From Planctomyces sp. (GTDB lineage Bacteria; Planctomycetota; Planctomycetia; Planctomycetales; Planctomycetaceae): a DNA stretch of 38,487 nt. Each line of letters begins with the position of its first letter. Position 1 is the stretch's first letter. Positions 1 to 38,487 of this stretch are shown here, piece after piece. Both the position numbers and the translations under genes were made by a program. The stretch lies in NCBI GenBank assembly GCA_013822855.1, contig PNLE01000012.1, positions 1 through 38,487 on the forward strand, read 5' to 3'. The notes below the pieces were generated by a model. That model saw nothing but the letters and a program-made list of their open reading frames with translations. It was not told the origin of the DNA and made no database searches.

Positions 1-337
<337 letters not shown>

Positions 338-1339
338 ATGAAAATCCCCTCCATCACGTCACCAACAGTTCGCGGCGCGGCCACCTCGGCGGTGCTGCAT
401 GCCGCAATCCTCTTCATTCTCAGCCTGATCGTCTTTCAATCCCCTAATTTTCAGCGGGCGATTCCCCTCTCGACAATTTGGGAAGACAAGTCGACGCAGT
501 CCGAAGTCGAGCTGGAATTCGCTCCCTTGGTCGCCAGTGCCGAAAGCATTTCCTCTTCCTTGACTGGCATGGAAGCCGCCGAAGGAGGCGCGACAGTGGA
601 ACTCCTGGCGGATCTCGCCAGCAATCCCGAAATGTTCACTTCAGAAATGGAACTGAATGCCGAGGCGTGGGATCATCAGGTCGTGCCGGAACCGGCCAAA
701 GGTGCCCCCCTTGCCAAAACGAAGCGGGCTGGCAAATCGGCCGGTGGCGGGAAGAGCGGCCTGGGGCAAGGAGTCGGCGGCGGCATCGGCAATGGCCGCG
801 GCATGGTCGGCTCCGGGATCTTTTCCTCCAAAGCCGCTGCCAACAAGGTCGTCTTCGTCGTCGATTGCTCCCTCAGCATGAACGCTCCCCACCTACCCTC
901 GACCTATCGCACAGGCGTTCCCACCTCGCGCTTTCAACGGGTCCAGCTCGAACTGGTGCAGGCCGTGCAGACACTCCCCGAGAAGACCGAGTTCTTCATC
1001 GTCTTCTTCAGCGACGAGGCGTTCGCCATGCCGTCGCGGGGTTTGCAGCCCGCCTCCTATGAGAACAAGGAGAAGTACCTCAAGTGGGTCGCAACCTCCA
1101 CCACCATGCCCGGCCAGACCGATCCCCGGTCGGCACTCCTCCTGGCGCTGCGGCTCGAACCCGAAGTGATCTACCTGCTCACCGATGGCTCGTTCCGGCA
1201 GCTCGTCCAGCGGGATCTGCTCAACTTGAAGCAGCCCCGCACCGCCGTCAACACGATCGCCCTGGGTGAAGCCGCCGCCGAACCAATCCTCAAACAGATG
1301 TCCGAACAAAATCGCGGCACTTTCTCGTATGTGCCCTGA
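338..1339 (+). CDS. Membrane-anchored von Willebrand factor A domain protein
   Basis: A 333-residue protein starting at the ATG at 338, which has GGGAG five bases upstream; a GTG at 293 would add 15 residues but has no ribosome site. Residues about 13-34 form one hydrophobic segment, so the protein is probably anchored in the inner membrane with the rest outside. A Gly-rich linker (about 135-158) precedes a von Willebrand A domain with a MIDAS metal site: DCSLS at 176-180, the TDP of GQTDP further on, and LTDG near the C-terminus. Such domains bind a divalent metal and mediate protein contacts. The layout (single helix, linker, C-terminal vWA) is frequent in planctomycetes, but the ligand and role are unknown. 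It faces the AhpD-like gene convergently. Confidence 0.85.
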   Translation: MKIPSITSPTVRGAATSAVLHAAILFILSLIVFQSPNFQRAIPLSTIWEDKSTQSEVELEFAPLVASAESISSSLTGMEAAEGGATVELLADLASNPEMFTSEMELNAEAWDHQVVPEPAKGAPLAKTKRAGKSAGGGKSGLGQGVGGGIGNGRGMVGSGIFSSKAAANKVVFVVDCSLSMNAPHLPSTYRTGVPTSRFQRVQLELVQAVQTLPEKTEFFIVFFSDEAFAMPSRGLQPASYENKEKYLKWVATSTTMPGQTDPRSALLLALRLEPEVIYLLTDGSFRQLVQRDLLNLKQPRTAVNTIALGEAAAEPILKQMSEQNRGTFSYVP

Positions 1340-1436
1340 ATCCTGTGTGAGCGGTGGGGTGTGAACCACTGCTTCAATCGTCCAAGATATCTGGCATGCC
1401 CCCAACTTTGGGCAGACATGTCTAAGCACAGGGTGC

Positions 1437-1467
1437 CGGGGGCGCACCGCGACAGCGGAAGCCCCCG
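1437..1467. repeat. Intergenic inverted repeat between convergent genes
   Basis: CGGGGGC at 1437-1443 pairs with GCCCCCG at 1461-1467 around a GC-rich loop. It lies between the stop codons of the vWA gene and the AhpD-like gene and directly follows GGGTGCC, which also precedes the hairpin at 130. It may be a dispersed intergenic repeat; a terminator role for either gene is possible, but no T-run follows. Confidence 0.4.
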
Positions 1468-1515
1468 AGGTGAGTGCTGTTGATTTGCGAAGTTCGTAGA
1501 TCGGCGGTCTGTGGG

Positions 1516-2157
1516 CTACACCGCCACCTTCGCGAACTGGCACCCCGCATAGACCGTCGCCGCACACTGGATCGATTCGAGTATCGCGTCGTCGCTCAGT
1601 CCCAATTGCCGCGCCTTGGCGACATGGCCCTCGGTGCAGGGCTTGCAGCCGTTGACATCGCTCACCGTGATGTTGATCAGTTCGACTTCGCGATCGGTCA
1701 GCCCCGTTCCCGCGAACGTGTGGGCCCTCAGCCCGACGGGCATGCCGCTGAACAGGTCACTGCCGCTCAGGTCGCGGAACTTGAAGAAGACGTTGTACAT
1801 CGCACAGGTCGCCTGCACCGCGAGGACATCCGCCACGAACTGCGACTTGCTCTTGTCGTCCCCTTCCACCAACGAACGCAGCTTCGTCGCGAAGTATTCC
1901 GTCAACGATTTCACCCCGGCGGTGTGGCTGACGACGACGCCGATCAGCGTCTTGTCCCGCACGCTCAGCTTTCCCTCTGTATGGACGAACTTCTTGAAAT
2001 TCATGTAGTAGTCGCTGAGCAACGCGGGGACGACCGCCATCTTGTGAAAGAGCTCTGGAACCGGTTCGGCACCAAAAAGTTCTTCCAGCCGGGAAAGAGT
2101 TTGCTTGGACTTGTCATCGATGTCGTGCTCGTCACGGGCAGGCCAATAGGGATGCAT
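1516..2157 (-). CDS. AhpD-like alkylhydroperoxidase / carboxymuconolactone decarboxylase family protein
   Basis: A 213-residue protein of the AhpD/CMD fold. The redox motif is Cys171-Lys-Pro-Cys174 with His178 (CxxCxxxH), the signature of AhpD-type peroxidases, in which the cysteine pair exchanges electrons with an AhpC peroxiredoxin or reduces hydroperoxides directly. A GGAG sits about eight bases ahead of the ATG at 2157; the longer frame upstream is low-complexity and runs through a hairpin, so I reject it. It lies immediately downstream of ahpC on the same strand, the arrangement expected when AhpD replaces AhpF as the AhpC reductant. A probable terminator in the 153-base gap suggests expression may be partly uncoupled. 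The N-terminal half (1-110) is divergent, so the exact subfamily is unsure. Confidence 0.85.
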   Translation of the reverse strand: MHPYWPARDEHDIDDKSKQTLSRLEELFGAEPVPELFHKMAVVPALLSDYYMNFKKFVHTEGKLSVRDKTLIGVVVSHTAGVKSLTEYFATKLRSLVEGDDKSKSQFVADVLAVQATCAMYNVFFKFRDLSGSDLFSGMPVGLRAHTFAGTGLTDREVELINITVSDVNGCKPCTEGHVAKARQLGLSDDAILESIQCAATVYAGCQFAKVAV

Positions 2158-2227
2158 GGACAGCTCCAATCGGATCAGTGATATATGGTGTTTGCAGACA
2201 GGCGAGTGGAAAACAAAACTGCGGAAA

Positions 2228-2276
2228 CAAAACAGCCGCAACCTGCGCTCCCAAAAGGGAACACAAGGGGCGGCTG
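2228..2276 (-). terminator. Probable intrinsic terminator after ahpC
   Basis: On the minus strand CAGCCGC pairs with GCGGCTG (plus positions 2270-2276 and 2233-2239), with an inner TCCC-AAAA-GGGA stem at 2249-2260, and is followed by TTTTGTTT. This is the shape of a Rho-independent terminator placed between ahpC and the AhpD-like gene, so it could end ahpC transcription or attenuate read-through. Confidence 0.5.
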
Positions 2277-2310
2277 CGATGGATGTGACAACGGCAAGAC
2301 CGTCGAACAA

Positions 2311-2853
2311 CTAGTTGAGCGTCTCTTCGCCCTTCTTCCAGTTGCAGGGGCAAAGCTTGTCGGTCTGGAGGGCATCCAGCACGCGCAAGACTTCCTCGAC
2401 ACTGCGGCCCACCGAGAGATCGTGGATGGCCAGCCAGCGGATGGTCCCCGTCGGGTCAATCAGGAAAATGCCGCGATAATCGATCCCCTGCTCTTCATCG
2501 AGCACACCATAGGCGCTCGACAGCGCGTGGGAGGTGTCGGCCAGCATCAGGTGCTTGAGACCGGCGAGATCCTTGTGGCTGTCGCACCAGCCCTTGTGCG
2601 AGAAGACGCTGTCGGTGCTGGCGGTAAGGAGCACGCAGTCGCGATCGGTGAATTCCCCGACAGCCTTGTCGAAGGCCACGATCTCCGTCGGGCAGACGAA
2701 CGTGAAGTCGAGCGGATAGAAGTAGAGGCAGACCCACTTCCCGCGGAGATCGGCGAGGTTCACCTTGGTGAACTGGGCATCCGTGTTGTCCTTCGTCCGG
2801 TCGTATGCCTGAACGGAAAAGTCGGGAGCGGGCTTGCCAACACGTGCGGTCAT
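2311..2853 (-). CDS. ahpC: Peroxiredoxin, AhpC/typical 2-Cys family
   Basis: A 180-residue thiol peroxidase that reduces hydrogen peroxide and organic hydroperoxides in the cytoplasm. The peroxidatic cysteine is Cys54 in FTFVCPTEI, the family hallmark; Cys168/Cys170 in CPCNWKKGEE near the C-terminus includes the resolving cysteine typical of AhpC/Prx1 proteins. Length and start (MTARVGKPAPDF) match the family, with the usual N-terminal G-x-PAPDF. The next gene downstream encodes an AhpD-like CxxC protein that may serve as its reductant; no AhpF is present in this window. A candidate promoter with a good -10 box lies at 2969-2996. Confidence 0.95.
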   Translation of the reverse strand: MTARVGKPAPDFSVQAYDRTKDNTDAQFTKVNLADLRGKWVCLYFYPLDFTFVCPTEIVAFDKAVGEFTDRDCVLLTASTDSVFSHKGWCDSHKDLAGLKHLMLADTSHALSSAYGVLDEEQGIDYRGIFLIDPTGTIRWLAIHDLSVGRSVEEVLRVLDALQTDKLCPCNWKKGEETLN

Positions 2854-2968
2854 CGAAGAACTCCATCAAGTGGGGGAACAGGGTCAGCCTATGGGAAGCA
2901 TCGGAGTGGCCACGAAATTCAGCGAGATATTGCCCCGCCGCGCTTCCAAAGAGACATGTGATTGACGA

Positions 2969-2996
2969 AGTATACCCCTCGTGGGGGCGTGAACAA
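2969..2996 (-). promoter_or_regulatory. Candidate promoter for ahpC
   Basis: On the minus strand a TATACT (-10 like, plus 2969-2974) lies 16 bases after TTGTTC (plus 2991-2996, weak -35). The spacer contains a CCCC-ACGA-GGGG inverted repeat (2975-2986), which could be an operator or chance. It would give a leader of about 110 bases before ahpC. Assigned by motif only. Confidence 0.3.
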
Positions 2997-3018
2997 ACCA
3001 AGCAACTCCGATGTTTGG

Positions 3019-3035
3019 CATAGGCTCGGCCTATG
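3019..3035. repeat. Short perfect inverted repeat upstream of ahpC
   Basis: CATAGGC at 3019-3025 and GCCTATG at 3029-3035 form a perfect 7-bp inverted repeat around TCG. The half GCCTATGGG recurs at 2887-2895, inside the putative ahpC leader. It might be a regulator site for the peroxide-response gene; nothing identifies a protein for it. Confidence 0.3.
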
Positions 3036-3063
3036 GGGCCAGACATTGCCAGCTTCCATCAAC

Positions 3064-3105
3064 AAAATCGGCCCCGGGAACAATCCTGTTCCCGGGGCCG
3101 ATTTT
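3064..3105 (-). terminator. Strong hairpin terminator downstream of the beta-propeller gene
   Basis: Nineteen bases at 3064-3082 (beginning AAAATCGGCCCC) are perfectly complementary to 3087-3105, leaving a 4-base loop (ATCC). The arms end in A and T runs, so the structure works in both directions. Its place after the stop at 3251 makes it the likely terminator of the minus-strand gene 3251-4522, isolating it from the ahpC promoter region. Confidence 0.85.
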
Positions 3106-3250
3106 TCAGTTTCATCATTTCACAGCGATACCAAAGGCCAAAGACCCTTAGACTCTGACTGGAAATGTTGGCGTCAACACCATGGCCGGAGTTCATTGCA
3201 ACCCTCGAACCGCAAGCAGTCAGGGTCGCTCCATTTTTCCGGGCAGCCTC

Positions 3251-4522
3251 TTAGAAGCCAGCGGGAATCTTGAGCAGGCCACCCTTGGGCTTGTCGCCGG
3301 TCTCCTTGCCCGTGCCGAAGACCGTCACATAGGCGTTCCCTTCCTTGTCGAAGGTGAGCGCGGTGGGACGATCCAAGGACATGATCTTCTTGGGCTTCAC
3401 TTCTTCCCCTTCGAAGACCAATTCAAACAGGCCGCCCTGAGTCGGATCGGGCCAGGCGAAGTCGACGGCGTAGAGCTTGCCGTTCGGAGCATAGGCCAGC
3501 CCCGTGATGTCATGCAGACCCGTCTTGTAGTTCCGCAGTAGCTTGCCATCTTCCGGATTGTAGAACGTGACGAGCGAGTCACCGGCAACGTTCACTTCAC
3601 CACCCTGGCCGATGACCAGTTCCTTGCCGTCGGGAGTCGAGGTGGCGGCGATCGGAGCGTCGACGCCGGTGGCTTCCTTCGTGGCGAGCCAAGGGAGCAG
3701 GTCGCCGGGCTTGCCGTCCGTGACGATCGACTTGGCGACCCAGCCCTTGGCATCGTTGCCGTTGGCCGTCACATAGAAGGCGTTGCCGATGACGGCGACG
3801 CCATAGTAGTTGCCTTCACCCTTGGGGCTGGCTTCACCGGGAGCGATCGGGCCGATCGTCGTTTCCGCGTCGGTCTCCTTGCGGGGAGGGCCGGGAACCT
3901 TGTCTTCGATCTTGTAGACGCGAACCAGTTCCTCGCCATCGGGACGGCTGCCGTCGGCGACGATCAGCTTGTCGGTTCCCAGCAGCGCGACACCGAGTGG
4001 CCCGATGTCGTACTTGGGGCCCTTGCCGTAAACGTCGGTCGGGAAGCCTTCGACTTCCAGATAGATCTTGTGCGGCTTCCCCTGCACCAATCGGAAGACA
4101 CCCTGCTTCGAAACGATGAAGACATGCCCGTTACCACCATGAATGGCGACACCGGTGGGGTTGTCGAGATGCTCGACCAGTTCCAGAGGCTTGGGCCCGG
4201 CGGGAGTTTCCGCTGGCTTGGTTTCAGCTGGCTTGGTTTCAGCTGGCTTCTCTTCGGCCTTTGGGGCTTCTGTCTTGGGAGGCTCTGTCTTAGGAGCTTC
4301 AGGCTTGGCTTCTTCCGTCTTCGGAGCTTCGGTCTTCGGGGCGTCCTGCGGTGCTGCGGGAGTTTCCGCCTTCGGTGCCTCCGCCGCTGGCGCATCCGTC
4401 TTGGGGGCTTCCGCTGCGGGAGCCGCGTCCTGGGCCGCAGCCGCAGTCATCGTCAAAGCGGTCGCCAGCAAGGCGGCAGCCAGGCTTTTCGTGGAATGGA
4501 GATCGTTCAAACAGAAACGCAT
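3251..4522 (-). CDS. Secreted protein with Lys/Pro/Ala repeat linker and NHL/SMP-30-like beta-propeller
   Basis: A 423-residue exported protein. Residues 1-30 form a signal peptide (ending around TAAAAQ). Residues 31-110 are low complexity, made of repeated APKTEA/PAETK units that repeat at the DNA level as well (4210-4270), and look like a flexible spacer. Residues about 111-423 contain repeated blade-like strings (NPTGVAIHGG, PLGVALLG, YYGVAVIG, DITGLAYAPNG, RPTALTFDKEGN) typical of NHL or SMP-30/gluconolactonase-type propellers. No enzyme motif is certain, so the role may be binding or a lactonase-like activity. It is a single gene ended by the hairpin at 3064-3105. Short-repeat slippage could change the linker length between strains. 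Confidence 0.8.
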   Translation of the reverse strand: MRFCLNDLHSTKSLAAALLATALTMTAAAAQDAAPAAEAPKTDAPAAEAPKAETPAAPQDAPKTEAPKTEEAKPEAPKTEPPKTEAPKAEEKPAETKPAETKPAETPAGPKPLELVEHLDNPTGVAIHGGNGHVFIVSKQGVFRLVQGKPHKIYLEVEGFPTDVYGKGPKYDIGPLGVALLGTDKLIVADGSRPDGEELVRVYKIEDKVPGPPRKETDAETTIGPIAPGEASPKGEGNYYGVAVIGNAFYVTANGNDAKGWVAKSIVTDGKPGDLLPWLATKEATGVDAPIAATSTPDGKELVIGQGGEVNVAGDSLVTFYNPEDGKLLRNYKTGLHDITGLAYAPNGKLYAVDFAWPDPTQGGLFELVFEGEEVKPKKIMSLDRPTALTFDKEGNAYVTVFGTGKETGDKPKGGLLKIPAGF

Positions 4523-4728
4523 CCGTCGTTCCCCTCATCAAAGATATCGGTCGGAAGTCTTGTCACGATGCCACGCAGGCCGAAACCGAAAATCACGAAA
4601 ACGGCATGAGTCAGCAAATGAAATCATCACTGTCTCGATCGAGAGGATTCAGCCTCTCAACTCAACAGCAATACTGTTGATAATGCTAACCCTCGGTCTT
4701 CTCGAAAGCAAAGCGTTCACAGAATCGC

Positions 4729-4757
4729 CACAGTGTCGTCACAGTGTCGACACTGTG
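4729..4757. promoter_or_regulatory. Perfect 18-bp palindrome with an extra half-site
   Basis: CACAGTGTCGACACTGTG at 4740-4757 is a perfect palindrome, and the half-site CACAGTGTCG occurs once more at 4729-4738, giving three copies of the decamer in 29 bases. It lies just beyond the stop of the cytochrome peroxidase gene and about 210 bases ahead of the start of the propeller gene. It could be an operator for a dimeric regulator acting on the propeller gene, or a hairpin ending the peroxidase transcript; there is no T-run, which favours a protein site. Confidence 0.45.
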
Positions 4758-4772
4758 CCGTCGTAGCCCCCT

Positions 4773-5780
4773 TTACTGCGGCAGCACGGGTTTCTTGACC
4801 ACCGGGAAGTCGGGACTGGCCAACCCCTCCCGCATGAAGACCACCAACGCGGCCTTCTCCTCCGCCGTCAACTTGAGGGGGAAGATCTCCTCGTCCAGCA
4901 GATCGCTTGGCGTCCCCCCCTTGTTGTAATGCTCCACAACCTCTTCCAGAGTCTTGAGGCTGCCATCGTGCATGTAGGGTGCTGTGCGGGCCACTTCCCG
5001 AACGGTGGGCGTCTTGAACGCGCCGCGATCCCCTTCGATCTTCGACACCTCGAACCGGCCGGCATCCTGGTCGCCGATGCCAATATTGTGGAAGGCGTTG
5101 TCCGTGAAGTTCGCACCGCTGTGGCACGCACTGCAATTCGCCTTTCCGAAGAAGAGCGCCCGGCCCTGCTCGAGAGTAGGGGTCCAACCAGTCAGATCGC
5201 CTGCGATGTATCGATCGTAGGGCGAGTTGTTGGACACGATCGTTCTCTCGAAAGCCGCGATCGCCTTTGCCAGGTTCTCGGGAGTGACATCGGTGCCAAA
5301 CACCTTCTGGAACTGCGTGCGATACCCCTCCACTTTGTTCAGCCGTTCGATCAGCACATCGAGCTTCATCCCCATTTCGATCGGGTTCTGCATGGGCCCC
5401 AAGGCCTGCTCTTCGAGCGTCTTCGCCCGGCCATCCCAGAACTGGAACTTGTGGAAGGCGCTATTGATCACCGTCGGCGAATTGCGATTGCCGCGCTGGC
5501 CTTCCACCCCTGCCGAATTGGGCTCGCCGTCGCTGTAGCCCTTCTCGGGGTCGTGGCACGTCGCGCAGGAAACCTTGCCGCTCGAAGAAAGCCGCGGGTC
5601 AAAATAGAGCTGCTTGCCAAGTTCAATTTTCTCTGGCGTCGAGACGTTGTCGGCGGGATGCGAAACCTTCGGCAGTGGCCACGGCCCCTGAGCCGTTTGC
5701 GCGAACAACGGCGGAAGGCATGTCATGCAGCCAAAAACCATCACTGTGTGAATCAGTAGCCAATTCGGTCGCGACCGCAT
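4773..5780 (-). CDS. Secreted di-haem cytochrome c peroxidase (CcpA/MauG family)
   Basis: A 335-residue exported protein. A signal peptide covers about 1-28 (ending LFAQT). Two c-type haem sites are visible: CATCH at 72-76 and CSACH at 216-220, with Met270 in PYMHDG as the usual distal ligand of the second haem region. Length and the string TPTVREVARTAPYMHDG match bacterial di-haem peroxidases, which reduce H2O2 to water in the periplasm using electrons from small cytochromes or quinol; MauG relatives oxidise protein side chains instead, and the two cannot be told apart here. With AhpC/AhpD nearby it adds a periplasmic peroxide defence, although it is separated from them by other transcripts. 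Confidence 0.93.
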   Translation of the reverse strand: MRSRPNWLLIHTVMVFGCMTCLPPLFAQTAQGPWPLPKVSHPADNVSTPEKIELGKQLYFDPRLSSSGKVSCATCHDPEKGYSDGEPNSAGVEGQRGNRNSPTVINSAFHKFQFWDGRAKTLEEQALGPMQNPIEMGMKLDVLIERLNKVEGYRTQFQKVFGTDVTPENLAKAIAAFERTIVSNNSPYDRYIAGDLTGWTPTLEQGRALFFGKANCSACHSGANFTDNAFHNIGIGDQDAGRFEVSKIEGDRGAFKTPTVREVARTAPYMHDGSLKTLEEVVEHYNKGGTPSDLLDEEIFPLKLTAEEKAALVVFMREGLASPDFPVVKKPVLPQ

Positions 5781-6066
5781 GGGTGGGAACTCCTGAGAGC
5801 GGGTTGGGGCGGGATCGATAGCATACCTGGCCCCGCAATCCGTCTCAATTCAGGCGTCGCGCGTACCGCTGATTAGTCCATCATTTCGCACAGGCAATCA
5901 TGTTTCGTTCATCAACCCGCGAGTGAGAGAAAACACTGCAATTGTCCCGATCCAACGAGCCAATCCCATGTCACGCCGACACGTTCTCCGGCAACATGTA
6001 GATTTCGATCGTCCCCCTCATGCGCACTGTCGGTTCACTGGCACTGAGACGTCGGTCGAAACGGGC

Positions 6067-6600
6067 ATGCTCGAAGCCCCTCCGAGACAGGAATTCAGCG
6101 TGGATGTTCGATTCGTCAATCCCATCATTCGGGCGGCTTCATCACTCTTCACCCAGATGCTCCGCTCGCCCCTCGAACTGGGCAAGCCGGGCCTGGCCCC
6201 CCGCAGGCCATACAGCGGGGTGACGGGCGTCATCGAACTCCGTGGCGGCATCACCGGGACCATCGCCCTCAACCTGAGCAACCATCTGGCCATCGCCGCC
6301 GCCAGCACCCTTCGCGAGGAAAAGATCCGCGAAGTCAACACCGATGTCATCGACGCCATCGGCGAAATGGTCAACATCATCGCCGGGCAGGCCAAGTCTG
6401 AACTCGCCTCCCACCACCTCGCCCTCGGCCTCCCCACCGTCCTCAAGGATCGACTCCACATGGTGAAGTTCAGCGGCAGCCCGATTGTGCGTGTCCCGCT
6501 CTACTCCAAGTGGGGGCCGCTGACGATCGACTTCTCCATGATCGTCATGCCCGTTCGCGAAGGCGTCCCCACCACCCGGATGGTCGTCCCCGTTGGTTAG
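6067..6600 (+). CDS. CheX-like chemotaxis phosphatase family protein
   Basis: A 177-residue protein (from ATG 6067) that resembles CheX: it begins VRFVNPIIRAASSLF and carries the active-site signature D96-x3-E100-x2-N103 with the following AGQ, as in CheC/CheX/FliY phosphatases of phospho-CheY. No other chemotaxis gene is in view, and it faces a GAF-SpoIIE phosphatase gene 24 bases away, so it may act on a response regulator outside chemotaxis. The reading frame extends to a GTG at 5923 and an ATG at 5968, but the added residues do not look conserved; the start is uncertain. The C-terminus ends in IVMPV..GVPTTRMVVPVG, typical of soluble domain ends. Confidence 0.8.
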   Translation: MLEAPPRQEFSVDVRFVNPIIRAASSLFTQMLRSPLELGKPGLAPRRPYSGVTGVIELRGGITGTIALNLSNHLAIAAASTLREEKIREVNTDVIDAIGEMVNIIAGQAKSELASHHLALGLPTVLKDRLHMVKFSGSPIVRVPLYSKWGPLTIDFSMIVMPVREGVPTTRMVVPVG

Positions 6601-6624
6601 TCGTCCGCCTTGGCCCATCGACGA

Positions 6625-7893
6625 CTACAGCACCAGTTCGATCATCGAAAAATCATCGACGAAGTCACTCTTCCCCTGCCATGTCTGCAACCCCTCCCGG
6701 ATCGCCGCCACCCGCTGGGCCGGTCGATTGGCGTTCTGCTGGATCACTTCCATCAGTCCCTTGATTCCCAGTTGCCGGCCATGTGAGTTGTCGAGTTCGA
6801 AGGCCCCGTCGCTGTAGACGTACAGCCTCGCTCCCTTCTGAATCCGGATTCGCTCCGATTGGTATTGGTAGTCCGGCGAGACTCCGATCATCAGTTGGTC
6901 CGATTTCAGCGTGGTGCAAGGGCCTTGAGGTCGCTGCCAAAGGAGTGCCGGTGGATGACCCGCCGCGCCGTACTCCAACTCGCGCCGGCCCGTATGGAAC
7001 ACGCCGTACCACAGCGTGAAGAACTTCTCGTTGTGCTCATCCATCGGAAAGGCGGCGTTCATGCCGTTCAAGACCGATTCCACATCCGTGAAGCAGACAC
7101 CCGGCAAGGCCTGCCGCCGCAGCGCGCTGAAGGCCGAGACGGAAAGGAGCGACGCCCCCACCCCGTGGCCGCTGACATCCAGCAGATAGATCGCCAGTTC
7201 GTCCTCCGCCAGCCAGCTGTACCCGAAGAGATCCCCCCCCAGATCCGAACACGCCACCAGCTCATGATCGGAAGCGATCTCCCCATCCAACCGGGCGGGA
7301 AGGAGCGAATGGACATACTCCGCCGCATCATTGAGTTCGTTCTGCAGCTGTGTTTGCGTCTTGAGCAGTTCGTCGCGCACCTCCAGCAACTGTCGCTGGC
7401 TGGAGATCAAATCCAAGAGCTTGAACTGCTGCTCCGCCAGATGGGCCAGCTCCTCCAGCGGGCCGGTGTCGATCCCCTGGGGATGCGGAGCCGTGTCCGC
7501 CATGCAAAGCGTCCCGACGGCCTGGCCCGTCGGCCCCAAAAGTCGCATCCCGGCATAGAAACGCAGATGCGGCGATTCGGTCACCAGGGGATTGTCGTGG
7601 AATCGCTCGTCATCAAGCATCTCCGGCACGACCAGCGGCGTGGGCTGGGCAATCGCATGCCCGCACAGCGAAATCCCCCGCGGCGTCTCGATGATCTCCA
7701 GCCCCACCCTGGCCTTGAACCACTGCCGCTCGGCGTCGACCAGCGAGATATAAGCAATCGGCACCTTGTAGATCGCCCGCAGCGTACGAACGATCGACGT
7801 GTACCGCTCTTCGGCGGGCGTATCGAGAAGCTGCAGCGCCTGCAGTTCCCTGAGTCGGGCCGCCTCATCGGGTATGGCCGGAGCCAATTGCAT
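6625..7893 (-). CDS. GAF domain / SpoIIE-type PP2C serine phosphatase
   Basis: About 422 residues. A GAF sensor domain (about 20-155) with the RGISLCGHAI string common in cyanobacterial- and planctomycete-type GAF proteins is followed by a helical, coiled-coil-like linker (about 160-195) and a SpoIIE/RsbU PP2C phosphatase (about 200-422). The phosphatase metal motifs are CSDLGGDLFGY, LLDVSGHGVGAS, YSDGAFE and the final DDFSMIEL. Proteins like this dephosphorylate anti-anti-sigma (STAS) factors in partner-switching pathways, or act as signal-dependent phosphatases. AAAGG about eight bases upstream supports the ATG at 7893; the two codons before (GTG, ATG at 7902 and 7899) are alternative starts. 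No STAS or kinase gene is adjacent. Confidence 0.9.
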   Translation of the reverse strand: MQLAPAIPDEAARLRELQALQLLDTPAEERYTSIVRTLRAIYKVPIAYISLVDAERQWFKARVGLEIIETPRGISLCGHAIAQPTPLVVPEMLDDERFHDNPLVTESPHLRFYAGMRLLGPTGQAVGTLCMADTAPHPQGIDTGPLEELAHLAEQQFKLLDLISSQRQLLEVRDELLKTQTQLQNELNDAAEYVHSLLPARLDGEIASDHELVACSDLGGDLFGYSWLAEDELAIYLLDVSGHGVGASLLSVSAFSALRRQALPGVCFTDVESVLNGMNAAFPMDEHNEKFFTLWYGVFHTGRRELEYGAAGHPPALLWQRPQGPCTTLKSDQLMIGVSPDYQYQSERIRIQKGARLYVYSDGAFELDNSHGRQLGIKGLMEVIQQNANRPAQRVAAIREGLQTWQGKSDFVDDFSMIELVL

Positions 7894-8255
7894 GCTCATC
7901 ACCTTTCACGACAACTCAGTCGATCGGGCATGAGCATGAAATAATTGGCGGAAGTCGGCAAGCCGCCGTGATTCCCGTCGATCAAGACAGGTGGGATCGA
8001 GGAACTGCCCGGAGATGGAAATGGTAACATCTTCGCTTGCGGTCATGGCCTCCATGAAGCGCCAGCCATCGGGATGAATCCAACTCTCCGAACAGTTTTC
8101 CCCAGATACGCAACGTCGGGGCGAACGTCCGTGCTCGTCCCGCGCTGCCTCTACCGCACCCGGCGAGAGTGGAACTCCGTCCCCACTCTTTGCCGGGCGA
8201 TTTCAACATCGGACACCGTCCAGGATGCGGAGGCGGCAGGCCACCCGCAGCGGGA
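7894..8255. other. Intergenic region, nothing recognised
   Basis: About 360 bases between the start of the GAF-SpoIIE gene and the stop of the amidotransferase-like gene, both on the minus strand. Small open frames here have biased Arg/Pro composition and no ribosome site; I see no RNA gene or strong hairpin. It should hold the promoter of the phosphatase gene, but no box is convincing. Confidence 0.45.
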
Positions 8256-9053
8256 TCAGGCAGCGAACTTTTGACGGCCTGTCATCGGAATCACCGCAGG
8301 CATGTTGCCGATACGGCAGGCACCGACGAACTCCTGGAAGAGCTGCATGTCGAGAGCGCTCGCCGTGTCGTCTTCGGGGTGCCACTGGACACCGACGCAG
8401 AACCAGTCTTGATCGGTCGATTCGTAGGCCTCAATCACGCCATCCGGTGAATTGGCGGCTGCACGGAAGCCGTTCGCCAAGTGGTTGACGGCCATGTGGT
8501 GATCGCTGTTCACACGGATTTCACCGGGGCCGTAGATGTCCCAGACACGCGTCCCCTCGGTGATTTCGATGATGTGCCGGTTGCATTTCTCCACTGAATC
8601 GCGGTGGTGCAGGGCACGGGGCACATCTTCGGGAACATGCTGGAAGATCGAGCCCCCCAGCACGATGTTCAGCGTCTGCATTCCGGCACCAATGGCCAGA
8701 ATCGGCAGCTTCATTTCCACGGCCATCAGGCAGAGCTGACGGTCGAAATCCTCACGCCGCTGGGGCATGGGGCGGGTGTGAGGATGGGGTTCGAGACCCA
8801 GACGAACGGGATCGAGGTCGTGGCCGCAACCGGCCAGCACCACCCCATCCACCGTCTCCAGAAGTTGCTTGAGATCGTCTAGGTCCTCGAGTGGAGGAAC
8901 GAGGATCGGCAGGGCACCGGCGGCGGTCACCGAATCGTAGTAGCCGGTGTTGAACCAGCTGAGCGCCGCTGAGCCGTCCTTCTTCTTGGGGCGGAAATCG
9001 CCATTCATCAGAACAACGGGCTTGGAATTGTGTTCGACTGTCTTCTTGCTCAT
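8256..9053 (-). CDS. Class I glutamine amidotransferase-like (peptidase C26/PuuD-type) protein lacking the catalytic Cys
   Basis: A 265-residue protein of the gamma-glutamyl-GABA hydrolase (peptidase C26) family. The fold marks are clear: VLAGCGHDLDP (about 72-82), ILAIGAGMQTLN (119-129), VNSDHHMAVN and VQWHPEDD with His225 and Glu227 of the triad. Members of the family normally have ICRGxQ at the nucleophile elbow; here the sequence is IGAGMQ, so the cysteine position (residue 122, codon near 8688-8690) is glycine. By the family mechanism the enzyme would lack its nucleophile and would not hydrolyse gamma-glutamyl bonds in the usual way, though His and Glu are kept. It is a single gene with no polyamine or amine genes next to it. 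Confidence 0.85.
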   Translation of the reverse strand: MSKKTVEHNSKPVVLMNGDFRPKKKDGSAALSWFNTGYYDSVTAAGALPILVPPLEDLDDLKQLLETVDGVVLAGCGHDLDPVRLGLEPHPHTRPMPQRREDFDRQLCLMAVEMKLPILAIGAGMQTLNIVLGGSIFQHVPEDVPRALHHRDSVEKCNRHIIEITEGTRVWDIYGPGEIRVNSDHHMAVNHLANGFRAAANSPDGVIEAYESTDQDWFCVGVQWHPEDDTASALDMQLFQEFVGACRIGNMPAVIPMTGRQKFAA

Positions 9054-9478
9054 GGCACGTCCTTGTGCAAAGACCGACCTGCGTCGATCTGGTGTTGGCT
9101 GGCACTCCCCCCTTAGGAACGCTCAGCACCGGCAAAGAATCCCTTCTGCCTCGTCAACAGCAGCTCAAACCCGTTCCCGCAATGGATCAAATCCTTGCGG
9201 CGAACAAGACACCTCACCCGAAATCAAAACCTGTGAAAAGCTGACGCACCCGATCGTCGTGACAACTGAAAGACCGCAGGAGTATGTTCGAGTGGATCGA
9301 CCCTTGCCGAATGGCGGTCGAATCAGTGGCGAAAACTGCCGTTGACTCGAATACAAATAATTACACTCTCGGAAGACTGCAACGATTTCGATGATTTTGC
9401 GGCCTTTAACGCGCCCGCATACCACATCTTGTGTTCTTGTTTTCCAGCCCAGACATCCCACCCAGCGAGTCGACCATC
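9054..9478. other. Divergent intergenic region upstream of tsaE and the amidotransferase-like gene
   Basis: 425 bases between two divergent genes. No open frame is convincing. A TTGACT at 9342 is followed by an AT-rich stretch near 9350-9366 that could contain a -10 box for tsaE, but the spacing is poor. Both genes' promoters must lie here; I identify none with confidence. Confidence 0.4.
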
Positions 9479-10018
9479 ATGAATCGCCCAACAGGCTCAG
9501 CGGAGTTGAATGCCGATCGACTTAACATCCATCTCCAGAACAGCTTGCGGACGATTGATGTCGGCCGTCTGCTGGGAGCGGTGATCAACGAGGGGCTAGT
9601 GATCGCACTTTCCGGCCAACTGGGGGCGGGGAAAACGACCTTCACTCACGGCCTGCTGGAAGGACTGGGCGGTGCGTCGGAAGATGTTTCCAGCCCAACC
9701 TTTACGCTGATTCACGAGTACCAGGCCGACCGGCCCGTCTACCATCTCGACACCTACCGGCTCAAGAGTCAGGCGGAATTTCTCGACCTGGGGATCGATG
9801 AACTCATGACTGCCGATGCCGTGGTCATCATCGAATGGCCGGAACTCGTCGCGAGCCTGCTCCCCAACGACCGGCTGATCATCGAGATCACCCACACGGC
9901 GGAAGCCTCCCGGCAACTCTCGGCCCAAGCCAGCGGACCACACTCTCGGGAGATCATCACCCGCTGGAGAACCGCTGTGATGGACTCGGATTTTCAAGCC
10001 GGGACTCTTATGATTTGA
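9479..10018 (+). CDS. tsaE: tRNA threonylcarbamoyladenosine biosynthesis ATPase TsaE
   Basis: A 179-residue P-loop ATPase needed with TsaB and TsaD to make t6A37 on ANN-decoding tRNAs. Walker A is GQLGAGKTT; family hallmarks SSPTFTLIHEY, HLDTYRL and IIEWPEL follow, in the usual order. The ATG at 9479 starts the protein; the frame is open to 9431 but that would add residues foreign to the family. TsaB and TsaD are not in this window. The gene ends two bases before the convergent gene at 10021. The C-terminal 30 residues (after HTAEASRQL) are longer than in E. coli TsaE and unremarkable. Confidence 0.95.
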   Translation: MNRPTGSAELNADRLNIHLQNSLRTIDVGRLLGAVINEGLVIALSGQLGAGKTTFTHGLLEGLGGASEDVSSPTFTLIHEYQADRPVYHLDTYRLKSQAEFLDLGIDELMTADAVVIIEWPELVASLLPNDRLIIEITHTAEASRQLSAQASGPHSREIITRWRTAVMDSDFQAGTLMI

Positions 10019-10020
10019 GC

Positions 10021-10539
10021 CTACTCGGTCACCGCCGGATGCCAGTAAATATCGACCGGCTTGAGCCCCGCTTCCGAAAGGGCCGTCGCCAGCCGGGCTT
10101 CCGCACTGGGGCGGGAAGACGCCTTGCGGTAGATCTTCACCCGGGGGCCGTCGCTCGTCCCTTGAGTCTTCAATGCCTGCTGGACGATCTCTTCCAAGGG
10201 GATGGAGGTCGCCAGCATCGAGTAGGTCTTTTCATCGCGGAAGTGGTACCCCTCCTCGTCGATGATCACATCCAGCACGGTTGGAGCGGGCTTCGCCAAG
10301 GTGGAAACTTGATTGCCCGGTTCGGCTTGGCTCATTGATGCCGGAGTACCCGGTGTCCGATCGGGTTTGGACAGGGTTTTATCGACATCCTCGTTGGAAA
10401 CCGATGTCTGCTGCGTTGAAACCTGCACGCCCGGAATCGTGCCGTCACCCAGGCCGAAGCCTTTGAGCCAACCACTGATCCACAGGCCGAACAGGATCCC
10501 CCCCGTGGCCACAACCCCCAGCGTGCGTCCCATTTTCAT
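10021..10539 (-). CDS. Small membrane-anchored protein with ExbD/TolR-like C-terminal domain (uncertain)
   Basis: A 172-residue protein; AGGAA lies six bases before the ATG at 10539. Residues about 5-25 (LGVVATGGILFGLWISG) form one transmembrane helix, followed by a Ser/Thr/Pro-rich linker (about 35-90). The last 85 residues (VLDVIIDEEGYHF ... IPLEEIVQQALK ... RVKIYRKASSRPSAEARLATALSEAGLKPVDIYW) have the beta-alpha pattern seen in the periplasmic part of ExbD/TolR, but the conserved TM aspartate of ExbD is absent, so it is not a standard proton-channel subunit. The role is unknown. It is convergent with tsaE with only two bases between stops. Confidence 0.65.
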   Translation of the reverse strand: MKMGRTLGVVATGGILFGLWISGWLKGFGLGDGTIPGVQVSTQQTSVSNEDVDKTLSKPDRTPGTPASMSQAEPGNQVSTLAKPAPTVLDVIIDEEGYHFRDEKTYSMLATSIPLEEIVQQALKTQGTSDGPRVKIYRKASSRPSAEARLATALSEAGLKPVDIYWHPAVTE

Positions 10540-10757
10540 GATCTGTTTCCTCGCAGAATGTTTGGGAAGCACGGAGTCGACAACTCGGCCGGGATCGTGG
10601 GCGATGAGCAGCAAGGCTCACCCTTTCGACAATCCAGTCCCGCAGGACTCCGATTCACTGTAGGACAAGCCGTGCGGCCTGTCAGCATCGAAATCGGTTC
10701 GGGTGACCGGGAGTGGAGGGTTAGCTGAATCAACGCACCAGAATGTGACGAGGGAAC

Positions 10758-11327
10758 TCATCTCCACCGCTCCACCCCCCGTTGCTCACGGTGACGGTTC
10801 AAAAGCGCGAACGCCTGTAGCTCCTTCTTGAGCAGTTTCACCAGTTGACTCACCGTGCAGCCCAATCGTTCCGCCGCCCGTCCCGGCTCCCAGGCAGTAT
10901 CGTTGAGGACATCCAGCGCCTCCGACAGCAGCGTCGCGAAGTCGAAGTGCTCCTCCGAAACGACGATCTTCCCCTCCTGCAGCCGGCTCTTCCAAAGTGC
11001 CGAAGGTGCCGCCAACGCCCGCTGCTCGCTGCGGATCTCCAGGGCCAGTTGCACCCGCAGACGCTTGACAGCCTTGGACTGGTTCTCCAGTTGGCTCCGG
11101 CGTTCCGTCGCATGGGCTTCGATGCCCGTCGGCTCGTGCTTCAAGAACACGCCCGTCTCGACCTTGTTGCGATGCTGTCCGCCGGGTCCGGAACGCTTTT
11201 GTCGACGAACCGAACACTCCTTGAGCAACTCCTCCGCCGTGATGAGCACTGGATGCACCCAGCCATCCCGGCTCTGTGCCAGATCATCATCGGGCCGTTC
11301 ACTAGAGGTCAGGACGTTGTGCGGCAC
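10758..11327 (-). CDS. Peptide chain release factor-like protein (GGQ domain)
   Basis: The protein carries an RF-1 (ArfB-like) domain with GGQ in RSGPGGQHRNKVETGVF, about residue 50, followed by ATERRSQLENQSKAVKRLRV, typical of peptidyl-hydrolase release factors. Domains for stop-codon reading are missing, as in rescue factors such as ArfB/YaeJ or PrfH relatives. A C-terminal helical part (about 120-189) with a helix-turn-helix-like AAERLGCTVSQLVKLLKK replaces the basic tail of ArfB. I use the GTG at 11327 because the family core begins soon after; the frame is open to 11795 and an ATG at 11486 is possible, but those residues look non-coding and overlap the divergent DUF58 gene region. Likely role: freeing peptides from stalled ribosomes (inferred). 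Confidence 0.75.
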   Translation of the reverse strand: MPHNVLTSSERPDDDLAQSRDGWVHPVLITAEELLKECSVRRQKRSGPGGQHRNKVETGVFLKHEPTGIEAHATERRSQLENQSKAVKRLRVQLALEIRSEQRALAAPSALWKSRLQEGKIVVSEEHFDFATLLSEALDVLNDTAWEPGRAAERLGCTVSQLVKLLKKELQAFALLNRHREQRGVERWR

Positions 11328-11565
11328 GTCGAAGTTCTCGAAGGAAGTCAATGCGGCCAAACAACAACTGCGGCGGGAGTGACCGGCGTCCCTGATCCAC
11401 AAAGACAATCCGCCCCACCGAAAGTTCACATCCCTGAGGATAGCGGGAGCGCGGAAAGTTGGGTCTACTGTCGAAAGCGAATTCATTGCGTGGGCGTCGA
11501 TTGCCGACCCCTGCGGATGGACTTCGAATTCATGATAAACCTCGAAGACGCAGGGTGGTGCCGCT

Positions 11566-13197
11566 TTGGCTTCGACATCAACTTCGCCGAACTCCACGGA
11601 ACCCACCCCCATCTCCCCGTCGCTTTCCAGCGACCCTCCACCGGCCGCACCCACGCCCCCCGCAGGTCTTCCCGCTTTCGGTGTTGCCAATAGCGGCATT
11701 CCCAATACCGTGCGATCCGTCTCACCCAATGCTCCCGCCAGCGGCCGTCTGCCGCTCCCAATCAGCGCGCTGGCCGCCCTGTTGGTCGCGGCCACTTTGC
11801 TCGTGGCCTACTTCGGTGCCTGGAACACGACCGCCCGGTGGTCCACCCTCACGCGGATGACATTCTTCGTCGCCATCGGCGTGCTGGTTCTCTTCAGCAT
11901 GCAGACCTTCGTCGAGGAATGGATCCGCAAGCAGTCCTCCAGCCGCCGGATGCCGGTCTTCCAGAAGAACCGGGTGCACATTCCGCGTGAAGGGCTCACC
12001 TACCTGGGGATCATGATCGTCCTCCTGGTCGGCTCGATGCTCGGCCAGTCGAACATGATGATGCTTGTCTTCGCCGTCATGGCTGGGCCCTTCGTCCTCA
12101 ACGGCTGGACGGCCTTCACCGCCCTGCAGGGCTCGCGAGTCACCCGCAGCGTCCCCAAGCGGGCCATGTGCGGCGAACAATTCAGCGTCGAAGTCAGCTA
12201 CCGCAACGAAAGGCCCTGGCTCTCCGCCTGGATGATGCTCGTCCGCGATCAGGTGCGGGCCGTCAAACATCGGCAGGAGGCGGTCGAAGCCGTCGCCAGC
12301 GTCCTCTTCACCCGCGTCGGGCCGAAGGCGACGCAACTCGCCCATTACCGGATCCGACTCGGCCACCGCGGCAAGTACGTCTTCGGCCCCCTCAGCGTCT
12401 CCAGCCGCTATCCCCTGGGCCTGATCGAACGGGGATTGGTCGTCAACGTCCCCTCCGAGATGCTGATCTATCCCATGATCGGCAAGCTCCACCCCCGCTG
12501 GAAGCGGGAGCTGGTCGGCGCTTCGGAACTGGTGACCTCCAGCCAATCCAAAGGGGGAATCTTCAATGATGACTTCCATCATCTCCGCGAGTACCGCATG
12601 GGCGACAACCCCAAGTCGATCCATTGGCGCAGCTCGGCCCGGCGCAACGAACTGATCATCCGCGAGTTCCACCAGAACCGCGAACACCACCTGTCGGTCG
12701 TGGTCGATCTCCACCTCTCCGCCCATCCCACGCCGCAGGAACTGCATGAGGCCGAATTGATCCTCAGCTTCGTGGCGACCCTCTGCACCGAGCATTCACG
12801 CACTTGCCGCGAATCGACCGTGCGGATCGCGATCAGCGGCGACAAGACCAGCGTTTACGAGGCGGCCGCCTCCCCCGCGAACCTCGAGTTCCTCCTCGAT
12901 CAGCTCGCGCTGGCCGAACCCGGAGCCGCCACCACCACCTCGGCCATGCTCGCCGAGGCCCAGCGATTGGCCAGCGGCAACACGCGGCTGGTGCTTGTCA
13001 CTTCGAGGCTGCATGGCAAGCCCTCGTCGCACGATCTGGCCCACGCCCAGACGGGCCGCGCCCAGGTCATCCACATCGACGCCGCTTCGTTCTCCAGCCT
13101 CGTGATCCTCGACGACCACCTCGGCGCGGCCAGCCTCCCGAATTCGATGGGAGCCGAAGCCGAAGAAGCCGAACTCGTCCCCATGGACGACGAGTGA
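11566..13197 (+). CDS. DUF58 domain membrane protein
   Basis: A 543-residue protein of the DUF58 family, usually coded beside MoxR ATPases and von Willebrand proteins. The Pro/Ser-rich N-terminus (1-60) is followed by hydrophobic segments near 65-85, 98-112 and 145-182; the rest is soluble. The DUF58 core is clear: FNDDFHHLREYRMGDNP followed by SIHWRSSARRNEL (about 330-360), then a vWA-like part. No ATG lies before the first hydrophobic segment, so I use the TTG at 11566 with GGGTGG seven bases upstream; a GTG near 11709 is the alternative. No moxR is adjacent, so the usual MoxR-DUF58-vWA operon is split here. Exact function is unknown; the family is linked to folding or activation of membrane-associated proteins. 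Confidence 0.87.
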   Translation: MASTSTSPNSTEPTPISPSLSSDPPPAAPTPPAGLPAFGVANSGIPNTVRSVSPNAPASGRLPLPISALAALLVAATLLVAYFGAWNTTARWSTLTRMTFFVAIGVLVLFSMQTFVEEWIRKQSSSRRMPVFQKNRVHIPREGLTYLGIMIVLLVGSMLGQSNMMMLVFAVMAGPFVLNGWTAFTALQGSRVTRSVPKRAMCGEQFSVEVSYRNERPWLSAWMMLVRDQVRAVKHRQEAVEAVASVLFTRVGPKATQLAHYRIRLGHRGKYVFGPLSVSSRYPLGLIERGLVVNVPSEMLIYPMIGKLHPRWKRELVGASELVTSSQSKGGIFNDDFHHLREYRMGDNPKSIHWRSSARRNELIIREFHQNREHHLSVVVDLHLSAHPTPQELHEAELILSFVATLCTEHSRTCRESTVRIAISGDKTSVYEAAASPANLEFLLDQLALAEPGAATTTSAMLAEAQRLASGNTRLVLVTSRLHGKPSSHDLAHAQTGRAQVIHIDAASFSSLVILDDHLGAASLPNSMGAEAEEAELVPMDDE

Positions 13198-13287
13198 TGC
13201 CGTTTCAAATTGAGATAGCGCTTCGTGTCCCATGCTTGCAGCCGCATTTGAGAAAATAGTGCAAGCAGGCTTTCGGCGTTTTCAACT

Positions 13288-13304
13288 CGCCATTTCAAAT
13301 GGCG
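13288..13304. repeat. 17-bp odd palindrome between convergent genes
   Basis: CGCCATTT-C-AAATGGCG is a perfect palindrome with a single central base. It sits between the stops of the DUF58 gene and the peptide transporter gene. A one-base loop is too tight for a normal hairpin, so a terminator is doubtful; chance or a protein site is possible. Confidence 0.35.
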
Positions 13305-13363
13305 GCTCGCATCGGCCGCATTCAAGAGATCAGTGCAGACATCTCTTCATCCGCCAAGGATGG

Positions 13364-14854
13364 CTACTTGCGGGCCGGTTTCCCGTTCGCTTCGCCGTTG
13401 TCCCCCTGGATGAAACGCTCCTCGCGGTAGAACATCGCATAGGGAATGAATCCCACGGCAGCGATCAGCATCATCCCTGCGAAGAACCAGTAGTAGCTGC
13501 TACCCTCCAGCATCGAACTGCCGTCTTTGCGGATGATCAACTTGTTGATCACTGAAGTCAGCATGTTGCCAGCGAAGACCGAAACGAGGTATAGCGACAT
13601 CACGATCGATTTCAGTCGGTTGGGTGCCTGGGTGTAGGAGAACTCCAGGCAGGTCGTGGAGACCAGGATCTCAGCCGTGGTGATGATCGCGTAAGGCACG
13701 ACCAGCCACATGATCCATGGTCTGAAGTGTTGGCCGGAAGGCCCCACTTGATCGATTTCCATCTGGATGAAGCCGCTGACGGCGAACGCCAGTGCGGCGA
13801 GGAACAGGCCGATCGAGACGCGGCGGAGCGGCGTGAGGGTGAAGATCTTGGAAATGGCCGGAAACAGCGCGAGGTCGAAGAACGGGATGAAAAGCAGCAC
13901 GAACATCGGATTGAACGTCTGCGTCTCGTCGGGAAGCATCGACCATTTCCAGTCGCCCCATCTCAGAACCGTGGACTCCATATGGGTGGCCTGCTCGACC
14001 CAGGTCGACATCGTCTGGTCGAACAACGCCCAGAAGATCACGATGAACGCGAAGAGAGGCAGCAGTTTGGTGATCGTCCGTCGACACTCGTCGCTTTTCA
14101 GCACCTCGATGAATTCCTCGCGGGCGGGCGGAACATGCGCGTACTTGTTGCGGCCCAGCCAGAAGATCAAGGTCGCCAGTAGCATGAGCACGCCGGGCAC
14201 GCCGAACGCGATGTGGTGCGCCAAGGTGGGGGAGAAGTGGGGGAAGATTGCATCCTTCCACGCGGTCGGCAAAAAGTGGAGATAGGCCGCTCCATTCTCG
14301 GGGGACAGGAAGATGTCACGCGTGCGGGGGATGATGGCCATGGATGTCAAGGCCCCCACGTTGATCACGAAGTAGAACCAGCGGAAGACTCGGCTCAACA
14401 GATGCTGGTTGCCGCGGCCGAACTGGTCGCCCACATGGGATGAAACGCAAGGTTTGATCCCGCCGGCGCCGATCGCGATGAGGGTCAACCCCAGCCACAG
14501 CCCGTTGCGGCCATCGATCGTGGCCAGCGACAAGTGACCCAGGCAGTAGGCCCAAGAAAGCCACAGGATCACACGGTATTTTCCGAGCAGCGCATCGGCC
14601 AACGGCCCGCCAATGATTGGAAACAGATAGGCCATCGCCACGAAGAGGTGGACTAGCGCCGTCGCATCCTCCTTCTTGTAGACAGCGGATTGGTTGGACG
14701 CATCGACGATGTACTGCGTCAGATACAGGTAAAGGATGGCCTTCATGCCATAGAAGCTGAATCGCTCGGCCGCTTCGTTCCCGATGATGTACGGAATGCC
14801 TGGCGGCATCGTGGTCAGGGTTTGGTCGGGAGTTGTGCGATAGGCCGCAGTCAT
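13364..14854 (-). CDS. POT-family (PTR2) proton-dependent oligopeptide transporter
   Basis: About 496 residues with 12-14 hydrophobic segments, an inner-membrane major facilitator. The N-terminal EAAERFSFYGM matches the ExxER(F)xxYG proton-coupling motif of di/tripeptide:proton symporters of the POT family; the string GNMLTSVINKL and a large cytoplasmic loop fit. AGGA six bases upstream supports the ATG at 14854, and the upstream TTG at 14869 is rejected. It imports small peptides with protons (family knowledge); the substrate range is not readable. It is convergent with the DUF58 gene, with 166 bases between stops. Confidence 0.93.
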   Translation of the reverse strand: MTAAYRTTPDQTLTTMPPGIPYIIGNEAAERFSFYGMKAILYLYLTQYIVDASNQSAVYKKEDATALVHLFVAMAYLFPIIGGPLADALLGKYRVILWLSWAYCLGHLSLATIDGRNGLWLGLTLIAIGAGGIKPCVSSHVGDQFGRGNQHLLSRVFRWFYFVINVGALTSMAIIPRTRDIFLSPENGAAYLHFLPTAWKDAIFPHFSPTLAHHIAFGVPGVLMLLATLIFWLGRNKYAHVPPAREEFIEVLKSDECRRTITKLLPLFAFIVIFWALFDQTMSTWVEQATHMESTVLRWGDWKWSMLPDETQTFNPMFVLLFIPFFDLALFPAISKIFTLTPLRRVSIGLFLAALAFAVSGFIQMEIDQVGPSGQHFRPWIMWLVVPYAIITTAEILVSTTCLEFSYTQAPNRLKSIVMSLYLVSVFAGNMLTSVINKLIIRKDGSSMLEGSSYYWFFAGMMLIAAVGFIPYAMFYREERFIQGDNGEANGKPARK

Positions 14855-15247
14855 GAACGATCCTGCCAATCGAAGAACGATTCACCAAGAATGGATAGCC
14901 GACTCGTCAAAAACAGGTCGGGAACATGTCGCCAAGACGTGATCACAGAAGTGGAGGGAGCCTTCCCGCGATCCGTTTGCCAAAACACTGATTTCCGAAG
15001 GCACCCCGAGGTACTATCGGCAAATCAGATCGAATGGGCAATCACCCCGGTGGAACTCCCGGACTTTCACCAAAGTCTCGCCAAGTTCCATCGGCGGAAA
15101 CCGCCGGACAAGTTTCCCGCACCCCGAGGCAGACTAGTCCTTGAAGGGACGGCAATCAATCCACTGGATCGAATGCGCACGGCAGAGGACTCGACGGCCC
15201 GGAAGCCGCTGATGGGTTCGTTTGTGTCGCCATGGCACAACGACCCC
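14855..15247. other. Intergenic region, nothing recognised
   Basis: About 390 bases upstream of the peptide transporter and downstream of the SRPBCC gene, both on the minus strand. Open frames across it are short and compositionally poor; no hairpin or RNA gene is apparent. It should contain the transporter's promoter. Confidence 0.4.
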
Positions 15248-15853
15248 TTACGGTCGCACCGCCCCTTCCGTGGGTGACGCCGCTGCGGGAGGCGTGACGG
15301 TCTCGGTGGGCTTCTCCGGCGTTTCGACGACCCCCTTCAAGTTGGCCAGGCCCTTCTCGAAATCCCTCCCCACCATTTCGTCGAGGTTCATGAACAGCCC
15401 GGCGAGCTTGCCCATGAAGTTGTTGGGGCCGTACATCGTCCAGACAACCTTGGTCTGATCCCCTTCCGGCGCGAACTGGAACTCCGTGATGTTCAAGCAG
15501 GCCATCGGCTTGATGAACTCCAGATTGATCTTCACGAACTCGCCGGGCTTGTCTTCCAGGAGCGTCATTTTCCCTTCGCCAACCTCGTCGTTGCCCGACC
15601 ATTTGAAAACCGTCCCCACCCCCTGTGCGGGCCCTTCGAACTCGTTCTTGGCGTTGGGGTCGAGCTTCGCCCACGGCGACCACGCCTCCCACTTGCGGAA
15701 GTCGCTGACATGCCCCGAGACCTCCGCCGCCGGTCCCTTGATGAGGGCCGATCGCGTCACCCGGAACTCATCCGGCTGCATGGCGACCACACCGACGAAA
15801 ACAGCCGAAAGGACGACGAGCACGGCCAGGACGATCAACAGTTTGGAACGCAT
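15248..15853 (-). CDS. SRPBCC (START-like) family protein with N-terminal membrane helix
   Basis: A 201-residue protein. Residues about 5-25 (LLIVLAVLVVLSAVFVGVVA) make one transmembrane or uncleaved signal segment. Residues about 30-175 match the polyketide cyclase/SRPBCC pattern: EVSGHVSDFRKWEAWSPWAKLDPN near the start and GDQTKVVWTMYGPN later. These domains bind hydrophobic ligands. The last 25 residues are Thr/Pro/Ala-rich and probably disordered. Membrane-anchored SRPBCC proteins of this shape are common and mostly uncharacterised; no enzyme activity can be claimed. It stands alone, about 190 bases before the end of the CotH gene. Confidence 0.85.
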   Translation of the reverse strand: MRSKLLIVLAVLVVLSAVFVGVVAMQPDEFRVTRSALIKGPAAEVSGHVSDFRKWEAWSPWAKLDPNAKNEFEGPAQGVGTVFKWSGNDEVGEGKMTLLEDKPGEFVKINLEFIKPMACLNITEFQFAPEGDQTKVVWTMYGPNNFMGKLAGLFMNLDEMVGRDFEKGLANLKGVVETPEKPTETVTPPAAASPTEGAVRP

Positions 15854-16044
15854 CGATCAATCTCGATAAAAAGAGGGAGGATTGCCGGATTGCGAGATCC
15901 GACCGAACAGCCAGTGTCTTTCCGGCACGTCGCACAACACGATCATACCGTGAATACGATCCCGGGTGGCATGGCCCGCAGCTTTGTGCGGCCATGTCTT
16001 TCCATCACTCGTGAGAGGGATCGAGATATGGGTTTTCTGGCGGG

Positions 16045-17754
16045 TCACTGACCGAGACGCACGATCCGCAGCGACGACCGATCGATCTGCAATTCCCCTT
16101 CGGAGACACGGATCCCCAGCCTCGCCTCCACGGCCCGTCGATCCTCCCGCACTTGAATTCCGATGACAAACTCCGACCAGTCCTGCGATCCGTCGACCGC
16201 CTTCCATTGCTCTTCAAAATTTGTGCCTGTCACCAGCGTCTCGGCGTGGTTCTCGTCGAGACGCTTCAGGCCGAGAACCCTGAACCGGCCGGTGATCTGG
16301 TAATTCCCGCGAGCCAGCAACAGCGAACGTCGCCACGAACCGGCACCCGGCTGCTCGCTGGGGACGCGAACACGAAGCACTTCCACTCCTTCACTTGTGG
16401 TCTGCGTGTCGACGGCGATCTGATCGTTGTCGGCGGCGGGCGACCATTCGGGGAGGGGGATCGAGTCACCGCTGCCGAACGACAGGGGGACCGGCTCCTC
16501 CTCCTGGAATTGCTCGACGATCCGCAGCGACCGTTCCCGCAGTCTCTGCTTCAAGTCTTCGATTTGGCGTTGATGATTGGCGACCGCCTCTTTGCCCAGT
16601 TCCTCGATCGCCGGTTTCAGCCGGGCCGCCGCCGCATCGACACGGGCAACCAAGTCGTTGGCGGGGACGAAGATCGGCATCAACTCCAGAATCCTCTGAC
16701 GGTAGCGTGCCCGCCAACGATCACTCCCCAGGATCTGTCGCGCCACCAGCGAGCCATTCAGCTCGAATAGGCCCATCCCGGTGTCGCCGAAAATCTGATC
16801 CATGCCGTGGGGCATGAAAATGGCTTTGCGGGTTTCCGGATCGAAGTAGAGACGATAGTTGTTCGTGTTCGCCGAGTATCCGTCCCAATGACAGATCATT
16901 TTTTCGAGGGCCATGAAATCGATGAACCGCTCGACATCCAGGCATCGCTCGATGTCCCGGATCCGCGCCTCTGGATCCTCCTGACGGAGTGCTTCCACCA
17001 AGCCCTTCAGATCGCTGTGGTCATCCACCCCGTCGCCGGAATCCTTCTCCAGTTCGGCGTCGAGATCCTGAACGAAACCCCCGTCATACAAGTTGCCGTT
17101 CGGATTTTGAAAGAATCGCTCCAACAGCTTGACCCCATACGATTCACGAATGACATACAGCGAAGGCTGGCCGTCATTCAGTCGCACCAGGGCATGCGAA
17201 ACCCGGGGAGCCGGATAGCCCGCCAGTCGGAAGATCTCGGATCCCAGCCATTCGTTCAGATACGTCTCATCCTGCACCGAATTGTTGAGATGAAATTTGT
17301 CGAGACCGTCGAAGCTCTGCTTCTTGCGGAACTTGTCGAGGTTGATGGTGAAGCCCGGCTTCCCCGAAAAGTCCTGATAGCTCCCGGCGGCCCCCTTCAA
17401 TTTGACACCCACCGCTTCCCAGGGGGGCCGACCCGCTTCCGTCAGCACCCCCCGTTCATAGGGTCGATGATCCGCCTGCATGCGTTCCATGGCGGTCGGG
17501 GGCAACTGCAGATGCAGTCGGAACACATCCGGCGACCCGAAAACCCGCCCCCCTCTCTCGAAGGCCTTCTTCTTGCCTTCGACCTTCACACCCCGTGGCT
17601 GCGATTCGGGCGGGGATGTCGCAGCCGACTGGGCTGGTTGTTCGGCCGAGTGTGACCAAGCGGCTGTTGAAGCCACGACAGCGAACAAGATCGGCAGCAG
17701 AACGTATGGCAGACTTCGGGTGTTGCCCGTCGAACGATTCACTGGGAATCCCAT
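16045..17754 (-). CDS. CotH kinase-like secreted protein
   Basis: About 569 residues. The ATG at 17754 has GAGG six bases upstream and gives a clear signal peptide (LLPILFAVVASTAAWSHS); earlier ATGs at 17826/17823 lack a site. The CotH fold (about 70-400) is shown by LKGAAGSYQDF, the LHLQLPPTAMERMQ string near the start, FHLNNSVQDETYLNEWLG and MPHGMDQIFGD, equivalent to the D-x-(D) metal region of spore-coat kinase CotH. The C-terminal part (about 440-569) has a jelly-roll-like look (YQITGRFRVLGL, EARLGIRVSEGELQIDRSSLRIV), perhaps carbohydrate binding. Secreted CotH-type proteins are abundant in planctomycetes; their substrate outside spore formers is unknown. It probably follows the small gene 17836-18177 in one operon. 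Confidence 0.85.
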   Translation of the reverse strand: MGFPVNRSTGNTRSLPYVLLPILFAVVASTAAWSHSAEQPAQSAATSPPESQPRGVKVEGKKKAFERGGRVFGSPDVFRLHLQLPPTAMERMQADHRPYERGVLTEAGRPPWEAVGVKLKGAAGSYQDFSGKPGFTINLDKFRKKQSFDGLDKFHLNNSVQDETYLNEWLGSEIFRLAGYPAPRVSHALVRLNDGQPSLYVIRESYGVKLLERFFQNPNGNLYDGGFVQDLDAELEKDSGDGVDDHSDLKGLVEALRQEDPEARIRDIERCLDVERFIDFMALEKMICHWDGYSANTNNYRLYFDPETRKAIFMPHGMDQIFGDTGMGLFELNGSLVARQILGSDRWRARYRQRILELMPIFVPANDLVARVDAAAARLKPAIEELGKEAVANHQRQIEDLKQRLRERSLRIVEQFQEEEPVPLSFGSGDSIPLPEWSPAADNDQIAVDTQTTSEGVEVLRVRVPSEQPGAGSWRRSLLLARGNYQITGRFRVLGLKRLDENHAETLVTGTNFEEQWKAVDGSQDWSEFVIGIQVREDRRAVEARLGIRVSEGELQIDRSSLRIVRLGQ

Positions 17755-17835
17755 CCACCACCTCGGTTCTTCGATTTCGTCCACTTCAGACAACCCGTTG
17801 GGACAACCAGCGGAGATCGCCATCATACAGTGGAG

Positions 17836-18177
17836 TCACACTGCGGGAGGACGTCGTTTTCCCACGCGGTTCTGCCAGAAAAGACGGTCCTGAGTCGCCA
17901 CTCCGATCCGCAGGGCACACCGCAGGCAATACTTCTCGATCTCCCCCTGCAGGAAGATTTCCCCATTGAGGATCAGGTGGAAATACTCCTCCCCGGGCAG
18001 CTTGGCGTAGCAATAGACCTTCTCGGTATCGAGCTTGATCTTCGCCTCCCACCCTTCCTGATTGGGGACATACAACCGGGCATCCGGGAGCGGCGTTGGA
18101 GGTGTGGAGGCCGCAGCCACCGGTGCGGGTTCCGCCGGGGTCTCTTCCAAGGGCATCGGTTCGTCCTCCGGCGGCAT
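17836..18177 (-). CDS. Small hypothetical protein
   Basis: A 113-residue protein I do not recognise. The N-terminal 30 residues are Pro/Glu/Ala-rich; from about residue 35 it has a compact, conserved-looking core (LYVPNQEGWEAKIKLDTEK, LPGEEYFHLILNGEIFL, EKYCLRCALRIGVATQDRL) with two cysteines in CLRC. There is no signal peptide. The ATG at 18177 is chosen over the TTG one codon earlier. It is coded between the sugar isomerase and the CotH gene, 58 and 81 bases from them, so probably cotranscribed. Its start lies in a 20-bp tandem repeat containing two overlapping mini-ORFs (see repeat entry), which may couple its translation to the isomerase. Confidence 0.65.
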   Translation of the reverse strand: MPPEDEPMPLEETPAEPAPVAAASTPPTPLPDARLYVPNQEGWEAKIKLDTEKVYCYAKLPGEEYFHLILNGEIFLQGEIEKYCLRCALRIGVATQDRLFWQNRVGKRRPPAV

Positions 18178-18240
18178 CAACGCGACTCCGGTTTCATCAA
18201 GCCGACTCTGGTTGCATCAACGCGTCTCTGCTGTGTCAAC
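18174..18240 (-). repeat. Tandem 20-bp repeat with chained TGATG stop-start sites
   Basis: On the minus strand the unit TTGATG-AAACCGGAGTCGCG recurs every 19-20 bases: from the isomerase stop (18236-18238), then TTGATG at three places ending with the start of the small gene at 18177. The first two copies make six-codon frames, MQPESA and MKPESR, each ending in a TGA that overlaps the next ATG (TGATG). The third is the real start MPPEDEP, whose codons also resemble the unit. The repeat is imperfect at its isomerase end. Confidence 0.75.
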
Positions 18241-19060
18241 GAGGAAAGTGCAGGCGGTAGCTCTCGATCGTCGCGCGCGCGGCGGTCATGGCGTCGGGCA
18301 GGCTCTTCGCCTCGGCCGAAACATAGCCCGCATAGCCGATCTCTTTGAGTGTGGTCGCGACAGCCGGAAAGTCAAGATGCCCCATCCCCGCCGCCAGCCG
18401 ATTGGAGTCAACGTAGTGGACATGCCCAATCCATTGGCCACCCTCGACCAGCCCCTGGGCGATCGAGGTCTCCTCGATGTTCATATGGAACAAATCCGCC
18501 AACAAACGGCAATCCGGCGCGCCGAACGATTGCAGGATCGTCACGCCATCCGCCTGCGTGTTGCAGAGGTTCGTCTCATAGCGATTGAGCGGCTCGTAAA
18601 TCAGCGGGATGCCATGCCGTGAGAAAGCCCGGTCACCCAATTCCGCGAGCGCCTCGCCCAGGAGCATCCGGCCTTCCGGAATGAGTTGCGATGTCGCGGC
18701 CCGTCCCTGCATCGAGCCGATGATCGCCGGCGCCCCCAGCGGCCCACCATAGTCGATCATGTCGGCGATGAACTTCTTCGCCGCCTGGCGAACACCGGCG
18801 TCCGGGCTGGTCAACGAGAGCTGCTTCCGCAGCCAACCCGCACCCGTCCCTACCGCCGCCAGTTTCAGGCCATACCGCGTGAGGACTTCCCGCAACGTCT
18901 TCGCCGGAATATACCCCGGCTCCGGCGCGAAGAGTTCCACCGCATCGAAGCCTAGTTCACACGCCGAACGGCAACCCGCTTCGAAGTCGTCCCAGAAAAC
19001 AAACGGCCCCCCCCGCGCCTCTTCCACAAGACTGATCGTCACGGCCGAAAGAATGGGCAT
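18236..19060 (-). CDS. Sugar phosphate isomerase/epimerase (AP endonuclease family 2 TIM barrel)
   Basis: About 274 residues of the xylose isomerase-like TIM-barrel family. Barrel and metal-site strings are AIIGSMQGRA, IPLIYEPLNRYET (metal Glu), DCRLLADLFHMNIEE (Asp/His), WIGHVHYVDSNR (His) and YAGYVSAEAK (Glu), the usual four-ligand divalent metal set. Relatives are hydroxypyruvate isomerases, tagatose/psicose epimerases and inositol-pathway isomerases; the substrate cannot be chosen. The ATG at 19060 begins the family core; the longer frame contains a dispersed repeat and is rejected. It follows pgk on the same strand after 258 bases that hold two inverted REP-like copies. The gene downstream is the small unknown protein. 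Confidence 0.85.
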   Translation of the reverse strand: MPILSAVTISLVEEARGGPFVFWDDFEAGCRSACELGFDAVELFAPEPGYIPAKTLREVLTRYGLKLAAVGTGAGWLRKQLSLTSPDAGVRQAAKKFIADMIDYGGPLGAPAIIGSMQGRAATSQLIPEGRMLLGEALAELGDRAFSRHGIPLIYEPLNRYETNLCNTQADGVTILQSFGAPDCRLLADLFHMNIEETSIAQGLVEGGQWIGHVHYVDSNRLAAGMGHLDFPAVATTLKEIGYAGYVSAEAKSLPDAMTAARATIESYRLHFPR

Positions 19061-19108
19061 GGAGAGGCTTTCCGACTGTGGATTCTCGGTGGCATGGGTT
19101 CGTATCAA

Positions 19109-19156
19109 CCCTCGCCCGGTACTCCGGGAGAGGGTGGCCGCCAGGCCGGGTGAGGG
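19109..19156. repeat. REP-like palindromic element, copy 1
   Basis: CCCTCGCCCGG followed by a hairpin-forming CCGGGAGAGGG and then GGCCGGGTGAGGG. Together with the inverted copy at 19256-19296 it flanks a 100-base segment between pgk and the sugar isomerase. Such GC-rich palindromes of the CCCTCxCCC...GGGTGAGGG type are, to my knowledge, dispersed in many bacterial genomes; numbers of copies cannot be judged here. Confidence 0.6.
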
Positions 19157-19255
19157 TCTTCCCGAGCGATATGGCGAATCTGGTTTCGCTCCCAGGAGGG
19201 CCAACAGACTCGCCGTAATGCGTCTTGAGGAGGTGGCACCACACGCTCGAACTCG

Positions 19256-19296
19256 CCCTCACCCCGGCCCCCTCCCATCGGAATGGGAGAGGGGGC
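19256..19296. repeat. REP-like palindromic element, copy 2 (inverted)
   Basis: CCCTCACCCCGGCC followed by CCCTCCCATCGGAATGGGAGAGGG: the reverse complement resembles the element at 19109-19156 over most of its length. The inner arms CCCCCTCCCAT and ATGGGAGAGGGGG form a hairpin with a small bulge. It lies 23 bases beyond the stop of pgk and could also help terminate its transcript. Confidence 0.6.
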
Positions 19297-19318
19297 AAGA
19301 CGGCCATCCGAACGAGCA

Positions 19319-20521
19319 CTACTTATCGTCGAGCAATTCCACGGCGGCGAACTTCTTCCCTTCGAGCATCTCGAGGCTCGCGCCGCCCCCGGTGCTGACG
19401 TGCGTCACCTGATCAGCCAGGCCGAACTGCTGGATGGCCGAGGCGCTGTCGCCGCCGCCGATGATGCTCGTCGCATCGCTGGCCACGATCGCATCCGCCA
19501 CCGCCCTGGTACCGGCGTCGAAAGGAGGCATCTCGAACACCCCCATCGGCCCGTTCCAGACGATCGTCTTGGCATCCTTCAAAATGGCGGCATACTTGGC
19601 CTGAGTCTCTGGGCCGATGTCGAAGCCTTCATAGTCGTCGGGAATCTCGCCCGCCTTGGCGACCAGCTTGTTGCAGTCTCCCTTGAAGGCGTCGCCGCAG
19701 TGGGTGTCGACTGGAAGTTGCAGCTTTCCGCCGCCGATTTCCAGCAGTTCACCAGCGAGCTTGAGGCTCGCTTCGGGCGGGTTCGGAAGATAGCTCTTGC
19801 CGATCTTGCCACCCTGTGCCTTGGAGAAGGCGAAGGCCATCGCCCCTCCGATCAGCACGGTGTCGCAAATGGAAAGCAGGTTCTTGATGACGTTGATCTT
19901 GTCGTCGACCTTTTTGCCCCCCACGATCGCCACGAACGGACGGCCGGGGTTCGAGATCGCCTCGGAGAGGAACTTGATCTCCTTCTCGACGAGGAAACCA
20001 CAGACCTTGGGCTTGGCCCCCATCGCGTGGGGGACGCCGACCATCGAACCTTCCGAACGGTGGCAGGTGCCGAAGGCGTCGTTGCAGTAGATGTCGCCGA
20101 ACGTCGCGAGAACGTTCACATAATCGGCGTCACCCTTCTTCTCCCCCTTGTTGAAGCGGACGTTCTCCAGCAGGACCACTTCGCCATTCTTGGCGGCCTT
20201 CACCTTGGCCTGGGCATCGGTACCGATGGTGTCGCCAGCGAAATGGACGGGGACGCCCAGTAGCTCCTTGAGGCGGGCTGCCACGGGCTTAAGGCTGTAC
20301 TTAGCGTCTTCGGCGGGGTCTTTCCCTTCGGGCCGACCCAGATGGCTCATGAGGATCACCCGGCCACCGCGTTCGAGGACCGACTTGATCGAGGGGAGGG
20401 CTTCCGTGATCCGGCGGTCATCGGTGATGGTCAGTGCCTCATCGAGCGGTACATTGAAATCGCACCGCATGAGGACTACTTTGCCCTGAACATCGACATC
20501 GGCAATCGTTTTCTTCGCCAT
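19319..20521 (-). CDS. pgk: Phosphoglycerate kinase
   Basis: 400 residues, the standard length. It transfers phosphate between 1,3-bisphosphoglycerate and ADP in glycolysis/gluconeogenesis. Family strings are [54 protein letters not shown] and [11 protein letters not shown]. The ATG at 20521 gives the usual start; the upstream frame lacks homology. In many genomes pgk lies with gap and tpi; here neither is adjacent, and a gamma carbonic anhydrase gene starts divergently 157 bases away. Confidence 0.97.
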
Positions 20522-20678
20522 CTCATCATCCACCAAAAGGAACCAGGTTGTCTCACATCCTCCGCCGAGGCCACCGCAGCGATTCCTCGCTACGGCTAAT
20601 CCCGTTGTTGACGATAGAGTAGAGGACTTGCACGGGACTTCCAAGTTCCCCACGCCGCCCCGACCTGGAGGTTTTCCC

Positions 20679-21263
20679 ATGACCATGCTGCCAGATGTCC
20701 CCTACCCGGAGATTCACTGGGATTTTTCGGCGATCACCCAGACGCCAAGTATCGACCCGACCGCCTGGATCGCTCCCGGCGCGACGGTCTACGGCCGCGT
20801 TTCGGTCGGGGCCCGCAGCTCGATCTGGTTCGGCGCCGTGGTGCGTGGCGATCATGAACGGATCGATATCGGCGAGGATTCCAACCTGCAGGATGGCGCG
20901 ATCCTGCATGTCGATCCCCATTCCCCGTGCAAGATCGGCAACCGCGTCTCGCTGGGGCATCGCGCCCTGGTGCATGGGGCGACGGTCGAGGATGACGTGC
21001 TGATCGGCATCGCGGCCAACGTCCTCAGCCGGGCCGTCATCGGCAAGGGGGCCTTCATCGCCGCCGGGGCCTTGGTGTTGGAAGAAACCGTCGTTCCACC
21101 GGGAACGCTTTGGGCGGGTGTCCCGGCCCGGCAGATCCGCGAAGTCTCGCCGGAACTCGCCTGGCGAATCGAACGAACCTGGAAACATTACTCCAACAAC
21201 CATGTCGCCCACCGCGCTGCCGAACAGCAGGGGACCCGCTTCATCCCCTACCCCGCCACGTGA
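20679..21263 (+). CDS. Gamma carbonic anhydrase-type left-handed beta-helix protein
   Basis: 194 residues from the ATG at 20679, which has GGAGG eight bases upstream. The hexapeptide-repeat beta-helix is seen in [45 protein letters not shown] and the [20 protein letters not shown] run. The three zinc histidines of gamma carbonic anhydrases fit His77, His94 and His99. Family members hydrate CO2 or are inactive YrdA/PaaY-like relatives; activity cannot be told from sequence. It is divergent from pgk. Confidence 0.9.
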
Positions 21264-21435
21264 TCATCGCCGTCACCTGACCGTTGCCTGCCTCCAACTC
21301 TCAACCATCCCCCGCAACTTTCGCCGAAACAACTCTCCTCGCCAGCAGTCCGCCAATCTGCGACATCTTCTTGCGATTCCATTTTGATCACTGGCCACAA
21401 TTTGACCACCGGCCTCTCTGCAGGACTTTGGCGAA

Positions 21436-23157
21436 ATGTCCCTGTTGTTCTCGGTGCTGTTCGCGCACAATTGCAAGAACACGCATCACAAGCTGGCGCT
21501 TGATGCCCTGCGCTTCCTCGACATCCCCGAGGCGGAGCGGTGGCGTGATCTCTTTTTGACGCGGATCGATCCGTACCTCGATGGCTCAAAAGCACCGGAC
21601 GACAAGTTCAAGGACTTCCGCAATCACGTCCTGCATGTCGGCGACAACGAATGGGGCGGGGCGATCACCACGGCCCAAACGTGGTATGCCAAAACGGTCG
21701 AAGCCTTTCAGAAGAAGGATTGGTCAGCCGGAGTCTATAGCGCCGGCGTGCTGAGCCACTATGTGACCGACCCTTTTCAGCCGTTCCACACCGGGCAGTC
21801 CGAGGCGGAGACGATTGTCCACCGGGCGGCGGAATGGACGATCGCCTGCAGCTACGACCAACTGCGCGAACTCCTCGACAAAGAATTGGGCGGCGTCCCG
21901 GCCCGCAGCGTTCCCGCGTCGAGCGATTGGCTGGCCCAGATCATCCGCCAGGGAGCGAGGCTGGCCCACAAATCCTACGAACCCGCCATCGCCCACTATT
22001 CGCTCAAGTTGGGAGCGAAGAAACCCGTGGAGGGCTACGACGAAGCGGGCCGGAGGATCATCGCCCGGATTCTGGGCGAAACAATTCGCGGCTATGCCCT
22101 CGTGCTGGGAGAGACGCTCAAAGCCTCCGCCGTGACGCCCCCTTCCAGTCCCGTGACAATCTACGGCGTGCTGGCCTCGCTGACTGTGCCGGTCTTCGCG
22201 GTGACCAAGAAGATGTCCAACGCCGCCGAGCGGGCCGCCGTGCTGGCCATCGCGAAGGAAGTCGAAGCCACCGGTCGGGTCGAAAAGAATCTGTCGGCGG
22301 ATGAGCGGGCTGTCCGCGAGGCCTATGCGGCGGAGGTGAAGCATGTTTCCGTGGAAGCACTGAAGGCGGAACCCGTCGACCTGGCTGGCTCGCGGCATAC
22401 ACCTTCGCCGCCCACCAAAGCGGCGGCTCCCGCCGCACCGCCAAAAACCGCGCCAGCGGCACCTCCCATCCACCAGGCACCTGTCGTCCCCAAGAAACCT
22501 GCCTTTGCGGAGCAGCCCGTTGCCGAGAAGCCGGTGGTTGCCGAAAAGCCAGATGTCCCGGTGAAACCAGTGGCTCCGCCTGTGAAAGTTGAAACGCCAT
22601 TCCTTTCCGAACCCTTCGAGAAGAAACCGCTGGCGGCTGCCAGTGAGAAGCCGGTCGATCAACCGGGTGAACGATCAAGTGAGAAGCCCGCCCCCGAAAG
22701 CGCGTCTCCCTATTACCTGAACGAAGGAATGCCGCTGGAAAAAGCCCCGTCCATCGGGCCCAAGACGGCGGAGCGGTTCACCGCGATCGGCATTCGGACG
22801 GTGGGCGAGTTTCTGGCAGCCGAACCCAACGAAATGGCCAAAAAACTGGCCCAGAAGCATCTCGACGCCGTCACGCTCTACGAATGGCAATGCCAAGCCA
22901 CTCTCTGCTGCGAAATCCCGAAGTTTCGCGGCTACATGGCCCAAATTCTCACCGCGATCGGCATTCAAACCCGTGAGGAACTGCTCGGGGCCGATATCGA
23001 CGACCTCTGGGACCAGACCGAGCAATTCCTCACCACCCCGGAAGCCGAGCGCCTGATGCGCGGCACGCCGCTTCCCACCCAGGACGACGTGCGTCATTGG
23101 CAGGATCGCGCCGCGACGCCTCCCCCCTCCGCCCAGTCCGCCACAAAAGCAGCGTGA
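21436..23157 (+). CDS. Zinc phospholipase C/P1-nuclease-fold domain fused to Pro/Lys-rich linker and DUF4332 helix-hairpin-helix
   Basis: A 573-residue, three-part protein. Residues 1-230 have the Zn-dependent phospholipase C fold: candidate zinc ligands are His17/18, Asp55, His67, then H108-x3-D112-x5-H118 in HYVTDPFQPFH, and His129/Glu133 in VHRAAE, spaced nearly as in Bacillus cereus PLC (HYLGDVNQPMH). A low-complexity Pro/Ala/Lys/Glu linker covers about 325-430. Residues 435-545 are DUF4332-like, with two helix-hairpin-helix-like units beginning LEKAPSIGPKTAERFTAIG. There is no signal peptide, unlike secreted PLCs, so the product is probably cytoplasmic. Substrate is unknown: phospholipid or nucleic acid. 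A single gene, not clearly in an operon. Confidence 0.8.
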   Translation: MSLLFSVLFAHNCKNTHHKLALDALRFLDIPEAERWRDLFLTRIDPYLDGSKAPDDKFKDFRNHVLHVGDNEWGGAITTAQTWYAKTVEAFQKKDWSAGVYSAGVLSHYVTDPFQPFHTGQSEAETIVHRAAEWTIACSYDQLRELLDKELGGVPARSVPASSDWLAQIIRQGARLAHKSYEPAIAHYSLKLGAKKPVEGYDEAGRRIIARILGETIRGYALVLGETLKASAVTPPSSPVTIYGVLASLTVPVFAVTKKMSNAAERAAVLAIAKEVEATGRVEKNLSADERAVREAYAAEVKHVSVEALKAEPVDLAGSRHTPSPPTKAAAPAAPPKTAPAAPPIHQAPVVPKKPAFAEQPVAEKPVVAEKPDVPVKPVAPPVKVETPFLSEPFEKKPLAAASEKPVDQPGERSSEKPAPESASPYYLNEGMPLEKAPSIGPKTAERFTAIGIRTVGEFLAAEPNEMAKKLAQKHLDAVTLYEWQCQATLCCEIPKFRGYMAQILTAIGIQTREELLGADIDDLWDQTEQFLTTPEAERLMRGTPLPTQDDVRHWQDRAATPPPSAQSATKAA

Positions 23158-23401
23158 TCCGGCAAGAGAGTGGCATTGCCCGCAATTCCTCCAAGACAAA
23201 CCCCTCGAACACCCTGTAACCTCTTCACTGGTGGTTCCCACAATGGAGTTACCGGGATGCGGAGAGTGTTTGATGTTCGCGTGTGCAAATTCATGGGATG
23301 GGGCTTTCCCCGCAGGCCTTTCGTGGCCTTGGCCACTCAAGTTGTCTGGCGGAAGTGTCACGCCCGGAGTTCGGACTGCCCTCTGTGAACCACCGGCCGC
23401 G

Positions 23402-23989
23402 ATGGTTGGCGGAGTTGTTTCCTCGGAAGCAGCCGCCATCGACGCCGAGGCTGCGGCCGACTGGTTGCATGTCGTGCGGGTGCAGCAGGGGGATGCCAAC
23501 GGCTTTCAGCCTTTGGTCGAAAAGCATCAGCAGGCGGTCACCCGCCTGATGACCCGGTTCACGCGCGATCCGGCACGGCTGGAAGAACTCGTGCAGACCG
23601 TCTTCATCGAGGCGTGGCGGCAGATCCACAATTTTCGCGGCGACGCCCCCTTCCTCCACTGGCTGACGGTCATCGGCACACGCACGGGTTATCGTTTCTG
23701 GAAGACACAAGCCAAGCAGCGCCAACGCACCACGTCCATCGAATTGGTGCCGGATGTCGCTTCGAAAGAGAACGACACGGACGCTGCCCGGGATGCCGCG
23801 GCCCGGGTCCACGCCGTCCTCTCGCGGTTACCGCCACGGGATCGGCTGGTGATCACGCTGTTGCATCTGGAAGAACGGACACTCAAGGAAATTTCGACGC
23901 TGACGGGTTGGTCGTTGGCGATGGTCAAGGTTCAAGCATTTCGCGCGAGGAAGAAGCTCGCCAGCCTTCTGAAGGAGGCCACCCCATGA
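23402..23989 (+). CDS. RNA polymerase ECF-type sigma factor
   Basis: 195 residues (from ATG 23402). Region 2 is seen in VQQGDANGFQPLVEKHQQAV, RLEELVQTVFIEAWRQI and FLHWLTVIGTRTG; region 4 in LPPRDRLVITLLHLEERTLKEI and SLAMVKVQAFRARKKLASLL. Region 3 is missing, as in ECF factors. It overlaps the next gene by ATGA (stop at 23987-23989, start at 23986), so the two proteins are translationally coupled, as for sigma/anti-sigma pairs. No strong ribosome site precedes 23402; a longer start in the frame is possible but the extra residues look unlike a sigma factor. Its ECF subgroup and signal are unknown. Confidence 0.9.
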   Translation: MVGGVVSSEAAAIDAEAAADWLHVVRVQQGDANGFQPLVEKHQQAVTRLMTRFTRDPARLEELVQTVFIEAWRQIHNFRGDAPFLHWLTVIGTRTGYRFWKTQAKQRQRTTSIELVPDVASKENDTDAARDAAARVHAVLSRLPPRDRLVITLLHLEERTLKEISTLTGWSLAMVKVQAFRARKKLASLLKEATP

Positions 23990-24360
23990 AAAACAATTCT
24001 TCACACCCCGCCGACGAAGCCGAACGCTTCGCCCACTTCGAACAGCTCACCCGCCAGGCGCGAAATGAATCGCCACCCCGAATCGATGTCGTCGCCTCGG
24101 TGATGGGGCGGATCGCGCGGGAGGAGCGTGAATCCTTCCGCCGGTTTCCGCTGCTGGCATCGCCGCCGCGTGGCTCCCGCCTCGAAGAGGGTGGCTGGTT
24201 CGATCTGGGACTGCGGGGGAGTGCCTGGGCGGCGGCGGCCTCGGCGGCACTGATGCTCTTCAGCGTCTGGTGGGGTTACTCCTCGCTGCAGATGCTGAGC
24301 GATCCCGCCGGCATGTGGGTGCGTTCGCCCAGCCTCGCCTGGCGGGCTCTGGATGTATGA
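23986..24360 (+). CDS. Probable anti-sigma factor, membrane protein
   Basis: 124 residues; GAAGGAGG lies eight bases before the ATG, and start overlaps the sigma stop. Residues about 10-45 are helical and polar (ADEAERFAHFEQLTRQARN) and could contact sigma; residues about 80-105 form one transmembrane helix with a short outside end. The ZAS zinc motif (HxxxCxxC) is absent, so it would belong to another anti-sigma class. Identification rests on position, size and topology; I cannot assign a named family. Confidence 0.65.
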   Translation: MKNNSSHPADEAERFAHFEQLTRQARNESPPRIDVVASVMGRIAREERESFRRFPLLASPPRGSRLEEGGWFDLGLRGSAWAAAASAALMLFSVWWGYSSLQMLSDPAGMWVRSPSLAWRALDV

Positions 24361-24460
24361 CATCTGTCCGACGTTTTAGTCCCTGCCAACTTGAAAACGC
24401 CGCTGACCCCTTTCCGCTTCTCACTGGTTCTCTCCGGCCCCCGATTGCGATACGACTGAA

Positions 24461-24946
24461 ATGAGTGCGCCACTCACAACTTCGACTCCCCCCATCGCGA
24501 CACTCCCCGCTCCTTCCCCCAGGGAACCCTCGTTGCCGCGGGTGGCCGGATCTGCCCCACGACATCGCTGGGGCCGGCTGCTTTTCGTCGTCGCGATGTG
24601 GCTGACGGTCTTCTTCGCGGGTGGGATCTGCGGCGTGATCGGCCACGCTTATTGGTTGCACGCGACGCTGTTGGGCATGAAGCAGTATCCCGAGAAAATG
24701 CCCACCAAGATCGCCGACATGATCGCTTGGGATTACGGCCTTTCCCCCGAACAAAAAGCCGAAGTCTTCGCGATTTTCACCGAGCACCACTCCCGTATGC
24801 AGGGCTTGCGCAAGGAGCACGCCCCCACCATGCAGAAATGGAACGATGAACTGGAGGAGAAGATCTCCCACATTTTGAAGCCCGCCGATTTCCAGCGTTT
24901 CCGCGATCGCTTCCGCGAGGTGAACCTCATCTGGGGCGGCCTCTGA
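24461..24946 (+). CDS. Spy/CpxP-like (heavy-metal-sensor-like) membrane protein
   Basis: 161 residues. A Pro-rich cytoplasmic tail (1-35) is followed by one hydrophobic segment (about 38-65, GRLLFVVAMWLTVFFAGGICGVIGHAYW in pieces) and a helical periplasmic part (70-161) with DYGLSPEQKAEVFAIFTEHH and LKPADFQRFRDRF, reminiscent of the LTxxQ-type helices in Spy, CpxP and ZraP. Such proteins are chaperones or sensors of envelope stress. It follows the sigma/anti-sigma pair by 100 bases on the same strand, so it may belong to the same operon and be a regulated target. Confidence 0.6.
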   Translation: MSAPLTTSTPPIATLPAPSPREPSLPRVAGSAPRHRWGRLLFVVAMWLTVFFAGGICGVIGHAYWLHATLLGMKQYPEKMPTKIADMIAWDYGLSPEQKAEVFAIFTEHHSRMQGLRKEHAPTMQKWNDELEEKISHILKPADFQRFRDRFREVNLIWGGL

Positions 24947-24961
24947 GCACTCCGCAGAGGC
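24939..24961 (+). terminator. Possible weak terminator at the end of the Spy-like gene
   Basis: GCCTCTG at 24939-24945 pairs with CAGAGGC at 24955-24961 around nine bases and includes the stop codon. No T-run follows, so it may be only a stabilising hairpin. Confidence 0.3.
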
Positions 24962-25047
24962 TCTTCGAACGACGGTCGGCTTGGCGTGCGATACCGGCTC
25001 TCGCTACCCTTTCAACAAGCTGTTCATAGTTGATGAAAGGGCCGAGA

Positions 25048-25674
25048 ATGCTGAAGAGAATCTCCGCGACTGGTGTGTCGTACATGGGAAGAGCACTGTG
25101 CGCCGCACTGTTGGTGGCCACGGCCGGTTGCTTGTCGGAAGTGCCTTCCCCCGTGACGACGGCGCCCTCGGCGAGTTCCCTTGAAGACTCCGAATCGAAG
25201 TCTTCACCCGCCGCACCGGTCGAGCCTTACGAAAAGGATCTGGGAAGCGTTGTCGTCACGGTTCCCACCGATTGGTTCGAGATTCCCCCCCGGTCGGGAG
25301 TGCTGCTGGCCGAGTTCCAGCTTCCCGGCGGCGAAGGGGTCGGCCGGTTGACCTGCTCGGCGGCGGGCGGAGATGTCGAAGCGAACCTCGACCGCTGGCG
25401 TGGTCAGTTCCAGACGGCGGGAAGCGATGTGCGGCCCTCGCGTTCCGAGATCGAGATCGCCGGCAAACCGGCCATTCTCATGGAACTCGAAGGAACCTTC
25501 ACCGATGGGTTCGCCACTCAGAATGCCGTTCAGGAGAACGCCGCGATGATTGGCATCGTCCTGCCGCTGGGCGAAGCCAACTTTTTCATCAAGGCCACCG
25601 GCCCCCAAGCCACCATCAAAAAACACCGCGACGCGATTCTGGAATTCGCCAAGACACTCCGCATCAAGCCATGA
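25048..25674 (+). CDS. Putative lipoprotein of PsbP/DcrB-like appearance
   Basis: 208 residues from the ATG at 25048, which has GGG upstream. The signal segment ends in a lipobox, LVATAGC with Cys28 as the likely lipidated residue. A Ser/Pro-rich spacer (about 35-55) precedes a domain (about 60-208) with VVVTVPTDWFEIPPRSG at its start and LPLGEANFFIKATGPQATIKKHRDAILEFAKTLRI at the end; the last string is typical of DcrB/PsbP/Mog1-fold proteins. Function is unknown. It follows the Spy-like gene by about 100 bases on the same strand and converges with the GNAT gene. Confidence 0.75.
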   Translation: MLKRISATGVSYMGRALCAALLVATAGCLSEVPSPVTTAPSASSLEDSESKSSPAAPVEPYEKDLGSVVVTVPTDWFEIPPRSGVLLAEFQLPGGEGVGRLTCSAAGGDVEANLDRWRGQFQTAGSDVRPSRSEIEIAGKPAILMELEGTFTDGFATQNAVQENAAMIGIVLPLGEANFFIKATGPQATIKKHRDAILEFAKTLRIKP

Positions 25675-25691
25675 CCCACCGAATGATCCCC

Positions 25692-26159
25692 TCAGGAAAG
25701 TCTCTTCGGTGAAGTCAACGAGCGGCGCAGAACAATCATCTCCGATGGAAGAAAGCCTGCTCGACTGTAAAACTCCTGCCCTTTCACGTTGGATCGATCG
25801 GTCAGCAAAGTGATGCGGAGGAAACCCTGTTGAATGGCGGCGTCCACTGCGAAGTCCAACAACCTTTTGCCGATCCCCCGTCCTTGTGACTGCGGTTGGA
25901 TGACCATGTCCTCGAGCCAGCAGACCGGCCCTCCCTCGGCGGTGCTGATGGTGTTCAACAAACTGACCATGCCGATCACCTGCCCGGCTTCCTCCGCCAC
26001 GAAGATCTGACCAACTTGCGGCGAGCCGAGAATCAGTTCCAACCCGCGCTCTTGCCGAACTCGATCGGGTTGAAAATCAGCCTCTTGCGAGAAAAGCAGT
26101 TCAAGCAGTCCTACCAATTGCGGGAGATCAGCGGGAACCGCCGTTCGATAGCTGGTCAT
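25692..26159 (-). CDS. GNAT family N-acetyltransferase
   Basis: 155 residues. The acetyl-CoA pyrophosphate loop is QGRGIGKRLL (R/Q-x-x-G-x-G), after WLEDMVIQPQ; a second mark is LLTDRSNVKGQEFYSRAGF. The start at the ATG 26159 is the first in the frame. The acceptor is unknown: small molecule or protein. The gene converges with the lipoprotein gene (17 bases between) and follows the helicase gene on the same strand after about 215 bases. Confidence 0.9.
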   Translation of the reverse strand: MTSYRTAVPADLPQLVGLLELLFSQEADFQPDRVRQERGLELILGSPQVGQIFVAEEAGQVIGMVSLLNTISTAEGGPVCWLEDMVIQPQSQGRGIGKRLLDFAVDAAIQQGFLRITLLTDRSNVKGQEFYSRAGFLPSEMIVLRRSLTSPKRLS

Positions 26160-26302
26160 GCGCGATCCTGATCACCGGAGTGCGAATTGAGGGATGTGAC
26201 AGGAAGACAGTGGAACGGATGCCGGGTTCACTTCGTACTGGATGAGGCATGATCGCGTGCTGCGGCCTGTGTTGTGCCTCCCCTGCGGATCGCAAGGAAT
26301 GC

Positions 26303-26337
26303 CAACGCCCGGCACTCTCGATGAATGCCGGGCGTTG
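26303..26337. terminator. Hairpin downstream of the DEAD-box helicase
   Basis: CAACGCCCGGCA at 26303-26314 and TGCCGGGCGTTG at 26326-26337 form a perfect 12-bp stem with an 11-base loop. It lies about 40 bases past the helicase stop on the minus strand and before the GNAT start. No T-run follows, so it is a probable but atypical terminator. Confidence 0.5.
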
Positions 26338-26374
26338 ATGATTCAACTTCGTCGGAACCTTGGGCAGAGTTTCT

Positions 26375-28246
26375 CTACGTCCGCTGGGCGTTGGTCTTCA
26401 GATTCCGCTTCGAGTCGAACTTTCCCTTGCCTTTGCGGGCGGCGAAGTCATCGCCTGGAGGATGTTCGGCGGCGCGGGAGATGTTGAGTTGCTGGCCCAG
26501 CACTTCGACACCTTTGAGAGAGTGGAACACGTCTTCGGGCATCCCCGCGAGCAGATCCACCGTGCTGTAGTCATCGTAGATCTCGATCTTGCCAATGCAG
26601 GAACTATCGAGACCCGTCTCGTTGGCGATGGCACCGACGATATTCGCCGGCTTCACCTGATGAACCTGCCCCACCTGGATGCGGAACGTCTCCATCGGAC
26701 GGAACGGACGCCCTTCCGAACGCGGGCCGCGTGCATCAGGCACCGCGTCACGCGCACCCATTTCCCGGCTGCCGTCGCGACCGCGGGGTCGCATGTTGCG
26801 ATCGGCATCCTGACCGCGGGCCATCCGCGGGTTGCCCCGGCCAGGGCCATTATCGCGCATTGGGCCGTTGTCTCGACCCCGGCTGTCGTTGAAATTGAAA
26901 TCGCGGCCTTCGTCCTTCACGAGCAGCGGCGCATCGCCCACGGCCAGCACGGCCAAGGCGGCGGCGATCTGTTCGATCGGCGTTTCCGTTTCCTTGCGCA
27001 GCTCTTCGATGATGGTCGAGTAGACCTCGATGTCGCGATGATCCAGAGCCGCCTTGATGCGGGTCTTGAAGCGTTCGATCCGCTTTTCGTTGACCTGGGC
27101 GGCCGCGGGAATCTGCATCTGCTCGATCGGCTGGCGAGTCACCTGCTCGATGCGGCGCAGCTGGAAGCGTTCACGGGGATGCAGGAAGAGGATCGTATCC
27201 CCTTCGCGACCGGCCCGGCCCGTGCGGCCGATCCGGTGGACGTAGCTTTCGCTGTCCGAGGGAAGATCGAAGTTGATGACATGCGTGATCCGCTGCACGT
27301 CGAGACCGCGGGCGGCCACATCCGTCGCGATGACGATATCCAGCTTGCCGGCCTTCAAATGCTCGACGATCCGTTCCCGCTGGGCCTGGGCGACATCGCT
27401 CGAAAGCGCGGCGGTCCGATAACCTTGCGTGGCCAGATATTCGGCGAGGGGCACGGTCGTGCTCTTCGTCTTCACGAAGATGATCACGGCGTCGATGGGC
27501 TCGGTTTCCAGAATGCGGGCGAGGACCGACTCTTTCTGGTAGGGCGAGACCACCACGAATCGCTGACGGATCGTTTCCGCCGTCGCGGTTCGCTGCTTGA
27601 TCGTGATTTCGGCGGGGGTTTTCAGGTGTTTCTGGGCGATCCGGCGGATCGAATCGGGCATGGTCGCACTGAACAGTGCGATCTGCCGTGTGGCGGGCGT
27701 TTGCTCGAGGATCCATTCGACGTCTTCGGCGAAGCCCATCCGCAGCATTTCGTCGGCTTCATCCAGCACGAGGCCCTTGAGGCCGTCGAGCTTGAGCGAG
27801 CCGCGACGGATGTGATCCATCACGCGGCCGGGAGTCCCCACCACGACATGCGCGCCGCGGCTGAGCTGGCGGAACTGCAGCTGGTAATCCTGACCACCAT
27901 AAATGGCGGCGACCCGCAGGCCCTTGAGGTTGGCGGCGTACTTCTCGAACGCCTCGGCCACCTGCATGGCCAGTTCGCGTGTCGGTGCCAGGATCAGCAC
28001 CTGAGTCGCGGAGATCGACAGGTCGATCGCCTGGAGCATGGGAATGGCGAAAGCGGCGGTCTTGCCCGTTCCCGTCTGGGCCATGCCCAGCACATCGCGC
28101 CCTTCGATCAGGAGCGGAATCGTCCGCGCCTGGATCGGTGTGGGATTGATGTAACCGGACGAGGTGACAGCGGCGAGGATGTGCTCGCTGATGTTCAAAT
28201 CGGCAAAGGTCGTGGTCGTTTCAACTTCGGCTGGCAATGGATTCAT
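26375..28246 (-). CDS. DEAD-box RNA helicase with DbpA-type RNA-binding tail
   Basis: 623 residues; ATP-dependent unwinding of RNA, probably in cold adaptation, ribosome assembly or RNA decay. Motifs are in order: Q motif (INPTPIQ), I AQTGTGKT (56-63), PTRELA, TPGR, II DEAD (162-165), III SAT, then TDVAARGLD and HRIGRTGRAGR. Residues about 450-500 are Arg/Gly/Asp-rich with RG repeats; about 510-580 match the DbpA RNA-binding domain (FRIQVGQVHQVKPANIVGAI, KIEIYDDYSTVDL). The closest roles are DeaD/CsdA. The start is ATG 28246; a longer frame through 28453 has no homology. The leader (28247-28964) is long, as in cold-shock helicase genes. Confidence 0.95.
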   Translation of the reverse strand: MNPLPAEVETTTTFADLNISEHILAAVTSSGYINPTPIQARTIPLLIEGRDVLGMAQTGTGKTAAFAIPMLQAIDLSISATQVLILAPTRELAMQVAEAFEKYAANLKGLRVAAIYGGQDYQLQFRQLSRGAHVVVGTPGRVMDHIRRGSLKLDGLKGLVLDEADEMLRMGFAEDVEWILEQTPATRQIALFSATMPDSIRRIAQKHLKTPAEITIKQRTATAETIRQRFVVVSPYQKESVLARILETEPIDAVIIFVKTKSTTVPLAEYLATQGYRTAALSSDVAQAQRERIVEHLKAGKLDIVIATDVAARGLDVQRITHVINFDLPSDSESYVHRIGRTGRAGREGDTILFLHPRERFQLRRIEQVTRQPIEQMQIPAAAQVNEKRIERFKTRIKAALDHRDIEVYSTIIEELRKETETPIEQIAAALAVLAVGDAPLLVKDEGRDFNFNDSRGRDNGPMRDNGPGRGNPRMARGQDADRNMRPRGRDGSREMGARDAVPDARGPRSEGRPFRPMETFRIQVGQVHQVKPANIVGAIANETGLDSSCIGKIEIYDDYSTVDLLAGMPEDVFHSLKGVEVLGQQLNISRAAEHPPGDDFAARKGKGKFDSKRNLKTNAQRT

Positions 28247-28964
28247 GAGTCTCGATTTCGGTGGAAAAATGGCGGGCACAAAACGGTAGCGGCGGACATC
28301 CTGGCAGTGGTCGCCCGGTCGACGAAGAGAGCGAGGAGACCTTGAAACAAGGTGGCCAGCGCCCTTCGACAATGCAGCGACTTCCGTGCGGAACATGTCC
28401 CAAGAGACACTTCCGGGGAGGAAACTCGACTGGCAGAGACAACGAACGGGCACTTAGCGACACCAGAACGAGTCGGAAAACCGATTCTCGCACCAACGTG
28501 ATCCAGCGCCGTCGTCTTCCTGCAGAGAATTTCTCCACAAATCGACACGGAACGATCGAACGCGGCGGGTACTGCTCAGGGCCACACATCACCACTGCTG
28601 ATTGCCAGAAATCCCGAAGGAAACCTGACTGACTTCAACAGCCGTGAACTTGGCTGCTGCCTCCCGATCTTTGTCCCACAACCAGAGCTTACTTGCTAAG
28701 CCGTTGGTGGGAAAGACTTTGTGGCAGCCAAACCACGAGACACCGTTGTCGCAATGGACAACCTACCTCTGACGAGGTCGTACTGAGACTTGCCCAACAT
28801 GCATTCTTTCACGCCGGAAGCATAGCAAGCTGTCACACCTGAGGGAAGCGTTTTGAAGTGAGAATTCACGGAAGTTCAGTGAACAAAATCTTATCGATCG
28901 CATCTGAATAGCCTTATCCAAGGCGTTACTACCGCGAGGAGCTCGAGGCCAACTATAGGTCAAG
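28247..28964. other. Long region upstream of the helicase, no supported gene
   Basis: About 718 bases between the AraC-type regulator's stop and the helicase start, both on the minus strand. ORFs of 60-124 codons occur on both strands but have skewed composition and no ribosome site. A long untranslated leader for the helicase (as in cold-shock genes) is possible. I see no clear promoter or hairpin. Confidence 0.4.
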
Positions 28965-29753
28965 TCACACTTCCCGATACTGCTTCCGATAGGCCGATGG
29001 AGTCAAACCCGTCTGTTGCCGGAACTGTTTTGTGAACCACGATTGATCCGAGAAGCCCGTGCGGGCGGCGATGTGGGCGATGCTTTCACTCGTCGCCGAG
29101 AGGGCGTGGCAGGCGGCGTTGATGCGGACGCGCAATACGTACTGCATCGGCGTCATCTGGAAGAGCTGCTTGAATCGGCGGTCGAATTGGCTAATGGACA
29201 GGTTGACCATTCCCGCCAACTCGCGGATCGAGATCTCCTCGTGCGAATGGGCGAGGACATGGTTCAGGACATCCTCCATCCCCTGATAGGGCCGGATCAA
29301 CGCGTCGGCGGCGGCCAGTTCCCGCATCACTCCCGCCAGCCCGATCACCTCCCCCGGCCCACCGTCCGCGGAATTGCCGTCCGCCGAGCTGCCAAAGAGG
29401 GGCATCTTGCTCGAGATGTACCACGACAACCGGCCCCGGTGATCCCCCACCAGCCACACCTGATGCGGGATCGCCACGCCGCCCCGCATCACCCGCTCGT
29501 CCTCGGCGACATACTGCTCCGCCATCCGCCGGGGATGGAAATCGAAATCGGTCTTGCCGATCAACTCCTCCGGCGAACGGCAGCCGTTCCGCTGGGCCGT
29601 CCGTTGGTTGACCAGCACGAACCGACTCTGGCGATCCTTCACGTACAGGCTCACTTCCGGCAGAAAGTCCACCAAAGCCGACAGCCGCCACGGATCCCGC
29701 ATGCGGGCAAAGAAACTCTCGCGAAAGCTGCTGATGTGGGATGTGGAGGCCAT
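28965..29753 (-). CDS. AraC-family transcriptional regulator with N-terminal PAS domain
   Basis: 262 residues from the ATG at 29753. Residues about 20-125 look like a PAS domain (ALVDFLPEVSLYVKDRQSRFVLVNQ, ELIGKTDFDFHP, AEQYVAEDERVMRGG). Residues about 165-258 contain the two AraC helix-turn-helices (ISIRELAGMVNLSISQFDRRFKQ, AHIAARTGFSDQSWFTKQFRQ, then TPSAYRKQYR). PAS-AraC proteins with this form occur as regulators of sugar or polysaccharide genes. It is divergent from the DUF1501 operon across 196 bases, which it may control; the ligand is unknown. Confidence 0.9.
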   Translation of the reverse strand: MASTSHISSFRESFFARMRDPWRLSALVDFLPEVSLYVKDRQSRFVLVNQRTAQRNGCRSPEELIGKTDFDFHPRRMAEQYVAEDERVMRGGVAIPHQVWLVGDHRGRLSWYISSKMPLFGSSADGNSADGGPGEVIGLAGVMRELAAADALIRPYQGMEDVLNHVLAHSHEEISIRELAGMVNLSISQFDRRFKQLFQMTPMQYVLRVRINAACHALSATSESIAHIAARTGFSDQSWFTKQFRQQTGLTPSAYRKQYREV

Positions 29754-29949
29754 GCGACATCGCCAGTGAATTGTGAAGAACTTCCTCGATGCGCAAAAAC
29801 TACCAAAACCTGCGCACTCCCGACTAGAGGCGGATCGCTCGCGACGGATAAAATCAATGAACGTCGATGGATTGTCGGCCACGCACCCGAATCGATCGGG
29901 AGGCTTGTCCGACGATCCGAATACCGACGTCCTTTCCGGGAGATCACAC

Positions 29950-31338
29950 ATGCTGTCATTGATTGGCGATGGTGCGGCCCACATGTGCAGTGGCGTCACA
30001 CGGCGGGATTTTCTTCAGGTGGGGACGCTCGGCGCGGCGGGCTTGACGCTCGCCGATCTGGCACGGATGGAGGCGCACGCTTCCGAGACCGGCAAAATCA
30101 AAGGGAACGAGAAGCGTTCCGTGATCATGATCTACAACCTCGGTGCGCCGAGTCAGCTCGATACCTTCGACCCCAAGCCGCTGGCACCGCGCGAGATTCG
30201 CGGCCCCTTCTCGACCATCAATACGGCGTCTCCCGAGATCCAGCTCACCGAGATCCTCCCCCGCCACGCCGAGATCGCCGACAAGTTTTCGATTGTCCGC
30301 AGTTGCTATCACTCCGCCCCCGCCGTCCACGACGCCGGTTGGCAGTACCTGCAAACGGGCCGCTTCTTCACGGGTGGTGTCCAGACCCCGCACGCCGGGG
30401 CAGTCACCAGCTATTTGATGGGCCGCCGCACCGATTTGCCGCCGTTTGTCGTGCTTCCCGAACTGATGGGGGCGGGGGGCGGAAACCTCCCCAATGGCCA
30501 AGCGGGGGGCTTTCTCGGCAAGGCCCACGACCCCTTCGCCCTGAACGCCGATCCCTCGGTCCCCAACTTCAAAGTCCCCGATCTCCTGCCCCCACCACAA
30601 CTGGGCGAAGCCCGGTTGGATCGCCGCCGCAAGCTCCGGTCGATTGTCGAAAGCTCGCTTACCAACTTCGAGAACAGCGAATCGGCCGGGCTGCTGGGGA
30701 GCAACTTCGAAGCCGCCTTCCGCTTGATCAGCAGTCCACAGGCCCGCGCCGCCTTTGATCTGTCGAGTGAGCCGCAGGATGTTCGCGAACGCTACGGCAT
30801 GAACCGCTTCGGCCAGTGCTGCCTCCTGGCTAGGCGGCTGGTGGAAGCGGGCGTGCGGTTCGTCACGATCAACACCTTCCTCACCGTCTTCAACGAGATC
30901 ACGTGGGACATCCACGGCACGCTCCCCTTCACCTCGATCGAGGGGATGAAGAACATCGTCGCCCCGATGTACGACCAGGGCTACGCCGCCCTCATCCGCG
31001 ATCTCGATGAACGCGGCCTCCTGGGCGACACGCTGGTCTGCAACCTCGCCGAGTTCGGTCGCACGCCGCGGGTCAACCCGGCCGGCGGACGCGACCATTG
31101 GCCGCAGTGCTGGAGCATGTACTTCGCGGGTGGTGGTGTGCAGGGGGGCCAGGTCATCGGCAAGAGCGACGCCATTGGCGGGGCCCCCGCCGAGCGACCC
31201 GTCACGCCGCCGGAAGTGGTGGCGACGATTTACCACAGCCTGGGCTTCAATATCGAAGACCACTTGCCCGGCCCCGCCGGTCGCCCCTTCCCCCTGGTCG
31301 ATTTCGGAACCAAGCCGATTCGGGAGCTGTTCGCATGA
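29950..31338 (+). CDS. DUF1501 domain protein with twin-arginine-type leader
   Basis: 462 residues; the planctomycete DUF1501 family resembles sulfatase/alkaline phosphatase folds. GGGAG eight bases upstream supports the ATG at 29950; the frame begins at 29773 but adds unlikely residues. A leader with TRRDFLQVG (about 17-25) followed by hydrophobic residues suggests Tat export. Later strings are SVIMIYNLGAPSQLDTFDPKP, AVHDAGWQYLQTGRF, LLGDTLVCNLAEFGRTPRVN, GGRDHWPQ and PPEVVATIYHSLGF. It is followed by the DUF1549/DUF1553 gene with an ATGA overlap, the standard operon pair in planctomycetes, probably acting on the surface. Substrate is unknown. Confidence 0.93.
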   Translation: MLSLIGDGAAHMCSGVTRRDFLQVGTLGAAGLTLADLARMEAHASETGKIKGNEKRSVIMIYNLGAPSQLDTFDPKPLAPREIRGPFSTINTASPEIQLTEILPRHAEIADKFSIVRSCYHSAPAVHDAGWQYLQTGRFFTGGVQTPHAGAVTSYLMGRRTDLPPFVVLPELMGAGGGNLPNGQAGGFLGKAHDPFALNADPSVPNFKVPDLLPPPQLGEARLDRRRKLRSIVESSLTNFENSESAGLLGSNFEAAFRLISSPQARAAFDLSSEPQDVRERYGMNRFGQCCLLARRLVEAGVRFVTINTFLTVFNEITWDIHGTLPFTSIEGMKNIVAPMYDQGYAALIRDLDERGLLGDTLVCNLAEFGRTPRVNPAGGRDHWPQCWSMYFAGGGVQGGQVIGKSDAIGGAPAERPVTPPEVVATIYHSLGFNIEDHLPGPAGRPFPLVDFGTKPIRELFA

Positions 31339-33971
31339 GCCGGTTGTCCCTCGTGTTTTGCCTGACTCTGCTCAGTTATGCCGTGCTGGCTTGCGGCAAC
31401 GACTTTGCCATCAGTGCGGCGATGAGCGCTGAGCCCACGCGCATCGCCATCCTCCCGGAAACAATCCGGCTGTCGTCGCCCCTTCCATCACAGCAGCTCC
31501 TCGTGCAGCGGATGGCGGGAAATGTCTCGCTGGGGCCGGTCGCGGATGACCAGCACGTCATCAAGTGGGCTGTGGCGAATCCCGAAATCTGCATCGTTGA
31601 AGAAGGGCGCGTCGTCGCCAAGGCGAACGGCCAGACGATGCTCACCGCGACCATTGCTTCCAAGGAAGAGGGTGCCCCCGGGGAGAAAACTGGCGAGAAA
31701 GTTGTCGCCCAAGCTCAAGTGACGGTGGAAGGCTTCGATCCCGCCATTCCTTGGGTTTTCCGCAACCATGTCCAGTCGGTCCTCAGCAAGACCGGCTGCA
31801 ACATGGGGGCCTGCCACGGAGCTGTCGCAGGGAAGAACGGCTTCCGCCTCTCGCTGCGCGGCTACGATCCCGAGGGGGATTACTTCCTCATCACCCGCCA
31901 CGCCCGGGGTCGCCGCATCACGCCGCACGATCCCGGCCGCAGCCTGCTCCTCACCAAGCCGACCGGTGCGATTGCCCACAAGGGGGGCGTCCGTTTCACG
32001 GAGGATTCCCCCGAGTACCGCGTGATCTCCCAGTGGATCGCCCAAGGGCATCCCGGCCCTATCGCGGATGAACCCCGCATCACCAAGTTGCAGGTCTATC
32101 CCTCCCTCAACCGGCTCCAGGCGGGCGATAAGCAGCAGTTGCTCGTCATGGCCGAATTCACCGATGGCCGCCGCGAGGATGTCACCCGCTGGGCCAAGTT
32201 CACCGCCACCAATCATTCCGTCTGCACCGTCGTCAACGAGGGCGAAAATCAGGGCCTCGTCACGGTCAATGGCAGCGGTGAAGGCTCGATTGTCGCCTGG
32301 TACCTGGCCCAGAACGTCATTGCCACGGTGACCGTTCCGCTGGTGCAGGATGTCCCGCCTCAAGCCTTCGCCCGGAAGTCGGGGCTGGGGAAAATCGACG
32401 AACTGATCCTCGCCAAGCTCGAGGAACTCAACATCCCCCCCAGCCCGCCATGCAGCGACGGCGAGTTTCTGCGGCGGCTCTCCCTCGATCTGCTGGGTGT
32501 GCTGCCCACCGCCGACGAGGCCGAAGCCTTCCTCGCCTCGAACGACCCGGACAAGCGGACGCACCTCGTCGATCGCCTGCTGGCCCGGCCCGAGTTCGTC
32601 GATTATTGGACCTATCGTTGGAGTGACCTGCTCCTTGTCAGCGGCGACCGCCTGCGGCCCGACGCTGTGAAGGCTTACTCCGCCTGGATCCGCGAACAGG
32701 TCGAGAAGAACACTCCCTGGGATCAGATTGCCCGCGGCGTGATCCTCGCCAAGGGGAGCACGATCACCAACGGAGCCGCCAACTTCTACGCACTCCATCA
32801 AGACCCGCTCGACATGAGCGAGACCGTCTCGACCGCGTTTCTGGGCATGTCGATCAACTGCGCCCGCTGCCACGACCACCCGCTCGAAAAATGGACCAAC
32901 GACGAGTATTACGGCATGGCCAGCCTCTTCGCCCGCGTTCGCGGCAAGGGCTGGGGTGGCGACTTCCGCGCGGGCGACGGCAACCGCACCATCTTTCTGG
33001 CCGATCGCGGCGAAGTGATCCAGCCCCGCACCGGTGAACCACAGCTTCCCAAGCCACTCAACGGAGAGGCGATCGCGTTCGATGCCGAAGGTGACCGGCG
33101 GGAACATCTCGCCCAATGGCTGACCGCCCGGGAGAACCCCTATTTTTCGCGGGCAATCGTCAACCGCGTCTGGGCGAACTTCATGGGGACGGGCCTGGTC
33201 GAAGCAGTCGACGACCTCCGCCTGACTAACCCCGCCAGCAACGAAGCCCTGCTCAACTATCTGGCCAATGACCTTGTCGATCACCAGTACGACCTGCGGC
33301 AACTCATGCGGCAGATCGTCCTCTCGGACGCCTATGGCCGGTCGAGCCAGTCCATGGAGGAGAACGCCAAGGACGACCGCTACTACTCCCACTTCCGCCC
33401 CCGGCGGCTGTCGGCGGAGGTGATGCTCGATGCGTTGTCACAGGTGACGGCCGTCCCCACGGAGTTCAAGGACTACCCCGCCGGCACCCGGGCTTTGCAG
33501 CTCAAGGACGCCGCCGTCGGTTCGTACTTCCTCAGCACCTTCGGCCGCCCCGCCCGCTTGCTCACGTGCGAATGCGAACGGACGGAGGAGCCCAGCATGA
33601 CCCAGGTTCTCCACCTGATGAACGGCGACACGCTGATGAAGAAGTTGGAAAGCGACAAGTGCGTCGTCAACACCCTCTTCGCCACTGGGAAAGAGGACGC
33701 CCCGAAGCCCGACTCCTCAGCAAACAACTCCAAAGAAGCTGAGCCCGCCTCGGCGAACGCTCTCGCCAACCGGCCCGACTTGAGCGGCCCGGAACTGACC
33801 GCCGCCGTCACCCGCCTCTACCTCTCCGCCTTCAGCCGGTATCCCTCGGGAGATGAACTCCGCCAGATCCACGAAGTGATCGACCAAACCCCCGCCTCCG
33901 CCCGCCCCACGGCCCTCCAAGACCTCCTCTGGAGCCTCCTCACCAGCCGGGAGTTCCTGTTCCAGCATTGA
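31335..33971 (+). CDS. DUF1549/DUF1553 surface protein with Ig-like (BIG2) domain and cytochrome-like Cys motifs
   Basis: 878 residues from the ATG overlapping the DUF1501 stop. A signal peptide covers about 1-30; C20 in AVLAC could be a lipobox but is not ideal. Around 155-161 is CNMGACHGA, a motif frequent in planctomycete proteins of this type. A BIG2-like segment follows (LQVYPSLNRLQAGDKQQL, about 255-320). DUF1549 begins at LDELILAKLEEL (about 355) with FLRRLSLDLLGVLPT, NCARCHDHPLEKW (C-x-x-C-H, about 510), and DUF1553 (HLAQWLTARENPYFSRAIVNRVW) later. C-x-x-C-H can hold c-haem. The protein is thought to act with DUF1501 at the cell surface. Confidence 0.92.
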   Translation: MSRLSLVFCLTLLSYAVLACGNDFAISAAMSAEPTRIAILPETIRLSSPLPSQQLLVQRMAGNVSLGPVADDQHVIKWAVANPEICIVEEGRVVAKANGQTMLTATIASKEEGAPGEKTGEKVVAQAQVTVEGFDPAIPWVFRNHVQSVLSKTGCNMGACHGAVAGKNGFRLSLRGYDPEGDYFLITRHARGRRITPHDPGRSLLLTKPTGAIAHKGGVRFTEDSPEYRVISQWIAQGHPGPIADEPRITKLQVYPSLNRLQAGDKQQLLVMAEFTDGRREDVTRWAKFTATNHSVCTVVNEGENQGLVTVNGSGEGSIVAWYLAQNVIATVTVPLVQDVPPQAFARKSGLGKIDELILAKLEELNIPPSPPCSDGEFLRRLSLDLLGVLPTADEAEAFLASNDPDKRTHLVDRLLARPEFVDYWTYRWSDLLLVSGDRLRPDAVKAYSAWIREQVEKNTPWDQIARGVILAKGSTITNGAANFYALHQDPLDMSETVSTAFLGMSINCARCHDHPLEKWTNDEYYGMASLFARVRGKGWGGDFRAGDGNRTIFLADRGEVIQPRTGEPQLPKPLNGEAIAFDAEGDRREHLAQWLTARENPYFSRAIVNRVWANFMGTGLVEAVDDLRLTNPASNEALLNYLANDLVDHQYDLRQLMRQIVLSDAYGRSSQSMEENAKDDRYYSHFRPRRLSAEVMLDALSQVTAVPTEFKDYPAGTRALQLKDAAVGSYFLSTFGRPARLLTCECERTEEPSMTQVLHLMNGDTLMKKLESDKCVVNTLFATGKEDAPKPDSSANNSKEAEPASANALANRPDLSGPELTAAVTRLYLSAFSRYPSGDELRQIHEVIDQTPASARPTALQDLLWSLLTSREFLFQH

Positions 33972-34083
33972 GAATGGCATGCGCGCGGATGTTCTGTCTG
34001 TTCGTCAACCGAAGTATTGAGGCCCGTGTCAGACAAAAATGGGGCCTACAAGGTTCTTGTTGTGTCCAAAATCCATCATCTGG

Positions 34084-35055
34084 TTAGAATAAATAGAGAT
34101 CAGGATGGTCGAACGTATCATCGTTGTTGAAAAGATTCATCATGAAAAACTGTTGCAACAACGCCTTCTTGGATTCGGTCATGCGATCGAAGTAGGTCGG
34201 CGAAATTACAAAGTTTTCCGCGTGCTGCAGAACCATTCTTGAAATCAGATATTTTTGATAATCACCGCACTGCTCAGTGATTTTCGAACACCAGTGCCTC
34301 GCATGATGTTCGTGCTCCTTGGTGAATGAAAACAGAACGATAACTTCGCCTTCTTGTGGAAAGATATTGATCGCCACGAGAGGTGTAGTACTTGATTTGT
34401 ACTCATCCAAAGTGATCAAGGCACTCAATTCAATTGTGGGACCCTGCTCTTTCAGAACAATAGATTTGTGTTCCCAGTGATCGTTCCTGCTGTCTGTTAA
34501 GGCGGCATCTGCAAGTTCTTTATAATTTTTTGTCCTGATTGCCGCAATTATCGCGCGCGTTGCATGCATGCCGACTTCGCTTTCGGAATGTGCGATCTCT
34601 AAATTCTTTTCAACACGCGAGCGGTAGTTTCCTTGGGCAATCATCGCCGCGTGCCATGTGGCATAGCATTCTTTTAGCGTGGCCCGGTACGCCAGCAGGA
34701 ATAGCTGTTCTTGGTCTTCAAGAGAAATAGCCCCGTTGTCAATTCTGCGAAACAGCTCCGAGTCATGGCGTGCGCAAAGCCCTGGAAAGGTTGTTGCTTT
34801 ATGGATTCCTTGTTGAACAAATCGAATGTGGTCTGACTTTCCAATAGAACTGATTGCGTCAGGTGCGATTACATGGCCATCCTCTGATAGATGTGTAAGC
34901 ACAGATTGTTTTGGTATTGAATGTGATCTGATTGCTGGAAGGGTACATTGTCCTTCTGGTGAAAGGCACTTTGAAGGTGTGGCCTTAAGCGAGTTGAAAA
35001 AGAAGCTTTTGTGTTGGTTCCATGCTGTTTGCTTGTGGGGCTGCATAGGATTCAT
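34084..35055 (-). CDS. Unfamiliar protein with Cys/His motifs in an AT-rich segment
   Basis: About 323 residues, coded in DNA visibly richer in A/T than its neighbours and with different codon use (many AAA, AAT, TTT), which suggests transfer. I cannot assign a function. An N-terminal part has C-x6-C followed by AIRSHSIPK (about 30-50), then HVIAPDA, and at about 85-100 TTFPGLCARHDSELF. I recall uncharacterised proteins with a similar run of C, SH and C-x2-HD motifs, which could bind zinc. A region at 115-180 is helical; the last 140 residues look like a mixed fold. The start is uncertain: ATG 35055 or 35046, or TTG 35064. No partner gene is obvious. Confidence 0.6.
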   Translation of the reverse strand: MNPMQPHKQTAWNQHKSFFFNSLKATPSKCLSPEGQCTLPAIRSHSIPKQSVLTHLSEDGHVIAPDAISSIGKSDHIRFVQQGIHKATTFPGLCARHDSELFRRIDNGAISLEDQEQLFLLAYRATLKECYATWHAAMIAQGNYRSRVEKNLEIAHSESEVGMHATRAIIAAIRTKNYKELADAALTDSRNDHWEHKSIVLKEQGPTIELSALITLDEYKSSTTPLVAINIFPQEGEVIVLFSFTKEHEHHARHWCSKITEQCGDYQKYLISRMVLQHAENFVISPTYFDRMTESKKALLQQFFMMNLFNNDDTFDHPDLYLF

Positions 35056-35217
35056 CCAAGACAAAGTGCATCATTACGATGAACGATAGGATAGAGCCTC
35101 GTTTGTTGGCATGTTGCATGTAGAATTGAGCGGAAAAATGGCCTGTTGACAATTGATCCGATATATTTAACGTGTGAATCTTTGGGCTCAAAGGTAAAGT
35201 TGTGGAACCGAGGAAAA

Positions 35218-35484
35218 TCATTCAACCCGGTTCAATCCCAGCCTGGATCTAATCTCGGCTAGTGCTTCATCGATCGGCCGACCGAGTCCGGCTTGCATCT
35301 GGGCCAATCCCTCGGCGATCGCATCCCGATCCTGCTGGCGACGCAACGCCTCCATCGCTCGGCGATGGGTTTCGGAGTCGACAAGGACATACGATCACGA
35401 CGTGACGGGATCAACGACTTCGAGTTCGTGGTCGCCGATCGCGTGCAAAGCATCTGCCAGTTCTTTGGTCAGTTTCACAGCCAT
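35218..35484 (-). pseudogene. Antitoxin-like gene interrupted by one in-frame stop
   Basis: Reading the minus strand from the ATG at 35484 gives 29 codons (MAVKLTKELADALHAIGDHE...), a TGA at 35395-35397, then an uninterrupted frame for 58 more codons (SYVLVDSETHRRAMEAL ... LGRPIDEALAEIRSRLG) ending in TGA at 35218-35220. Before and after the stop the sequence joins without a shift, and the two parts together match small planctomycete type II antitoxin-like proteins with EVVDP...YVLVD...HRRAMEALRRQQDRDAIAEG. A single CGA-to-TGA change explains the break. The toxin that usually follows is not visible; the AT-rich segment begins just beyond the final stop. Confidence 0.75.
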
Positions 35485-35490
35485 GATAAA

Positions 35491-35496
35491 AGTATA
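35491..35496 (-). promoter_or_regulatory. Possible -10 box for the broken antitoxin gene
   Basis: TATACT on the minus strand lies six bases ahead of the ATG at 35484, so a transcript would begin at or next to the start codon (leaderless). No good -35 box is seen; motif-based only. Confidence 0.3.
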
Positions 35497-35554
35497 ACAT
35501 CTACTGAGATTTGCCGTACACGAAGTCATTTCTCCTCAGAGTGGAAACTTCGCC

Positions 35555-35574
35555 CGGTGAAGGGCCCTTCACCG
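35555..35574 (-). repeat. 20-bp perfect palindrome over the stop of the GH140-like gene
   Basis: CGGTGAAGGGCCCTTCACCG is fully self-complementary and contains the stop codon (35569-35571). It could fold as a cruciform or terminate the minus-strand transcript, though no T-run follows (GGGCGAAG). Protein binding is the other possibility. Confidence 0.5.
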
Positions 35575-36993
35575 AGATCCAACCACTCCCGGAGCGGGAT
35601 ACTTCTTCCCCGCGTCATCCAGCACCAGAACCCAGGCGATTTGTTCCCCAGGGCTGGGGGACAGGAATTCTTTCTCGCCGGTGTTGGGGAAGTCGCCGAT
35701 GGCAGTCGCTTCGCCCGTGCGGGGGTTGAACCACCAGGCTTTCACCGGGCCGCTGGCGATGGCATCCATGTGGACTTGGAACGCCCGGCCTGCGGGGGCG
35801 TAGATCATCGCGTAGGTGCGCTGGCGGTCGCGGGTGGCGACGAAGCGGTTGCGGCCTGCGCCGGGGATTGAGGTCGCCACGCGGTCGGTAACCAGGATCG
35901 AATCATCGGGAATCCGGTCGAGGAAGGGACGCGACTCGATCAACCGCCGGCCGTGGATCATCTGCCCCGCCCCCGGTTCTTCGAGCGCCTCCTGCCACGG
36001 CATGAGCGGATCGTTGATCGGCGATCGACCCGCTTGCCAGAATTGCCAGATCGAATGGTGGCCGTAGGTGTGCCCGCAGGCTCCTGAAAAGAGATCCCAG
36101 TAGAGGGGCCGCCGAACATCCGCCGCGATCGAATGGCCGAACTTCCTGGCATTGAACGCGATGGGGTGACCTTCGTAGATCGGCTCCGCATCGATCACCG
36201 GCTTGGGCGGCGTGCGGTCGTAGTCTGCGCGAGTCGCGTCATAGCGGCCGGGGAACTCCGTCTCGTGGCCGTTTTGGCGCATGTTGAAATCGAGCCAGGG
36301 TTCGTTGTGGAACCACTGGGCCGACCCCGCTCCCCCCGGCGGATGGAACGTCATCAGCGCAGAGGAATGCCGCCGGATGCCACGGGCCATCGCCCGGATG
36401 ATCTCGGCCTGCTCGTCGTTCTCAATCTTGCGGTCACCGCCGAGGATCCAGATCAGTTTCTTATCCTTGTAGCGCCGGCCCAGCCACTCGCCATACTTCT
36501 CGGCGTTCTCTCGGTTGAACAGCGGCTGGTCATTGTGGATCTTGTCGTGCCAGTACCGCCCCCAGGTCGGCAGGAACCCGACGTACATCCCCAGCGAGTT
36601 CGCACGGTCAACGATGAAGTCGACGTGATCCCAATAGTCGTTCCGATCCCCCTCCGTGACGGCAGGCCGGACGGGGTCGAGATCAACCAGCGGCAGATGG
36701 CCATACGGATTGGGAACGCAGTGCCCGTTGACTTCCGACAAGGCGACGGCCTGAATCACGTTGAACCCCTGCCGCGCTCGCGTCTGGAGATACTTCTCGG
36801 CCTCCTCGCGGTTCAACCGATGGAATAGCTCCCAGGCCGTATCCCCCAGATAGAAAAACGGCTGGCCCGCTTCGGTCACCAGGAACCGGTGATTCTCACT
36901 CACCTTCAGCCCCGGCAGGTCGGCTCCTTCGGCAGGAGGAAAGCCGCCAAGGATCAACAGGACGATCGCTATTCCCAGCAGTTGTCTTCGCAT
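35569..36993 (-). CDS. DUF4038 glycoside hydrolase (GH140/apiosidase-like), secreted
   Basis: 474 residues with a signal peptide (1-23, [13 protein letters not shown]). The TIM-barrel DUF4038 domain (about 30-390) has [20 protein letters not shown] near its start, [11 protein letters not shown], and probable catalytic residues Asp187 in LGGDRKIE and Glu270 in [10 protein letters not shown], the pattern reported for GH140 apiosidase. A C-terminal domain (about 390-465, [30 protein letters not shown]) is of the collagen-binding-like type often attached to DUF4038. Apiosidases cut apiose from pectin rhamnogalacturonan II side chains; other pentoside specificities are possible. It is in line with the GH39-like gene (about 140 bases apart) and could be cotranscribed. 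Confidence 0.88.
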
Positions 36994-37010
36994 GCGGTCT
37001 CTCCCCGGCG

Positions 37011-37037
37011 GTCATTCCTCAGTTGTCATTCCTCAGT
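37011..37037. repeat. Tandem duplication of GTCATTCCTCAGT
   Basis: GTCATTCCTCAGT occurs at 37011-37023 and again at 37025-37037, one base apart, in the gap between the two glycoside hydrolase genes. It may be a recent duplication; no role is seen. Confidence 0.6.
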
Positions 37038-37134
37038 GGTGAACCCACCAGCCTATCGCTTGCCGAGGGAGCGTCATAGAGGTTGCCGCGATCGATGGTC
37101 AAACATCAGGGGGCCAAGGGAACGCACCCAGCAT

Positions 37135-38487
37135 TCAAGGAAGACATATTGGTTCCCTGAGTTTCAATACGACGACTTCCGGCCCGGACAGCGAGATCGT
37201 CGGCTGCAGCTTTTTCCCAACGGCATGGGACAAAGTGGGTTGATCGAGCGACTGTTGGGCATTGAGTCTGCGATCGTCGATCCGGACGGAGGGCCAGGGA
37301 AGGTTGTCGATCGACAAGTCGATCCGCGACTCACCGGGGCGGTCGTGGCTGATCAAAATCGTGATCTCCGACTGCTCGGCATTGATCCCCGCCGCCAGAT
37401 AAATCCGGCTTCCTTCCCCACCCGTCGTCTGAAGCCGGAGTGGTGTCTCCAGCAGGCTTCGAAACGCTTTGACCGCGTGGAAGGTTGGCTTCGGTTCCCC
37501 ATGTTGCGTGAACAGGCCGAACGGGCCGGAATCGCCTGTGAACAGATTGGCGACATCGACCGGGCTCTCCTGCAGATCGATCAAAACCGCCGCGATGAAA
37601 GCCGCTCCGGACACCCCTCCCTGCTTTGCATACCATTCCCGCCGCGCGGCCCCCTGCCCCTCGATCGACAACGGGTTCCAGGTGTTGCCAGGAAGAAAGT
37701 TCCATTCGTTGAGGTGGATTTCGGTCTTCGTGCGATCGTGCACATCCAGCCAGCGGCGGAGACCCCGCGCCTTGATGCGGTAGGTCGCCGGGTTGTCGGT
37801 GTAGGTATGCCATGAGAAGAAATCGAGCGGGGAATCGCGTGTTTCCTTGAGGAAGTCTTCCATGAATTGAGTGGGCCGCCATTCGCCGTCCACAATCTCA
37901 CCACTGGCACCGACTGCGGGGCCGCCAATTTTCAACTCGGGAAACTCGGCTTTGATCGACTTCGCAGCTGTGTTGTAGAGGCGGAAGTAGTCGGTATCGG
38001 TTCCCGTCCACATGGCGGGCCGGTTTTCGGGTTCGTTCCAGATTTCCCAGTATTGAATCCCGTGATGGAATCCGTTCGCCCAGCCTTCGTTGTAGTGGCG
38101 GATGATTCCCCGGCAAGCCTTCGCCCATTGCTCCACATCCTTCGGCGGATGGACATGATACTTGCGCGGCGTATGTTCAATACTTTCACCCAGACGGAAG
38201 ACAATGGAAGGCGTGGCCTTGAGCACCGCCGCCAGATAGTCATCCGTCTCGTCGAAGCGGTAGCTTTCCGGTTTCGACAGATCACGGGTTAGATCCGGGA
38301 CGATCGAATGAAGATCCACGACACGCCCACCCGGCCACTCGCAGTCGTGCAGCCGGGTGAGGGGGATCGCCGCTTCCCGCCAATGGGCCGTGAGATCGAC
38401 CGTGCCGCCCGCATTGACCGGTCCCCCGTTGACTCCATGGAGCGGCCGGATCTTCCCGACAACGACCGCAGCATCGATCGTTAACTC
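37135..38487 (-). CDS. GH39-like glycoside hydrolase, 5' end beyond the window
   Basis: 450 residues are visible; the frame stays open to the window edge at 38487 (ELTIDAAVVVGKIRPLHGVNGGP), so the true start is outside. Any start at 38319 inside the frame is rejected because the residues before it belong to the fold (RPLHGVNGGPVNAGG, TRLHDCEWPGG). The acid/base motif is EIWNEPE (Glu at about 152 of the visible part) and the nucleophile motif EIHLNEWN (Glu at about 261), as in clan GH-A families such as GH39 beta-xylosidase and alpha-L-iduronidase. A beta-sandwich tail follows. It probably starts an operon with the GH140-like gene. Substrate is not certain. Confidence 0.85.
   Translation of the reverse strand, partial: ELTIDAAVVVGKIRPLHGVNGGPVNAGGTVDLTAHWREAAIPLTRLHDCEWPGGRVVDLHSIVPDLTRDLSKPESYRFDETDDYLAAVLKATPSIVFRLGESIEHTPRKYHVHPPKDVEQWAKACRGIIRHYNEGWANGFHHGIQYWEIWNEPENRPAMWTGTDTDYFRLYNTAAKSIKAEFPELKIGGPAVGASGEIVDGEWRPTQFMEDFLKETRDSPLDFFSWHTYTDNPATYRIKARGLRRWLDVHDRTKTEIHLNEWNFLPGNTWNPLSIEGQGAARREWYAKQGGVSGAAFIAAVLIDLQESPVDVANLFTGDSGPFGLFTQHGEPKPTFHAVKAFRSLLETPLRLQTTGGEGSRIYLAAGINAEQSEITILISHDRPGESRIDLSIDNLPWPSVRIDDRRLNAQQSLDQPTLSHAVGKKLQPTISLSGPEVVVLKLREPICLP

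Follow-up and report, generated by a model that had tools for sequence, protein, structure and literature searches.

The window, a stretch of 38,487 nucleotides from Planctomyces sp., carries on its minus strand a gene for a xylose-isomerase-like protein (here the isomerase), a short tandem repeat and a small gene (Table 1). The isomerase matched the Pfam family PF01261 (AP_endonuc_2) with E=5e-37, and its best NCBIfam model was 5-keto-L-gluconate epimerase, at 212.8 bits, which is below the 300-bit cut-off. The small protein had no family match in Pfam, NCBIfam or the PDB sequences. Relatives of the small gene were present in 101 of 150 family genomes, and the protein has a conserved core, YCYAKLPGEEYFHLILNGEI...EKYCLRCALRIG...QDRLFWQN, with a CxxC motif. 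Structure prediction from three sequences gave a mean pLDDT of 47.1, which was too poor to use. On the minus strand at 16045-17826, a gene of the CotH-kinase family separates the small gene from a downstream ORF (15248-15853, minus strand; MRSKLLIVLAVL...). At locus L049 of the same genus, an ORF similar to this one by eye (MKQRLLIVLVVF...) follows closely after the small gene; the CotH gene may have been inserted in the present genome or lost at L049. The window also contains 15-bp tandem arrays at 4206-4339, of 2.9 and 4.9 copies.

Table 1. Features at the junction of the isomerase and the small gene, in positions of the window.
Feature	Position	Strand	Details
AP_endonuc_2 / xylose-isomerase-like TIM-barrel protein, upstream gene	18236..19060	-	274 aa from ATG 19060; stop TGA 18238-18236
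Degenerate 19-nt first unit, isomerase stop inside	18221..18239	-	13/20 identity to units 1 and 2, one gap; 10/20 to unit 3
Unit 1, TTGATGCAACCAGAGTCGGC	18201..18220	-	ATG1 18217 opens MQPESA-stop
Unit 2, TTGATGAAACCGGAGTCGCG	18181..18200	-	ATG2 18197 opens MKPESR-stop
Unit 3, TTGATGCCGCCGGAGGACGA, most diverged	18161..18180	-	ATG3 18177 in small-gene frame; contains the GGAGGA preceding ATG4
Small gene	17836..18177	-	113 aa from ATG3, 106 aa from ATG4 (18156)
ATG4, alternative in-frame start	18154..18156	-	Strongest SD-like site of the four ATGs

The initial annotation had described three 20-bp units between the two genes, with two six-codon mini-frames chained by TGATG and leading into the small gene. 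The sequence bears this out and adds the strand, minus, which that description did not give. The TGA of each mini-frame overlaps the next ATG as TGATG (-1 nt), and the stop of MKPESR in this way reaches ATG3, the first ATG in the frame of the small gene. Two elements were missing from the description: ATG4, which is in frame and follows a GGAGGA, and the 18 nt that separate ATG1 from the isomerase stop, with no stop-start overlap there. Units 1 and 2 are identical at 16/20 positions, units 1 and 3 at 13/20 and units 2 and 3 at 12/20. Eleven columns, comprising TTGATG, CC and GAG, are the same in all three units, which differ elsewhere. Since the units are not identical, we considered an assembly artefact unlikely.

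The repeat is real and non-random. Tandem Repeats Finder reported it twice at period 20, at 18166-18228 (3.2 copies, 76% matches, score 77) and at 18174-18230 (2.8 copies, 78% matches, score 79), and when the window was dinucleotide-shuffled 100 times no score reached 77, the maximum being 69. The chain of frames, in turn, is a property of the unit. Because the unit holds TGATG and its period is 18 + 2, each TGA falls in frame with the previous ATG. Among simulated perfect period-20 units at 60.5% G+C, TGATG occurred on a given strand in 1.4%, and 86% of the units that contained it stayed open up to the next TGATG. With the chain nearly automatic in TGATG-bearing 20-bp tandem units, the two mini-frames amount to one coincidence and not to several. 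Column conservation across units 1 to 3 gave P of about 0.03 when the TGATG block alone was scored and 0.0013 when GAG was included as well; the two blocks had been chosen post hoc. Across the whole genome, TGATG-N15-TGATG occurred 11 times, two of them at this array, compared with once for the reversed-pattern control. A looser triple TGATG (gaps of 6-36) had 34 matches, of which some overlap, while its reversed control had 3; TGATG clusters are thus common in this genome.

We compared the candidate starts by the energy of their SD duplexes. The anti-SD was assumed, because the 16S end was not found in the genus genomes: RF00177 had no match in any of the four (G000-G003, two of them in 1-2 contigs), and 9 of 14 control genomes were matched. 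With this anti-SD, the duplexes were -9.5 kcal/mol for ATG4, -6.1 for ATG3 and -2.9 for both ATG2 and ATG1. The background quantiles were -10.7 (1%), -8.5 (5%), -6.8 (10%) and -3.0 (median), placing ATG4 between the 1% and 5% quantiles and ATG1 and ATG2 at the median. The SD-like sequences are GGAGGA before ATG4 and GGAG before ATG3, and a GAG core precedes each ATG. The GAGGAC-ATG context of ATG4 resembles a GAGGAC-ATG start in relatives. The conserved core begins 32 codons after ATG3 and 25 after ATG4, compared with 31-36 in relatives; by length ATG3 thus fits the relatives at least as closely as ATG4 does, and both are candidate starts. In the family member at L028 we considered a TGATG at the likely start of the small gene, and rejected it as a parallel since its TGA closes no evident gene. 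In our reading, the small gene is probably translated mainly from its own SD-like sites, the GGAGGA of ATG4 and the GGAG of ATG3.

The repeat was then sought in relatives. In all four genomes of the genus sample, the present one included, the isomerase adjoins the small gene (L049 is apparently the same contig as that of G003). None of the other three, all with the same gene pair, has a tandem repeat or a TGATG in the gap, which there measures 111-112 nt from the isomerase stop to the small-gene start; here the distance to ATG4 is 79 nt. The initial annotation had named absence from close relatives as grounds for refuting its proposal; none of the three congeners has the repeat at this junction, and they are fairly distant. 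Their isomerases are just 76-78% identical to the one in the window, so the absence says little about nearer strains, which could still carry the repeat. A contig scan for nearer relatives returned three loci, none of them closer, and no second genome of this species turned up. What the absence refutes, at this distance, is that the repeat is conserved and not that it is active. As far as the data show, the repeat is specific to the lineage of the window among the genomes compared. The isomerase was not seen next to a relative of the small gene at any of 27 further loci (L022-L048, with L048 apparently the same contig as L036), within flanks of about 1.5-3 kb, some of which end at contig ends.

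The initial annotation had also suggested that ribosomes finishing the isomerase could reinitiate stepwise into the small gene. In such a working relay, ribosomes that terminate on the isomerase or load at a unit would read one six-codon frame after the other and be passed by the -1 nt overlaps to ATG3, so that the output of the small gene would be tied to that of the isomerase, or its start insulated, as by serial bicistronic leaders. The anatomy allows this: the two TGATG overlaps are perfect, all elements share one orientation, the final frame is correct, and the TTGATG and the GAG core before each ATG are unchanged across the three units (a post hoc observation). Work on native gene pairs gives the proposal some footing. 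In E. coli, reinitiation needs no more than the last 15 nt of the upstream gene (PMC10666635), and 4 of 5 E. coli pairs showed substantially less of it once SD motifs within the upstream gene had been removed, such a motif in the upstream frame being helpful and not strictly required (PMC6728339). According to one review, ribosomes may reach a coupled gene by way of a short upstream ORF (PMC12548453).

Reinitiation is also reported to be strongly distance-dependent across six native gene pairs (PMC10666635). In that report ribosomes crossed 15 nt in one E. coli pair, and coupling at 14 nt was still 60% in one such pair and less than 20% in a second; a spacing of about 20 nt almost abolished coupling, and one of 38 nt reduced it by 80-90% or abolished it in E. 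coli. Because published coupling falls with distance in this way, the overlaps between the mini-frames favour coupling and the 18 nt to be crossed from the isomerase disfavour it. The weak SD-like pairing of ATG1 and ATG2 (under the assumed anti-SD), the stronger start downstream of the chain at ATG4 and the absence of the repeat from all three other genus genomes likewise count against the relay. Planctomycetes have been placed among the intermediate users of SD sites, strong SD motifs being few in them (PMC6728339). Folding of the RNA over the junction was unexceptional (z 0.61, equalled or bettered by 142 of 200 shuffles); this counts against the relay and led us to reject a conserved RNA element. 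We also rejected an internal promoter at the repeat, as 17700-19300 held no promoter-like site by a sigma-70-type consensus (0.3 expected), and a terminator, as the two terminator-like sites in the same interval (1.4 expected) both lie within the isomerase. The geometry proposed in the initial annotation thus stands, and we consider it unlikely that a relay works through it.

The arrangement has partial counterparts in known systems. Termination-reinitiation overlaps of the TGATG/ATGA type (PMC6728339, PMC10666635) are alike in the TGATG geometry, which holds between the mini-frames and into ATG3, in co-directional genes and, less clearly, in an SD-like sequence within the upstream frame. As described in those papers, however, the upstream frames are real genes, whereas in the present case a repeat supplies two six-codon frames in their place, with a putative coupling, and the repeat is absent in the relatives examined. 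Bicistronic design (BCD) leaders (PMC5995908) and the uORF coupled to iraD (PMC5574718) resemble the present case in having a short frame just upstream, which there is translated before the main gene; as described, they have one leader frame, in contrast to two in series here, together with a possible seven-codon in-frame extension. The stop-start overlap is known as a coupling device, and serial overlaps generated by a tandem repeat were not found in the literature searched: among the titles and abstract openings listed for open-licence PMC papers on coupling, mini-ORFs, repeats and leaders, we found no natural serial case. In the same open-licence literature, no paper paired Planctopirus with tandem repeats.

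Tandem TGATG arrays elsewhere offer another comparison. An exact period-20 triple TGATG was found in just 3 of 170 family genomes (the present one, its congener G001 and G131), and we rejected a recurring device on this count; the order-level search covered the same 170 genomes, and other periods were searched in the present genome only. The array in G001 (L123 from 1501; G001:C1:375690-375754) has the unit TGATGCAATGGCCCCCTGTG, is longer than the present array and lies in an unrelated gap. Its TGATG strand is antisense to both flanking long ORFs, and the array in G131 has no evident gene in line by the ORF list alone. Such arrays therefore arise without a coupling role.

The genome also contains arrays of a CCATCAA heptamer, on C10, C28, C33, C113, C143, C222 and C266, with a 14-bp relative at C20:8696-8738. 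These arrays share a CATCA/TGATG core with the 20-bp unit, which raises the alternative that the array is a DNA- or RNA-level intergenic repeat akin to the heptamers of the genus, a candidate protein-binding site or mutational hot spot, in which TGATG would be merely the reverse complement of the CATCA core. The pattern CCATCAACCATCAA was present at 7 places in the genome (14 overlapping matches, against 5 for the reversed-pattern control) and at 2, 2 and 3 places in the relatives. By a longest-ORF heuristic its flanking genes run in mixed directions; C33 and C266, for instance, have convergent neighbours and C10 divergent ones. The shared core is just six bases, however, and the array has a period of 20, not the seven-base tandem unit of the CCATCAA class nor a multiple of it. 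None of the other TGATG-N15-TGATG places in the genome resembles the unit, and a 465-base query matched the genome at its own place alone, which also led us to reject a dispersed repeat. By the same heuristic, 7 of 14 heptamer loci fell in gaps, 3 overlapped an ORF edge and 4 lay inside an ORF call, so the heptamers are not cleanly intergenic. The TAACTGA direct repeats reported between genes of marine Beggiatoaceae (PMC4679880) also have a period of 7, and occur in 169 sets, compared with one 20-bp array here. A DNA- or RNA-level role of this kind is in our estimate quite improbable.

We favour, with a probability of roughly 0.6, a young, lineage-specific duplication whose effect on translation is minor at most, and in which the small gene is started by ordinary initiation and the chain is a by-product. 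A 20-bp tandem duplication would have arisen in this lineage at the junction of the two co-directional genes, its source probably being the stop-start/SD region that heads the small gene. With TGATG in the unit and a period of 2 mod 3, each copy automatically closes one mini-frame and opens the next. Ribosomes arriving from the isomerase or the mini-frames would contribute at most a modest share by reinitiation, and those that did would enter at ATG3 and make a protein seven residues longer than that from ATG4.

The initial annotation had further proposed that the repeat could change its unit number and so tune expression. A change in unit number could at most grade the expression of the small gene and not frameshift it off, since the last ATG stays in the small-gene frame whatever the number of units. 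A stronger version, to which we would give very little credence, is that the unit forms a complete SD-start-stop-start module which propagates itself, slippage adding or removing one reinitiation step while the downstream frame is kept, so that a single cistron within an operon would be tuned in a graded way.

As it stands, the junction chiefly shows that stop-start chains come automatically with a short repeat that has TGATG and a period of 2 mod 3, and for this reason they should be taken as function only alongside conservation or expression data. If the relay were true, tandem duplication would build a graded, frame-safe tuner of expression from a single stop-start junction.

Follow-up and report, generated by a model that had tools for sequence, protein, structure and literature searches.

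An AT-rich single-gene island in Planctomyces encodes a member of an unnamed Cys/His protein family with a possible role in defense

What is the origin of an AT-rich stretch of ~1.2 kb in the genome of a Planctomyces sp., and what might the one gene that it carries be for? The question arose from an initial annotation of 38,487 nucleotides (positions 1 to 38,487 of contig PNLE01000012.1; hereafter, the window), in which a sharp change of base composition and codon use was seen between a DUF1549-type gene and an antitoxin remnant. The gene in between was suggested to be newly gained, to encode a protein with a possible metal site, and perhaps to be related to defense. Here, the island, its gene, and the relatives of that gene are considered in turn.

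The AT-Rich Island and Its Gene

Two-state GC segmentation of the whole window yields the island as a single maximal AT segment, with its onset just past the stop codon of the DUF1549-type gene and its right end in the antitoxin reading frame (Table 1). The lowest GC content of a 1.1-kb stretch in the island is 0.445, versus a mean of 0.611 (sd 0.021, minimum 0.551) for the remaining 1.1-kb stretches, which places the dip ~8 sd below the rest of the window. Likewise, the island gene has a GC3 of 0.47, versus 0.79–0.82 in the neighboring DUF1501, DUF1549, and DUF4038 genes, and it employs TTA, ATA, and AGA codons that are hardly used by those neighbors. Segmentation, GC3, and codon use thus agree with the break that was initially noted. 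At neither end of the island were repeats, direct or inverted, seen beyond chance-like matches. The closest relatives of the DUF1549 gene (51–64% identity) belong to other genera, and in genome G004 a 203-aa ORF occupies the place after the DUF1549 relative instead of the island gene. For the DUF4038 gene on the right flank, no match was obtained in the six relatives tried, so that an exact empty counterpart of the window site was not recovered.

Table 1. Features of the island and its surroundings in the window. Residues are numbered from the TTG codon at 35064.
Feature	Coordinates	Strand	Basis
DUF1549-type gene, left flank of the island, host-like composition	31389..33971	+	ORF list, composition
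AT-rich island (maximal AT segment)	33989..35225	.	GC segmentation and composition profile
Intact gene for a protein of the unnamed Cys/His family, ~323 aa	34084..35055	-	Full-length alignment to relatives
R127, invariant Arg with which the long first helix of the second domain begins	34684..34686	-	69/69 relatives; model helix 115–149
C97-x2-H100-D101, comprising putative zinc ligands three and four and an invariant Asp	34762..34776	-	69/69 relatives
H48 in the [AS]-H-[ST] motif, a candidate for catalysis or for a fifth ligand	34921..34923	-	69/69 relatives
C40, second putative zinc ligand	34945..34947	-	69/69 relatives
C33, first putative zinc ligand	34966..34968	-	69/69 relatives
Antitoxin pseudogene abutting the island, in-frame TGA at 35395–35397, toxin missing; boundary marker, not a working part	35218..35484	-	

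The island holds one intact gene, within an ORF at 34084–35064 on the minus strand. Translation most likely begins at the ATG at 35055, or else at the ATG at 35046, with the TTG at 35064 as an alternative. No match to the encoded protein was found up to an E-value of 10 in Pfam, NCBIfam, PHROGs, or the anti-phage system profiles of PADLOC (PADLOC-DB 2.0.0). The PDB contained no significant sequence relative, whether the protein was used as a single sequence or as a profile, and a genome-wide scan with the single window sequence returned nothing.

The antitoxin remnant is real: its frame encodes an antitoxin sequence interrupted by a single in-frame TGA. An intact paralogue is present in the same genome on contig C131 (L195:1287–1556), where it is followed by an overlapping ORF judged by eye to be RelE/ParE-like; in the window, the island stands in the place of that ORF. 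With the antitoxin ~160 bp upstream of it in the same orientation, the island gene has the position expected of a toxin and could be taken for the toxin of a type II toxin-antitoxin pair. The chance of this is close to negligible, because the paralogous antitoxin pairs with an unrelated toxin type, no antitoxin recurs beside members of the gene's family in the manner of a conserved pairing, and the composition break falls between the antitoxin and the island gene.

A Family with Invariant Cys and His Residues

Relatives were recovered by translated searches from 25 plasmids, 48 genome contigs, and 25 viral contigs, and they occur in 92 of 5,426 E. coli genomes. Removal of near-copies left 69 proteins, the window's own counted, from many phyla, plasmids, and prophages. 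The arrangement first described in the window protein is present as C33-x6-C40, S47-H48, and C97-x2-H100-D101, and every residue of it other than S47 is identical in 69/69 proteins, so it is not a product of chance. Seven residues (C33, C40, H48, C97, H100, D101, and R127) are invariant across the 69, a count to be read with the knowledge that the 48 genome-contig and 25 viral-contig loci were picked in part by patterns that contain C97, H100, and D101; C33, C40, H48, and R127 figured in no search pattern, and the 13 relatives collected pattern-free carry all seven. A90, F93, G95, and F105 are likewise identical in all 69 proteins. Full-length similarity and the seven invariant residues place the window protein in this family, for which a literature search found no paper.

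As for a metal site, the initial suggestion stands insofar as the Cys/His set, far from varying among relatives, is invariant in a family without a name in four profile libraries; metal binding itself we infer from conservation alone. The most likely putative zinc ligands are C33, C40, C97, and H100.

Such names as the relatives do possess derive from a different part of the protein. An N-terminal SEC-C zinc motif occurs in 46/69 family proteins, and Pfam SEC-C (PF02810) was found in 10 of the 13 pattern-free relatives. Relatives in E. coli, Salmonella, Lactococcus, Vibrio, Sphingomonas, and others are labeled “SEC-C” or “YecA family” in RefSeq because of this N-terminal motif. However, the label covers only ~20 residues and leaves the conserved core unnamed, and the window protein is without SEC-C (0 Pfam matches to PF02810). 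The same short module complicated the phylum counts. A 13-row full-length profile “matched” 361/392 genomes of the phylum, swamped by SEC-C-only proteins, with the core in six only; a core-only profile was therefore used instead. The 13-row alignment was also too divergent for pattern scans.

As a separate observation, SEC-C recurs as an add-on in defense proteins, in CBASS E2/E1-E2 and PDC-S12 profiles. This follows from PADLOC profiles PDLC00833, PDLC00872, and PDLC04917, which match relatives only via a C-terminal SEC-C. In two relatives checked individually, the PADLOC matches span the SEC-C part only.

In the family tree, the window protein belongs to a clade of eight proteins without SEC-C (support 100) that mixes Planctomycetota, Actinomycetota, Alphaproteobacteria, and one viral contig. 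Vertical descent does not explain this mix. An Aminobacter aminovorans plasmid protein (WP_067970346) and a protein from the planctomycete metagenome-assembled genome RIFCSPLOWO2_12_38_17 share 28–34% identity with the window protein over nearly its full length, and like it lack SEC-C and carry a C-terminal L-x-LF. Both are uncharacterized, and their genomic contexts differ from that of the window.

Patchy Distribution and Mobility

Of 392 genomes from the phylum, six contain the core, a count that includes the window's own copy and one decayed copy; with the core-only profile, the gene was detected in 1/4 genomes of the genus and 3/170 of the family. It is single-copy in each of 25 relatives' genomes. 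AT-richness relative to the flanks was observed for 62/65 relatives, so the low GC content of the island is typical of family members in their role as cargo, and an AT-rich donor need not be assumed.

In E. coli, the gene is seen to be inserted as a discrete unit. In the P2-like prophage of strain SCU-124, a 1.78-kb insert that holds only the family gene separates D from ogr, with an imperfect 9-bp repeat, CAA[A/C]TTAGA, at the insert boundaries. Strains RM12581 and M11957 exhibit the empty site, with D followed after ~42 bp by a gene for an identical ogr protein, and in ECOR29 the family gene is carried in a different element. E. coli P2 hotspots are known to hold single-gene prophage defense cargos (PMC9519451, PMC9122126), and the family gene resembles these as a discrete, exchangeable single-gene insert of P2-like prophages. 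Its D-ogr site differs, however, from the endonuclease-portal hotspot of PMC9519451.

Elsewhere, an apparent phage tail gene cluster, its tail genes judged by eye, contains a close relative of the window gene (L092) that is encoded on the opposite strand. Among isolated phage genomes (50,697 records), the family is absent except from two records of a single Listeria locus. The record filed as “Listeria phage LM 4-11-1” (L013; OR846759.1, 28–10221) begins with guaA and contains the SEC-C relative along with Gabija-like genes and a CBASS pair, and it looks like a chromosomal defense site rather than a phage.

Composition, patchiness, mobile-element homes, empty sites in E. coli, and a phylum-mixing tree together give good support to the idea of a newly gained accessory gene, and relatives were not found to be core genes of normal GC content. 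The island is, in all probability, horizontally acquired single-gene cargo.

The gene is evidently lost as well as gained, since a decayed relative in another planctomycete (G264; L134 7168–7961) is in two pieces with in-frame stops. Three near-identical alphaproteobacterial copies, two from Parvibaculum and one from Stappia (L046, L047, and L048; 7938–8141), share the same early in-frame TAA and are a broken cargo held in common. These four copies lend some color to the notion that the window gene, too, is a decaying fragment without function. That is very unlikely, as the ORF in the window is unbroken, can be aligned with its relatives over its full length, and has kept all invariant residues.

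Gene Neighborhoods

No constant partner gene was found beside family members, which suggests a stand-alone protein. Within 8 kb, serine recombinases are near eight loci and tyrosine recombinases near six. In gammaproteobacterial prophages, umuC is directly upstream in five cases and umuD in four, and three of these loci have a SRAP gene on the opposite flank. The prophage cassette umuD-umuC-[SEC-C relative] was noted in L096, L103, L104, and L108 (and L099), with SRAP after it in L096, L104, and L108.

Other members have defense genes for neighbors. In the Listeria locus, GajA-GajB is directly upstream of the family gene, and a CBASS cyclase and 2TM effector are downstream. AbiTii adjoins the G112 gene, AbiD the Vibrio pelagius gene, and PDC-S14 the G495 gene, and the Aminobacter gene has Hachiman and a TIR protein 4–7 kb away. 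No recognized defense or mobility gene adjoins the window copy or L044. PADLOC profile matches numbered 260 in 150 neighbors, versus 31 in 150 controls encoded far from the gene in genomes that carry it, a difference that is suggestive at best because many of the neighbor matches are overlapping profiles on single UvrD helicases. The most frequent PADLOC families match only 2–3 of the 150 neighbors.

The idea that the gene is “perhaps defense-related” thus draws circumstantial support from relatives that adjoin Gabija, CBASS, AbiD, AbiTii, or PDC-S14, and finds no such backing where the neighbors are umuDC, recombinases, or ordinary genes. The umuDC and recombinase settings would suit another role, in which the gene would serve the mobile element itself, through DNA repair, SOS, recombination, or lysogeny control. 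The umuDC and SRAP genes of the gammaproteobacterial prophages constitute an SOS context, not one of defense, and recombinases recur as neighbors. Yet the gene is also found alone on chromosomes, on conjugative plasmids, and in the window island without such genes, and the E. coli insert is isolated, with D and ogr, both late genes, on either side and the lysogeny module elsewhere. Service to the element consequently appears rather unlikely. For action of the family protein in anti-phage or anti-element defense, the circumstantial evidence makes the chances about even.

Predicted Structure and the HNH Question

An AlphaFold2 model of the window protein, built with 59 relatives, is confident, with a mean pLDDT of 89.4 and a pTM of 0.88. 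It consists of a beta-rich Cys/His domain (residues ~24–110), a long helical hairpin (115–187), and then four strands plus helices. Compared with PDB chains and viral models, the fold had no match at an E-value of 0.001 or better; weak PDB matches to sheets of the DcrB/EagT6/PsbP type, non-significant with E-values of at least 0.05, were set aside. A fold search with the Cys/His domain alone, for which the domain-only model was weak, returned nothing.

By eye, the order of C..C, H48, and C..HD resembles the Cys, His, Cys, His motif order of HNH endonucleases (PF01844, PF14279), so that the protein might be a divergent HNH or treble-clef nuclease. In keeping with this, hhalign sets G-x3-ASTFxGFC on the N-x-x-x-C strip of HNH. 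The probability that it assigns, however, is 0.2% against HNH_5 and 0.2% against a diverse HNH set, versus 99.2% for the positive control of HNH_5 against diverse HNH, and the protein was for this reason not filed as HNH. There is, moreover, no Pfam HNH match, no fold match in the searches described above, and no counterpart of the HNH Asn. An HNH identity is therefore improbable. A nucleolytic mechanism is rather unlikely.

A Candidate Stand-Alone Defense Factor

The explanation that best fits the whole, with a probability of roughly 0.5, is that of an acquired single-gene cargo whose product is a stand-alone defense factor with a zinc-site domain. The N-terminal domain would be built around the putative zinc site and be followed by the long helical hairpin and then an alpha/beta domain; most relatives add the SEC-C zinc module as a separate N-terminal unit, which the window clade lacks. 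The protein would presumably work alone against phages or other elements, given that no constant partner gene accompanies it. H48, D101, and R127, positioned by the zinc domain, may form an active or target-binding center, perhaps acting on nucleic acid. A bolder proposal, speculative and on balance unlikely, is that of a phylum-spanning family of single-protein anti-phage enzymes, in which a fold not seen before would be combined with a novel zinc-organized active site (Cys2-Cys-His plus His, Asp, and Arg) and, in some members, a SEC-C docking module.

The core domain of a family that spans many phyla, E. coli and Salmonella included, appears to be without a name or a solved relative, and its database label derives from an accessory motif, one that is missing from a whole clade, the window gene included. 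Should the protein prove to be a defense factor, it would represent a compact, one-gene system that is testable in E. coli and for which the invariant residues to be mutated are already known.
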